In this document: piece after piece, positions 1 to 64,000 of the stretch
Layout: every line of letters starts with the position of its first letter
How positions within the stretch are numbered: position 1 is the stretch's first letter
Assembly: GCA_037042185.1 (NCBI GenBank)
Contig: JAXQJY010000027.1
Span: forward strand, 3,100,001-3,164,000
Source of the DNA: Sordariomycetes sp. S80-01Y
Lineage: Eukaryota > Ascomycota > Sordariomycetes
DNA: 64,000 bases
Reading direction: 5' to 3'
Made by a program: the position numbers and the translations under genes
The notes under the pieces: generated by a model
Databases searched by the model: none
The model's input: only the letters and a program-made list of their open reading frames with translations
Told to the model about the DNA's origin: nothing

Positions 1-478
1 TGAAGCAGAATACAGAGGTACGACTGCATTAGGAATTTTGAAGCTATGATCTCCTTCATCTCCGTTACGGCTGTTTCATTGGCTTGCGAACCCGTTGTAT
101 CTCGTATAGGGAAGTAGGTCTGTTTTATGATGATTGCCTCACCTCCTTTTCACGGCTTGTGTTGTTCAGCGACCGCCCAATCTCCTTTGCTAATACACCT
201 GGATGTGGCGACAGGATGGGGGCGCCCTTCAAGCTTCGCGCAAACTCCGTTCCTGACCCTGCTAATTAGCCAAGGCCTCCCTAGCTTCCCGCGTCCACTT
301 GCATCATCTATGGTTTCGGGGCACCACCGACGCGGCCACCTCCTGTACTCCCAAGAATTCACTGTGGCTGTGACCCATCTGGTCTTCCGCTTGATAGGTA
401 AGCAGCAGTAATGCGCAACAGGGCTTGCCGATGTAGTGGTGCTCAGACGGTGAGTGTACCGACTGGCCAGTTGTTGCG
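1..478. other. No gene recognised (left edge)
   Basis: This stretch lies downstream of the stop codon of the Zn2Cys6 regulator. Only short overlapping open frames on both strands are present, none with a recognisable motif or a splice pattern that extends them. It probably holds the 3' untranslated region of the regulator plus intergenic sequence. Confidence 0.5.
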
Positions 479-2578
479 TCAGAAGGCGTTGAGGCCCCCG
501 AACGAAGAGATGTCGAAGCTTCCGTTAAATTCCTGCCAGTCCATTGCATCTAGGGTATCAAAGACGGGTTCCCATTCGGACAAGCAATCAGTCCCAACGT
601 CAGGCAGATCCCACGACTCCTGCAGCGGTGGCAGCAACGTTGTGCTGCACCCCTGCACAAAGTCAGATGCGCTTCCCGTGCCAGGGAGAACGAATTGTGA
701 TTGATTTGGTAGCGGACATCCTCTCGAATAATCTTGGTCGCTCGTAAGGGGCGTATCATCGCTCGTTTCTGAAATTTCAGGGGGGCGCAGCTGCTTGGAC
801 TCCCGAATCTGTTGCATCTTCCTCTTCACGACCTCTGAGACTCGAAGATTACGAGTTTCTTCAGACAGCATGTCCGCCACTCGTTCCAGAGCGGCCCAAG
901 CCCGGTCTTCCCGGCTTGTCCACGTCCGCCGGCTCAAGGCCCCTAGCACGAAGAGCATGGCAGACCACGGCGCGTGTCCCTGCAGCTGCCAACACCATCC
1001 TTTCCAAGATGTGCGTGTGGTGAGCGTAAATGTTGTTTCCATGAGGGCTGTCGCTGCGCTGAGTGCCTTCTCCGCTTGATTTGCGTCATTGTATTGACGT
1101 CTGCATATAGCATACTCAATCTGCGAGAACAGAAGCTGCGTTAGGTAGTACGTGAAGCTCTGTAGGCTGTCATCAGAGATGTCACAATGCAGAAAGTATG
1201 TCTGATATATGTGCGTGCGGGCATCTGTAAGGAGCTGTTGCTGGGTGCTAAAACCGTCTTTAGCGTTGCTCCGGAGGCTATGGGATAGACGCCATAATTC
1301 GCAGCGGATGAGACATGGCGTAACGTTGGTGAATCCTGGTTCACCTAATGATTCACTAGGACGGGAGGGTTCTTTTGTTGATGCTGTTGATGGGGATATG
1401 GACAGCTCCGGGACGTCCTTACGTCTTACCCTGGCATCTAGGAAGCAGACGTGCCACCATAGTCGCCTTCGGGCCTCGATCAGGTCTATGGGCTGAGTCT
1501 CTGTGTGCAACTTGGACTGCTTCTGTGAGCCCGCTGATGGGTCTCGATGCAGCCCCATCGCCAAAACCACCCGGACGAGGATAGCCGTCATTGGTCCCGC
1601 CAGCTGCGAAGCCCCAAGTAGAGGGAGGACAGTGATGTAAATCACAAACGCCTGTACAACGGCCAGGGACTTTGTTGTCATGAATTCGGCTTTCGAAAGA
1701 GCCCTCTCGGTGCCTACTCTCAAGCGAGCCAGCAGTCGCGGCTTAGGAATCCCAAAATTCAGTTCCACCTCTGGCTCGTCGAGTGACACAACGGCCGCCA
1801 GGGAGACGGCAAAGGTGAGAGCCTCCATCTCCGAGTCCAGCGTCTGAAGCTTGCTTTTGACTTGGCGGATTGATCTCTCTGTTGCTTCTGTATCGAGGAC
1901 CTTGATGAAGGGATCAACGTTCTCGCAGAAGACTTGCCAGATGAAGAGCATCTGTGAGGGTAAGGGGGATAGGTCGACGTTGCCGCTGGCGCTGGCGCCT
2001 CCAAAGACAAATGATTGGTGACTCGCTCGAACAGATTCTTCCACATTGTAGTCATCATCCGTTGCGTGTGGGTGCTCTTCTGTTGCATCGGCGACGTCGG
2101 CCACAGCCTGAAAGATGTTGTCCACTTCGGTGCAGAAGATGGACCAGAAGCCCTTAGCCACGCGCAGACTTCCGTCGGCATCCGTCACTAGGTGTCCGAA
2201 GTCCTCAGTCGGGTCGTTGTGCTTCTGCCAGAGGGTCGAAGCGTCCTGTCGTGGCGCACTAGTGGTCGACTCGGTAGCACCATCCTCCATCTGGCCTGTC
2301 AACTCTGTGACGACGGCCTCAAGGCGTCTCAGCCGGCCCATGAGCTCCGACTGCTTCTGCGACGGCCCAGTTGCTGCGGCTGGATCACGACTGCGACGAG
2401 GCAAGCGGCCGGTGACAGGAAAGTGGCAGTCAATGTTGCTGCGGACGCAGTTGGCGCAGGGCTGCCGACGCTCACATCGAAGCTTGCGCCGGCGACAGTT
2501 GACGCAGCTCCATATCTTAAGACCGTCTTGGGAAGTTGAGGCCTCGTCAGCGGTGACAGGTCCTGGTTCGTCCGACAT
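479..2578 (-). CDS. Zn(II)2Cys6 transcription factor with fungal-specific TF domain
   Basis: Single-exon protein of 699 residues. Near the N-terminus (about residues 25-51) lies CVNCRRRKLRC followed by CANC and a last Cys, giving C-x2-C-x6-C-x5-C-x2-C-x6-C, the binuclear zinc cluster that binds DNA. A heptad-like Leu/Val stretch after residue 80 could be the dimerisation coil. The middle carries the fungal_trans homology, including RRRLWWHVCFLDARV and later CLIRCELWRL. It should act in the nucleus. From memory of the family, the segment between those two motifs usually also contains a D-T-K/R-L-P-L-N stretch; here it is missing, so the domain may be shortened, though the frame is open. The start is the only in-frame ATG ahead of the zinc cluster. 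It is divergent from an FAD oxidoreductase with 408 bp between the two starts, making that gene a natural candidate target. The specific regulon is unknown. Confidence 0.9.
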   Translation of the reverse strand: MSDEPGPVTADEASTSQDGLKIWSCVNCRRRKLRCERRQPCANCVRSNIDCHFPVTGRLPRRSRDPAAATGPSQKQSELMGRLRRLEAVVTELTGQMEDGATESTTSAPRQDASTLWQKHNDPTEDFGHLVTDADGSLRVAKGFWSIFCTEVDNIFQAVADVADATEEHPHATDDDYNVEESVRASHQSFVFGGASASGNVDLSPLPSQMLFIWQVFCENVDPFIKVLDTEATERSIRQVKSKLQTLDSEMEALTFAVSLAAVVSLDEPEVELNFGIPKPRLLARLRVGTERALSKAEFMTTKSLAVVQAFVIYITVLPLLGASQLAGPMTAILVRVVLAMGLHRDPSAGSQKQSKLHTETQPIDLIEARRRLWWHVCFLDARVRRKDVPELSISPSTASTKEPSRPSESLGEPGFTNVTPCLIRCELWRLSHSLRSNAKDGFSTQQQLLTDARTHIYQTYFLHCDISDDSLQSFTYYLTQLLFSQIEYAICRRQYNDANQAEKALSAATALMETTFTLTTRTSWKGWCWQLQGHAPWSAMLFVLGALSRRTWTSREDRAWAALERVADMLSEETRNLRVSEVVKRKMQQIRESKQLRPPEISETSDDTPLTSDQDYSRGCPLPNQSQFVLPGTGSASDFVQGCSTTLLPPLQESWDLPDVGTDCLSEWEPVFDTLDAMDWQEFNGSFDISSFGGLNAF

Positions 2579-2986
2579 TGTTTCCCGGACGTATTGTGAT
2601 GGTGTCTTGTATGAGGGAGGCCGGAACTCAATGCTGACGGCCGACTCGTGCCATAAGCCCCGTCTCGGACACGGAGCTCGGCCCTGGACGGAGTGGGTCG
2701 AGTGATGCGGCGCGGCGAATCGAGTGTAAGCAGCGCCGTGACGGCCTCGGACACGGAGGAAGGACTCTGACGAGCTTCATGTACTACTCCGGCCAGGGAA
2801 AGCCTGTTTCCCAAATGAGAGGCCGGTATTTCACTCGTCGGTAAGACAAAGTCCGTCGTAGTGGATTGGGCACTCGTTTCCCGTAACGTATAAGTACCGC
2901 GAGTCGCCTTTGAAGCTCTATCCAGCCTCTTGAGCCTCTTTGTCAATTGTCAATGTTAGTCTCTCTGTCTGACTCCAATTGTGACC
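2579..2986. promoter_or_regulatory. Shared divergent promoter of regulator and oxidoreductase
   Basis: A 408 bp gap separates the ATG of the Zn2Cys6 regulator (leftward) from the ATG of the FAD oxidoreductase (rightward). Both promoters and both 5' leaders must fit here, so cis-elements are likely shared. CGG triplets, the half-sites of Zn2Cys6 proteins, occur (for example near 2605-2745), but I could not single out one clear paired site by eye. Confidence 0.5.
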
Positions 2987-4138
2987 ATGCCAAAAACTGT
3001 CGTCATTCTAGGCGCCGGATGGGCTGGCCTGCCTCTAGCCCACAAGCTCCTCAAGTACACAGCACCCAAGACCAGCGTGAGAGTCATTCTGGTCTCGCCC
3101 AATAGCCACTTCTTCTGGAACGTTGCTGCCACGCGTGGAATCATACCAGGAGCAATCACCGATGAGCAGCTATTCCTCCCCATCGAGGACGCCTTCAAAC
3201 AACACCCTGGCACCAGCTTCAGATTCCTGCTTGGTTCAGCGCAGGAAATCATCCCCGAGAAGAACAGCGTGACCGTCAGGGCTCAGGACGGCACGGAGGA
3301 GTGTCTACGCTACGACCAGCTCGTGATTGCGACTGGGTCGCGCATGGCGAGCGGGCTGCCCTTGAAGAGCTTGGGGCCGCACGAGACGACGATGGCTGCG
3401 TGGAGAGATCTGCAACAACAAATACAGCGCTCCAAGTTCATTGTCATTGCAGGTGCGGGTGCCACGGGTGTTGAGGTGGCGGGCGAACTCGCTGCGCGAT
3501 ACGGCTCCGACAAGACTATCACGCTCATCATGTCCGAGGACAAGCCTCTCAGTAACCTACCAGGCGCCCTGCCATCGGTTCGCCATACCGTGGATAGCGA
3601 TCTTCAAAGACTTGGAGTCCATATTCTGCGCAATTCGCGGGTGTCCGAGACTATGGCCGCAGGCAGCAATGGTCAAGCCAGGATTCGCTTGTCGACCGGC
3701 GCAGAGCTTACGGCAGACTGCTATCTCGCCCTTCACGGCATCAAGCTCAACACATCATTTATTCCCCCAAGTTTACTCGATGGGAAAGGAAACGTCAACC
3801 AGGAACCGACGATGCAAGTCACGGGTGTGAAGAATATATGGGCCATTGGCGACGCTGGCTCCCTCGAGCCAAAGCAGCTGACTGTCATTGACTCCCAGAT
3901 CATCCACCTCGCCTCAGCGCTGGATGCGGTCCTTTCTGGTGATGATGCGGTCAGTGCTTACAAGCCGACGAACAAAACCATGCTGTTCCTGTCGCTGGGC
4001 ACTAAATTCGCTACTGGCCAAATTGGCACATGGAAGGTCTGGGGGTATCTGGTTTCGTGGGTGAAAGGGAGGAAACTCTTTGTGGAGACGGCGCAGGGCT
4101 ATGTTGGCGGAAAGCATCTGCGGCATGCGTCTATGTGA
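2987..4138 (+). CDS. AIF/AMID-like FAD-dependent oxidoreductase
   Basis: Intronless protein of 383 residues of the pyridine nucleotide-disulphide oxidoreductase type 2 fold. The FAD-binding GAGWAG (VVILGAGWAGLPLA) is at residues 6-19; a second Rossmann motif, IAGAGATGVEVAGEL, near residue 150 should bind NAD(P)H; the C-terminal FAD motif is NIWAIGDAGS near residue 280. The family includes AMID/AIFM2 (ferroptosis suppressor-like NAD(P)H:quinone reductases) and fungal Aif1-like proteins. No mitochondrial presequence or membrane segment is obvious, so cytosolic or peripheral-membrane action is my inference. I chose the ATG at 2987, directly before the Rossmann strand; an in-frame GTG two codons upstream is not needed. 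Its substrate is not deducible. Divergent from the Zn2Cys6 regulator. Confidence 0.88.
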   Translation: MPKTVVILGAGWAGLPLAHKLLKYTAPKTSVRVILVSPNSHFFWNVAATRGIIPGAITDEQLFLPIEDAFKQHPGTSFRFLLGSAQEIIPEKNSVTVRAQDGTEECLRYDQLVIATGSRMASGLPLKSLGPHETTMAAWRDLQQQIQRSKFIVIAGAGATGVEVAGELAARYGSDKTITLIMSEDKPLSNLPGALPSVRHTVDSDLQRLGVHILRNSRVSETMAAGSNGQARIRLSTGAELTADCYLALHGIKLNTSFIPPSLLDGKGNVNQEPTMQVTGVKNIWAIGDAGSLEPKQLTVIDSQIIHLASALDAVLSGDDAVSAYKPTNKTMLFLSLGTKFATGQIGTWKVWGYLVSWVKGRKLFVETAQGYVGGKHLRHASM

Positions 4139-5096
4139 GTCGGACGGATGCTGGTGATATACTTTATGCCGGCATTCCATAGGTATCTGCTGGCCTTGGC
4201 TCAATGTTATCTACAACCTGAAGTAGATGTGAACAAAATGTCGTCAGCACCCTCCCTAAGAATCATCGACTTGGGTCGGCTCGGCATGAACTGAGTGCCT
4301 CACGTTACGACTCTCGAATGCGTCTTTTACTCTTCCTTGTAGCGTCGCCTCTCAGTCCTATCGCTCAAGAGCGTCATGGCTCGGCCTGCAACTCCTGCAT
4401 CCCGCCCAATCCGAATGATTTCTGATGTTGAGTGATGATTTTCACGTAGCACAGGAAACCAAGCTGTGATTTTGCGAGCACTGGTTTAAGGGCAGCCCGA
4501 GATGCAGCCCTCCAACCATCGTCATCTTCAACAAATGACGAGATGACCCACTCCTGAAGGCCGAGCCCGTATCTGCGGTCGAGGCGACCAATGATGCGGC
4601 GCAGACATAAGTCATCTGCCCCACTAAACCACAGCACGGTGACGGCGCTAACACCGGCAGGAGAGCCCCATCGCCGCCCAATCTTAGAGCTTCCAGCTTC
4701 CCTCAGGGACCCGACAGTACCTTAGACAGCCTGAGCTCCTGCCACTGCCAGTGCCGGCCTGGAACATCGACCTCAGCGTGACAGTCAGCAGCTGCCTCCA
4801 AGTCGAGCTGCTCCCGACTGACCAGTGACCACGATAGCCTCCACCACCTCTCGCACCTTTCCATCACCAACCTTCTCGGCCCATCAGCAGCTGCTGGCTT
4901 CGTTGCTGCCGCCGCTCGTGCGACCCTCTCCCCCGACTCAAGCGGCCTGCTCCGCTACGTGGGCTTGTTGTTGTTACCTCGGAATCGCCAGCCTCGACTT
5001 CCGAAACCCACCAAAACAAACCCATCAGACGAAGCATTGCCTTCAGCACCACATCCGCCATCGATCTATTAAGGCTCTGCGCCTCGTGTACTTGCC
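4139..5096. other. Intergenic region and VAC8 leader
   Basis: No supported gene. Weak minus-strand frames at 4374-4681 lack motifs. The last 300 bp are rich in C/T (for example around 4850-4960), typical of fungal 5' leaders, and probably hold the VAC8 promoter and leader. Confidence 0.5.
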
Positions 5097-7075
5097 ATGG
5101 GCAACGGTTGCTCGTCTTGCTGCGGCGGTGAGTTTCCCTCTTGTCGCTCCCTCGTCCTGCCGCGCCCGTCGCTGACGTATTTGCTGTAACCAGGGCAGAA
5201 CCGCGATGGCCTCTACGAGCCAGTCCTCGCCGACAGCGAACGCGAGGCTGTCGCCGATCTTCTTCAATATTTAGAAAACGTAACGAAGCTCGTCAGCCCC
5301 AGGACCGCCCAGGAGCTAACAGCAGCAGCGCGGCGAAACCGACTTCTTCTCTGGAGAGCCCCTCCGCGCCCTCAGCACCCTCGTCTTCTCTGAGAATATC
5401 GACCTGCAACGCAGTGCGAGCTTGACTTTTGCCGAAATCACCGAGCGAGGTACGTCGAACGAAGGAGACGCTGGCATATGCGTCCAACGACTTTTTGCAC
5501 CCGCGCTGCGATGGGAGACTGACGCGCTGCAGATGTGAGGGAAGTTGACCGCGACACCCTGGAACCCATCTTGTTCCTCCTTCAGAGCCCAGACATCGAA
5601 GTCCAGAGGGCCGCCAGTGCAGCTCTGGGAAACCTGGCCGTAAACAGTGAGCAATGATGCTGCCCACATGACGAAGACAGTGCTGACTTGCGCAGCTGAG
5701 AACAAGGTCCTCATCGTCCAACTTGGTGGCCTGACGCCACTTATTCGACAAATGCTGTCCCCGAACGTCGAAGTCCAATGCAACGCTGTCGGCTGCATCA
5801 CGAACCTCGCTACTCACGAGGAGAACAAGGCCAAAATTGCTCGGTCAGGCGCTTTGGGCCCCCTCACCAGGCTGGCCAAGTCTAGGGACATGAGGGTGCA
5901 GCGGAACGCAACAGGTGCTCTTTTGAACATGACACATTCTGGTAAGATTCTCTCAGTGCGGCCCGGGACTCGGCCTCGCACTAACGAGCTTAGATGAGAA
6001 CCGACAGCAGCTTGTCAACGCCGGGGCCATTCCCGTTCTCGTGCAGCTGCTTTCATCCCCCGACGTCGACGTGCAATACTACTGCACAACGGCTCTCAGC
6101 AATATCGCGGTCGACTCGAACAATAGGCGGAAACTTTCTAGCTCGGAAGGCAAGCTTGTCGCGAACTTGGTATCGTTGATGGATTCCAGTTCACCCAAGG
6201 TTCAGTGCCAGGCTGCGTTGGCTTTGCGGAACCTCGCATCCGACGAGAAGTACCAGCTGGACATAGTGCGGGCTCACGGTCTACAGCCCTTACTCAAGCT
6301 CCTTCAGTCATCGTACCTACCTCTTATTCTATCCGCCGTTGCCTGCATCCGGAACATCTCGATACATCCAATGAACGAGTCACCCATCATCGACGCCAAC
6401 TTCTTGCGACCTCTCGTCGAGCTTCTCGGATCGACCGACAACGAAGAGATACAGTGTCACGCCATTTCTACCTTGAGGAACCTTGCGGCCAGCTCGGATC
6501 GGAACAAGGCCCTCGTCTTGGACGCAGGTGCCGTGCAGAAGTGCAAGCAGCTGGTGCTTGATGTTCCCGTGACAGTTCAATCGGAAATGACAGCTGCAAT
6601 TGCTGTTCTTGCTCTGAGTGACGAGCTCAAGGCGCATCTTCTGAACCTCGGGGTCTGCGATGTTCTCATTCCACTGACTCACTCTCAAAGTATCGAAGTC
6701 CAGGGCAACAGCGCTGCCGCCCTCGGAAACTTGTCCAGCAAAGTCGGCGATTACTCCATCTTCGTCCAGAACTGGAACGAGCCCAACGACGGCATCCATG
6801 GATACCTCGGTCGATTCCTGCAGTCCGGCGACGCTACTTTCCAGCACATTGCCGTTTGGACCCTGCTTCAGCTCTTCGAGTCTGAAGACAAAGCCTTGAT
6901 CAGCCTCATTGGCAAGGCTGAGGACGTCATTGAGCACATCCGGAGCATAGCGGACCGCCAGGTCGAGCAAGACCAGGACGAGGACGAGGAGGATGCCGGC
7001 GAGGTTGTTGTGCTGGCTCAGCGTTGCCTGGAGCTTTTGGGTCAAAGCGGCGGCAAGGCACACATTGAGGGATGA
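5097..7075 (+). CDS. VAC8: Vacuolar armadillo-repeat protein Vac8
   Basis: Six exons: 5097-5127, 5194-5279, 5329-5449, 5533-5646, 5696-5941, 5994-7075; joined they give 559 residues, the usual length for fungal Vac8 (about 560-580). The tiny first exon encodes [10 protein letters not shown]: Gly2 fits N-myristoylation and the following Cys residues fit palmitoylation, which anchor Vac8 to the vacuole membrane. The rest is tandem armadillo repeats, e.g. [33 protein letters not shown]. Vac8 is known to act in vacuole inheritance, nucleus-vacuole junctions, homotypic fusion and selective autophagy. The C-terminus has an acidic run ([11 protein letters not shown]) before the last helix. Introns are 49-83 bp with clear GT/AG ends; exon 3 begins directly at R-G-E-T-D-F-F. 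It converges on IMP1. Confidence 0.96.
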
Positions 7076-7532
7076 TTGCCCATCAGATCGTCTGTTTTTC
7101 AAGGTTCATGGACGGAGTTAGCAATGGAATTCGAGCTCTGGGGTGTTGCGGCGTTAGCGGCCTCCCATTCAAGATGAGTCCTTCTGTCTGTTAATAGGCA
7201 TTGGCTCCTTCAGGGGTCAGCATCCGGGTGTCGACTCTTTATATGCGTACGCCCGGCGGGTTAGACTAGGGCACCCATGCCCAAATGCATCTCTTTCTTG
7301 ACGAGCTGCGCGATCAAGGCATTCCTTTTTTCTCTTTGTACAAAGCATATGCAGCTGAGGAAGCTGCCGGACCAGCCCGGGTTGAACTGTTGATTGCGCG
7401 GGGAGACGCGGACGAGACGGGTTTGGGCGGATAGTTTTATTTTAATTAATCATGACTCCATTGATGTTTCCTTAAACGCCGTTCCTAGTCCGATGCTGAT
7501 GATATAAAGAACATACGTGCTGCCTCAACGAG
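7076..7532. other. Convergent 3' region between VAC8 and IMP1
   Basis: This 457 bp gap holds the 3' untranslated regions of two convergent genes. An AT-rich stretch (7434-7465, with TTTTATTTTAATTAAT) is a plausible polyadenylation region. No coding sequence is seen. Confidence 0.5.
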
Positions 7533-8094
7533 CTACCGCACAGGTTGCAAAGGATTTCGCAACCAGCCTCGCTCTTGGACGGGCAGCACACGAGCGGGGA
7601 TTTTGCCGGTTATTAAGGCAATCGGCAACGGCCCAAATCGCCTCGAGTCTCTGGAAGCCGGTAGGTTGTCCCCTACAATCCAACAGTGGCCTTCTGGAAC
7701 CTGGAGCCTGTCAGTTTCACGGCTCAAGCCTTGCTTCTGACCGCGTCCCCTCAGCATTAAGACTGACCTGTATCATGCTCCCTTGTCCTTCTTCTCCCGG
7801 CGTACCCGTGCTCACGAAATCGCCCGGCATGCCCACGACCCTCTTGATACCAATACTGTGCGCGTCAATGGGGATCTTGTACAGGACCAGGTCCCCAACG
7901 CTAATGTTCCTGCGCCTGTTGCGGGCCGACGTCATGTCGGCCAAGACCCAGTCACCATCGAGCGAGAAGGTTGGCAGCATGCTGGGGCCCTGGGTGGGCG
8001 CGATCTGGAAGAAGGTCGTCTGTATCAGATGGAGCGAAGTGAGGACCTTGAGGGTTGTGGTCAGGAGGCGGAAGGGGGCGGTGGGAAGGGGCAT
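7533..8094 (-). CDS. IMP1: Mitochondrial inner membrane protease subunit 1 (Imp1-like)
   Basis: Two exons, 8094-7768 and 7700-7533, joined across a 67 bp intron (CAG/GTCAGT donor, CTGAC branch, CTCCAG acceptor), give 164 residues. It is a type I signal peptidase-fold serine protease. GPSMLPT near residue 37 contains the catalytic Ser; IKRVVGMPGD near residue 82 contains the catalytic Lys; the second exon adds GDNLPASRDSRRFGP, the conserved C-terminal box. One membrane segment precedes the active site. The Imp1/Imp2/Som1 complex removes sorting signals from proteins delivered to the intermembrane space. The wording of the boxes matches Imp1 better than Imp2. Without splicing the reading frame would lose the last box, so the intron is well supported. 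Tail to tail with VAC8. Confidence 0.93.
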
Positions 8095-9408
8095 TGCGGC
8101 TGCGGAGGGACGTATGAGGGATTCCTATGGAATTATGGACGCGCACATGCTGTTGGCGGGTAGTGAGGCTCGTCGCGATGGGGGTTTGGCTGACGGTGGT
8201 GAGAGATGTGAAGTTGATGACGGATATGTGCCAGGTAGATGAGGTTGGTACGCTAACCGGATTAGGAACAGCGGATGTGAGCCCGTCATACACACTTACC
8301 TACGACACCTGACGAACCATTCACACGGTGCATCGTGTCGACTTCTTATTGATAGTAGTTTTTATATTGTGGTGCTAGGATGGAGACTTTTTCTTCAAAA
8401 TTTGCAAGGATACCTTCGAGGGCTGGCGGACGCCTGCGGCCCTCTGGGTCTTGTCCCTAGAACATACGCACCGCGACAATGCCAAAGATCAAGGGCCAAG
8501 ACATCTTGTCGATCTATAAAGACAAACTACACAATCTACCGGGAAACTAGGCTATTGTATTGGGCACGGTTAAGTTCTAGATATCACCATTCTATCTACC
8601 AGGCCCGTCCTGCCAACTGGCACACCTATATCATGTCGCTAGAAACGGCGCAAGAACTTGCTCAGCCTTCTTTTTCTTCTCTGTATTTGCATTTGTGGGT
8701 GTAACAAGGCTCATGGTATGAATATACGATGTAAACGCTCCAGAGGACCTCCACGAATGACAATGAGACCCCATATCCTGGTCCTTCCAGTACTGGACTG
8801 CGTGCATTCAAGCTAGAAATGACAAAGCCTACTGCTTCCTGGAGATTAGAATGTTATTAATTTCTGCCTGGTCGTTCGAAGACTCTATGCGCTTCCAGTC
8901 AGGACTGGACTTCAATGAGACCGTCTTCCCGGCCTCTAAACCGAGCAAACCTGGGGATCAGTCAGATTCTCTTGAATTCTGCAAAGGGACTTCATAATGG
9001 ACGAGACGTATGAATATGTCGAAGACGTTGAAATCATTTCACTCATCTTACACAACATTCGCGCAAACCTGTGTGCCACCACCAGCGTACGGTCTTAATC
9101 ATTCAGCTGATCCCGTTGAGGGCTACCGGTTGCCCGGGCTATTAGGCGGAGAGGAACTCTCATACCCACGCTACACCTTGCCTCACTGTACCTACGTCGA
9201 GGGGGGAAAGATGTATCACCCCACACTCCTACCCCATATCCTGCCCCGCGAGCGGCAGTGTCATACCGGGAATCAAAGGGCAGAAGTTGCGGCGGGCCAT
9301 GTACCGGCCCGAGCCCGTGCCTGTGTATGACTACTTAAGCGAGCTTTGGGTCCAACATGAACCTTTCTTATCGATGATTGTACTTAGGGGAATCAGGAAG
9401 CTACTGAT
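8095..9408. other. Gene-poor spacer with IMP1 and lyase promoters
   Basis: A 1.3 kb region between divergent genes. Small open frames (8369-8704, 9010-9330, plus strand) have no motif, no start context and no splice extension, so I do not call them. AT-rich around 8340-8370 and 8845-8870. Confidence 0.5.
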
Positions 9409-10205
9409 ATGTCTGCATTTTTGAAGATTGTCCATTTCTTAGTGACCCTCGTCGCGGCGGGTACGCTATACGAGAATGAATTCTCATTCGGGATATCGCC
9501 CTTCTCAGCGTGCAACGTCAAATCTCCATCAAGCGCGACGGTGTCTAAAGGCGAGCTGGAAATGTATTTTGACGAGACCGGCTACGATGGGACACGCAAC
9601 GACAAAGGCGTCGAGATATGCGTATTTGAGGCTGGGACTCAGACGAATGTCGTGCAGATGCAGATTGAGGGCTGGCAAGGCTTCAGTCTCTATTTGCCAT
9701 CCGGGGGTTTCCCAACCGATAAGGGGACCATCATCTCACAGCAGTTTTGCCCCGGAGGCTGCAGCTCGTGGTGCGGCACGCTGAGCATCGAGGGCAACAG
9801 CCTGCAAGCCGACCACAGAAGTGCTTGCGGGGATCCTACCTCGTCAGTTATTGTTGATGACATTCCGAGAGATGTCTGGCATCAGGTAGTGGTACGAATG
9901 AGGGCGTCTCGAGAAGGAAATGGCGCCTACGAGGTGTGGTGGGATGGGGATTCGGTTTACAGTGCCAAAGACATCGATGTCGGGTTCGGAACCTGGGACG
10001 GCGACGCGCTCTCTACGGGATGGTACTTTAAGAACGGAATGTACTGCTACGGTAAGCGCTCAGTATGGATCAAGCTGCGCCAAGCTAATCTTCGGTAGAC
10101 ACCGAAGCCTACAACGACGAGACCAGGACGTTGAGGTTCGACAGCGTGCGGTGGTATCAAGCGGACGATGGGGAGACCGATGGCTATTCGAAAGTGTCTC
10201 CATGA
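9409..10205 (+). CDS. Secreted polysaccharide lyase-like protein (PF14099/PL20-like fold)
   Basis: Two exons, 9409-10051 and 10099-10205, with a 47 bp intron (GTAAGC donor), encode 249 residues. The first 19 or so residues (MSAFLKIVHFLVTLVAAG) form a signal peptide. The body looks like a concanavalin-type beta-sandwich lyase: IEGWQGFSLYLPSG, ISQQFC, RDVWHQVVVRMR, then GWYFKNGMYCYD and, from exon 2, ETRTLRFDSVRWY. These resemble fungal glucuronan/heparin-lyase-like proteins, which cut uronic-acid polymers by beta-elimination. The splice restores the usual closing strand motif (TRTLRFD-x-V-R-W). The exact substrate is inference. It stands alone between gene-poor stretches, typical of accessory secreted enzymes. 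Confidence 0.8.
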
Positions 10206-13200
10206 TCTTGGCTAGGTTGCAGATTCTTTTTGTGACAGCGGGAACGGTCTCTGGAAATTAAATAGATCCTGGCCGTGAGGTGCGGTTAAAGTGAAGGTGC
10301 TCTGTAGCGGCGGGTCACGAAGCTCATGCTATGCCATTAAAGCTCTAGAGGGAAGTCATGTCTGATTTCGAGAGTTAATATAGGTGTTGGCTGGGATCTT
10401 TTACCCTCCGGATGGTAGATCGAGCTCGAGTGGCTTCAGCAGGCACAGATGGATCTGTGGTGTCACAGTGATTATCAATGTCACACATCGCAAACTGAGC
10501 CAATGCAGCTGAAAGGCCGTATTGGTCTCGGTAGGAACTTTGCTAAAAGACCATGTCTTTCCGACGGGCCTTGCATCTCTCCCTTGTGCTGCTGCTTGGG
10601 AGGCAGCCGGCGCACAGTCCGGAACGAGCGGGTTTCTACCAGACCCATCGACGAAACTGTGCTAGATACCACCACGCCCTCGGATACAGGCTTTTGTTGG
10701 TCCGATTCTCACGTCGAATCCATGGATCGAGGTCAGCGGTAGGTTGGTCAAAATCGACGAGAACCTGGGAGGAAGATGGACCAAACGTTGGTCCTTCATC
10801 GCACCAAAGAGGATCTGAAGCACACCCTTAGCTCAAGACTAACTCTCCATTTCCAAGGCTAGCTGGCAGTATCGGGAGAGCGTGCACTGGGTCATGCTTC
10901 GGCTTTTTGAAAGACCGAAGCTCTCTGATAGTGTCGTGGTTTTGCGTATGATCGCAACAGTTCTTGTCCGACATGCCGGCAGGCTGGACCACTCGCAACT
11001 CATGCCTGTGAGTAGATGGGTATCTTGCCACTCGCCAACATGTCGCGGACCGGCGACTCGCAACAGCTTCGTAGGCTTGTGCGTCCGGAGGCCTGAGCTT
11101 TGGGGTGCTTCTGCAGACCCCAGCTTCTGCTTTCACCAGATAGAATGTAACATTTCCAACACACGCGTTGTCCATTTAGCAGTGCCAAGCTACCGGCAGC
11201 TACAAGATCACATCCTTGGTGAGCCGCCGCAACTTTACGCCTCAAACCTGGCCGCTGACGCTCACACATCTGCAAAACACGTAGCATAGGGCCTGCAAAC
11301 ACCATCATCCTGCACCGAGCCTCATCACGGCGGATTCGCTGCATCTTGCAGTAGCGGTGGCAAGGGAAGACTCTTGGCGGGATCGGGGTACGACTCGCGG
11401 ATCGTTTCGGGCGTGAGATCTGTGCAACATGGGCGTTCGAGCGCTATATCGAAACCCGCAAGCCCGGGTATGGTACCCTTCTCCCGCAAGGAAGGGATTT
11501 GAAGTGGTTTTGTGTAAGCCGGGGTTCGCGGGATAGGTGATTTCGAACTTAGTCGGTGATAAGCATGCGGACCAAGCATCGCGCTTAGCACGAGGGCTCT
11601 TCGGATATTTCTCCTAGCTGCTCATCGGGTACGCTTGGCTATGGCTCCATGACGCAGAGAAGATAGAAAATACGGAAAAGCCTTGGAGGGGGACGTCGGT
11701 AGTTGGTGCTCCGTCTTCACCCGATGGTCTTCGCATCGCCCCCGTCTGCTCCTTGACACTCTGTAAGCTGCTTCCAGTGAATCGTGAGCAATACCAGGTC
11801 ATGAGATGGCACCAAGCAGACGACACGTTGCTGCTTCGTGAGGTTTGGTGCTCGTCATTCAGAGCAGAGAAGTGAAGGTGATCGGGCAAGCAACTGCATT
11901 CGGTGCCCAGAACTTGAGGCCGAGATCTCGGCTGCAACCACAACACACCATCTTTGAGTTTATCTCCTGTCAATCTCGCAAGCTTCACACTCGATGTGGG
12001 GGTTCAGATGCCACCAAGGCGATCATCAACTCAATGATGGAGAAGGCTGCGTACCCCCCTTTCGCGTCTCTATCCACTAATGACGCTCTGGTGGGATTCG
12101 GCCAAGATCCGGCTCTTGTCTATGCGGAGTAGATCGTCCCCTCCCCCCTGGGGTCCTGCCACACTCAGGCACGCCCTACGCGCCGGTAGTTGAGCCGCCA
12201 AGCGCCGGCCGTGACGCCGTGGATGGCGTAGAGCGAGGGGCAGAGTGGGATGTTTGCGACGATTGCGTCGATGGCAGGGTCACTGTTGCTAAGTTTGTCT
12301 ACCGCGGAATCGACGGCAGTTTCAGGCAGAACCTTGAGCTGCCGCATAGCAAGCGGAAGAGAACCTCCTCAAAGATACTACACGGAGCTCGCTGGGGAGG
12401 AGATAAAACATCCTACATACACGGTTGTAGTTCGCCTGGGTACATATAAATAGTGCAAAACACGCAAGATAAGATCCAAAGCCCCTGTGTCGCATGACTG
12501 CCTCGACATTCAAACGAAACAACGCTCGTGCTACATGCTCTAATGCAACAGTTCCAGGATGCTCACGTGCGACGCGCCGGCCACGGTGGTTGGATTCAAA
12601 GAGCCATTGGTCGTTGATCCTGGTCGTCGAAACTGCTTGTCTGTTAACCTTAATTCTGTCTCGGCCGGATGCCGCTGTATTGACGGCTCGGAAGGGCGTT
12701 GGCATGCCAGCGGACAACGACTGGGAGTCTTCCTATCAATTGACAGTAGCGGCTTAGCCCTCCAGATTGAGCAAGCATTGAGGTACCATCGACATTGAAC
12801 ATCCACTCTTTTGCTTACGTGCCAAGATGATTAATTGATGGCGACAAGGTCGTCTTGCGAGCTCCCACTAGCCCCAGTTCCATCCCCGGACACCAGAGCC
12901 ACCGGAGGCTGGGCAGTGTCCGTAAAGTCCACCAGCGCTCCAGTCTGGGGGCGTGGCGGCGGAGCACCAGAAAGTCTCGTGACTCCCAAGGCGCTTGTTG
13001 CCCACCTCAGTGAGGCTGTGAGATGTGAGACCTCTCACGCGTATCTTGAGGACTCAGTACGCGCGTGTCGAGTCGCGGACAATGCTTGGCCCGATCGAAA
13101 GAACTGCGCTTGCGCATTTGATCGCAGGAGCTGTCGTGAAGATGGTGTTGGCTGGGCCGCCCAAGTGCCGGCATTTGACAAGCCTTCCTTCGTATCAAGT

Positions 13201-15871
13201 CCCAGAACAGAGACCACAAGAGTTTAGAGACGCCAGCTTGGCCAGATCTTCCCCAGGAACATTCCAGCGGATTCGAGGCTGAGGCCTCCGGGGATTGAAG
13301 AGCTTGGAACAGATATCTCCAGACTGAGATCCATTATTCAAGGTTTGACTCAAGCTTACACACATCTTGGGGATCGCGCATCCAGTCGAGGCTTGGATAA
13401 CGCTCTAGCGACGCCATGTAACACGCTGAGACGCCAGTGCAAGCCCTGATTCAAACCTCACCGTCGTCGTCGCGTCAGCTGCGTTGCCTTATCTGTGGAA
13501 AAGCAATGATCGACGGGTGGTGGAGGCTCTGCCACACCGTGCATTGCCCACCTACTTGGCTCTGTCGATTGAGCGATCAGCGCTTGGTTCTTCGAAGGAG
13601 AAGGGAATGGAAACTCTGAGATCCAACCCCGTTTTCGATTTGCTTCACGATGTTTCCGGAGTTGTGCTAAAGCAAATAAAGACTTATGAGTCAGTACAAG
13701 GGGGGAGATAACTGTGGTATATCAAATTTCAGGTCCCCTGAGCTTGGGCCCTACAGCGGCCCTCCCCTGGTCCTCTGGTCGCCGCTCCGGCAAGCTAAGC
13801 TTCCCCTAAGCAACAAAGGGATTAACGTCCATTTCTGACAGGCTTGGGATGCCAGGCTCTGTATTGGCCAGTCGGGTGGTCAAGGCCACCACCTTAGGCA
13901 GCTTTAACTGGAGCCCGCTATTGGGGTCAGCGAGGACCGTGACAGTCTTGCGAGATTGATACGACTCGGCGCGGCGAGGCGCCGAGCCAAGTGCGGGCGA
14001 GGGCACGACTCATTGGGTCGTCTTCCCTGCGTTGCCGCAGCACTGCCACACTTGGGAGCGACGCCCGTAGCCGTCAACGAGACGAGGGCGCCAACCGACG
14101 ATGGTAGTGATTCACTACAATGGTGATGCTGAGACGGCGTATCTTGGCGACAATGCAAGCCACGACGCATTCTGGATCAGCATCATTGTCCATGGCCGGC
14201 ATGGTGAATGACGCGTGGGAGGCGCTTTAAGGTTATCAGCAAGGAATGAAACCAAGCAATAGAAGTGCGTCGCTGTTTCTTACCTAAACTTTATCTCTAT
14301 CAGAGACAACGCCGGCCCCGTGACAGACGGTAGGGCAGCGTGGGAGGGAGGCTCTGGCAGCACACCACTTGGGGACGGCCGATCTACGCTGGTGCATAGC
14401 CGGCGTCGAATCTTAGATCGGAACCCGGTCAGCGGTCACCCAGCGAATGGCCTGCCGTTGTGTGGCATCCTCTTCCCGGCTACGGCTACTCGACCCTCGC
14501 TGTCCCGGCCCCCCTGACGACGAGCCCCGATATTGGGAATTTGGCAGTGACAGGGGCGACGATATTTTGGGCCCGAATGAGACCCACGAGAGCCCGAACG
14601 TGCGCGTCCAAATTCGTAATGTTGCTTCTTTTGCGAGCCGAAGAGAATCAAGGTGCACACAGTCCAGGGTCCCCGGCAGGACTAGACTCATGGGGAGTCA
14701 AGATGCCGGCACTTGAGGCCTTGGCTTGAAACATACATACCTTCACCTGAACAAGCCTCTCGAGAGGCTTTGTTATCGACGCCCCTAGTGGGTCACCCGC
14801 CCTCAACTCACCGTGACGCCGCAACAGGGAGAGAGAGGAGAGGAGATGAGGCTTGGGGGGTTCGGTACCCAATCTCACATGCCATGTGCCTGTGCACGAA
14901 TAGCTGATATTTGATAGATGGGACTTGCAGACTTTTTCAAAAAGAAATTGAAGAGGCTCGCACAAGCGAGGATGATCAGCTTCTAGGAAGTTGGTGCGGT
15001 GAGTCACCGTGCGGTTGAAGCAAGCAGTGTTTGGCATGCCGGCTGCCACAACGGGTGTGACCGACGGCCAGAACGGGACGCATCATCGCCAACATCGTTG
15101 TGAGATATGCCATATCTAGTGCAAGAGACTACCCCAGCCAAAACAGCCCAAGTTCCCACCCCAGTCTCCAGGGCTCCCCTTCCCGCGGGCGAATGTCCGC
15201 CTTGGCCTCCCGTCCCTCCCTCACAGTGTGTCTCGACAATGCCCACCGAGCAAACATAGTCCGACACCCCATACTAGCAGTACGGAGTATTTGCATACCG
15301 AATGATCGACGCCACCGCGCGGACTTGGCTGTTCCCGCATATCTTTTCTTGTTCACTGATTGCGTGTCGACGTCGCACCTTGTCCACATCCCACACCCCT
15401 TATCGGGGCTGTGGGTGTCACTAGTCAACCCAGTCACAGCGCGTAATGAAGGTGCGCAGCGAGGCTTGTGAGCCCATGCTTCTGTTGGGCAGCAGTTGTA
15501 TGTTTTTGAGACAAGGGGACCACGCACACCGTCTACTAGGTTTTCTTGGCTCATCTACCCTCTCCCCTTGCTCGCTCCCCGTTGTCCACCCCCGGCCCCC
15601 GCTGGCGACGACGACTGTTCGGACAAGCCCCGTCCGCTTGGGATAGCAGAGACAAGGTATAATACAAGTACCTCTTCCGCCTCTTTCCTTCATTAGTTGA
15701 CTTCTTGACTTGTTTGCTGAGCAGACCATTTCCTTCATTTCAATATTTCAGCCTCGCCCAGTCTAGACTCTAGTCAGACAAGCCACACATCAAGAACAAC
15801 ACTCGATTCACAGTACTTCACAAGTCTTTGCCTACCTATACACACGGCAGCTTGCTGTCACCGTCGACGCG
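10206..15871. other. 5.7 kb gene-poor block
   Basis: No gene is supported here. Many short frames overlap on both strands, as expected by chance at about 52% GC. The most protein-like scrap is a minus-strand frame at 12165-12347 (listed separately). TACGGAGTA, a motif often seen between genes in Sordariomycetes, lies at 15281-15289. I saw no long direct or inverted repeats, no transposase motifs and no tRNA. The last 200 bp are C/T-rich and likely the promoter and leader of the four-helix membrane protein. Confidence 0.5.
12165..12347 (-). pseudogene. Possible 3' exon or remnant of an unknown gene
   Basis: The frame reads MRQLKVLPETAVDS, then SNSDPAIDAIVANIPLC and HGVTAGAWRLNYRR, and ends in a stop. 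Its composition and rhythm (amphipathic helix, no rare residues) look more like real protein than the surrounding frames. I do not recognise a family. No upstream frame on the minus strand continues it convincingly, although a pyrimidine-rich tract with CCCAG lies about 65 bp upstream of its ATG and could be an acceptor. It could be the tail of a decayed gene or chance. Confidence 0.2.
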
Positions 15872-16839
15872 ATGGCCGACTTTGTCAAAGACCCCGAGCT
15901 TTGCGAGCGCTATGCTCAATTTGCGTCTCACATGGTGCGATGGCAGTTCAAGGTCATCTACTGGTCGATGTTCATGACCAATCTATTTGTCCTCTTTGTA
16001 GCTTCATGGACCTTAATCCGGTATGTCAACTCGAGAGGTTGACGGCCGTCTATTCTAACAAATCAACAGGGGTCAGGCAGCCATGGAGAAGTTCAAAGAC
16101 GACGCTGTCCGGAAAGGGAAGCAACTACGACTCTACATCTTCCTTTGCTTGGGATGTGTTCTAGTATCGACCGTAATCGTCATCATGGAAGCATACTCCC
16201 TGCTTGCCCTGCAGTTCTGCGACGGGGAAGATCTTATGAGTCTGTATTGGTCTACATGGATGATGATTCAAGTCGGCTCTCTGATTGCCATGGTTGGCAT
16301 CATTCTTGCTATGTGCCACTCGCTCAAGGAGAGCAAGCACCCGCCGTGGGCACTTGCGTTGGGAACACCTGTGCTAGTCATTGCTGGCTTGCTTCATCTC
16401 TTCCACAACTGCACTAAGAAGCGGGTCAAGAAGATGAAGAAGTCCATCTCTTCATCTAGGCTGGACGACGACAACAACCCCATGGGACCACCTATGAGTC
16501 AAGCGTGAGTGAACGTTTCAAGCTTCTCAGCCTACTTGACCGCTAACAAGAACTAGAAACACTATCCAAGCACCCGACGACATTGACGATGAGTCCATTC
16601 AGGGCGAGTTCATCGGCTTTACAGTGGAGGGCGGCCCTATTGTTCGCTTCAACAGCCGCTTCGCCAACACGAACTTCCGTGGCAACATGGAGCTTCTTGG
16701 ATATTGCAACAGTGACAGGCCCATTGTTGCCTATCGCAAAGACTCGATCCGGTTCCTGACTGATACCGAGAAGGGTCTTTGCTCTAAGCGAACCGACGAG
16801 GACGAGAAGAGCGAGGAGAAGGTTCGCGAGGTTGTTTGA
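15872..16839 (+). CDS. Orphan four-helix integral membrane protein
   Basis: Three exons, 15872-16020, 16070-16504 and 16557-16839, give 288 residues; introns are 49 and 52 bp with GTATGT and GTGAGT donors. Four hydrophobic segments are visible: about residues 28-49 (WSMFMTNLFVLFVASWTLI), 67-94, 99-126 and 134-153. A basic stretch (KKRVKKMKKS) follows the last helix, then a hydrophilic C-terminal domain of about 110 residues with IQGEFIGFTVEGGPIVRFN and an acidic end (EDEKSEEK). Start is the first ATG in the frame, in GCGATGG context. I do not recognise the family; the topology would place both ends in the cytosol if the positive-inside rule holds. No neighbour suggests a role. Confidence 0.8.
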
Positions 16840-18719
16840 GAATACATCAAGGGGACGTTGAAGAGGGGCTGGCAACATTTGATGGCGTTGAAAGAGGATA
16901 TACCACATTGTATTTTTGGCTGCATGATCAAAGGAGTTATCTGGTTTGGCGAAAATGTTTTACAGGAGGGATATTACCCTGGTTAGAAACAGGCAACGAT
17001 GGTCTTGGACACATCGATGCAGGCATATTGTTAGATACTTACACTGATTTTTCAATATGGAAGCGAAATTCATAGCGATTCGGGGCCATCGATCTCAGTT
17101 CTTTTCGTTGAAGGTGTGATATTAGTGATTCCCAACCCTTGGCAACTCCAGGGCACTCTGCAAGCCACACTCAATCTCGCCTTGGCGGTCTCGCTCGTAC
17201 ATGAGTAGCGCAGGTTGGGCAGATTGACGGGCTCGGTCTCCGAGGCACCGTCCGAGAACGTCCGATGCAGTCAATATCGACGCTGCCATTGGTGAGTCTT
17301 CTTGGTCGAGGATGGGGTCGGCTTGAGGCGATGGGTGCGTGGGGGATCTTGCTGCGGTCGGCGATAACATTTCAACACGCAACTCTGGAAAGCTTGCTCC
17401 GATAAAAGGACCATATAGCTCTGCACTGATATCCATGAGGTCATACCTGTCCGGCTATATGAGTGCTAGCAAGCAAGAGGATCGGGTCTCACATTGCTGT
17501 AGCTGAAGAGGGTCGAGTGACGTGCTCAGGCCAGTGGCAGCGACCCCATCAGACGCACCACCTTACTTTGCGCGATGGAATGAGTCATAACATGAAAGAA
17601 TCAAGGAATGGTATCTGCACACGCCCCGTTCTTATTCAAAGCTATCGTGGCGGAGTGATCTCAGCAGTGCTTGTGCAATGATGCTCGGCATCAAAAGCTG
17701 CCGAAGACGATTTCAACCTACCGATGAGATCTAACTTATCAAGCCTGTCAAGTTCTGAGTTTCAAATCTTTGGGAGAAGAATCGCTTCCGTTTGTGTGTT
17801 CTCCTATCAACGACATAAGTGGCTCGGAGACTCTGGACAGACGACCGCCAACATCCCAGCTGAGTATGTCCTGTAGGCTTGGCGCGAACAGCAAATCAGT
17901 GTCATTTACTTGTATTTACATGTTATAGTCTTCAGCGTCTGGTTTTTCGCAAAAATTTCCATTGCAACAGTCACTATCTGATGTGTGCAACGCGTTGGTG
18001 ACTTTGAGCCCCATGCAAGCTGTCGCCAACGACCTGTGCTTGCGTATCGCCCGGAATCTGCCAGTTTCTTAAGGCTCAGTAAGAAATGACAAAAGATAAG
18101 AATAACATCTCTACTTACAAACAACGGTTTCCGTAAAGAAAAAAAAAATGTTGTTCTTACGATGGAACTACGCCCATTTCGTGGCAGCTAATTGTGCTAT
18201 CACGATGAGCCACACCTTTAGTGGGGTTCACTCAATTCCGGAAAACCAATTTTGCAGCGTAGTCTCAGGAGCTGTCAAGCCTGTCACGATTGCACCCCGT
18301 CTATGGTAGTATCTTCATAGTTGAAACTCGAAGTTACAAACATATTCGCGCAAACCTGCCCAAAAGGGGGAGCAAATCGATGTAACGCTACTGGCTGGGC
18401 CGAGACGCAGGGTAGCCGCGGCTTACAAATTGGCGGGGGCACGGGATGATGTCGTTAAAGCGCGCCGCGAATTTTGCCTGCCCCTCCTCCGTTCTCCGTC
18501 TTCGGCATCAAACTTCAAGATGTTGCTTGCTAAGCATCTCAACCCGCAACTGACTCTGCTCCTCGGAACTCTTTGCTCTTTCATCACCTGAGAAAAGAAG
18601 GGAGCGCGCACGCACTTTAGCCTTCTTCACACACAAAGCTCGCCATCTACACCTAGCCCATTCGTGACGGGTAGTGCGATCGACCACAGGCGTATCGACG
18701 CGACGCGAAGACTGTCGAG
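16840..18719. other. Gene-poor spacer and CFD1 promoter
   Basis: About 1.9 kb with no supported gene. Contains an A9 run at 18140-18148 and AT-rich sequence at 17900-18130. Minus-strand frames at 17122-17436 and 17906-18124 have no motifs. Confidence 0.5.
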
Positions 18720-19679
18720 ATGGGTCTGGAAAAGGTCAAGCACATTGTGCTGGTATGTATCAACCGTCACGTCTGTTGAAACATGCTCACAGATTGCCAG
18801 GTGCTCTCCGGCAAAGGCGGCGTTGGAAAGTCCTCCGTTACCACCCAGCTTGCCCTTTCGCTCTCCCTCGCCGGACACTCCGTCGGCATCCTAGACGTCG
18901 ACCTCACCGGACCTTCGATCCCGCGCATGCTCTCCATCGAAGCCTCGAAAGTCACACAAGTCCCTGGTGGGTGGGCGCCTGTGCCCGTACACGAGGCGCG
19001 GGAAGAGAATGGCACAGGCAGCCTGCACGCCATGAGCCTAGGGTTCCTGCTACCGAATCGCGGCGATGCCGTGGTATGGAGAGGGCCTAAGAAGACGGCC
19101 ATGATCAGGCAATTCATCAAAGACGCATACTGGGGACCAACGGATTATTTGCTCATCGACACGCCGCCTGGCACAAGCGACGAGCACATTTCGCTGATGG
19201 AAACGCTTCAAAGAGATGCCTTGCCTGGCCAGGTGGCGGGCGCGGTGGTCGTGACGACACCGCAGGCCGTGGCGACGGCTGACGTGCGGAAAGAGCTCAA
19301 CTTCTGTACCAAAACGAGCCTGCGGGTGCTCGGCGTGGTAGAGAACATGAGCGGCTTCGTATGCCCTCACTGTTCTGAGTGCACAGACATATTTGGCTCG
19401 GGCGGCGGCAAGGTCATGGCAGATGAGTTCAATGTGCCTTTCCTGGGTTCTGTGCCAATGGACGCGCAGTTCATCGCACTGATCGAGGAAGGCCGGCGGC
19501 CGGTGTATCCCGTGGGGACGAAAGTCAATGGTCAAGATATCTCAAGTGAGCCGAGCAAGGGGAACGACGGGGACTCCGGCACGCTCGTCGACAAATACCA
19601 GGATTGCTCTCTACGGCATGTCTTCAAGGACTTGACCGAGACGCTGGTAGAAAAGATCACCGCGGCGGACCCGAGATGA
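18720..19679 (+). CDS. CFD1: Cytosolic Fe-S cluster assembly factor Cfd1 (Nubp2)
   Basis: Two exons, 18720-18752 and 18801-19679, with a 48 bp intron, encode 303 residues. The tiny first exon gives [11 protein letters not shown], and exon 2 resumes at [12 protein letters not shown], the deviant Walker A P-loop of Mrp/NBP35-type ATPases. [13 protein letters not shown] follows, then TPPGTSDEH and, near residue 210, [12 protein letters not shown], whose CPxC pair bridges the [4Fe-4S] cluster at the Cfd1-Nbp35 interface. There is no long Cys-rich N-terminal extension, which separates Cfd1 from Nbp35. It serves as scaffold for cytosolic and nuclear Fe-S proteins. The C-terminus is longer than the bacterial homologues, with an acidic stretch around [15 protein letters not shown]. 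Confidence 0.94.
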
Positions 19680-20622
19680 CATAGCATAAATACCCTAACA
19701 AAAATTGTCACCGCATAATGTCTCTCCATCCCCGTTTCCTCACATCTTGCCTAATGCAGGTGTCACGGGAGGACGGGCTTAAACGCAACAGGCTGCATCG
19801 TTTGTCTGCACCACCCCATGCTGTCCGCTGACTGTCAAGCAGCCTCTATCCGCTAGCTGCGAACAGTGCATTCACGAGACGAGGATCCCAATGACCCATA
19901 GTTGCCATGTAAGCTGCCTCCGGACATGGGCTGGGTTGAGGCTGGTCACGGAGCCATGTAGGCCTACTGTTACGGAGGTGCCGCCCAGTGCACAGCATAC
20001 ATTGTTGACGAACTGGGCTCTAGAGTATCATTTAATATCTAGAGGGCTGAGAGGAAGAGCCAAAATTATCATGTCTCTCCTGGTGACCGAGAATCATCAT
20101 CATCATCTCTGCATGTGCCGGAAAAGCGCGTCAGATAGGAATCAGGGCCTTGATGCCTAATGTTTTATCGATGAAAGCTCCCCGTCCCCACGCAGCCCAC
20201 GCGAACAGATCTCAAGGACCAATCATGCGGACCGCGTTGCTACCGTAGCGGGCTGAAGTGGGTCTTGGGCTCTGTACCTGCCAGTGCCTGGCGGACACAA
20301 AGTCAAAGCCATGACAGCATTCAATCGACAAGGCAAGAGCCAAATTCTGTTGCCGGGCTGCAGCTTCCTCCCATCCCACTTTGCACTTTTGCACCTCCAA
20401 TGCAAAGCAAAATCTCTCACCGACTCTCCTCTCTTGACAACTAAGGCTCTGCTATACTTTGCGGAATCTGCCCTCCGTTCGACACAGGTCGACTGTGTGA
20501 TCTCAGCCAGACCGGACCCCGCCAATTCGCAACTTCTCGATCCCACAGCGGGGAGAAAATTCTTGACGACCGACGTCACACGACCGCGACTTCACTCTCG
20601 AACCTCCCTGGCAAGCAACCAG
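19680..20622. other. Intergenic region between CFD1 and the SPE2 leader
   Basis: No supported gene. Chance frames overlap on both strands at 20212-20579. A short (CAT)n run is at 20095-20106. The right part may already be SPE2 promoter. Confidence 0.45.
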
Positions 20623-20643
20623 ATGACAGTCACGCGGGCTTAA
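20623..20643 (+). other. Hexapeptide upstream ORF candidate of SPE2
   Basis: ATG followed by five codons and TAA encodes MTVTRA. It lies 585 bp before the SPE2 start. AdoMet decarboxylase mRNAs in animals carry a hexapeptide uORF (MAGDIS) that mediates polyamine repression; the sequence here differs and it is only relevant if the transcript starts this far upstream, which I cannot tell. Confidence 0.25.
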
Positions 20644-20731
20644 ACTCTGGAAACAACATCCAAGTGTAGCTCTGGACAGTTGACCGCGACTGTCTGACCG
20701 ACTTTCTTGGGACCAGCATTTCTGGCCTTCT

Positions 20732-20875
20732 ATGCGATCGACCGATCTCCTCCGCTTCCTCTTCTCTCGACCTTCCAAGCACGTTCTATGTCTCCCTCTT
20801 CTATACTCCATTCTAACCTGCGTAGGCCTCGATAGCACGAATACACGCAAGCATACTCTAGACCGTCGCCTATAG
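20732..20875 (+). other. 47-codon upstream ORF candidate of SPE2
   Basis: A complete small frame starting MRSTDLLRFLF and ending NTRKHTLDRRL, with no further ATG between its stop and the SPE2 ATG at 21228. If it is in the mRNA it would be the last uORF met by scanning ribosomes, 352 nt before the main start. Confidence 0.35.
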
Positions 20876-21000
20876 ACGAAGCCTCTTAGCAGATCATTCA
20901 TCTGCGCGATCCGATACTCCACCACAGGTATCGGACACCAGCCCGCCTGGCACCATTCCGTCACAGGAGCGATTCTTACACACCCTCCGCCTCAAACCTC

Positions 21001-21065
21001 CTTAACGTCAAAAGTCTGACGTTAGGTTTTATACAACAGCTCACTGCTGCTGGCTTCCGCCAGCA
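21001..21065 (+). promoter_or_regulatory. Two perfect hairpins in the SPE2 leader
   Basis: TAACGTCA at 21003-21010 pairs with TGACGTTA at 21017-21024 across a 6-nt loop; one G-U and one more C-G pair extend it. TGCTGGC at 21048-21054 pairs with GCCAGCA at 21059-21065 across a UUCC loop. They lie 160-230 nt before the SPE2 ATG. The first arm pair also contains TGACGT, the half-site of CREB/ATF-type bZIP factors, so a DNA-level role is an alternative. Confidence 0.5.
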
Positions 21066-21227
21066 TCCTTGAACCGACCACTTCCTGTGGGCCTACTGTC
21101 TCAAGCAGACGCCGCAAGGTCTGTTTGAGCGGCAGCTAGTGCTCCGCGGACCCTGCCAAACGGGCAAGGAAAGACTGTTTGTGAATCGAGTACCGCCTCG
21201 GGCTTTGATCGCACACGAACGACGAAG

Positions 21228-22739
21228 ATGTTGAGCCACTCGGTCCCTAACAACTACACGTTCTCTCCGGCAGAGGGCACGCCTCATCTGACTATCAATC
21301 ACGATGTGGCCGCCGACCTCGACTCTAGCAATGCGTTCGAGGGCCCAGAGAAGCTTCTCGAGGTCTGGTTCGCACCGAGCCCCGCCGCTTTGCCCCCGGG
21401 CGCGCAACCCGATGGCCTGAAGGGCGTATCTTCCGAGGACTGGGTCAGCATGCTAGACATGGTCAACTGCAAGATCCTGTCTGTGCTCAAATCTGACGCG
21501 GTCGACGCCTACCTCCTGTCCGAGTCGAGCATGTTTGTTTTCCCGCACAAGCTCATTCTCAAGACGTGTGGCACCACGACCTTGCTTCTCGGCCTTCAGC
21601 GCATGCTGCATATTGCGGCGCTCCACGCAGGCTTCCCTTTTCACAACGCGGATAGGGCCGATGAGGTCCGCTCGGCTGCAACCCCCTACCGAGTGTTCTA
21701 TAGCCGCAAGAACTTTCTGTTCCCCGACAAGCAACGCGGACCTCACCGTAGCTGGAAGCAGGAAGTCAAGTATCTCGATGACATGTTCGAGGGCGGCAGC
21801 GCCTATATGGTCGGCAAGATGAACGGCGATCATTGGTACTTGTACATCACCTCACCCAACCAGGCGCTCACTCCGCCTCGTACCCCTGACGCAGGAGTGA
21901 ACGAGCATCAGCCCAAGATCTCCGCCGGCCTCAACTCGGCTGTCGGTCCTGTAGAATCCAACGACGAGACGCTCGAGATCCTGATGACCGACCTGGACCC
22001 CGAGAACGCCAAGCAGTTCTACCTGGCTGAGGCTAGCGCCATTGCCGGCAGCAAGCTCGCGTCTGAAGCGAAGGAGGCAAGGGATAAAGCTCAAGAAAGC
22101 TTGGGAGCCTTGGATGAGGTTGATGTGTTCGACAACGCGGAAGGGGACCCAGCGACCGAAGAGCTGGACGCCACTGAGGCTTTGACAACAGAGGGCCATG
22201 CGTTGGGCACCGTCGTATCGGAGAGCTGCGGCCTCTCCAATGTATACCCCACGAGTGTCTACCCTGATGCACGCGTTGATGCGTACCTCTTTGGCCCTTG
22301 CGGCTTCTCGGCCAACGGAGTGGTGCCACCTCCAGTCCAGGAAGAAGAGGCGGAGAGGCCCAAGTCAGGTCATTACTGGACCGTGCACGTTACTCCGGAG
22401 CCCGAGTGTTCCTTTGCTTCTTTTGAAACCAACGTTCCGGGCGGTCAGAAGGGGCGCACTACGGCTGAAATCATTGAGAATGTTGTCAGCATCTTCAAGC
22501 CGGGACGGTTCAGCGTGACTCTCTTCGAGGCCAAGGGTCAGAGCGAGAACCCCTATGGCATGGGCGATGACGACTCCACCAAGACTCTGTCCAGCAAGCG
22601 TCTCGTCGACCCTGTCAAAGGATACCGCCGCATTGATCGCATCGTGCACGACTTTGAGGACTATGATCTCGTCTTCCGTTTCTATGAGCGCGAGGGATGG
22701 GTTGGCGACAAGAGTGCTCGCGTTGGTGAGATTGACTGA
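21228..22739 (+). CDS. SPE2: S-adenosylmethionine decarboxylase proenzyme
   Basis: Intronless, 503 residues, the same length I recall for the Neurospora enzyme. It makes decarboxylated AdoMet, the aminopropyl donor for spermidine and spermine. FEGPEKLLEVWF (residues 37-48) has the two conserved Glu (38, 41). LSESSMFVFP holds the self-cleavage site, Glu99/Ser100, where Ser100 becomes the pyruvoyl cofactor; KTCGTTTLL holds the catalytic Cys114. The second half conserves FGPCGFSANG and the YWTVHVTPEPECSFASFE block. An acidic, low-complexity insert (about residues 280-325: ASEAKEARDKAQESLGALDE and on) fits the roughly 100-residue expansion known in filamentous ascomycete enzymes. The leader carries two hairpins and uORF candidates, suggesting translational control by polyamines (inference). 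Confidence 0.97.
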   Translation: MLSHSVPNNYTFSPAEGTPHLTINHDVAADLDSSNAFEGPEKLLEVWFAPSPAALPPGAQPDGLKGVSSEDWVSMLDMVNCKILSVLKSDAVDAYLLSESSMFVFPHKLILKTCGTTTLLLGLQRMLHIAALHAGFPFHNADRADEVRSAATPYRVFYSRKNFLFPDKQRGPHRSWKQEVKYLDDMFEGGSAYMVGKMNGDHWYLYITSPNQALTPPRTPDAGVNEHQPKISAGLNSAVGPVESNDETLEILMTDLDPENAKQFYLAEASAIAGSKLASEAKEARDKAQESLGALDEVDVFDNAEGDPATEELDATEALTTEGHALGTVVSESCGLSNVYPTSVYPDARVDAYLFGPCGFSANGVVPPPVQEEEAERPKSGHYWTVHVTPEPECSFASFETNVPGGQKGRTTAEIIENVVSIFKPGRFSVTLFEAKGQSENPYGMGDDDSTKTLSSKRLVDPVKGYRRIDRIVHDFEDYDLVFRFYEREGWVGDKSARVGEID

Positions 22740-23131
22740 GAGAAGGAAGGGGGCTTTTCACAATTGATTGGCGATTCTTAATCTAGTTTCCGTTATTTTC
22801 ATAGCTCAGCAGTCAAATTCAAGGAATGAATTCTTTCGTTGGAACTTCCTTGTGTCGTGGTGCTTTCTACTAAGACCAATGTTGAATCCGTGGGGCCGGG
22901 ATGGCAGCACGGCTAAAGGTGGAGCCTACCCGAGCGCAATCGATAAGCGCGTAAGCCACACGTGACACTTTTTTTCTCCAATTGACCATGGAAATTTTTC
23001 GACCTCCAGCGTTGACACCAGCTCCACGCCGAGAACAACAGCCAAACAAGAGTTAATCACCTCGATCCGTCGAAAACCGCAATCGCAACAGCCCGGCTCA
23101 AATCAAGACAACCGAAGCACCCATCCTCGCC
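22740..23131. other. SPE2 3' region and NOP10 promoter
   Basis: 392 bp without a gene. The right part is the NOP10 promoter and leader, with a T-rich tract (22970-23000) and CAATTGACC nearby. Confidence 0.5.
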
Positions 23132-23383
23132 ATGCATCTGATGTACACTCTCGACTCCGAGGGCAAGCGCCTCTACACCCTCAAGAAGGTCGCCCACGGC
23201 CAGGTCACCAAGTCGGCGCACCCCGCGCGCTTCTCGCCAGATGACAAGTGGTCGCGCCAGCGCGTGACTCTCAAGAGGAGATTCGGACTCCTGTTGACGC
23301 AGCAGAGTGAGTAGCTCCCGAAAGGGGCAACTGGCAGGTTGGGCGGACGCTGACGGTAGATCGCAGAGGAGGCGCAAGAATAG
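23132..23383 (+). CDS. NOP10: H/ACA ribonucleoprotein subunit Nop10
   Basis: [19 protein letters not shown], then [20 protein letters not shown] and [11 protein letters not shown], is the complete Nop10 fold: a small zinc-ribbon-like hairpin and helix that binds Cbf5 in H/ACA snoRNPs guiding rRNA pseudouridylation and rRNA processing. The fungal form has lost the zinc cysteines, as here. Read through, the frame stops after S-E at 23314 (60 residues). A better model splices 23307-23366 (GTGAGT donor, CTGAC branch, CGCAG acceptor), giving exons 23132-23306 and 23367-23383, ending QQKEAQE (63 residues). Either end leaves the conserved core intact. It converges on NOB1, another ribosome-maturation gene. 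Confidence 0.93.
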
Positions 23384-23615
23384 AGTTACCAGTGGGCTGG
23401 GCGAAAAAGTTGAAAGGGCGCGTTGATGATGTGTTCTGCCCTCGGGCGGAATTGACAGTCGGGACGGATGTGTTGGTCTGAAAGGGGGCGCGGGGATCTG
23501 ATCAAAAGATTGGATCACAAGGCACGGCTTTGGAAGGAGTTCTGGGTTCATGTTCAGGCGTTTTACGAGACATACGTCTCGAGGATCATCAAATTCATTA
23601 TTTTTCACCCGCTCT

Positions 23616-24959
23616 CTAATTCCTCTTTCTCGAATTGACACTTCTGCCAGCCCCGACTCGTATCCTGTCACCACCGCCAGCCCGCTTCCCGGTCAGGATG
23701 TCGGGCAGGTAGTCCTGATCCATGATGTCCTGCTTCTTCTGCCTCCTCTGCTCGGTCGTCTTCCTCTCAAACTCCTTCTGGTCCTCGGCCAGGATGAGGT
23801 CGTTGCCCCAGCCGTTCTTCCCGCCCTTGGGGCCCCGGCCTTTGGGTGCTCGGCCGGTGGCGGTCCCGTGCACGGGCTTGGGTACTGAGTAGACGTTGCC
23901 GCGGTTGTTCCACTGGAAGTTCTTCTTGAGGTGCACCGTCAGCTGGCCGGTGCGGTCGTCGACGGTGCAGGATGCGCGCATGAGCGTGGGCTGCCCACAG
24001 GACGGGCAGAAGCGCTTGTCCATGTCGCGTGTCGTCTTGAAGCACCCGTGGCAGCGCAGGACCCAGGTCTTCAGCTTTGAGATGCGTGCCAGGTTTGGCG
24101 ACACCAGATTCAGATTCATCCGCAGAGCAACATTCTGCATGGCGAAATCAGATGTGAGGACCGCGGCTTGCAGGGTGGTTGGTTGTTTGCCCGCCTGTAT
24201 GTCGGTCCCGTCATCTTTGGCTTTCTGCTTTTTGATGTTGGACGGCGTGATCCAGCCGTCGTCGTCGTCGTCCTCTTCTGCCGAGTCGTCTCCTTCTTGC
24301 ACGATGACTTCGTCTTCCTTCTCACCCTCTACCAGGGGTTTGTTTGCCAGGTCGGTGGCTTGTGTGCTTTCGTGAGGGATGTTATGTGCCTCAAGTCTGG
24401 CGGTCTCAGGGTCGGTAGTTGCATCAGCGTTGGGGCCTTTTGCTTCGATGTCGAGTTTCTCGATGCCCTTGTCCAGTGATGTCTCGTCTGCTTGCTCCCT
24501 CGAAACCTCGCGCGGTGGCGCGTCCGCCTTGGTCTCCGCACCGTCGGCAGCCTCTTTTGCAGGCGGTTTTCCGTTCAGTGTCTTCTGTCCCGGCGTATCC
24601 CTCAGCCTCCAGTCGCCTCCATTTCTCTCGATCTCGAGCTCGTACGCCAGCGCCAACACCTCCAAATCGGTGCGACTCAACACCTCGAGGTCACCAGTCC
24701 TCCGGGCGAAGCCGATGACGTGGTTCACGCTCTTTTGGCCGGGCGACCGGAGGTTCACGAAGGGAAGAAGAGTGGTCTGGACGCGGTTGCGGGTTGCGCT
24801 GTCGCGGATCTCGGGGATGACGCTGGGGAGGATGTAGAGTTCTTCGGCGCGAGCCCGGAGGGTGTCAACCGAGGGGTCGTTCTTGATGAGGGGACCAGTG
24901 TCGAGAATCAAGGAGTGTATCGATTTCGGGGGGTCCGAGGGCGCGGTTTGGTCCGTCAT
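23616..24959 (-). CDS. NOB1: 20S pre-rRNA D-site endonuclease Nob1
   Basis: Intronless, 447 residues (yeast Nob1 is 459). The N-terminal PIN nuclease domain starts at SLILDTGPLIKNDP (the first catalytic Asp) with TRNRVQTTLLPFVNLRSPG and, after it, RTDLEVLALAYELE containing further acidic metal-binding residues. The centre is acidic and low-complexity (EEDDDDDGWITPSNIKKQK is a conserved Nob1 element). A zinc ribbon, CHGCFKTTRDMDKRFCPSCG, is at about residues 301-320. The tail GRAPKGRGPKGGKNGWGND and KRAGGGDRIRVGAGRS is typical. Nob1 cuts 20S pre-rRNA at site D in late pre-40S particles. I chose the ATG at 24959; 24 more codons are open upstream but are not conserved in style. Tail to tail with NOP10, 232 bp apart. 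Confidence 0.96.
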   Translation of the reverse strand: MTDQTAPSDPPKSIHSLILDTGPLIKNDPSVDTLRARAEELYILPSVIPEIRDSATRNRVQTTLLPFVNLRSPGQKSVNHVIGFARRTGDLEVLSRTDLEVLALAYELEIERNGGDWRLRDTPGQKTLNGKPPAKEAADGAETKADAPPREVSREQADETSLDKGIEKLDIEAKGPNADATTDPETARLEAHNIPHESTQATDLANKPLVEGEKEDEVIVQEGDDSAEEDDDDDGWITPSNIKKQKAKDDGTDIQAGKQPTTLQAAVLTSDFAMQNVALRMNLNLVSPNLARISKLKTWVLRCHGCFKTTRDMDKRFCPSCGQPTLMRASCTVDDRTGQLTVHLKKNFQWNNRGNVYSVPKPVHGTATGRAPKGRGPKGGKNGWGNDLILAEDQKEFERKTTEQRRQKKQDIMDQDYLPDILTGKRAGGGDRIRVGAGRSVNSRKRN

Positions 24960-27900
24960 GTTGACGATCGGGTGCTGGTAAGTCTGTGGTGTTTGATGGA
25001 AAAGATGGACGTTGATGCGGTGGCGGGGCAATTTTTCTTATCGAGAAAATCATGGTGGGATGGTTGGCGACAGAATTGATGGGTCAGGCGCTTCCTCGGT
25101 CAGTGAGCCAACCCTCCGTGATTATGTGCCAAAAGACTCGAAACAGGAAGCTTTTCTTTTTGAATCAAAGGGAAAAGTCTTTTGAGAGTCTAAAGAAAGT
25201 TCATAGTTCTTTCTATAAGAAATTCATTCTCAACGGCTCGACCACGGCACCCTCCTGGCATGTTCAGAAATTCTGTCAACCGTCACGACTTCTAAGTCAG
25301 GGTCTCAAGCCACCCGGCAACTCAGTTACTTTCAACACAAGTGGGATTGAGAAGGCATTTAGGCGAGAAAGGAACATAATTTTCTGTTACTGGCATTGGT
25401 AGAGTGCACAGGAATGTGTACTCGGGAGAAGGGGATTAGCACGACGACTTGAGTCCCTATCGAGTTTACTGTGGCAGTTGTTAGAACTTTACTATCCAAG
25501 GCGAAAACCAAGCTCTGGAACCTAACTTTGATGACACATGCTCGGACGTACAGACGCCTTTTGTGTCGAGAATGAAGGTCAAAGTGAGTGAAATATTGAC
25601 TTGGCATACACAAAGCCGTTCATCCTGCCGATGTGGTTATCTGGTGTGCGTGTTAGAAGTTTACTAAGAACATACAGTAGTGCCACTTGACATCAACTTC
25701 AGAAGGGGTCTTTGCGTCTCCAATCAAGTGTGAATAGCGGGGGCTCTTCGCGCAAAGTCCATAACCCCCGCAAGCAGTGCATATCCTGTTTGCACAACGC
25801 GAGACAGTTCGGAGCAAGACTAAACGAAGAAGCTTTCAAACGTCCTTGGTAGTCTACCTGAGCGGCACAGTATGGAAATCGCTGACTTGGCTCCATCCTT
25901 TCTAGCAAGACTGAGGGAGGGCTGTCGATGTAGACAGTTGGGAACATGCCAAGCCCTGAGCAATTGGCGAGAAAGCACGACTGTTGTTGTGTTCTGCCGC
26001 TAGACCAGAAAAGGGATGTCAAAAGCTCCATATGTACCAAACCTCGTACTTTAAACATAAAGTTCACCCCAAGAGGGCGAGACGCAGCGTTGATCCGGCA
26101 GCATCCTGTCGCCTGCACATGGCTTGGGACGGTCACAAGAAGCCGTGGGGTTTTACGGCCCAAGGGAAAAAGTATCGCATGGCTCAAATCAATTAAGCGC
26201 TTCTTATTAATCAAATACCGCAAGAGATTTTCTCGAAAGCCTCCAAGTGGCAACACAACATGGTTGTATCTCGTCGGGAAATGCTTCTTCGCCTCGCCTG
26301 TTCGGACGAGTGCCCGACCCCAGTCGCGTTCTTCTGCCACGGTGTCAAGTTTGAGGCAATGGTACTCCGTAATCATCCTTATCTCGGGGGCTATTGCTAT
26401 TGGACGAGGACTCGAAGCTTTCAAAGACGTGCTCTTAGGCATCCGGCTGTCAAACCTGGGGGTGGCAAGATAGCAGCGTCATGAAGGCTTGTTGTCGGAT
26501 AGCACCGTGGCTTTTGGGGCTCTCTCCGAGGTGAAGGAATGGAAATATGCATTTCACACCAAAACTCACTCCCGCGCTCATATCCAACAAGTTCCGGCGT
26601 CCCGATGTCGTCGTCACACAGTCAGGGGGGAAATCCTGGGGAGATCACTTACCGACTTGGGCGGCTAGCCAATCGTACTACACGAATCCCCACCTGCGGG
26701 AGGCTACCGATGTCGCCGCGGCCAAGTTGCATCTTTGTCAAAATGCCAGATGCTGATGTCTTAGTTTTGCTGTTCATCACAACGTCTAGCTGGCAGCGCG
26801 GAATTGCCATGGCTGACCGTGTGCTTGGAGGAAGAGGGTACCTATCTCATCTTGGGTGTACCCTGGTGGAAAACGCAGGATCAACGGACCCTGATGACGC
26901 TTGTGTTCCTGAGTGGCGTCGACCCTCTCCAACGCACCGGAGCACAGGTCGCTCAGGGGTCCAGCAAATTGCTGATCGATGTGCGGAAAACGAGGTAAAT
27001 AGAGCTGAGGAGCATGGACTCCTGCCAGAGCGTCAGGCAGAACAAAGCGACTTCTCCCAATGACGACGTTTCGTGGGATCTGTCACAGCCCCTGTCACAG
27101 CCCCGAATCCTTCCAACCACTGGGTATGAGGCCCCGTGCCATGAGGCGAGCTGAGCTGCGGCTGCTCCAGTAATCATTTGTTGTCTGGAGACGTCTATTT
27201 TCTACTCACCTAATTCACAGTGCATCTTTGATGTGCGAACGTTGGTTTAATCAAGAACGGTCCGGTCAGTGTTCACGCTGATAGCGCTGGCCTGAATGCC
27301 GCAGGTGCAGGCTCTCATCCTTTTCAATTCGACGGCTCGGTCGCTTGCTCCCAAGGTGGAATCAGGGCGGACACCCTGAGAACTAGATGTGCCTCGCCTG
27401 AAATAGGAACATCAGGATCGATACCCTCCCGACTGTGACGAATGCTTGAAACAACGGCATTGCCACGCTGGTTATGCAAAGTCCTACGGTCTTTCTATTC
27501 TTTCCTAGAGGTTGTCGTTTTCTGTTCCTATGTTCCTGTAGGCTACATCTCCGCTAAAATGCAGGCTATGTCTGTAGTCTCCCGCTTGAAAGCTGTCAAG
27601 GTCTTCTTCGACGACGCCTTGCGGTCACTTGTGGCTCTAGAAGTCCTTGCCGGATAACTGCTCTGCGCGCTTACGAGTTACTGTCGTATCTTGCTCACAA
27701 TATCCCCTTCAGTATCACGAAAGAGTGTAATCTCGTCTTTGCATGAGCAGACCGAGAGGTGGCTAGTTGTTTCCCTTACCGCTTAGCGTAGCTACTCAAC
27801 TGAGCCGAATAACAAGCGATGAAGCTCAGAGATGGCTGTGAATTGGTCTGATCCCTGCCCTCAGGTGGATTGGTGCCTTGTTGGCGGCTGTGGATAGACC

Positions 27901-28074
27901 GCTGATCGTCCGCGGATGTCAGCACAAGTCTCGTCAGGGGTCCCTTGCAACGGATGAGGCTCCTAGTCGAGGACTTCCTCAGTATATATTTCTTCCCAAT
28001 CTGTTCTTTCCAGTAGAGATGTTGTTCCCGTGCCCTCATCTCCCCTTTTCTAAACGTACTCTTCAACTATCACC
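24960..28074. other. 3.1 kb gene-poor block with subtilisin promoter at its right end
   Basis: No recognised gene; one long but unfamiliar minus-strand frame is listed separately. A perfect tandem pair of TGTCACAGCCCC lies at 27081-27104. A TATATAT box at 27983-27989 sits about 90 bp before the subtilisin ATG and fits a regulated, highly expressed secreted protein. Confidence 0.5.
25699..26442 (-). CDS. Hypothetical protein, doubtful
   Basis: An ATG-initiated frame of 247 residues without an intron. It begins MPKSTSLKASSPRPIAIAPE and has no signal peptide, membrane segment or motif I know. Length is the main argument: frames this long are uncommon by chance in the window's gene-poor parts. 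Against it, the opposite strand also has a 175-codon frame over the same bases (25946-26473), and composition is unremarkable (many Cys, Arg and Ser). It could be a lineage-specific gene, a decayed one, or chance. Confidence 0.25.
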   Translation of the reverse strand: MPKSTSLKASSPRPIAIAPEIRMITEYHCLKLDTVAEERDWGRALVRTGEAKKHFPTRYNHVVLPLGGFRENLLRYLINKKRLIDLSHAILFPLGRKTPRLLVTVPSHVQATGCCRINAASRPLGVNFMFKVRGLVHMELLTSLFWSSGRTQQQSCFLANCSGLGMFPTVYIDSPPSVLLERMEPSQRFPYCAAQVDYQGRLKASSFSLAPNCLALCKQDMHCLRGLWTLREEPPLFTLDWRRKDPF

Positions 28075-29422
28075 ATGGTGAACGTCAAGAACATTGTCCT
28101 CGCGGGCGCTGCTCTCTTGGGCTTTGCTCAAGGTGCACCCTACTCCTCGCTTACACCTCGCTCCACTGTCGTCAAGGATGGCTACATCATCAAGCTGGAG
28201 CCCGGCGCCGAGGACTTTGACTTCGACACGCACGTGTCATGGGTTGAGGGCGTCCACAAGCGCAACCTCGCTAAGCGCTCGCTGGCCGAGGGCGCATACA
28301 AGGGCATCGAGCGCAAGTTCACCGGCAAGAACTACTGGAATGGCTACGCTGGGCAGTTCGACGAAGCCACAATTGCCGAGATTGAAAAGAGCCCAGATGT
28401 GAGTCGTCCGCGCCGGAGGGAGAAGCAAGTTTAGCTGACACCAGTAGGTTGCCTATGTCGAGAAGGACCAGGAGTGGACGATCGACCACATTCAGGGAGA
28501 TGTGAGCCTGCTCAACAAGCGTGCCCTCACAACTCAGAAAGGTGCCAGCTGGGGTCTCGGCACCATCTCCCACCGCGAGCCAGGCAGCAAGGAGTACGTC
28601 TACGACGAGTCTGCAGGCGAGGGCACTTACGCCTATGTCGTTGATACCGGGATCCTGCCTACCCATGACGAGTTTGAGGGCCGCGCTGAACGTCTGTTCA
28701 CTGCCTTTGAGGGAGACGAGGAAGACGAGGACGGCCACGGCACACATGTCGCGGGTACCATTGTCGGTAAGACGTACGGCGTGGCCAAGCTCGCCAAGGT
28801 GTACGGTGTCAAGGTGTTCCAGGGCCAAACCACCTCGACGGCAGCTATCGTCGCCGGCGTCGACGCTGCAATTGACCATATCCTTGACAACGACCGCGTA
28901 TCTACTTCCGTCATCAACATGTCCTTGGGAGGTGCCAAGTCGACAGCTCTGGACGAAGCCGTTGGCGACATCACCTCTCATGGCATCGTGGCCGTTGTCG
29001 CTGCCGGGAACGAGGCTCAAGACGTAGCCAATGTGTCACCTGCTCGAGCCCCCTCTGCCATCACCGTTGGCGCCGTTAACGACGGCTGGAATTTATGGGT
29101 AGACAACCGCACCAGTGCGGTGGGTTCCAACTTCGGCGGCGAGATTGACATCTTTGGTCCAGGCCAGGACATCATCTCTGCTGGCATTGAGTCCGACACC
29201 GCATTCGACGTGCTCTCGGGCACTTCGATGGCGTCCCCTCACATTGCGGGGCTTGTACTGTACGCCATCAGCGTGGATGGTGTCTCTGGCGTCAAGGAGA
29301 TGGTCAAGCATATCGTGGGCAACGGAACCCCTGGTGTTGTTGGCGGCCCAATCAAGGATTCCCCGAACCTGCTTGCGAACAACGGCAACGGCCAACAGCG
29401 TGGGTCGTCAAGGCGGTGGTGA
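28075..29422 (+). CDS. Secreted proteinase-K-type subtilisin (S8A) with I9 propeptide
   Basis: Two exons, 28075-28398 and 28448-29422, with a 49 bp intron, give 432 residues. Residues 1-20 are a signal peptide (MVNVKNIVLAGAALLGFAQG). An inhibitor-I9 propeptide follows (DGYIIKLEPGAEDFDFDTHV to VAYVEKDQEWTI). The catalytic triad is Asp174 (YVVDTGI), His205 (DGHGTHVAG) and Ser368 (SGTSMASPH), with the oxyanion Asn in AAGNEA. The mature enzyme should begin near Ala134, directly after Lys132-Arg133, so Kex2 cleavage is possible as well as self-processing. Acidic residues (EGDEEDED) crowd the loop before the active His. The C-terminal tail (NNGNGQQRGSSRRW) is longer than proteinase K. Such enzymes are extracellular, used for nutrition or attack on protein-rich hosts. 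Confidence 0.95.
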
Positions 29423-29873
29423 GAAGGGTAAGTGTAGAACAGCTGGAGTCAACGTATTGTACATACTAAACTTCCTTAATTGAATCTCGTCTTGCATGTG
29501 CAACAAATTGAAACCTGAGTCCTCACCAGTGTAGGGTAATCAAGTGATATGACCGCGTCACGAATCACGGCATTGACACGTGACCTAACCTCAAGCAACG
29601 CTGTTCGGCGCTAGTCCTCATCCGATCAAGCCCCACATCGTCATCGTCACCGTTAGGCTGGGCAGGCTGACCTCACTGCCTCACTGCCTCATTGCTACTC
29701 CAGCTCCAGCTCCCGTCCAGCTCCCGTCCACTACAACACCAGACAAGCTGCAGCACCAGTCCGGCCGCAACAACTCAATTGAAGGCACCGAAACCCATTC
29801 CTAGAGCCGCTCCAATTCCTATCCTCGCCCACCGCACCGGCTTATTGCCCTCCGCACTGCGCAGCCCCTCACG
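29423..29873. other. Subtilisin 3' region and SNX4 leader
   Basis: 451 bp without a gene. A tandem pair of the 11-mer CCAGCTCCCGT at 29706-29727 lies in the C-rich SNX4 leader. Confidence 0.5.
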
Positions 29874-31256
29874 ATGGCGACCGACCCCTCCGACGGCGAG
29901 GACTTCTCCAATGTCTCCTGGAGCGAACATGTCCACGACCAGACCGCCCGTCCCATCCCTGACGCCGAAGAACCGGGTCACACAGTCGATACAGAAATTC
30001 CCCATCCTCCGACATCCAATGACCTCGGCAGCGAACGCCTCGACTGCACCGTCGACACGCCTATCAAGGAGAATGACGGCACCAAGGACGCCTTCGTGTC
30101 CTACCTTATCACGACTTCCACAACCTTTCCTGCCTTCCAGCGAGAGCACACTACAGTGCGAAGGAGATTTACCGATTTCGTCTTTCTGTATAAACAGCTG
30201 TCCAAGGAATTTCCCGCCACAGCCGTCCCGCCATTGCCGGATAAGCAGCGCATGGAGTACGTGAGGGGTGACCGCTTCGGGACCGACTTCACCTCCAGAA
30301 GAGCGCATAGCCTGCAGAGGTTCCTGGTTCGTCTGAGTTTGCACCCTGCGCTGAGACGGTCGCCACTTTTGCATTCCTTCTTGGAAAGCCCGGACTGGAA
30401 CGCGACGATGAGGTCGAGGGGAACAAGAGCAAGCAGCGGGGACGTCACAGCGGGAGTCTTTGACAACTTTGCCGACACCTTCATTAACGCCTTCACCAAG
30501 GTTCACAAACCCGACCGGCGCTTCTTGGAGGTTAAGGAGAAGAGTGACAAGCTCGACGAGGACCTTGCGCACATAGAAAAGGTTGTCGCTCGAGTTGCTC
30601 GGCGTGAAGCGGACCTTAAGGCGGACCTGCACGATCTTGCCGAGCAATTCCAGAAGCTGATGGCTCTAGAGCCAGGAATTGAGCCCGCCGTTCACGCCTT
30701 TGCTGCTTCCATCGAGGACTCAGCAGCTAACCTGCACCGTTTGCACGACGTAACAGACCAGGACTACTTGGGGTCCCTGCGGGACATGCAGGCGTACAGT
30801 CTATCTCTGCGCCAGCTGCTGAAGGCCCGGGAGCAGAAGCAGCTTGACCACGAGCAGCTGATCGAGTACCTTAACAAGTCAACATCAGAGCGCGATGGGC
30901 TTCAGGGCCACGGAACGTCCTATACAGGCTCGTCCTCAGGACCGGGTGGCTTCTTGAGAAACAAGATCGAAGACGTCCGCGGCGTTGACCACGAACAGGC
31001 CCGGCGCGAACGCGCACGCAAGCTGGAGCTGCGGGTCGAGGAACTGACGGCTGCTGTTGAAAACGCGAAGCGGGATAGCGACATGTTCGATGAGGAGGTT
31101 GTGAGGGAGGTGGCCAACTTTGAGAGGATCAAGAGGGTCGAGTTCAAGGCCCAGCTCGGCGGGCTGGCGGACAGCCACGTCCAGTTCTACGGGGAGGTGC
31201 AAGATCTGTGGGAGAAGTACGTCAAGGAGATGGAGGGCCAGGGGGTAGAAGCCTAG
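29874..31256 (+). CDS. SNX4: Sorting nexin-4 / Atg24 (PX-BAR)
   Basis: Intronless, 460 residues. After an acidic N-terminal tail, the PX domain covers about residues 60-180: RRRFTDFVFLYKQLSKEFP contains the Arg and surrounding residues that bind phosphatidylinositol 3-phosphate, and PPLPDKQ is the family's proline loop. SPLLHSFLESPDWNAT closes the domain as in Snx4. A long alpha-helical BAR region follows (about 200-450; coiled-coil character in DEDLAHIEKVVARVARREAD and RKLELRVEELTAAVENAKRD). Snx4/Atg24 works on endosomes in retrograde recycling and is needed for selective autophagy of peroxisomes and, in filamentous fungi, mitochondria. It converges on KEX2, 273 bp apart. Confidence 0.93.
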   Translation: MATDPSDGEDFSNVSWSEHVHDQTARPIPDAEEPGHTVDTEIPHPPTSNDLGSERLDCTVDTPIKENDGTKDAFVSYLITTSTTFPAFQREHTTVRRRFTDFVFLYKQLSKEFPATAVPPLPDKQRMEYVRGDRFGTDFTSRRAHSLQRFLVRLSLHPALRRSPLLHSFLESPDWNATMRSRGTRASSGDVTAGVFDNFADTFINAFTKVHKPDRRFLEVKEKSDKLDEDLAHIEKVVARVARREADLKADLHDLAEQFQKLMALEPGIEPAVHAFAASIEDSAANLHRLHDVTDQDYLGSLRDMQAYSLSLRQLLKAREQKQLDHEQLIEYLNKSTSERDGLQGHGTSYTGSSSGPGGFLRNKIEDVRGVDHEQARRERARKLELRVEELTAAVENAKRDSDMFDEEVVREVANFERIKRVEFKAQLGGLADSHVQFYGEVQDLWEKYVKEMEGQGVEA

Positions 31257-31529
31257 ATGATTTCCCACACGTCACTTCGGAGTAGGGGTTTGGGCGTTTG
31301 TTCGGATTACAATGTTCATTTTAGGATGAGCTCGAATGGAGCATGCAATGCAGCATCGTAGGCGGACGGCGAGTTCGTCGTGGTCGAAAACTCTTGAGGG
31401 AAACCAATAGCTATACTCCATAATCTATTTCAATGCCCAGAATCAGTGTCGTTCGGCAAAAACGCCCCATGCAAGCTCCGTTCTTTGTGGTATCCAAGAC
31501 GCAATCCTACAGTCGTCACTTCGGGCCCG
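31257..31529. other. Convergent 3' region between SNX4 and KEX2
   Basis: The 273 bp between two stop codons serves as 3' untranslated and termination sequence for both genes. No coding sequence is seen. Confidence 0.5.
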
Positions 31530-34128
31530 CTACCTCAGGGGCTTGTTTTCCCGGTCATCGTCACTGTCGCTGTCACCCCCAATGTCGAACTGCCCTGTCT
31601 CGCCCCTGTCGCCAGGCAGCTTGTCCACCGAGGGCTCCCGGTCGGAGTATCTGTCGAAATCATCCTCGTCTTCGCTGCCCCCGGCGAAGGCGTCGTAGAG
31701 CTCACCGCCCCGCGTCCTCCTGTTGCCGGCTGCCGTCTTCTCGCCGGGGTTCAGACCCTCCGTCTCTTCCTCGTCGAGCATTGCGAACTCGTAGCTGCTC
31801 CTGGTGTCGTTCCTCTGTCGCTTCCTCCGCATGACGATGAAGGCAATTCCCAGGCCGATGCAGAAAGCGGCGATGATGCCAATGGCGGCGTAGATCCATG
31901 GCTGAGCAGCCTTTGACGCGCCGAGGGTGGGTAGCCAGGAGATCCACGAAGTCGACGATTCAGAAGTCTCAGCTTCCTGGGCCTCGCTGGTCTCCGACGC
32001 GCTCTCATCTTCATCCTCGGTTTCGGTCGGCTTCGGCTTCTCCTCAGGCTTGGAAGGCTTGGTAGGACGCTGGGGGTGCTCTGATGGGTGAGGCATGGAG
32101 TGGTCGTGGTTGGTCTCTTCAGGACGTGGCGGACCGGTGGCGGTGCTAACGGGCGCTGTCTGGGTAGAGGAGATTATCTCGTCGTGGTCGGCGTCATCGT
32201 CTTCCTTGGGCATAGGCAGGAGGGTCGCCTTGTCGGCGTCAATGGACTCGCCCCAGAGCTTGAGGTGCCAGTCCACGAACTGGCCTTGATGCTGATTGAT
32301 GTTGTTGTCTTTCACAACAAGAGTCCACTTGCCGATGCCAGACTCACCCCAGTGCACAACGCTCATGAAGGTCCAGTTGTCGTAGCCAGCCTTTTCCGCA
32401 TCGTCTTTCCGGTCCGTGGCGATGTGGCTGATGATGCCCTCTGGACTGATGAGGTCGACGCTGATGTCTCCACGACGGGTGTGCTCGACGTTCATGGTCA
32501 CTGTCACGTGCTCGACACGCTCCAAGTTGGCCTCCTTAAGCATGTCACTCGTCACCTCAAAGTGAACAGATAGCCCCTCCTTGCCCTCGGGAATGGCCTT
32601 CTTGACATGTTGCCAAGGCGAGAAAAACCAAGCCTGGGGCTTGACAAGCTCCCAATCTTTGGCCATCTCGACCATAGCGTAAGAGTCAACCTTACCGTAC
32701 CCAAACGTGTGGCTGAACTGTTTGCCAATTGTCGTTTCCTGCCAGTCTGCGGACTCATCCTCGACTTTGGCAGCAGTGTGGAGAGCAAGATACTGGAGAT
32801 CGCGCCAAGTTAGGTCCGGGCGAACTTGAAGAACGAGGGCAAAGATGCCCGCAGCGAGGGGAGCCGCGGCAGAAGTGCCTCCGTGGCCGCTGTAGCACTT
32901 GTTCGTGCCGACATCAGTCGTGTGCTGTACTTGTCAACATTTCATCGTGATCTCTCGTCGTGAGTACACTTACGATAGAGTCACCGCTACCGCTGCTGTA
33001 GGTCACCACCAGGTTTGCGGAACAGTGTTCGGAATAGTAGGGGTGCATGCCGGCACGGTCAACCGCACCGACAGTGATGCTGTAGATGGAGTTGGTGTAG
33101 CCGTCGAAGTTGCAGTTGTCCCCATGCGCGGCGCCGTTGCCGCTCGCGAAGACGTAGACCGAGCCCTTTCCGCCGCGGCCCTCCTGAATGCCCTGGAGCA
33201 TGGCCCTGCGAATGAGCACATCGGGTGCTTCCATATGACGACCGTCATCGGGAGGGCCCCAAGAGCACGAATAGATGTCGTTCAGCTGGGATTGGTAGAT
33301 CAGGGCCTCGGCTTCGTCAGCATTAGTGAGATCACCGCTCAGGATTCTGATTCCAGCAATCTTGGAATCATACGCAACGCCGACTCCACAGACGTCGTTG
33401 CGGCCGGCAGCGATTTCGCCTGCGCATCGGGTTCCATGTTTGTCGTCGGAGAGAGTGGGCTTCGGCTCGGGGTCGTGCTCGTTGAAGTCGTAGGATCCTT
33501 CAGCAAAGTAGTTCGCCGCCAGGTCCTGGCTGTACATGTCCAAGCCGTCGTCGACAATGGCCACCGTGACGTTGTGTCCTGTGATGCCATTTTTCCACAC
33601 GTCAGTGACGTTGACGTCGTGCCCCGTCTGGACAGTGTTGTAGAGGTGCCACTGGTCCTTGAAGATGGGATCGCTGATGCCCAGATCGCGCATGACCTCC
33701 TCTTGTCTCTGAACTGCCCAGTCGACCGGCTGTTGAGGAATGGCCAAGCCCAGGCGCGAGTTGGCAGCCGCAACGTAGGCGGGAGGTGGAATGCGCTTCT
33801 CATGTGGTTTCCGTGGCTTCTGCTTCTGCGCCAGTAAAACTCCGTCCAGGACATCGTCATCGTCCAGATCTCGTTTCCTCCTTCGTCTTTCCTTGATGGC
33901 GGACTTGGCTATGTCATCCTCAGACTTTGGGCTTCGGAAGATGTGGTGATCGGCCAGCGAACTTGCGCCATGGTGCTCCAGGCCCAGGCGTGCCGCAACG
34001 TCGGCAGGTTCGACATTGCGCTCGAGGTGTAGGACGTAGTAGTCATTATTGGCGTAGTCCCTGGGCGCTAGAGAGGCCTGCGAAAGGGCTGGGAGGCCAA
34101 GAAGGCCAAGCAGCGCGAGGACCTTCAT
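31530..34128 (-). CDS. KEX2: Kexin, Golgi prohormone-processing protease
   Basis: Two exons, 34128-32974 and 32924-31530, with a 49 bp intron (GTAAGT donor, TTGAC branch), give 849 residues. Order: signal peptide (MKVLALLGLLGLPALSQAS); propeptide ending at HEKR (109-112), the self-cleavage site; S8B catalytic domain with Asp193 (AIVDDGLDM), His231 (DDKHGTRCAGE), oxyanion Asn in FASGNGA, and Ser403 (GHGGTSAAAPLAAG) in exon 2; P domain (about 510-650, EHVTVTMNVEHTRRGDIS); Pro/Ser/Thr/Glu-rich stalk; membrane helix (about 727-749, YAAIGIIAAFCIGLGIAF); and a cytosolic tail with YEFAMLDEEE and acidic clusters for Golgi retrieval. It cuts after Lys-Arg and Arg-Arg in secretory precursors. The intron separates the Asp/His half from the Ser. 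The frame is open for 47 codons upstream, but this ATG begins the signal peptide. Confidence 0.97.
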
Positions 34129-35174
34129 GGCGCAGGGGAGGAAGAAGGGAGTGATGTCGGATTTATTGGGGCTGATACATTGAAGTAACGAGGTGGGCGT
34201 GTGCGGTGGAAACAAAGACGTTTCTAAGAGAGAGAAATCTGTCAGTCGATTTCCGTCGAGTTTAAGCAACGCTTGAAGGTGTCGAAGCCGTCATCGTCTG
34301 GAGAGGAAAGGGGAGTGTCATGCGTATGTTGGTGGCTGACGAGGTTGAACCTTGAACAGACGTGGCGAAGCAACACTGCGGCTGAGGGCTGGACTCACAT
34401 CGTTAATAAAGTGGGCGCGCAGGTCGAAACAAGCAGAAATGGCGGTGCAGAATCGAACAGACAGCCCAACGGCGATGGTGATGATGGAGGAAGACAGATT
34501 CGTCGCAGGATGGACTGGACTTCAATGGGACCCTGGGAGATGATGTCGTCGTGGCCTCGCGCCAGCTGATTGTCAAAGTCTACCTACATGTGCAGGCAAA
34601 GTCGGCTGGTGTGCAAGGTACCCACTAACAAGGGAGCGGCACCAACAACCCCCTGAAAAGAGAAGGTCTACAGCGGCTGCTCCACTGGAAAATCCAACGG
34701 GCTACACGTAGTAGACTTTGATCCTCCATTTTTCCAATACATTGACTCGGACTACCATCTGGATCGACATTGGCTCAAGACATCGCAATCTGCGCATCTG
34801 CTTGCCCTTGTGATGCGTTGCGCCGAGGTCAAGATCGATGATTAAAAGAAGCCTTGACGCATATGTACAGTCTAGAACCCTCATTTTCGAGGCCGACGAA
34901 CCTAATCCGGGGTTCAATAGCTCCGCCCAGCACAACAGCAAACGCCTCAGAAGGGTACGAGCGTAGCTCATCGGGAACCAGTTACAGCTTGGCATTGTCG
35001 CTAACACTGCTACGAAAAAAAAACACTAGACGCCTGCAAAGAACACTCCGCATCCTTAACGCCTCGACCAAACAAGCCCCGCCAAATACTGTCACGCGCC
35101 GTTGCCCTGGTCTACCTCCAGCTCAAGCGTTCCAACTGTCTGCGCGCCGGTCTAATCTTCCAACGCGTTTGGCA
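34129..35174. other. KEX2 promoter and MIR1 3' region
   Basis: About 1 kb with no supported gene. An A9 run is at 35015-35023. Short frames on both strands (34273-34569 plus, 34702-35007 minus) have no motif. Confidence 0.5.
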
Positions 35175-36177
35175 CTAAAGAGACTCCTCTTTGTGGATCT
35201 CAATAGCAGGCGGCGCGCCCGTCAGATGCTTGCACTGCGCGTATATGACGAACTGGGCCGACACCAAGCCGCACGTCATGACCAGCCTCGGTCCCAAACC
35301 GGTCAAGAGAAGCCTCTTAGGACCAAACTCTCCCGCCAGCTGGAACATGCGGCTTGTCGCGCCCTGCTTGGGGTCTCCCGCGCCCTTGTTGATGGCAGAC
35401 AGCAGCGTGTCGGCGGGGTGAGACAGCACTGCTGCCGCGGCTCCAGCTGCGAGGCCCGATGTCAATTCCACAGCCGTGGACTCGATTTGCGACATTTTGG
35501 CTTTGCGCTCGGGGCCCATGGCGCGGAAGATGACTTCGTTGACGGCTTCGTGGACGGTGAACTGGCCGACGGCGAAGGGCACCTGCTTGAAGAGCAACGG
35601 GGTGAAGCCAGAGTAGAAACCCCTTAAGCCCTCCTCCCGAGCCATCCGTGCGAAGCCAGAGGTTAGGCCATTGGCATAGCCGCGCTGGGAGACAAGGCGG
35701 ATCCGCGTTGCCTCGAGCGGGCACAGGAGGATATCAGCGAAGAACTCGGCAGTGGCGCTGGCTCCGAGATAAATGGCCGTCCTGCTGCCGACAGCCTTCT
35801 CCGGGCCACCAGCAGCCTGGATGTAAGTCTTCTTGAAGAATTCGTAGCCTGCAAACTTGGCGCCTCCCTGGACGAGGTAGCCAACAGCGGTGGGACCGAA
35901 GCCGGTGAGGAGGGCAGATGCGCCCTCCTTGGCCACGATGGTACGGCCGGCTCGCATCATGTTGTAGCCCTTGAGAGAGTCGTCGACCTGGATCCGCGTC
36001 TTGACGACGTCGATGGGCGTGACAGCCTTTGTCACTGTCAGCTGTCTACTCGGAGCCCCAGTGCATCGTGTGCTCACTTACTCCATGCGTCGAGGTTGCG
36101 GCGAGAGCGCCAGCGCTAAAGAACTTGACATAGTCGCTGACTGTGAAGTCGGGCAGTTGCTGCTGCTGCTTTGCCAT
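35175..36177 (-). CDS. MIR1: Mitochondrial phosphate carrier
   Basis: Two exons, 36177-36082 and 36026-35175, with a 55 bp intron, give 315 residues, the normal carrier length. Exon 1 encodes MAKQQQQLPDFTVSDYVKFF and ends inside the first signature. The three mitochondrial-carrier repeats show PIDVVKTR, PLEATRIR and PADTLLS (P-x-[DE]-x-x-[KR] in the first two). TGFGPTAVGYLVQGGAKFAG and GYEFFKK are specific to phosphate carriers. It brings phosphate with protons into the matrix for ATP synthesis. Splicing joins STHG to AVTPIDVVK without gap or stop, which supports the model strongly. It is on the same strand as KEX2, about 1 kb upstream, and probably transcribed separately. Confidence 0.96.
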
Positions 36178-36353
36178 TGTGTCTATCAATTGAGAACCGC
36201 ACAGCTCACGTAGAAGAGTTTCAATGGCTGGAGACGAAGTTGGAAATATTTATTCAGGCTTCCGGCGCAGAGATGCCGTCACGTCACCGGTCGGTCGCGT
36301 TCGTAAATGACGTCGGTTCCGTCGATTCCGGCCGAGGCCCTTGGGAGGCGCAC

Positions 36354-36389
36354 CCTGAGAGGAGCCCCGAGAGGAGCCCTGAGAGGAGC
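36354..36389. repeat. 3 x 12 bp tandem repeat
   Basis: Three head-to-tail copies of CC[T/C]GAGAGGAGC plus a partial fourth. The second copy differs by one base. The 12-bp period keeps frame on both strands and makes repetitive ERSP or SSQG-type readings, which I take as a by-product. Confidence 0.85.
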
Positions 36390-38639
36390 CCTGGAAGACG
36401 CGGTCCCACTGGAAGAGCACTGGCAGCCACTGATCTTCCCGGCGCGCGGCCACTACGGAAATATGGCGATAGATCGCGGGAGCTAAGGCGAGACTGGGGG
36501 GGGGCTCGACACGGCGGCCGAATTCCGATCACAACCCACCCGGGACGCCATTCGGATGGATGCGGTGCTTTGATAGCCTGTCGGATCTGGACGACGAGCC
36601 GTCAGCTCCGGATAGCGGCGATGGTGTACAGCAGCGTCACTTTGCACGGATTGAGCATTCGGCCTGTGGCCAACCCAAGGGAGCTGTGGATCATCGTTTC
36701 AAGCGCTGTGAAAAGCATTGAACCTTAGCGTGCAGCGTCCCAATTTCGGATTCGAGGGACGGAGAGGAGGAATCTGCACAAGAACCAACACACTGACACG
36801 CCCAGTCTGTCCTCCACATTATCACGCACCGCGCACAATCACTCCGTAGCCTACCAAGTATGCCGAGACTTTTAGACTGACGGGACGAGGCGCCCTCAAG
36901 CCCGAGCCTGCACCCGGATTATTATCATCATCTTCAACGTCTCTAGCCAGTCTTGCCAGTGGCGCACGGCCGTAATAGCCCGTCACCTCTCGCACGAAAG
37001 ATCGGCCGGGCCCAGCGGCGTCGACCGGTGGACGAAACGAGGCCTGCATCTTTAGCCTGGGCTCGTGCAGCATCCATCTCCCATGCCACGCGAGCCCGCC
37101 CAAACAGCTGGGCTCAACCATCCCGGCACAAGCTGAAAGAATGTGGACCGTGGATGCTCTGCCGCACCGGACGACACGACGCGGCCAAGTCACCCATTGT
37201 TTCATGCCTGCAGACCGATGCAACTCTGGTGCACCTTTACGCCCGGTGCCGCGTCCTCGCAGCTGCGCAGAGGCCATCTTCCTCCACGAGGCTCGGGCAA
37301 CTTCACCTGCCTGGACGAGTTAGACTCTTCCTCTCGCCAGCCGGACGGGTCTTGATCCGAGTCTCTTCGGCATGTTGATTCGATGCCATGGAGCTCTCGC
37401 GGTGCAGCGGGCCACGCGAGACGTCAGCTTCGACGTGTCCCAAGATTGCAGGTTGCATCTGCTGTTGGGAACCAGATCGGCCGTAAGACGTGACGGCCGT
37501 TTCTACCTTGGACCTCATTTCAAAGGTGCTGCAAAGTGAAATAGCTGTGCACTGAGCGTAGCATCCGAGACACATAGCCAGGCTGGATGCCAACCTTGAC
37601 TAGTCGTCAGTCGTACCTCACGACGCCCATATGATATCGGGCAACTAGGATTGCCCCCCTGGTGCTAAAAAGAGCATCATGGGCTGTGACTTGTGTTGAC
37701 CAATGCTGTCTTTCCCGACGGACATCGGGGCTGGCGACGAGCAGGTAGATTCTCGAACTCAGGGAGGTGCCCTAGTACTAGGTAAGTACCGTAGTATTTT
37801 AGCCTGTCCGACACCGTTAGCATGTCAGCCCCTGACGTGACGCGCCAAAACCCCAAATCCCAGCGAGAGAGCGCTGGCAAGCGATCGATTCTTCAGCCCA
37901 ACGACCCGACAAGCCGGGACGTCCCCTTGATGGAGACCGGCGATCCTCCCCCCACACACCATCACCTCCTGACCGCACTGTAGGACTCGAACAGCCTGCC
38001 ACGGACACATGGCACTGGCACCACACACCCATCCCAAACCCATGGCCTTGCAATCGGCCGGCTGGAAATTCAGGCCATCCCTATATTTTGGTGAAATGAG
38101 AAACAATCAGAGCTGCATGTCGCCCGCTGATCTCGTCTCGGACGCCTCCCGTTCTCGACACGCACACCGCTTAATCTCCCGTCAGTGTCATCGGGACCTC
38201 AAATCCCAGCCTGGCGGCCAGATTGACTGAGCTGCTGCAAGGTGCTGCAAGGCAACGACCAGATGTGCTATGCCTGAAATCCAAGGTGCAACCCACTGAT
38301 GAGACTAAAATAAGCATGGATCTGGGTCTCCTCCGTGGCGGAAGGCCCGCGAAGCACTAGCTGTGCCCCTTCAAGGCGCCCGGCTTCCTTGCTGACCACT
38401 TGGCCCTTGCTGTTGCGAACAAGGTGCTTCAAAAATTACATGCACATCATCGAACCGGCCCTCTGGTTCGCCCAAAGTGTATGCAGGAGACGAGTGCCGG
38501 TACGGGATGGCCCTTGGAACGGCAAACTCAGTTCCAGATCGCCGGTCCCAGATCCTCACGTTGCCTCTTTTCTCCATCCCTCGACTTGCACCTTAGCACT
38601 TTGAAGCTTGGCAATGCCATTCCGGGGAATGGGTCTGGG

Positions 38640-38648
38640 TATATAAAG
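38640..38648 (+). promoter_or_regulatory. TATA box of the Pro/Ser-rich orphan gene
   Basis: TATATAAAG lies 77 bp before an ATG in strong ACCACCATGG context at 38725, at a usual spacing for a regulated fungal promoter. Together they support that start. Confidence 0.6.
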
Positions 38649-38724
38649 ACCCTGACTCAGTACCCTCTGAATCTGCTCCATCACACCCAAATCAAAACCA
38701 AGCCGAGCATCTTCAGCTACCACC

Positions 38725-39691
38725 ATGGACGACTCCACACGAGGACTACCCCACTGGACGCATACCACGCCAGGTGTGACTGAGCCTCGACGTTCCAAGC
38801 GGGATAGTACGATCAGCCTTGAAGATCCGTACTTGGCTGCTCGCCAGTAAGCCAGCCGGTGTCTGTGTTGAGATGCTCGCTGACAACCACCATAGACACC
38901 ACCATGCCAACTCACAGCAGGATGAACCACCCAGCGAGCCACCTGCGCAGCAGCACTGCAAACCAGCTCTGGGTCTTCTCGTGCCCCAGGAGATTTACAA
39001 CTATGAGCCATCCCCCATCACCAGTCCTGACGTCGAATGCCCCGGCCCACCCACCGAGTCATCTCCCATCGACCCGGGCCACATAGGATCAAGCCCGCTG
39101 CACAAATATCTCAACAAGCCTGAAAATGGCGAGCTAGTCGCACTGGGACTGCCATCATCCAACATGACCCTCGAGCAGCTACCTCTGCCTGTCACGCCCA
39201 CGGGAGGTAACATGGGCGCTCCGCCCTGCTCCTCCTCGACGAAAGGCTCGAGCTGGGACATGGTTGGATCAGAAGCAGCTGCCTCATATGAGCCTCCATA
39301 CACTGATTTCCACGTCACTTCTACCTGCGGACGTGGAAATTGGATGTTGCTTTCGGATTGGAACGTTGTGGAGTCTCCCTCAACCATCGACTTTACGTCA
39401 GCCACTCCGTCAGACCCTACTTCAGCCAGACACGTCCTTCAGCCGACGATATCTGCAGATGATAGCATGGGTCTCTGTAACGACACAGTCGTCCCGCGAT
39501 CTCGCATGGGAAGTCTTGTTACACAAGCCGCCGACCTCGAGGTCGATCCGCTCGCGATCTCTACGAAGGAGCCATCTGTCGCACTCGCGGAAGCCTATCT
39601 GCAGAAAGGACGCAGAAACAGGTCTTCGCAATCAAGCTCGCAAGTTTCCCACTATCCGTGGCCCACCTGTACGGGTGCTGACAGTCTCTAG
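38725..39691 (+). CDS. Pro/Ser-rich orphan protein
   Basis: Proposed exons 38725-38846 and 38896-39691, joined over a 49 bp intron (GTAAGC donor, CTGAC branch, CATAG acceptor), encode 305 residues starting MDDSTRGLPHWTHTTPG. Support: TATA box, good start context and an intron that links two frames without a stop. The protein is hydrophilic, with no signal peptide or membrane helix, rich in Pro, Ser and Thr (SEPPAQQHC, EPSPITSPDVECPGPPTESS), as in disordered regulators. I recognise no family. The 3' end is unsure: an optional weak intron ending CTCTAG at 39691 would replace the last residues; one version continues to a basic end, KKHRVRKPRCKKK, stopping at 39785. Confidence 0.55.
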
Positions 39692-40604
39692 AATCAGTCC
39701 CACGGATGGGCATATTCGGGGACTCAAGAAGCACCGTGTGCGCAAGCCTCGTTGCAAGAAGAAAGAATCGGGACCGGAAGTGTGAGACCTCTCCCTATTG
39801 AAGAATTATCAGGGTGGGCGCTCCGTTGATCTCACCTATGTACAATATTGCGTTCTGCTACAAGTCGGTAATTTCGTATAGAACTCTTTGTGACCGTTAC
39901 TGTGAAATAACCTATAGACTTAGTACACACATAGCAGAATCTTGAAACTATATGATGTGACTGACGTTGATCGTACTACTGGCTGACGGGACCACGACGA
40001 CTTGCTCGCTCGCTTCGACGCACTCGGTAGACATTACTGATCAAAGGATTGCGAAGTCGCAGTTGACAACGTCTCTAGAAGGGAAGTACATCCCGAAATC
40101 ACAAGTAATTCAGTTCCTAGCTTATGAGTCCTTAATGAGCTACCTCAATTGATAAACAGGGTGCTACAATAACACACTCCAGATCAGATCGAACACGCCC
40201 ACTTGACAAATTGCATGCACTGAGTCCCCTGCTCTGGATCCAACTGAGCGTTCCAACCGTTGAGATGAGATCCAAAGCTAATGCGAAGGATATATGCCAT
40301 AGCTATCTGATCTGGATGAAACCCCGGGGTTGAATGTAGCTTGGGTCCTGCTTCAAATGTGATTCTCCGCCCTGGCACCTTCAGAATGAGTACCAACATT
40401 GATGTTCTCAGATTACGAAAGCATATTGACTTATTGGCGTAAAGAGCATGAATCTTGTTGACCTGTCAGCTTTCTTCAATAGCAGCGACACCGCCGTTGT
40501 GATTGGTGGACTGACATTCACTCAGCAGATCAACCTGTCACCCATAGACATGCGTCGCAGTGCCAGGAATAATAATCATCACTTCATGATTTATTTGCAT
40601 ATTC
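39692..40604. other. Convergent 3' region
   Basis: About 0.9 kb between the tail ends of the Pro/Ser-rich orphan and the O-methyltransferase. AT-rich; no supported gene. Confidence 0.5.
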
Positions 40605-41961
40605 TCAAGCCAAGACACACTCAATCAGGCTCTCAGCTCCATTTCGCGCACTCCAAATCTTCTCAATCTTCAGACCGCCCTTTCCGAGGAGGTCCTCCCA
40701 GTTCTCCCGAGTGCGCTCTCTTGAGCTCAGCAGGGTCAACATCATAATGTCCAGCGCCGTTGTCTCCCAGTGCGCACCCGTGTCAGGAATGACATTTTCG
40801 TTGATGAGCAGCTTGCTGTAGCCAGGCTTCATGGCGGCCGTGATGTTGGCAAGGATCTTCAGGCACGTCTCATCTGGCCAGTCGTGGAGGACGGAGTGCA
40901 TGAAGTAGGCGCGGGCACCTGGACGTGTTATCAGTACAAGCTGCCAAGGATGAAGGATCGTGGGGAAAGATACCTTTGACGGGCTGCTCGGTGTAAAAAT
41001 CATAAGACATGGGCTCGATACGATCATCGAGCTTCTCGATCTGACCAATGACAATTGGGAGGTCCTGGCAGATCAAGCGACCGGGGACATTGGGGTGCTT
41101 CTTGTGGAATTCCTCCAAGTCATGCCCCACGCTGCCACCAATGTCAACGATGAGCGCACTGTCTTCGGCATTGTCAAAGTCTTTCACGAGATTCTCATCA
41201 ACGGGGTAGAACCCCGGGTCCATCCAAGAAGGACGGCCCTGGTGGTAACCGCCCATGTGGTAGTTGAATTGCTGGCCATACGGAGGGTGGGCCTGAAGCC
41301 ACTGGAAGAAGTTCAACTCCGTGTTAAAAGCCATCTGGTAGGGTCCGTCCGAGATGCTGTTCGGTGTCTTCCAACCAGTCTTGCTGGCCCAGCGGGGGAA
41401 CTGATCAAGCGCAGCGTTGCAGCCGCCAGAGATTGGAGGATAGCTCTGACCTATGATGGGCACCGCCATCGCCTTTGTGAAGTTCGTTCGCTCGTACGTG
41501 TCGGACCCGAGCTCCTTGAGGTATCCCATGGAGGAGAGGTGCTTCATGAGACGCATGAGAATTGGAGGGTCGATTTCTTTGACTTTGGCAACCTCGGCAG
41601 CCTTGAAGGGGCCTGGGTTTTCGGCGAGGTACTCCCACACGCCCTTCTCAGTGCCTGTGGTCAAGGCGCACATGGCAGCTGGCTGAGAAGTGGTCAATCA
41701 GCGGCTTCTCGTCAATGGAGACTTGCAACAGCTTACCTGGCCCCAGCAGTGGCGGATCATGGTCTCACGGGGGGTCTCCAGAGCTTTCCATAGTGCCCTA
41801 GCCTTGAGGCAAAGGCTCAGGCGCGTCTCTTCATCAGTGTTCTCGTCGAAGTTCGTGCCTTCCGCACTCAGCTCCTTGATCAATGTCGAAACGGCGGCGG
41901 CATCAGTGGCCGAGGTAACAGAGACCTCGGCTGGCTTGGACTCTCCGTTGGTGGCGGTCAT
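40605..41961 (-). CDS. SAM-dependent O-methyltransferase (COMT-like, PF00891)
   Basis: Three exons, 41961-41737, 41682-40974 and 40918-40605, with introns of 54 and 55 bp, give 415 residues. The N-terminal half is the winged-helix dimerisation region (PPILMRLMKHLSSMGYLKEL). The SAM pocket begins at ALIVDIGGSVGHDLEEFHKK (motif I), followed by LICQDLP and a catalytic-region block, YFMHSVLHDWPDETCLKIL, whose His in HDW is the usual general base. NENVIPDTGAHWETTALDIM is the typical C-terminal motif. Fungal members methylate phenolic or polyketide hydroxyls (sterigmatocystin-type enzymes). No polyketide synthase or P450 lies nearby, so it does not sit in an obvious metabolite cluster; substrate unknown. 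Cytosolic by lack of targeting signals. Confidence 0.92.
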
Positions 41962-44900
41962 CGTTTCGAAGGCCGGGGTTGATCAAGGGTGGGAGGTGCG
42001 TTTTAGATGGGAGATGATAAAATGCAGGTGAGATATTGAGAAAAGAGGAATGCCACGAGGCGATGAGATTAAAAAGGAATGAGCCTGCTGGAGGTGGTCT
42101 TTCGCACGAGGCGAGGCGGGCTATCAGGTCTCAACTGCATGTCAATGGCCAGGACCCTTGAAAGCGGGAGGAAGTCATGTTTGCAAGTTGGACTCGGGAA
42201 TTTCTGCGGCACTAGTAGAGCAGAAGCGACATTCCATTCCACAGGGGCCACACAGACTGGCTCACCTTGGCTAGGCTTATCCAGAGGTGGAACTGGACAG
42301 TCCTGGTCGAGAGAGAAAGGGGGCCATAAATGCCCCACTAGACCCAAGCGTTGATGCATGCAAGCGAGAGGGGCTCAGAGGGCTGAATGAAGGCATGGCT
42401 TCCATGAACTGGTAAGTGGAACGACTGGGGTGGTTCGTCCGTCTGCACGCACGTGGTTGAGACGGACGAGCCTGGTTCACGGCGACAGTTGTCAACGCAC
42501 GGCAGCACGATGCAGTACTATGTGAAGAATCGTTCGTCGTGTACTTGTTTGATTGCGGAATTGAACGGTTGCTTTGTGGCTCAAAGCGATCTGCCCAGAC
42601 CGGTACAGAATGGACTTGGGGGATGCATATTCCACAACGTTGCTTCCCCGTCAGGTTGCGACGGTCACCGCTCGGTTTCAGAGGCAATGGTAAGGAGTAC
42701 AGAAATGACTTATCAGTCACGGACGGTGAGGAAGACTCCAATGCTCTACAGGTAGGAGTGGGGTTCAGCTTCATTCCGCCAGCTCCCTGCAAGATTGGTA
42801 GCGTCGCTCGTCTAGCCTGCTCCGCATTTCCGAGCGGATGGTCTCGGCTGACTCGCGGATGATCAGTAGCCTGGCGAGACGAGAGAAAACATGCGCTCAA
42901 GACGATGTGCGTAAGTGGACGCAGAACTGACAGAGTACGAAGTTAGCCAAGAGGTTGCGGGACATGGGACAAGGTTCATGGGGCCACATGCCTGGGCGCC
43001 TTGGCTCAAAGGTCGTACGGACAATTTGGCGTGCTCCGCTCAATGCAGTCTTGGGTTGCTTGACCTGACAGGAAACGGTGCCAAGTTCGGCGACGCATTG
43101 AGGCGGAGAAAATGGCCAGCGCAAACACCGAGATATGGGAACCAACTAACACGAACAGACGACTTAACTTCCTATGGGATCCGTGCGCTGTTAAGGATGA
43201 GATAAACCAGGGATTCGGACTCCCTGCCGATAAGATACCGTGGGGAGAAATATCCCAGCATCCGGGCTCTTCGGCATACAAGAGCACTCCGAGGTTTCAC
43301 AAGTAATTCTTCGACACCTGATAACTTGTTACGCATCGACCTGTACGTAGATGATGAGTATCCCTGTCTGATTGAGCTCTTTGCTTTTTCAGACAATGAG
43401 TCTCGAGCCACAAACCAACTCCAAGTTGCGCACGAAACGACGGTTCCGAAAGGAGAGAACAACTCTCACCCGCATCAGCCGTCCTCCTAGGGGCCGACTA
43501 AGTGGACCTTGACTTTATGGGTCCCTGCCCCGGATGAAACTCAACCCCTGGCCCATGGTGGTGGACGCGCCCACTGGATTGGCCGCGGGCCATCCCGCAC
43601 CAAAGACCTCTCCGTTGTAGAAAATCTAAGACAAGACCACTTTGGACCCCAACCTTCGACCACTTGAGCAAATCTTTGTAACTAGTCGACCATTGATCGA
43701 AATCCTGAGGCGCATCAAAGAAGTGAATGTTCCAAGGCCGTCATAGCAGTACACACCTGGCTTCCGAAAGGTCAAGCATGAGGGGTTTGAGACCCGAGTC
43801 GCATTTTGACATGTCATATCTGCGAGCCAGCGGCCTACCAACAGGCGGCACAAGCCCATGTTCTCAACCCTGCCAACGTTGAACAGCGCCTCAACTTGGC
43901 GGAGACTTATTCCTTTTTCGAGATTCCGTCGATAGTTGAGCGAGTCAAGCGAGCGTAAACGAGCCGTGGAAGGGGACAGGCATGTGGTCTGGAAACGTTT
44001 GATCAACAGACAGGGAGTCTCTTAAGGTTTAGTGGATTCCATGTCGACGCCATATGTATACCGACGGAGATAACGAACCTCAGACCCCAGCTCCAACGCG
44101 ATTCTTGCACTCAATAGCATTGAACGTCCATGATACGACAAGAAAATCTTCGCTTGACTGTTCATCCCAGCAACTGCATGTCAGTGGTGTTATGGTGTGA
44201 TCGGTTGGACAAAGACTGGTCATTGCACTGTGTCGCCACTTGCAGACATGTAACGGGTCACATTTCTCGCGCGGACCATTCGGAACATGGCAGACACATC
44301 TGATCCCTGGAACATAAGCCGCCGCACCTCAATGTGATAGCACAACTATCTCAAAAGAACGAAGGAATCAACACGTAAAATATTAATTGCTACCAAGTAT
44401 TTGACTCCAAGGTATTACGAAACTAGGATCCAGCTTGTATCTGAGACAACACATGCACAAAAGCCGAATGCCGAACGCATGGGGTAGCCAGTGCCGTTTG
44501 AACCACCTATGTGGCCAAGAACAAGAAATGAAGCCAAGGTAATGGCAAGTACAATCAGGAAAGAAAAGTAAAGAAAAGGGGGTAGTGGGACGAAAACGGT
44601 CTCGAGTGTCGGAGCCGTTCCTTCGACTGGAAGAGACCCGCATGGAAGCCTGGTCACGGCCCAAGGGGCAAGCCTTCGGGGGCTTGTGACATATGATAGA
44701 GTTCAAGAGGGAAAAATGTTCCTGCAGTGTGTGGTAGCCTGTGCGTTGAGAGCTCAAGTGATATTTCACAATAGCAGGGAGCGGCACGGCCAGGAACCAT
44801 ACCTGTTCAATGCGGAGGGCTGTCATCGTGTCATCCCTGACGCTCTCGCAGAGGCTTACTCTGACCTTGTCGCCTCTATCTACAAGGATTTTCAGTATGA

Positions 44901-45176
44901 TGCGCATCTTCCGAAGCTCGCCCGCGGATTCGGGCTGGTAAAACCCCCATACGTAGACTCAAAGTCTGGTTTAGGCCCACTGGAGGCGACAAGTGCCGGG
45001 CCCCCTTAATAAGTAACGGTTTCCAGGTTGTTCCTCTTTGCTCCCCTGGTGTTTTCGAAAACCTTCAGTCGCTCGTTGCTTTCATTCTTATAGCCCCAGC
45101 CTTTCAGTACACGGCCGTTTACTATCTCGTGCCTTTGCCTTGAGATTGTTTCCGTAAAAACAGGGGCATCCGCAAG
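41962..45176. other. 3.2 kb gene-poor block
   Basis: No gene supported. Long chance frames occur at 42277-42900 (minus, non-ATG start) and 44383-44907 (minus) without motifs. The ends hold the promoters of the O-methyltransferase and of the rhodopsin-fold membrane protein. Confidence 0.5.
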
Positions 45177-46634
45177 ATGGCACCTCAGTCTGACTCGGCG
45201 GGCGCATTGCCTGACCCTGATGCGAAGCCTCCGTTGCAGCCGCATCAGACACCCGATTATCTTGCAGCCAACAAGGGTCCAACAATCATGGCCATCACCA
45301 TCACGGTGACGGCTGTGAGCACTATCTTTGTGATGGCCCGAATCTTCACTAGGCAGAAGATCATGGGGAGGATGCACCTTGACGACTGGCTCGTTGCCCC
45401 GTCCATTGTACGCCGAGACCACTTATCAGAGGGAAACAGGATGCTGACTACGTAGCTCTTCCTATGGACTTGTGTAGCCATGGCCGTTCTAGCTACGGAG
45501 CACGGCAACGGCAGGCACTTCGACACTCTCACCATCAACCAGAAGCAGGGCGCCATTTTCTGGACGATTCTGGGGTTCCCGTTCGGCATCGTGGCTTTTG
45601 GAATCCCCAAGCTCGCTGTGGTAGCGTTGCTACAGCGCCTCTTGAACCCCGACAAATGGCATCGGATTTTCCTTTGGGCCTTGTCGGCGACCTGTGTCGG
45701 TGCTCTCCTGGGTTGTGTTGTGATTCTCTACGCGCAATGCTCGCCAGCCGAGTCACAATGGAACTTCTCCATCACAGATAAGACCTGCATTGATCCATGG
45801 ATCCTCGTGGACTATGCCATCTTCGCAGGAGGTACGAGTGACACTCTCTGAAGACCCAAAACCGCACTAACCTGGCCAGGCTTTTCTGCCGTCACTGATC
45901 TTTATCTGGCCGTTTACCCCGCCATCGTGCTTTGGAAACTGCAACTGAACATCCGGAAGAAGATCGCTCTTTGCGTTGCTCTCGGGATCGGTTCAATGTG
46001 AGTGTTGCCTGCTTGTCTGATACTCAAGGACCGTGGCTGACTCCCCAGTGCTACCGTCGTGGCCATCTACAAATGTACCCGGCTGCCCTCGTTGGCTAGC
46101 TTGGACTTCTCTTACGATACATCGGACCTCGTCATCTGGACAGTGTGAGTTTGATGATATAGCCGACTGCCACTGGGGAGGGATGAGCTGACAAGAATTA
46201 GTGTCGAAGCCGGTACCATCATCATCGCCTGTTGCATCCCAGTTCTGCAGCCGCTGGTCGATCTCCTGTTCGGACGCCGTACTCTGAATGGATCCTCTGG
46301 ATACCAAAACTACGGCTCGTCCAACAATGGCCACCTGAAAGGCGGTATAGAGCTGGATAAGAGCGGACGTGGAAATAGGAGCGGGAACCAGAGCCACGTG
46401 AGCACGAAGCACACGGCTGGCTCGAGAATTCACGACTCCGAGGTTGATTCACAAGAGAGCATCCTCCGGGACGACGACACGAAGGGGCACAGCCGAGGGC
46501 AAGGCTCGCGGGGGATGGAACACGATGGACGGATCGTTAGGACCGACGTCGTGACGGTTACCTACGACCAGGAGAACATCAACCCTATGAGGGCAAACCC
46601 TCCTACAAACAACACCAGCTGGGTTAGGATGTAG
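45177..46634 (+). CDS. PTH11-like rhodopsin-fold seven-helix membrane protein (PF20684)
   Basis: Five exons, 45177-45407, 45456-45831, 45880-45997, 46049-46144 and 46202-46634, with introns of 48-57 bp, give 417 residues. Seven hydrophobic segments span about residues 35-300. The fungal rhodopsin-domain marks are RIFTRQKIMGRMHLDDWL after helix 1, CSPAESQWN with the conserved C-x-P, and ITDKTCIDP before helix 5; SAVTDLYLAVYPAIVLWKLQ follows. The C-terminal 130 residues are hydrophilic and Ser/Gly/His-rich, presumably cytosolic. There is no N-terminal CFEM domain, unlike true Pth11. Related proteins are proposed surface sensors in plant- and insect-associated fungi. Each splice restores a conserved stretch (e.g. 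IFAGG joined to FSAVTD), so the model is reliable. Confidence 0.9.
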
Positions 46635-47594
46635 GCCCGGATGTTTTGGCCTAGCGCAGCAAAGTTCGAGCGCAAGGCAATAACACCCTTGGTTGCCCGT
46701 CCAATGCTAAACATTATTCCACTGCAAAGTACATGTTGAAGGGATTTGGAGCTTTTTCAGGCCCATCAATCGCTGACGTCAATTTGTACTCAATGTTCAA
46801 ACGGTCTTATGATGCGCGCCGGAGCTTAGGACAACGCCTCGGAGCTATCCAAACTTCCACGTCACTTCTCAATTTTCGACTTGGCAGCCTATGGCTCGAA
46901 TCTGGTATACTGTGTCCTGTATGAACTGTTGCTCAACTGAGGTGTATATCGCAGTTGCCAGCCCAAAAAAAGCATGAAACCCGTACCGTGTCTGGGACCC
47001 TTCGAGTGAGCTGCCATCTATCATAATAATTGATCAAAAGGTATACTATACCAATAGGACAGACGCTTTCGATCAATTGCAGTGCAACACACCACTGATG
47101 CTAACCACCAACCGCGAGCGTGCCTAAAGATGCTGTAGCTTTGAATCCTGAGGATCCTTTGGATAAAAAGTGCAAACAATTATCAGTACTTTGTCAGCCC
47201 AACTCAGTGAAAAGGAAGATAACACAGGTTGGCTTCGTCTTTGGACTGAGAGTGTATACATCGTTTGAACGGGGTCTTTTTTCCGAGATGGGACAATTTG
47301 GTTTTTCTTGGTGGGTATATCCAACGACAACGCAATCATGCGTTCTATTTCCGCCTGGTGCTTTACTGTCAAGAATCAAAGAGACAGTGATTGATCAAGT
47401 TGATGAGAAAGAGAATGAATGACTGTCAAGTCTCAAACAAGGATAGCTTATTCTTGCGTAGACGAAATGAGCACCGATCTTTGCCACCCGAGATATCTTT
47501 ACTGAGAATGTTCATCTGGCATCCTGTCGATGGGCATCGCGATCGTCTGCTAGACAAAGTAGATGTCCCAATTGCTCTTGACGTCGACTTGTGG
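46635..47594. other. Spacer between two surface-protein genes
   Basis: About 1 kb, more AT-rich than its surroundings, with no supported gene. Frames at 47120-47422 (plus) and 47124-47379 (minus) overlap and lack motifs. Confidence 0.5.
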
Positions 47595-47628
47595 TTATTT
47601 TTGGCAATCAATTATTTTTGGCAATCAA
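47595..47628. repeat. Perfect 17 bp tandem duplication
   Basis: TTATTTTTGGCAATCAA occurs twice head to tail, 47595-47611 and 47612-47628. The right copy abuts the stop codon (47629-47631, minus strand) of the six-cysteine-module protein, so the duplication lies at the very start of its 3' untranslated region. Confidence 0.95.
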
Positions 47629-49380
47629 TCAGTCTTTTGCCGTGGCCTCTGAGGTAGGCCCTGTGTTGTCTAGCTCGAACGGCTGGTGAAAGGGAGCGGT
47701 TCTATCCGACTCACTGTTCCCTTTCAACTCTGATGGTCGTTCCTCGTGTGGCATCTCGAAAAGCTGCTTGTCACGAACGTCCTTATCCGACACAGCTCCA
47801 GCGGCGTTCCCATGTAATTCCGGTGTACATCGACTGTGGGGGGGCTCAGATATAACCTCCGCCCCTGCTTTCGCATTCCTCTTCTTTCGATAGATAAGAA
47901 ATGCTGTTCCAATCAGGAGTAAAATAACAGCAGCGCCGCCCAGCACGCTGCCTACAATGACTGCGGTCCTTTTGCTACCGCCTCCTCTGCCTCTGCTTGA
48001 GCTGCCGTTGCCACCGCTTTCGTTGCTCTCCGTCTCCTTCGAAGAATTCAAGCTATTACTGCTGCTGGCCGTCTCAGATGGATGTGGGGACTTTGCGGTG
48101 CGTGATTCCAAATATCCGGTTGGCCAAGTCTGAGCAATTGACTCTGTCACATACGGCGAAACCAAATCGTCGGCTGCGCTGCAGTAGAAATCCAACACTT
48201 CATAAGCCGAGGAAAACTCATTCGTCGCTGTACTTCCACACAACTCTTCAGCTGCGCTTGTCAGAGACTTCCGTATAGAAGACCTCATGCCCGACTTCTG
48301 GCAGACACACGATGCGAGCGCCTGAGGACCTTCAGGACACATCCACTCTGTTTGCTGTACGATCGGTTAGTGGCTGCAGTATCGTAGAAATTCTTCGAAT
48401 CAACCCACCTGCTGAACTACTGATGAGAGCACAGTCTGAGCACAGTCTGCCATAGCTCCATATTGTACCAGAGCAGTGATATAGTAGGACACTACTCTGT
48501 GATTAGTACACACGGAGGTGCCAGGGTCTCCGGGACTCACTGTCTCCCGAAGGACTCTCAGGGGTGGTAAACCCGTAGAAGTCATCATAACCACCACCCG
48601 CCAACTCGCAGTAATTATAATGGAACGCAAATGCCGAGCTGACATCTTCGCTATTTGAGCACGAGGATTGTACGCCACTACTAACGCTCGATTTGATCGC
48701 ATAAACCGCATCCGGCTTGTAGCACACGCATGGCCCATAAAGCCAGGCTTCTTCTGGACATACCGACTACTCAAAGCTTCAGTATGAGCATTCCAAAGTT
48801 GATTCCTTCTATTGTGGTCAACAGGCGTGGTTGACTTACTTGGTCTGCAACAGCCTCCGCGAGAGCCGAACTTGCACATGGTGCGAGCATTCGCATCTGT
48901 GGAAAATCTGTAATATACGAATCGACTACCTCTGCGCCTGTTGGGGTTGCGAAATAGGGTTCGTAATCAGGGTAGCAGTATTTTCGGAACACCATCGACG
49001 CGCTGATGTTGTCTATCCAGGCCGAACTGTCACATGATGCGAAAACTCCGCTGCTAATTGAAGACGAAACCTCCGGCCAAAGGTCACTATCGGAGCATAT
49101 GCAGGCGTGAAGGTGTATCCTCTCTTCACGCCCGTTGTTGCATTTGCCATCAGACTCGGTCTGATGGCCGACAGCTTGGGAGAGAGCACTCGCAACGCAT
49201 TGTGGCTGATGAGCTGTTAGTAAGGATCGGAAAACAAGAGATGGATCAACGTGCCACTACAGAAAACTCCTCAATATCCTCGATGTAGACAATATCCTCA
49301 GTATGAATATCATCGGATGAGGATACGTTCAACGCAAAAAGCGCTGCCCCGGCGTAGAGCAGGTGAAGCGAGACTTTCAT
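47629..49380 (-). CDS. Surface protein with three six-cysteine modules and one membrane helix
   Basis: Five exons, 49380-49261, 49205-48840, 48766-48541, 48494-48409 and 48354-47629 (introns 55, 73, 46, 54 bp), give 507 residues. It has a signal peptide (MKVSLHLLYAGAALFALNVS), three successive Cys modules, a Ser/Thr-rich stalk, a helix (TAVIVGSVLGGAAVILLLIG) and a basic stop-transfer RKKR with a 90-residue cytosolic tail. Each module fits C-x(14-18)-C-x(9-12)-C-x-C-x(20)-C-x(16-18)-C: module 1 has ACICSD, module 2 PCVCYK, module 3 SCVCQK. The spacing resembles no named domain I can place; CFEM has eight Cys and another layout. Single-pass topology suggests an adhesin or sensor. The first intron has a weak GTAGTG donor but a good ACTAAC branch; other junctions are supported by the module repeat. 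Confidence 0.75.
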
Positions 49381-50292
49381 AATATCGAGTCCTGGAGTCG
49401 GATTGAACGTTGAACATCGTTACAACTGAGGTACCCAATTCTCAGGGGTTCGAGACGTTTTAAATGATGATGTACAGAGTCACCTCCTACGACGTATAAC
49501 GAATGCGACCAAAAACGCCTGGCGGCTGGGCGGAGACGGCCTACAGTCGTTGTGTGGCATCGTTGCGGGAGCTGAAAGTTGCCAAGAGTATCTGAACGAA
49601 GGAGGTCGAATCGCATGTCGTTGGGGTCAATACGAGCTCGCATGCTGGCCACCGCAACAGGAACTGATCCCGGAAGTGATTAGATCAAGATCGGTTCCTC
49701 TTCCACGGATTGGTCGATCACGCTGAAGGTTGTTGGTCCTGGTTTAAGCCGTCCCATTGCCCGTGGGACATACCGCAGGAACATGGCTCAGGTCTCAGAA
49801 TCCAAGTCGGATGCTCGCGAGGACACTCCCAGGGCATGTCGTAACTGCAGGTGTCTCAGCAGCACTCTGGCGTGAGTCGCACTCCCTGCTTCAGAAGGTC
49901 AGAGACCTAGTACAAACCGTCTCAAATCCATCCACGTCACTGTCCACGTACGAGCACTTATAATCGCAGACACGGCTTATCGCGAGCAAGCTGTCCTGTT
50001 TCGATAGCTTTGGGCTCTTACTTCGGACCTGAGATGCTCTCAGCCCTACGGGTCAGGATGGCGTCGCGATCTGCATCGGCGGCACTTCAGCCGCACCTCA
50101 AGTGTCGCAGTCCGAGGTCGAGATCGCCCACCAGGGTTTTTCACCATCGCTTCTCGCACGACAAAATACGTGTCGCCATGGCATAACCCACGTGCTGCAA
50201 TTGCGCCAGGGATCGTTGCTGCCGATTTTCTGTTCTTTGGCGAGCATCTCTGCTCCCTGTCCAAAGCGACAGACGTTGTTGAAACTTGATTG
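49381..50292. other. Divergent promoter region
   Basis: 912 bp between the starts of the six-cysteine-module protein (leftward) and the HET-domain protein (rightward). No supported gene. Confidence 0.5.
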
Positions 50293-52347
50293 ATGATGGC
50301 CGACTACCACTACCAGCCTCTGCCCCCGATACCCGAGACCGAACGCTCACCTCCTTACACACGGATCGTTTGGCTGGCATCTGGATCCGGAGAGCAGCCT
50401 CTATCCGCCCAGCTAGAGCTCGTCAATGCCGCCCAGGCGCCACGACCCTACGAGGCTCTTTCGTACACTTGGGGAAGCGACCCGCCGAGCAACTTCCTGT
50501 GGCTGCATGGCTGTGCGCTGGCCATTCGACCGAACCTCGAGGCGGCTTTGCTGTCGCTTCGACTACCCACCCAGCCAAGGCTGCTATGGGTCGACGCGAT
50601 TTGTATAAACCAGAACGACGTGGACGAGCGGAGCAGGCAGGTCCAGTACATGCGGCTCGTATATAAGCATGCTGCGCGTGTGGTGGTCTGGGTCGGTGTC
50701 AAGTCACCAGGTGTTGATTTGGCTTTTGAGCTGGCTCGCCGGCTTGTCGACTTGCGCGACATGGTTGAAGAGCAGAAGAGGTCCGGCAGCGGTGTCGATC
50801 CGAAAGCCATCCAAGACCTGAGGGATGGAATACTGTCGGACATGTCTCCAGACGCCCTTGGCAGGATGTACCAACTGATTCAGCGAGCGTACTTTACGAG
50901 AGTATGGTGTGTTCAGGAGGTCGTAGCGTCCAAATCAGCCGTTCTCAAGTGTGAGGAGCTGGAGATACCCTTTGTTGATATGGTTGAGCATGTGATCCTG
51001 GCCCGGCATGCAGTACCCACCATGGCTCACGACCAGCCTCTGCACTTGTGGTACAGTATTTGGGAGGCTAAGCACTCTGGCAACGAGAAGAGCTCCGCTG
51101 GCGTTGAAGGCTCGCTGGGCAAGATGCTGGAACTCCTGGACGTGATGAGACCTTTCCAAGCCACTGACCCCCGTGACAAGATCTTCGCTTTACAAGGCAT
51201 CAGCGACGAAGGCATTGAGCCGACCAGATCAATGACACAGATTATGGGAAAGGAAGGCCTCATGGTGCGGGGCATCCGGCGGTTCGCTACGGGCCTCGCA
51301 AACACCCTTAACAGCTTTGGTCCTGACTTTGATTTCGGAAGACCAGAAGCTCTGAAGGCCAACTATCGGAAGGCGACGGATGACGTCTATATTGACCTGA
51401 CACGCTTCATGTTGCGCGCCCAGCCGCGGGTGCTTGACGTGCTGGATCATGTCTCGCATCAGACAGAGCCCATCCCCAGCGATTGGCCCTCGTGGGTGCC
51501 CAGATGGTTTGAGAATAGGTCTGTCCAGAAGATGTCGGGTCTCTACCTCGCTGGCTTCTGCAAAGGCCATTTCCGCTACTTTGCTGAGATCCACGATAAC
51601 CCTATAGGTGGACGCGCGAATCCTCTCACGGGGGGACCACGCTTCCCTCGTACGCTATCTATTGACGGCTACCATGTCGACATCGTTCAACAAGCGTCCA
51701 ATGTGATGCAACATAACATCCTACTAGCCGCCCCCACAATTGCTTCCATTGAGCGGGCATGGTCTGAGCTCTTCCCGTTTCCGATGACACCGTCACCCAG
51801 TGCACGCTACCGTGATGGCGGGCCCCTGGACCTCGCCTTTTGCAGGGCCATATCAGCCCATCCTTTCGGCGACGGTGTCGGTATATCGGCTGAGTCTATG
51901 CATACAAGCACAAGCACAGCGTGGACCTTGCCCGACAATTTCAAGGAGGAATTCGCGGCAAGTGTCAAAGACGGCGGCGCGCGTGCCAGGGCTTTTCTGG
52001 CGCAGTACAACCAAAAGCTCATGCATGCCGCTGGTCAAGAACCTGTCTACGAGGAGGAATTCTGCCGGCCTTATCTGACCGGACTTCGCATTTACGCTAA
52101 CAACCGCCGAGTGTTCATCACGCGAGATGGCCGTCTTGGCCTTGGTCCGGCCATGATGCAGCCTGGCGATGAAATCGTAGTTCTCTTCGGTGGAAGGTTA
52201 CCCTTCGTCGCTCGAAGAAAAGCCGACCACCATGTTTTCATTGGGCAGTGCTACCTTGTTGATGAAGAGATCATGTGGGGGAAGTTGACGGAGCAAGTCC
52301 TCATCCATCAGAATGGGCCGAAGCGTGTGACGTACCGTTTCCTTTGA
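50293..52347 (+). CDS. Heterokaryon-incompatibility (HET) domain protein
   Basis: Intronless and intact, 684 residues from the ATG at 50293 (a second ATG follows at once). The HET domain (PF06985) spans about residues 50-230: YEALSYTWGSDPP opens it, LLWVDAICINQNDVDERSRQ is its most conserved block, and YFTRVWCVQEVVASKSAVL closes it. The C-terminal 400 residues are of the kind often attached to HET domains (WPSWVPRW; GRLGLGPAMMQPGDEIVVLF; PFVARR; YLVDEEIMWG). HET proteins trigger or relay non-self recognition and programmed cell death after hyphal fusion; many of the large family have no proven role. Cytosolic by lack of targeting signals. No STAND NTPase or partner lies next to it, so whether it works in incompatibility is open. 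Confidence 0.93.
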   Translation: MMADYHYQPLPPIPETERSPPYTRIVWLASGSGEQPLSAQLELVNAAQAPRPYEALSYTWGSDPPSNFLWLHGCALAIRPNLEAALLSLRLPTQPRLLWVDAICINQNDVDERSRQVQYMRLVYKHAARVVVWVGVKSPGVDLAFELARRLVDLRDMVEEQKRSGSGVDPKAIQDLRDGILSDMSPDALGRMYQLIQRAYFTRVWCVQEVVASKSAVLKCEELEIPFVDMVEHVILARHAVPTMAHDQPLHLWYSIWEAKHSGNEKSSAGVEGSLGKMLELLDVMRPFQATDPRDKIFALQGISDEGIEPTRSMTQIMGKEGLMVRGIRRFATGLANTLNSFGPDFDFGRPEALKANYRKATDDVYIDLTRFMLRAQPRVLDVLDHVSHQTEPIPSDWPSWVPRWFENRSVQKMSGLYLAGFCKGHFRYFAEIHDNPIGGRANPLTGGPRFPRTLSIDGYHVDIVQQASNVMQHNILLAAPTIASIERAWSELFPFPMTPSPSARYRDGGPLDLAFCRAISAHPFGDGVGISAESMHTSTSTAWTLPDNFKEEFAASVKDGGARARAFLAQYNQKLMHAAGQEPVYEEEFCRPYLTGLRIYANNRRVFITRDGRLGLGPAMMQPGDEIVVLFGGRLPFVARRKADHHVFIGQCYLVDEEIMWGKLTEQVLIHQNGPKRVTYRFL

Positions 52348-52893
52348 TAGGTGACGGCGACTTGACATGCTGACGCGCCTCGCATTGGAGGTTTTGGATT
52401 CGATAGTCCAGTGGCCATATATTGCTAGAGCTGTTGGTCGATTTACGGTCTTCTCAAGATGCCTCAAGGCTCCTCTAGTTTATGCTCGTAGATCGCTTGC
52501 GTGACAACTCCCGGAACGCCTTCGCCTGACTCCATGCTGTCATCTCAAGAAAATTGACGTACAGGCCTCAATCCGCAGGGACCGTGCAAGGCCGCATGCG
52601 CCCTGTGTTGGCTCCGAACGCTGCCGTGCCAGTCTGCTACCATTTCGGGCTTACACAACGAGGTGACACAACCATATCGGGAACTAAAGGTGGACCAGTC
52701 CATTCATGCTTTCCCCATCTGTGCGGGGCTCACAAACTCAGGCTCATGATTCATCTTCTATCTGCGCCATCCTCATCTCATCGAACTCGCTCTAACAGCT
52801 GCGTTTTCTTGATCTGCGGGCCCTTAGAGGACTGCCTTAAGGGACTGCCTTCGCCACCGTTACGACTTGGGTCTCGCCGCCCTCACAGCCACC
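52348..52893. other. HET gene 3' region and PNC1 promoter
   Basis: 546 bp with no supported gene. The right half is the PNC1 promoter and leader, which ends in a good CACCATGA context. Confidence 0.5.
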
Positions 52894-53636
52894 ATGAGCG
52901 ACAGCAAGCCGTTCGTCCCGGCTCTCATAGTCGTAGACGTCCAGAACGACTTCTGCCCACCTGTGCGTGACGCTTCGGTTGCCAAACCACGTACGACTCA
53001 CTAAAGCATTCGCAGAACGGCTCCCTCGCGGTGCCGGATGGCCGCGACATCATCCCGCACGTAAATCGCCTCCTCAGCCTCCCCTTCTCCCTCAAGCTCC
53101 TGACCCGGGACTGGCATCCCGCCAACCACATCTCCTTTGCCTCCAACCACCCGGACTCTCCGCAACCATTCACTTCTACCACAACCATCGAGCATCCCAA
53201 CGACCCCTCTAAGACCTATGAGACGACCCTGTGGCCCGTGCACTGCGTTCAAGGGACTTGGGGTGCTGAGCCTCCCGAGGAACTAGACGTCAACAAGGCA
53301 GATGGCATCGTGAAGAAGGGGCTGAACGAGAAGGTGGAGATGTACTCTGCCTTCCAGGATCCCTGGGGTGTAGAGGTCACAGGTTTAGCGGAGCGGTTGA
53401 GGCATAAGCACGTGACAGATGTCTTCATCGTCGGGCTGGCCGGGGACATCTGTGCAAAGGAGACTGCAAAGGGTGCTGTCAAGGAGAGGTTCGTGACGTG
53501 GTTTGTCGAAGAAGGGGCTAAGCCTGTCGATGCGTCGAAATGGGAAACATGCAAGCGAGATATGGCCGAGGACGGCATCAGTGTTGTGAGCATCGACGGC
53601 GACGAGGTCCAGAGGGTGGCAATCCTCGAGTCTTGA
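52894..53636 (+). CDS. PNC1: Nicotinamidase
   Basis: Two exons, 52894-52962 and 53016-53636, with a 53 bp intron, encode 229 residues (yeast Pnc1 is 216). It hydrolyses nicotinamide to nicotinic acid in NAD salvage, and thereby relieves sirtuin inhibition. Exon 1 ends in VVDVQNDFCPP, which carries the catalytic Asp15; LTRDWHPANHISFA supplies metal-binding Asp and His; LWPVHCVQGTWG the third metal His; a Lys in the KKGLNEK region is expected as general base; VGLAGDICAKETA contains the nucleophilic Cys. All the isochorismatase-fold catalytic elements are present. Splicing joins FCPP to NGSLAVPDGRD as in homologues. It converges on HMG-CoA reductase, 212 bp apart. Confidence 0.95.
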
Positions 53637-53848
53637 CTGCCAGAAGACAATTATTGAACGAGGGATTAAATGTAGTGGCGCCCAAGGCCGGGCTAGCATA
53701 GTATGTACAGTATAAATCTCTTTCCACGAGATAGCGGCTACAAGCCACGTCTAGATTGTATGTCAAGGCCCAGCGAGCTACGAAGCTCTTCGTTCCCGCC
53801 GACCTGTTGTGCCCTCTCCTCGGTCTCGCCCCCACAAAGGAGACACGG
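53637..53848. other. Convergent 3' region between PNC1 and HMG1
   Basis: 212 bp between two stop codons that must hold both 3' untranslated regions; overlapping transcripts are likely. No gene. Confidence 0.5.
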
Positions 53849-56800
53849 CTACCTCTTCCTCTCCTTTGCCGCCGCACTCAAACTTCCATTGCCGTTCGTC
53901 TTCTCCGAGGCGTTCGTCATTGCCAACGACACGGGCGTCATGGCCGGCGGCGGAGCCGGCGTGCTGGACCTCGATGGTGCAGCGGAGCGGTTGTGCGCCA
54001 TGTGTGCCCTAACCAAGTGCCCAGCGGCCAGAGCTGAGCAGAGTGAGAGTTCACCAGCAAGAGTAGCAGCGCCAATGACCCGGGCAAGACGGCGTGCATT
54101 GTCGCCGGGATTGGTGGGGTGGGAGCCTCGCACGCCGAGGAGGTCGAGCATGGCGGATTGAGGCTCGAGGATGGTGCCGCCGCCAAGTGTACCAACTTCC
54201 AGCGAAGGCATGGATACGCAAATTTGAAGGTATCCGGGGTGTGCTTCGGTGTTGAGCCTGCGATGCAAATGTCAGCAAATCTACTACAAACGTCGAGCGA
54301 AGTATACTTACTTCTTCATGGTCGTGATGCAGTTGGCCGATTCGACCACCTGGGCAGGGTCCTGACCGGTGGCCAGGAAGATAGCAGCGACGATGTTGGC
54401 AGCGTGTGCATTGAAGCCACCAATAGCACCAGCCATGGCGGAGCCGATCAAGTTCTTAGATGTGTTGAGCTCGACCAGCGAGTCAACATCGCTCTTCAGG
54501 ACTGACTGTACAACATGGGGCGGGATGATGGCCTCACATACCACGCCCTTGCCGCGACCGTCGATCCAATTGAGAGCAGCCGGCTTCTTATCCGTGCAGT
54601 AATTGCCAGAGACCGAGATGATCTGCATATCCTCAAAGCCGCCCTCGCTAACCATGACGCCAAGGGCGTGCTCAACGCCCTTGGAGATCATGTTCATGCC
54701 CATGGCGTCACCGGTCGTGGTCTTGAATCGAATGTACAGGTTCGTGCCAGCCATGGCGGTCTTCATCTCTTGCAGACGAGCAAAGCGACTCGTTGAGTTA
54801 AAAGCACGCTTCATTGTGGTCTGACCAGACTCGGAGTCGAGCCAAAGCTTTGCAGCGGCAGCTCTTTCAAGCGTTTCGAAGCCAACGCAAGGACCGCGTG
54901 TCATGCCATCAGCGACCAGAGCAGTGAGGACGCCGCCACCAGCGTTGATCGCCTTGCAGCCACGGCTGGTGCTGGCAACCAAGACGCCTTCAGTCGTAGC
55001 CATGGGGATGAAGTAGCTCTGGTTGTCGATGACCAAGGGGCCGGCGACACCAACGGGGAGCGGCAGGTAGCCGATGACATTCTCGCAGCAAGCGCCAAAG
55101 ACACGTTCCCAGTTATAGTTCTTGTAAGGGAGCTTTGAGTGCTCGAGCGTTTGCGTCAGCTCGCGCGTAGCCTTGGTTCGGGATATGATGGATCGGCGGA
55201 CTTTAACGGCACGGGTGAAGTCCTTGAGCGACTTCTCGAGGGCGTAACCTGGGATCTTGCCGTTCACCGACATCATGACAACCTCTTCGTCCGTCATTTC
55301 GTGGGTGCGTTTCTCGGCTAGCAAACCAGCAAGTTCTTCAGGAGAGCGCAAAATCTGGCTCTCGCTCTGCTCGGTGCGTCCAGAGTCGGATTCGTCGTCG
55401 GTTGCCTCGGGTGTGGCCGGCTGGGTGCGCTGAGGTGTCGGGGGGACATACTCGCCCAGCGGAAGGGTGGCGGCACCGGTGTCGTTGAAGCGCTGGGCCT
55501 TGTCAAGCTCGTTGCGGTCGACGTTACGCTCGGGTACGTTGGGGTCCTTGATCCCAGTTTTGGCCACATTGAACAGGTAGCCATTCAATCCTACGCTGAG
55601 AGCAAGAGCAACAACGATCCATTTGGAAAGAACTGGGTCTTCGAGGCTCTTCAACAAGCTGCCGACCATGCGACCCCCAACACCGAAGTCCTCAAGCTGA
55701 CCAAGTCCATCGAGGGCGCCACCGCTTCCACCAAGTGAGGATGTCAGAGCGTAGTGGATCGAAGGGAACTCCAGTTCATATTTGATGGGAGTCAGGATAG
55801 TGACCAGTGTGGGGATGTTGTTGGCCTTTGCCGTCGCGAGGATGGCATCGAGGCCATTGGAGGCAACCTTGAAGGGGTCAACAGGCGGGCTGGAGACGAC
55901 GCCACCTAGACCGCCAGCCCAAGATCGAATACTGGTGAAAGAACCTGCGCTGCGGAAAGGGATGGTACAGAGGTTGATGACATTAATGAGGACAAAGCCG
56001 GACACCATCAGTACCTTGAACTTAGGCACACTGCTGCTCTTGAGCTTGCGTCCAAACAATGAAGTTTCCTCGGTCTTGTCGTCGTTGCTCTTAGCGACGT
56101 TCTCAGCAGTGCGGCGGCTGAGACCATCGTCTTCCAGGGCCATTCGCATCTCGACGTGGCGCTTGATACGGTTGATCTCGAGCTTGATGCTCAGAATGGC
56201 AGTGTAGAATGTGAACAGGAGCAAGCAATCGAAGAACAAGATCCAGGATGCGAGGAAGCAGAACTGCTGTAAGCCGCCCTGCACGCCAGAGAATGCACCG
56301 ACAGCCAAGATAGCGATCTCGATGGCGTAATCACGAATGATCTCGTAGCCCTTTTCCTTGATGGCAGCCTGGATGGCATACTGGATGAGACCCTGAGTCG
56401 AGGGCTCGGGGGACTTACTGCCCTTCGACTTCTGGATGAGGTTGCGACGGTGCTCAATGGCGTGCGACAGGACGGCCCTAGTGAGAACAATGTTCTTCTC
56501 GAAGCCAATAGTGACAACCAAAAAAGGCAGACCCTCGGACAACAGAATAACGCTGATAGGTACTCCCAGCTTGGTTGTCACTGCCAGACCGAATAAAAAG
56601 GCGAATACAGAAGAGAACAAGGTGCTCATGCCCAGCCAGAAGTTGGAGCCCATGCGGCGCATGGACACAAACAACGACACAAAGGTCATATGCATGGAGA
56701 CGTAGCCAAGAACCATAATGACAATATCGAGTGTCTCGGCGTTCTTGAGCAGATCGATGAACTCAGACCAAGCGTTTTTGGCCCACTGGGCGATGGTGTT

Positions 56801-57571
56801 GCGAGTGGTGACCTTGGCAGCCTTCATGATCCACATCTTCTTCTCCTTGCCATGGCCGGTCTCCGTGACCTCCGCATCCTCGTTAGGGATCTCCTGCGCG
56901 GCGACGATGAAATCGGCAGCCTCTGCGTAAGGCAGCGAGTAAGCAAGAATGCTATCCTGAGAGTAGGTCGTGAAGGGGTTCTCAGTGGACGGAAGTTGGG
57001 TGACAGAGAGGTTCTCCGGCGTCGGAACGGCGTGTGATAGCGGTGCAGTGCTAGGCGAGTCACTCGACAGAGTGTCAGGGAAGACAAGAGTCAACAGCGC
57101 GAGGTGCTGATCGGTGGCAGAAGACTTGAGGCCGTCGACGCTCTGCCAGTTCCAGTTGGTGTCAGCTCCAGCGCGCAGCACCCTGCTGCCGTCGACAAGA
57201 GAGCTGAAATCGGCCTTTCCCACACTTGTAGTGCCGTCGAACAGGCTGTCCTGAATCAAGCCAACATAACTGGTGCTGGCGAGGACAGCAATGAGGACGA
57301 CAAGGTGGATCGGGTGGGAGCAGGCGAGTTTGGCGAGGAATTGGAGGAAAGGGGTGATCTTCTTCCCAAGCCAAGTGGGCGCGGCATTCTGGGCTGGGGC
57401 CGAACCGCCGCGGAAGCGCATCGGAAGAAGCGTAGAGGAAAGCATCTCGGCGGTGAGAGGCTCGGAAAAGGTGACTCGTCGGGATGCGCGTGGTCTACGA
57501 CATTGGCGTGCGGGTTCGGTGTCGTGGGTCTCGGGCGTGGCCCACTGCCGGGTTGGGACTGTGAAAGACAT
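53849..57571 (-). CDS. HMG1: 3-hydroxy-3-methylglutaryl-CoA reductase
   Basis: Two exons, 57571-54312 and 54257-53849, with a 54 bp intron, give 1222 residues. The N-terminal half is membrane-bound: a first helix near residue 90, then a sterol-sensing domain (about 275-460) of several helices ([20 protein letters not shown]). A linker with acidic stretches leads to the catalytic domain: [17 protein letters not shown] (about 829), [11 protein letters not shown] (about 957, NADPH), [13 protein letters not shown], and from exon 2 VGTLGGGT and AHMAHNRS with the catalytic His. It reduces HMG-CoA to mevalonate, the rate-limiting step of ergosterol and isoprenoid synthesis, in the ER. Splicing joins CITTMKK to LNTEAHPGY. 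The tail ([15 protein letters not shown]) is longer than in yeast. A standard housekeeping copy; no terpene genes nearby suggest otherwise. Confidence 0.97.
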
Positions 57572-59502
57572 TGTAAGCTTCCGCGGAGAGAAGACAGCGT
57601 AGAAACATGAGTGAAGCTCGCGATGGGCTTCTGACTTACCTGCTCGCCTCGTCCAGAACTACCACCCTGCTTCGGATGGTGGGTGGGCGAAGGAGTGGCC
57701 GGTGCTCGGCGTCGGTCGAGGAGAACAATGCTAATCAGTAGCAATTGAGGAGCAGCGCCACGTCGGTTTGGATTATCGGTTGACCAAGGCACTAGCTGAA
57801 CAAGAACAAAAGAAGAGGAGGGTAAGAGAGTGTCGAGGAAAGGAATCGATCGGGGAGGAGGGGATACAAAAACAGGGTTAAGGGTTGAGGGTTAACTGGG
57901 AAGTTTTGGTGAATATGGGGAAGATGGGAAAGTTGGACGGAATCTGCGCAGGCGATTCGGCTACTTCAGTGGCTGCAGAGCCTGTATCTTGGTGGAAAAG
58001 CGGGTCGGCAGCCCCTAAGTCGCGGCGGCAGGCGGTGAAGGGAATTTTTCAAGCCGGGGCGGTTGAGAATGGAAAGGAGCACTGGAGGAGCTGCTGTCGC
58101 CCCCGCCGATGTCTTATCGATTACGACAGACCCCTTGTGGAGCAATTTCGGGGGGATTTTAATGAGAATAATGGCGATCGTAGACGGCAAGCGCACACGA
58201 CTCGCTCAATTACAATCTTAATCGCTAGCTCTCATTCGCCGCGTATTATCTAACATCAGCCCATTATTTCCTGAGGCCATTCAACACTGCCACCGACGAT
58301 GCCCGCCGTAGCCACTCATCACCAGCTAAGGTACTCCGTACTCCCTGTGTTTGCCCAAATTGCGACTTACTCGGCGTGTTTGTCCTCCGCGCGTCGGCCA
58401 ACGGGTGATACTCGCCTTCCTTCTGCTGCACATGGCAATCGGCTGTGCGCGACGCTGACATCACTGGCACCTCCGAGACATCTGGCAAATGCTCGCGGGT
58501 GGCGCATGGAACCCCTGGATTCTGCCGCCGGCCTTCACTTGCCCCGCCCCGAACAAGCTAGATAACGCCCCGAAGTCAAATCCACCGACCCGGCCTGTTT
58601 CCTTTGTTTCGCGGCCACCAATCGTTGCTGTTTGCACATCTTGATTCAACTCATGTGACATCGCTACCTCAAGACAACGAAGCTCAAGCGTGTCTTGTGC
58701 GGCAATAGCACGGGACGGGGCCAAGCAGCTGAGAGTGATTGCATATGCCACGAGATCCCATCGTCATAGAATGAGAACCGAACTGACGAAGCCGACGGAC
58801 AGTCGACGACGATGATGACGGTCTTGAGGTTGCCGTATTTGCCAGTAACTAAGGTAGTAAGTAGTAGTAACATGCCTCGTGGCTCAGATACCACCAGGAT
58901 ACGCGTGTCGAGGCAGTTTGTGTGACCAGATATCTAGGCACATCAGTCTGCTCAGCCATGGAAGCTTCATCGACATTTTGGCTTCGCATGGCTAGCCAAG
59001 GTTGTCCGATTCCGTTGCATGACTTATGAGTCCCAAGTGTTTTCACATCTTCTTCATGATCAGGGGCTGTAATACCGTGTGCACTATTCTGGTCGTGCCT
59101 CACGCCGTCGCTTGTCCTACCCTACGGTTGCTGATGGCTTCCACGACGGGGTGCCGAAGGCTCACGTGGTCTGAATATGCGATGGCTTCCCTATTCACCT
59201 AATTTGAAAACTTGAAGGCAACAGACACTTATATTTCACTTTCACGGTTCAAGTCAGGCTAGCCTTGATGTAGGGTGTCTTGCACGGATTTGCACCAACT
59301 TTGCGACTCCGACCCGGACTCATCATGGCAATACTTGCTGCCACTTCTTATGTTCGCAGCCACGTCTGTTTACGAAATGCTCACCTAGCCCGTATGGTGG
59401 GCTGTTTCCTAGCTCAACCCTCGGTTTGAAATCACGTTGTTACATCCACCCTGCTCAGTACGACCAGCCTAGATGTCCAGGGTGGGCAGAGTCCGGGGCT
59501 TT
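57572..59502. other. HMG1 promoter/leader and spacer
   Basis: 1.9 kb without a supported gene. On the minus strand a strong CAG/GTAAGT donor at 57634-57639 could start a leader intron ending shortly before the HMG1 ATG. TACTCCGTA (58332-58340) is the reverse complement of the motif at 15281-15289. Confidence 0.5.
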
Positions 59503-62500
59503 CTACGTTCGTCTATTGAACTCGTCAATAACACTTCTAGGCTTGCTGAACTTGCCAAGAGCCTTGTACTTGAGCTCGTTGAAGCCAAAGCCCCTGGGGC
59601 CGCCAATTTCAATGCCCCTTTCCGTGCTTGTCCACTTCTCCGAGGCCGTGATGCCAATGACAACGACCGGTAGACCATAACGATACTCTTGTGTACCGAG
59701 AGCCTCGCCATTTTGAGCATCCAGAACGCAAACTAGATCAGGAACAATAGCTACTATCTTCTCATTGTCAGTAGATAGCAAGAAGCGGGGCTGGAGCAAC
59801 CTACCTCCTCCTTGCCGTCTGTGCTAACCTTTTTCGCATATATGTTCTCGTTCTTGAAAGGAATGACAAGTTTCTCCAGCCTGGACTCGCCGTCTTCCGT
59901 ACTCTCAATGATCACCTCACCGTAAGCGTGACCCATCTTGAGGATCCTGTCCACGCCAACGATTTTACCTTTGAAAAGCACCCTAGCACTTTCAGCGCCG
60001 CCTACTTCATCAACAATGCTCTCAGCGACGCTGTCAACCATGTTCATGCATCGTGACAGCGAAACAGCACGTCCAATACGCCAAGCAAGGGACATGGTGT
60101 TCTCGACAACCCACTTCTTCGTGTTAGCCCCGGAAACTGGACCTTTCGCGCAGCCAACGTGACTCCCCATCTGGCTCAAGGCTGCCCTCAGAGCACGTTC
60201 TGCATCGAGTTCCGTAGGTGCTTTCGTCATAAAGATGATTCTTCCATTGCCGTCCGAGATGCAAGTAGGCACCATCACGGCCTTCTTCTCATATACCACT
60301 GGCGTTATCTGCCAACTCACCGGATACGCCCGTCCCATCCAGTCTCCATCAATTGCCGGGATGTCCAAAGCTGACGAAGCGCCGATGATCAGACCCTGTA
60401 GCCCGTTTCCGCCACCAATCTCAAGCGGGATGACTGCGTCTGGCGACGCGTGGAGAAACTTGTATAGTTCGCGCTGTGACTCGAGAATTTCATCACCCAC
60501 AGGTTTCTCAATCGATACTTGCGGTGAGCCCTTCCCTCCTCCGCAGGCAACCAGATCATCGTCCTTGAGGTCGTGTGGACTGATCACGCGAAGTGTTACC
60601 CCTTCGCGAGCCATCTGGCGCAGACGAAGAAAGTGCTGGTAGGGAGAGCCTCCACCGCCAGTGCCGAGGATGTAGCAGCCGATCGAGATGAACTCCAGAT
60701 CCGTTTCAGAAATATACCACGTTCTGTCGACAACTTTGGGCCTATAATCATTGATGTACCCCTTTGTAAAGACGACGCCTTCGACCATGGCCGGCTCTGC
60801 GCGTAAACATTGCGCACCAGCACTTTTGGACACGACATGATCGGCATCATTGGCAAAGTCCACATCTCTTGTGACAACAGGCGCAACATCGAAATTTGTT
60901 CTTGTGTAGTCAAAGTCTCCAACAGCCTTGATAATGATTCTGCTCTTATCCGCGATGTATTGCAGTGGGTAAGTCTCCATTTCAACGATGGTCACCGTCT
61001 CTCGCACAGCACCGGCTAGCACAGCGGCTTCAATAGCACGCTCAGACACAACATCAGTGACTTCAGCTTTACTGCGGTTCTCAGTGGACTCGACAGAATC
61101 TACGACCCCGGAGACTCGAGCAGTTGCGGCGCCAATTGCATTGGCTACTCCCGACCATTTTGGTTTGACCACGCGAGAAGCCCCCTCCAAAGAGTCAGGG
61201 GCGATGATGGCGCCGCCACCCACAAGGACTACCGGAATGTCGTCAGGAGAAGTTTTCATAGTGTCGACAATCTTCTCTAGCATGGTCTTTACCCTTAACT
61301 GAAACTCTGGTAAGCTGGCTGCCAGATCTGACCCATCAACCTTGGAGCGATCGCCAATATCCACCTGTCGCTTTCCGAGAACTGTGTAGTCGGTCGTCGT
61401 GGGGACGTTGCCGCCAAACACGAGGGCCTTTTGGTGAATCTGATAGCCAACGCTCTCAGGACCAACTGTGAGTTTCCCTGAACTATTCTTGCCTACGATG
61501 GACCCCCCGCCAAGGCCTATGCTTCTGACGTCTGGGTAGGAAAAGTTGGTTCTCACTCCGGCGATTTCGCTGAATGCCGCAGCTTGTCTTGGGAATCCGT
61601 TCTTCTGTAATAAACCAACATCCGTAGTAGTCCCACCGATATCGACGACCATCATCGCCTCTTTGATCTGATCTTGTAGCAAGAAAGCAGCACCACGCAT
61701 GCTGTTCGTCGGTCCGGAGGAGAACGTGCGGACGGGTAGGCGGGCGGCCGAGCTGGCGGGGATGATTGTCCCGTCGTTCTGTGTAATGAAGACGGGGCAT
61801 TCCAGATTCAACCTTGAGACGGCGATCTGGAAAGAATGTATTGTTCTCCGGGCAAAGTCGAGGATTGAGGCATTGAGGATTGCGGCATTCTCCCTTTCCA
61901 AAAAGCCAATGTTGGCCACGTCTTTGGAACAGACGATGCTGGCCTCAGGGTACACCCGCTTTACAATGTCTGCGGCAGTTTCTTCCTGTCTGTGAATGAT
62001 GTCTATCGGGCTGAAGACACCGCAAATGGCGATGCTCTTGATGCCTTTCTTTTTGATGATCTCGACCTCCTTCTCCACAGCTTCACTGTCGAGCTCGGCA
62101 ATTACGCCGCCGTCAATCTCAAGCCCACCATCTACCATACCTCGGTGGCCACAAATTATATCCCTCAACCTTGGAGGCCAGTCGATGCCAATGGGGATAT
62201 CCTTGGAGAAAGGACCGCAGAGTCGAATGACTCCAACCTTGGCCAGCCGAGATTGGTCCATCTCGACTACCGCATTGATGAAGTGAGTCGTGCCGATCGT
62301 GACGCTGGCCACCTCCTTGGGATTGACGCTGGACTGTTCGAACATGTCCTTGATAACTTCGTTGATACCATCACTGGGGTTCTTCGTAGTGCTGGACTTT
62401 TTCCAGGCCAGAATACCACGATTTGGCTGTGAAGAGCGACTGAGATCCAAAATAACCCCATCAGTGTTGGTTCTGTCAATCATGAGCTGGTTTGTTCTCT

Positions 62501-62569
62501 ACCGGGGGCATGACCTGATCGCACTTACCCACCAACATCCACGCCGATTCGGAGCGCAGCATAGGTCAT
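59503..62569 (-). CDS. Hydantoinase/oxoprolinase A fused to DUF917
   Basis: Three exons, 62569-62529, 62472-59805 and 59757-59503, with introns of 56 and 47 bp, give 987 residues. Exon 1 (MTYAALRIGVDVGG) plus the start of exon 2 (TNTDGVILD) form the first phosphate-binding loop of the actin/Hsp70-like ATPase fold; VVDIGGTTTDVGLL is the second. This is the HyuA/oxoprolinase A part (about 1-530), which opens cyclic amides (hydantoins, 5-oxoproline) using ATP. From about residue 620 a DUF917 domain follows (CYILGTGGGGSPYQHFLR, ACGGGKGSPQVSIEKPVGD, IDGDWMGRAYPVSWQ). No HyuB half is present. The last exon restores VPDLVCVLDAQNGEALG. The final acceptor could be one codon earlier. Divergent from an NCS1 permease. 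Confidence 0.92.
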
Positions 62570-63369
62570 TTTGCAGGCAGACCTCTCCATTTATTAAAGA
62601 TTGCGCTTTTGTGCACATTGGACAGGAAAACAGAGAAAGCGATACTTCACACACTCAATATTGGCGTCTATATGTCGGGCATTGAATCAAGCTCCGATAC
62701 CAAGGACCGAGATCGGCTGCAGAGGGTCCATCGGGGCCTCTCCGACTGACAAGGAGACGAAACGGACCGACGCAGCCAGGAATCTGGGGCCTTGGCGACT
62801 CAATTGCACGTGGTAGTTAAGCTGTGTCTCGATATGAAAGGGAAACTCCCCCTCGTGTCACTCTTTGGTGTTCTGGGAGCCGATAGCGTACTTTGTTTCA
62901 TCCCTGGAGCAACCTGTGTGAGGGCGGTTGAATTGACCTGAAGAACTTGGGTTATTCATGCATACGAAAATGATGGTTCTATCGACAGGAAGAGAAGAAG
63001 ACGCGATATTGAATCGAATCCGTCCTTGATCAGCCAACAGAGTCACAGTTGTCAGAGCAGGGGTCTTGAACCTCGAATTCCTGCCCTCTCGAATCATTTA
63101 CAATAGCCCCCGCTCTCTTCATCGATGGAATAGTCTGGTTTAGGATAAGATGTTCCCGGCATCTCCATAAATGATAAGACGCCATGCACGCGCGGAGCGA
63201 CCCCGACTCAATACTCGTCGTGTTAGTACGTCGGAAATAAGAACAGGACTCGGTCACGAGCAGCTTTACATCTGTGCTTCTTCATACAGATCATCAACAG
63301 TTCGTCGCAGATGCGACTCTGCGCCACTCTCTAGCTTTGTATGCCTACTACGTTTTCGTCCTAGCCAAA
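62570..63369. promoter_or_regulatory. Shared promoter of hydantoinase-like enzyme and NCS1 permease
   Basis: 800 bp between divergent ATGs. HGATAR sites for AreA-type nitrogen regulators: CGATAG at 62881-62886, its reverse complement at 62979-62984, and TGATAA at 63172-63177. Two GATAAG copies, 63144-63149 and 63173-63178, lie 29 bp apart and about 200 bp before the permease start. Paired GATA sites near a transporter gene fit control by nitrogen supply (inference). Confidence 0.5.
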
Positions 63370-64000
63370 ATGGTCAACTCTACGGTCCGTAGGATCAGGG
63401 CAGCGGCTGTGCTCAAGGCCGATGAGTCGCGACATGAGGAGACGACAGCATGGTGCAACCGCGACTTGGTCCCTCTGCCACCCTCGAGGAGAACCTGGGG
63501 TTGGTTCAATTTCTTTGGTGCTGCTTCTCTGTGAGTATTCTGCGCCTGCCCACCAGCGACATGATGAGCTGACAAGCACAGTGGCGCCCTCAACATCTCA
63601 ACATGGCAAACGCCAAACACTTTCCTTACGCAAGGTCTTTCTGTTGGCCAAGCCATGGCAATAATTGTGATATCTCGCCTCATCGTATCCGTTTTCGCAT
63701 GCGTTATCGGCTGGATTGGGTTGACATGGCACATCGGGTTCACGGTGCAGAACCGCTATACTTGGGGCTTACGCGGAGCATACATTCCGTTGACCCAGCG
63801 TTGTCTACTAAACTTCATCTGGACCGCCATACAATGCTGGAACGGCGGAAAGCTTGTTACCGTCTGCCTGACGGCTATCTGGCCTTCGTTCCATAAGCTA
63901 CCTAATACTTTATCCGCCAACATGCCAACTACGACGAGTGAAATGGTTGGGTTCGTCGTTTTCTGGGTTATCTCAGTCCCATTCCTGTTCATTCGACCTG
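63370..64000 (+). CDS. NCS1-family nucleobase/allantoin-type permease, 5' part
   Basis: Two exons so far, 63370-63530 and 63582 to the window edge, joined over a 51 bp intron (GTGAGT donor, CTGAC branch). The protein starts MVNSTVRRIRAAAVLK; TTAWCNRDLVPLPPSRRTW followed by GWFNFFGAASLGALNIS are the signature of NCS1 (Fur/Fui/Dal4) proton symporters for uracil, uridine, allantoin or hydantoin-like rings. GLSVGQAMAIIVISR, then GAYIPLTQRCLLNFIWTAIQ and CWNGGKL are the family's transmembrane segments 2-4. About 193 residues are inside the window; the rest of roughly 500 lies beyond the edge. Being divergent from the hydantoinase-like enzyme suggests the permease imports its substrate. Confidence 0.92.

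Follow-up and report, generated by a model that had tools for sequence, protein, structure and literature searches.

A predicted single-pass protein with three tandem six-cysteine modules in a Sordariomycetes genome, and its possible kinship with the CFEM fold

A five-exon gene and its surroundings

The window analysed here is a stretch of 64,000 nucleotides on contig C10 of Sordariomycetes sp. S80-01Y, whose genome comprises 30.9 Mb in 16 contigs; its HET gene, short introns and CFEM genes are in keeping with a fungal origin. On its minus strand, running from 49380 down to 47629, it carries a gene of five exons (49261-49380, 48840-49205, 48541-48766, 48409-48491 and 47629-48354) that join into a single open frame of 506 aa (Table 1). 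The limits proposed in the preliminary description, 47629..49380, were correct. The predicted splice joins are supported by two paralogues of the same genome, one on contig C14 and one on contig C10. A counterpart of intron 1 was modelled in the C10 paralogue, with an uncertain exact donor, and none in the C14 paralogue. For intron 3, which has two candidate acceptors, the paralogues favour an intron end at 48492, giving SYYITA as in both of them, over an end at 48447, and the cysteine spacings are unaffected by this choice.

Table 1. Features of the three-module gene and of its divergent neighbour, in window coordinates
Feature	Position	Strand	Basis
Whole coding region: 5 exons, 506 aa + stop	47629..49380	minus	open spliced frame; joins backed by paralogues
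Exon 1: hydrophobic signal-peptide-like start, then Y-I-x-D-I stretch ahead of module 1	49261..49380	minus	judged from sequence
Intron 1: 55 bp, phase 0	49206..49260	minus	GT..AG + CTAAC
Module 1, first to last Cys (aa 43-117), entirely within exon 2	48975..49199	minus	spliced translation, alignment
Module 2, first to last Cys (aa 150-215), interrupted by intron 48767-48839	48608..48878	minus	spliced translation, alignment
Intron 2: 73 bp, phase 0	48767..48839	minus	modelled in 3/3 genes
Intron 3: 49 bp, phase 1	48492..48540	minus	place and phase equal in 3/3 genes
Module 3, first to last Cys (aa 254-323), interrupted by intron 48355-48408	48181..48444	minus	spliced translation, alignment
Intron 4: 54 bp, phase 0	48355..48408	minus	modelled in C10 paralogue; absent from C14 paralogue
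Ser/Thr/Gly-rich stalk (aa 324-393)	47971..48180	minus	sequence
Single transmembrane helix (aa 395-420)	47890..47967	minus	Kyte-Doolittle 19-residue mean >1.6 here only
Basic stop-transfer RKKRNAK (aa 421-427)	47869..47889	minus	sequence
Cytosolic tail (79 residues) with short stretch common to three paralogues	47632..47868	minus	alignment
Divergent HET-domain gene, outside the system	50293..52347	plus	PF06985 E 4.2e-29

The stalk, the single helix and the basic stop-transfer stretch announced in the preliminary description were all located in the spliced protein, in that order. The signal-like start encoded by exon 1 stays below the hydropathy threshold of 1.6 that the transmembrane helix passes. 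Taken together, the signal-like start, the modules, the stalk and the single helix would make up the architecture of a type I surface protein. Behind the helix, alignment of the three paralogues reveals a conserved tail stretch, D-[RK]-x-x-x-F-H-x-P-x-E-[LM]-[DE], which suggests that the intracellular side matters too, as in wall sensors.

The HET-domain gene is indeed divergent from the three-module gene, as first described. At the C10 paralogue, the two adjoining open reading frames that were searched encode an arylsulfotransferase and a GFO/IDH/MocA oxidoreductase; as neither is a HET gene, linkage to HET does not appear to characterise the family, judged at that locus. Elsewhere on the minus strand of the window lie frames that we take to encode a kexin-type membrane protease (31530-34290), with a stalk and helix weakly matching those of the three-module protein (E 0.28), and a long frame, presumably an HMG-CoA reductase (54308-57658).

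Modules, paralogues and order of duplication

The cysteines of the spliced protein fall into three groups of six, with gaps of 18-12-1-20-18 in module 1, 14-9-1-20-16 in module 2 and 16-9-1-20-18 in module 3. The three tandem modules and their common 20-residue gap are therefore as originally reported, and the ACIC, PCVC and SCVC centres and the KYC, NYC and FYC ends were likewise all found. A whole-genome protein search identified two paralogues with the full architecture, at about 2456.0-2457.7 kb of C14 and about 2638.4-2640.1 kb of C10, and searches with the ectodomain of either one recovered the same three genes only, among the matches listed. The C-x-C-x20-C spacing is kept in all nine modules of these genes, an aromatic residue precedes the last cysteine in each of the nine, and profiles built from the first, second and third modules (M1, M2 and M3) match one another at 97.4 to 98.5% probability in profile-profile alignment. 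Because two paralogues repeat the whole set of three modules, down to the 20-residue gap, and because the module profiles match each other, the three-module pattern is confirmed as real rather than a product of chance. A scan for the cysteine pattern through the window and the retrieved loci, which together span 320,100 bases when overlapping copies are counted, matched only the three genes. The preliminary description was thus right that the module had been multiplied within a single-pass protein, but wrong in placing it in one protein, since the source genome holds at least three such genes (the counts cover this one genome). Modules of this sort may well be frequent among proteins of the Pezizomycotina.

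Modules at the same position in different genes share 39-58% identity, against 24-32% for modules at different positions, and a tree of the nine modules groups them by position (M1 97/96, M2 84/89, M3 83/90). As the modules cluster in this manner, the triplication is, on the evidence of the tree, older than the gene duplications. Introns 2 and 4 interrupt modules 2 and 3 respectively 12 and 11 residues past the first cysteine, both in phase 0, and these matching positions and phases fit the duplication of an intron-bearing unit. The highest pairwise profile score is that of M2 with M3 (82, against 73 and 65). A sister relationship of modules 2 and 3 drawn from the tree was dropped, as the tree is rooted at the midpoint only. 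Over the modules, synonymous sites are almost saturated with substitutions (pS 0.64-0.82; pN 0.26-0.40) and dN/dS is 0.06-0.28 where computable.

Stalk-and-helix ends of this kind are not restricted to the family. The genome yielded twelve weak matches to the stalk and helix among the matches listed (L012-L014 and L016-L024), and the frames at L012, L013, L014 and L017 are those of other surface-type proteins with similar stalks; L018-L024 were covered by the cysteine-pattern scan, which gave no match there. Together with the Ser/Gly-rich composition of the stalk, this recurrence would suit a structural cell-wall or spacer protein devoid of a specific ligand, an explanation that we regard as quite improbable, given that three paralogues, though diverged, have kept the modules and the tail stretch to a degree that probably exceeds what a spacer needs.

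Cysteine register and likeness to CFEM

The module is unnamed, as the preliminary description held: no Pfam-A family reached its cut-off with the whole protein, the single modules or the nine modules, and no NCBIfam model exceeded its own. The whole protein gave merely two weak Pfam-A matches, around the helix. WSC, hydrophobin and LysM were absent among the Pfam matches of the whole protein and the three modules (E up to 10) and of the nine modules (E up to 1), it being understood that the HMMER filters drop most Pfam matches above E of about 0.1. With single modules, the CFEM family (PF05730) scored 15.8-16.3 bits for module 2 and 12.1 bits for module 3, below its curated cut-off of 22 bits. 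At E up to 1, CFEM was matched by two of the nine modules and every other family by at most one; for module 3, three unrelated Pfam families score like CFEM.

The CFEM motif has eight cysteines, PxC[A/G]x2Cx8-12C...CxC...Cx3-4Cx15-16C, as worded in an excerpt of PMC4530338, and the modules, with six cysteines each, do not conform to it. A 64-column profile alignment, which took the nine modules and 20 of 27 CFEM-model loci of the same genome, nevertheless places their six cysteines on C1, C3, C4, C5, C7 and C8 of CFEM, with C2 and C6 absent. The place of C2 is Ala or Val in all nine modules. That of C6, set by the C6-x4-C7 spacing seen in 17 of the 18 loci where both were parsed, is Gly, Ala, Ser, Asp or Glu in all nine. 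For MaCFEM85, the pairing C1-C7, C2-C6, C3-C4 and C5-C8 is given from a predicted structure (PMC9967070, in excerpt), so the two missing cysteines are partners of one CFEM disulphide. Random loss of two of eight cysteines would strike a bonded pair in 4 of 28 cases, and the C2-C6 loss alone is hence mild evidence. The preliminary description had set the layout apart from CFEM, and this stands in so far as the modules have six cysteines and score below the cut-off; it does not stand in so far as the layout equals CFEM minus the C2-C6 pair with the other cysteines in register, a link that is statistically weak.

The alignment score is 20.15, whereas the best of 100 cysteine-held shuffles reached 18.69 and the best of 100 full shuffles 19.33, but the probability is just 16% (37%, 3% and 0.8% by module group). 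Scored with a CFEM HMM, the modules rank above 344 of 360 cysteine-fixed shuffles. The weakest in each gene is module 3, its score being reached by 4, 5 and 5 of 40 shuffles. Like CFEM (PF05730; Csa2, PDB 4y7s), the module is a fungal, small, presumably helical and cysteine-rich unit with a C-x-C centre, and a proline stands one or two residues ahead of C1 in five of the nine modules, as in CFEM. It differs by a longer C3-C4 loop, by the aromatic residue before the last cysteine and by its score below the Pfam cut-off.

A separate, still unnamed fungal disulphide domain of its own origin, resembling CFEM through the similar cysteine spacing of small helical secreted domains, must be weighed here. 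The lack of any Pfam-A family above cut-off and the 16% alignment probability speak for it, as does a tie of Csa2 with unrelated folds in a fold comparison. The only match of the module profile among PDB sequences was the plant lipid-transfer protein 1n89 (E 0.45), without Csa2 being returned, which implies that other small helical folds with a C-x-C can look alike. Foldseek of predicted models against viral and PDB libraries gave no match at E 0.001 or below, and Csa2 was not among the matches listed for the first, weaker model. On the other hand, six cysteines in register, losses limited to one bonded pair and a likeness beyond the cysteines, as seen from scores above those of cysteine-fixed shuffles, make a separate origin somewhat unlikely. 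On balance, the module is most likely a diverged version of a CFEM-like domain and less likely a domain of a new kind.

Reduced CFEM domains have precedents. The excerpt of PMC9684206 reports that MbCFEM4, MbCFEM10 and MbCFEM11 of Marssonina are six-cysteine CFEMs missing one pair of partner cysteines, C3 and C4 or C1 and C7, whereas the window modules are without C2 and C6; Neostagonosporella is another genus for which CFEMs with six cysteines are noted (PMC11176510, in excerpt). The ferric reductases of Candida albicans have CFEM-like N-terminal domains with six of the eight cysteines and three of the four disulphides, but these form part of a ferric reductase and keep the Asp in 4 of 12 and an Asn in 6 of 12 (excerpt of PMC9635878). 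Ferric-reductase N-termini of the Sordariomycetes genome itself were considered as a source of the module and discarded: six stretches upstream of reductase matches, among 19 matches to PF01794, contained no such module, either when translated on the coding strand in all three frames (segments of at least 45 aa) or when scanned for the cysteine pattern in six frames. At one ferric-reductase-like locus (L076; C6:784100-785100), the cysteine layout before the membrane part (YKPRCAYSC...CLATN...WCIHMHC) is unlike that of the modules. Two CFEM-like matches of the same genome are themselves incomplete, one without the C3-C4 pair by our reading (L049; C16:1985692-1985862, minus strand) and one without C7 and a canonical C1 (L046; C10:1622610-1622798, plus strand); in both, CFEM disulphides may have been lost naturally. 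Within the portions of the open-access PMC literature that were retrieved, no description of a six-cysteine C-x-C-x20-C triple module was recognised.

Haem ligand and possible role at the surface

The Asp that ligates haem iron in CFEM, three residues before the C-x-C, is found in none of the nine modules, where the position is Leu in six, Tyr in two and Met in one. The CFEM model has at least 27 matches in the genome (E up to 10), 23 of them over the cut-off, and the same Asp is present in 21 of the 23 loci that could be parsed, with Asn and Ser replacing it once each; the remaining four of the 27 could not be parsed. One frame of 685 residues carries four CFEM matches in tandem (L030, L033, L034 and L036; C8:390768-392090, plus strand), and both C-x-C and Asp occur in all four. 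Tandem CFEM proteins thus exist, CFEM relays of Candida carry haem (PMC9635878, in excerpt) and the modules have a CFEM-like register, all of which would suit a receiver of haem or iron that is anchored in the membrane, belongs to a CFEM relay and binds haem through three successive modules. Given a ligand position that is never Asp or Asn, we nonetheless consider such a receiver very improbable; since the haem ligand is gone from the modules, a role of the three-module protein in haem relay is unlikely. According to the excerpt of PMC8867779, Asn-type CFEM proteins of Verticillium suppress plant immunity instead of binding iron, which offers a precedent for the fold doing other work without the Asp.

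At roughly even odds (about 0.5), we favour a type I membrane protein that carries three six-cysteine, four-helix modules in tandem, of CFEM descent or at least of CFEM fold, and that would serve as a surface sensor or adhesin; the CFEM-derived part is about an even bet, and the sensor or adhesin role has lower odds. Each module would have lost the C2-C6 disulphide while retaining C1-C7, C3-C4 and C5-C8, if the pairing follows that of CFEM, and would also have lost the haem-ligating Asp. The stalk may raise the modules into the cell wall or beyond it, with the helix and basic stop anchoring them in the membrane, so that the protein could act as a wall-spanning sensor or adhesin binding a non-haem ligand or a wall polymer, and the conserved tail stretch may act inside the cell. 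The bolder proposal of a fungal type I receptor family, with the CFEM fold cut to three disulphides, haem binding lost, a triplicated, ligand-binding ectodomain and a conserved signalling tail, is put forward tentatively and seems rather unlikely as a whole.

Eight-cysteine haem carriers and effectors of plant infection are the best-known members of the CFEM group. Surveys relying on eight-cysteine models would miss genes such as these, none of the three being among the 27 CFEM-model matches listed (E up to 10). If true, the existence of a membrane-anchored version that is triplicated and lacks the haem ligand would hint that the CFEM fold serves fungal surfaces more generally as a scaffold for binding.
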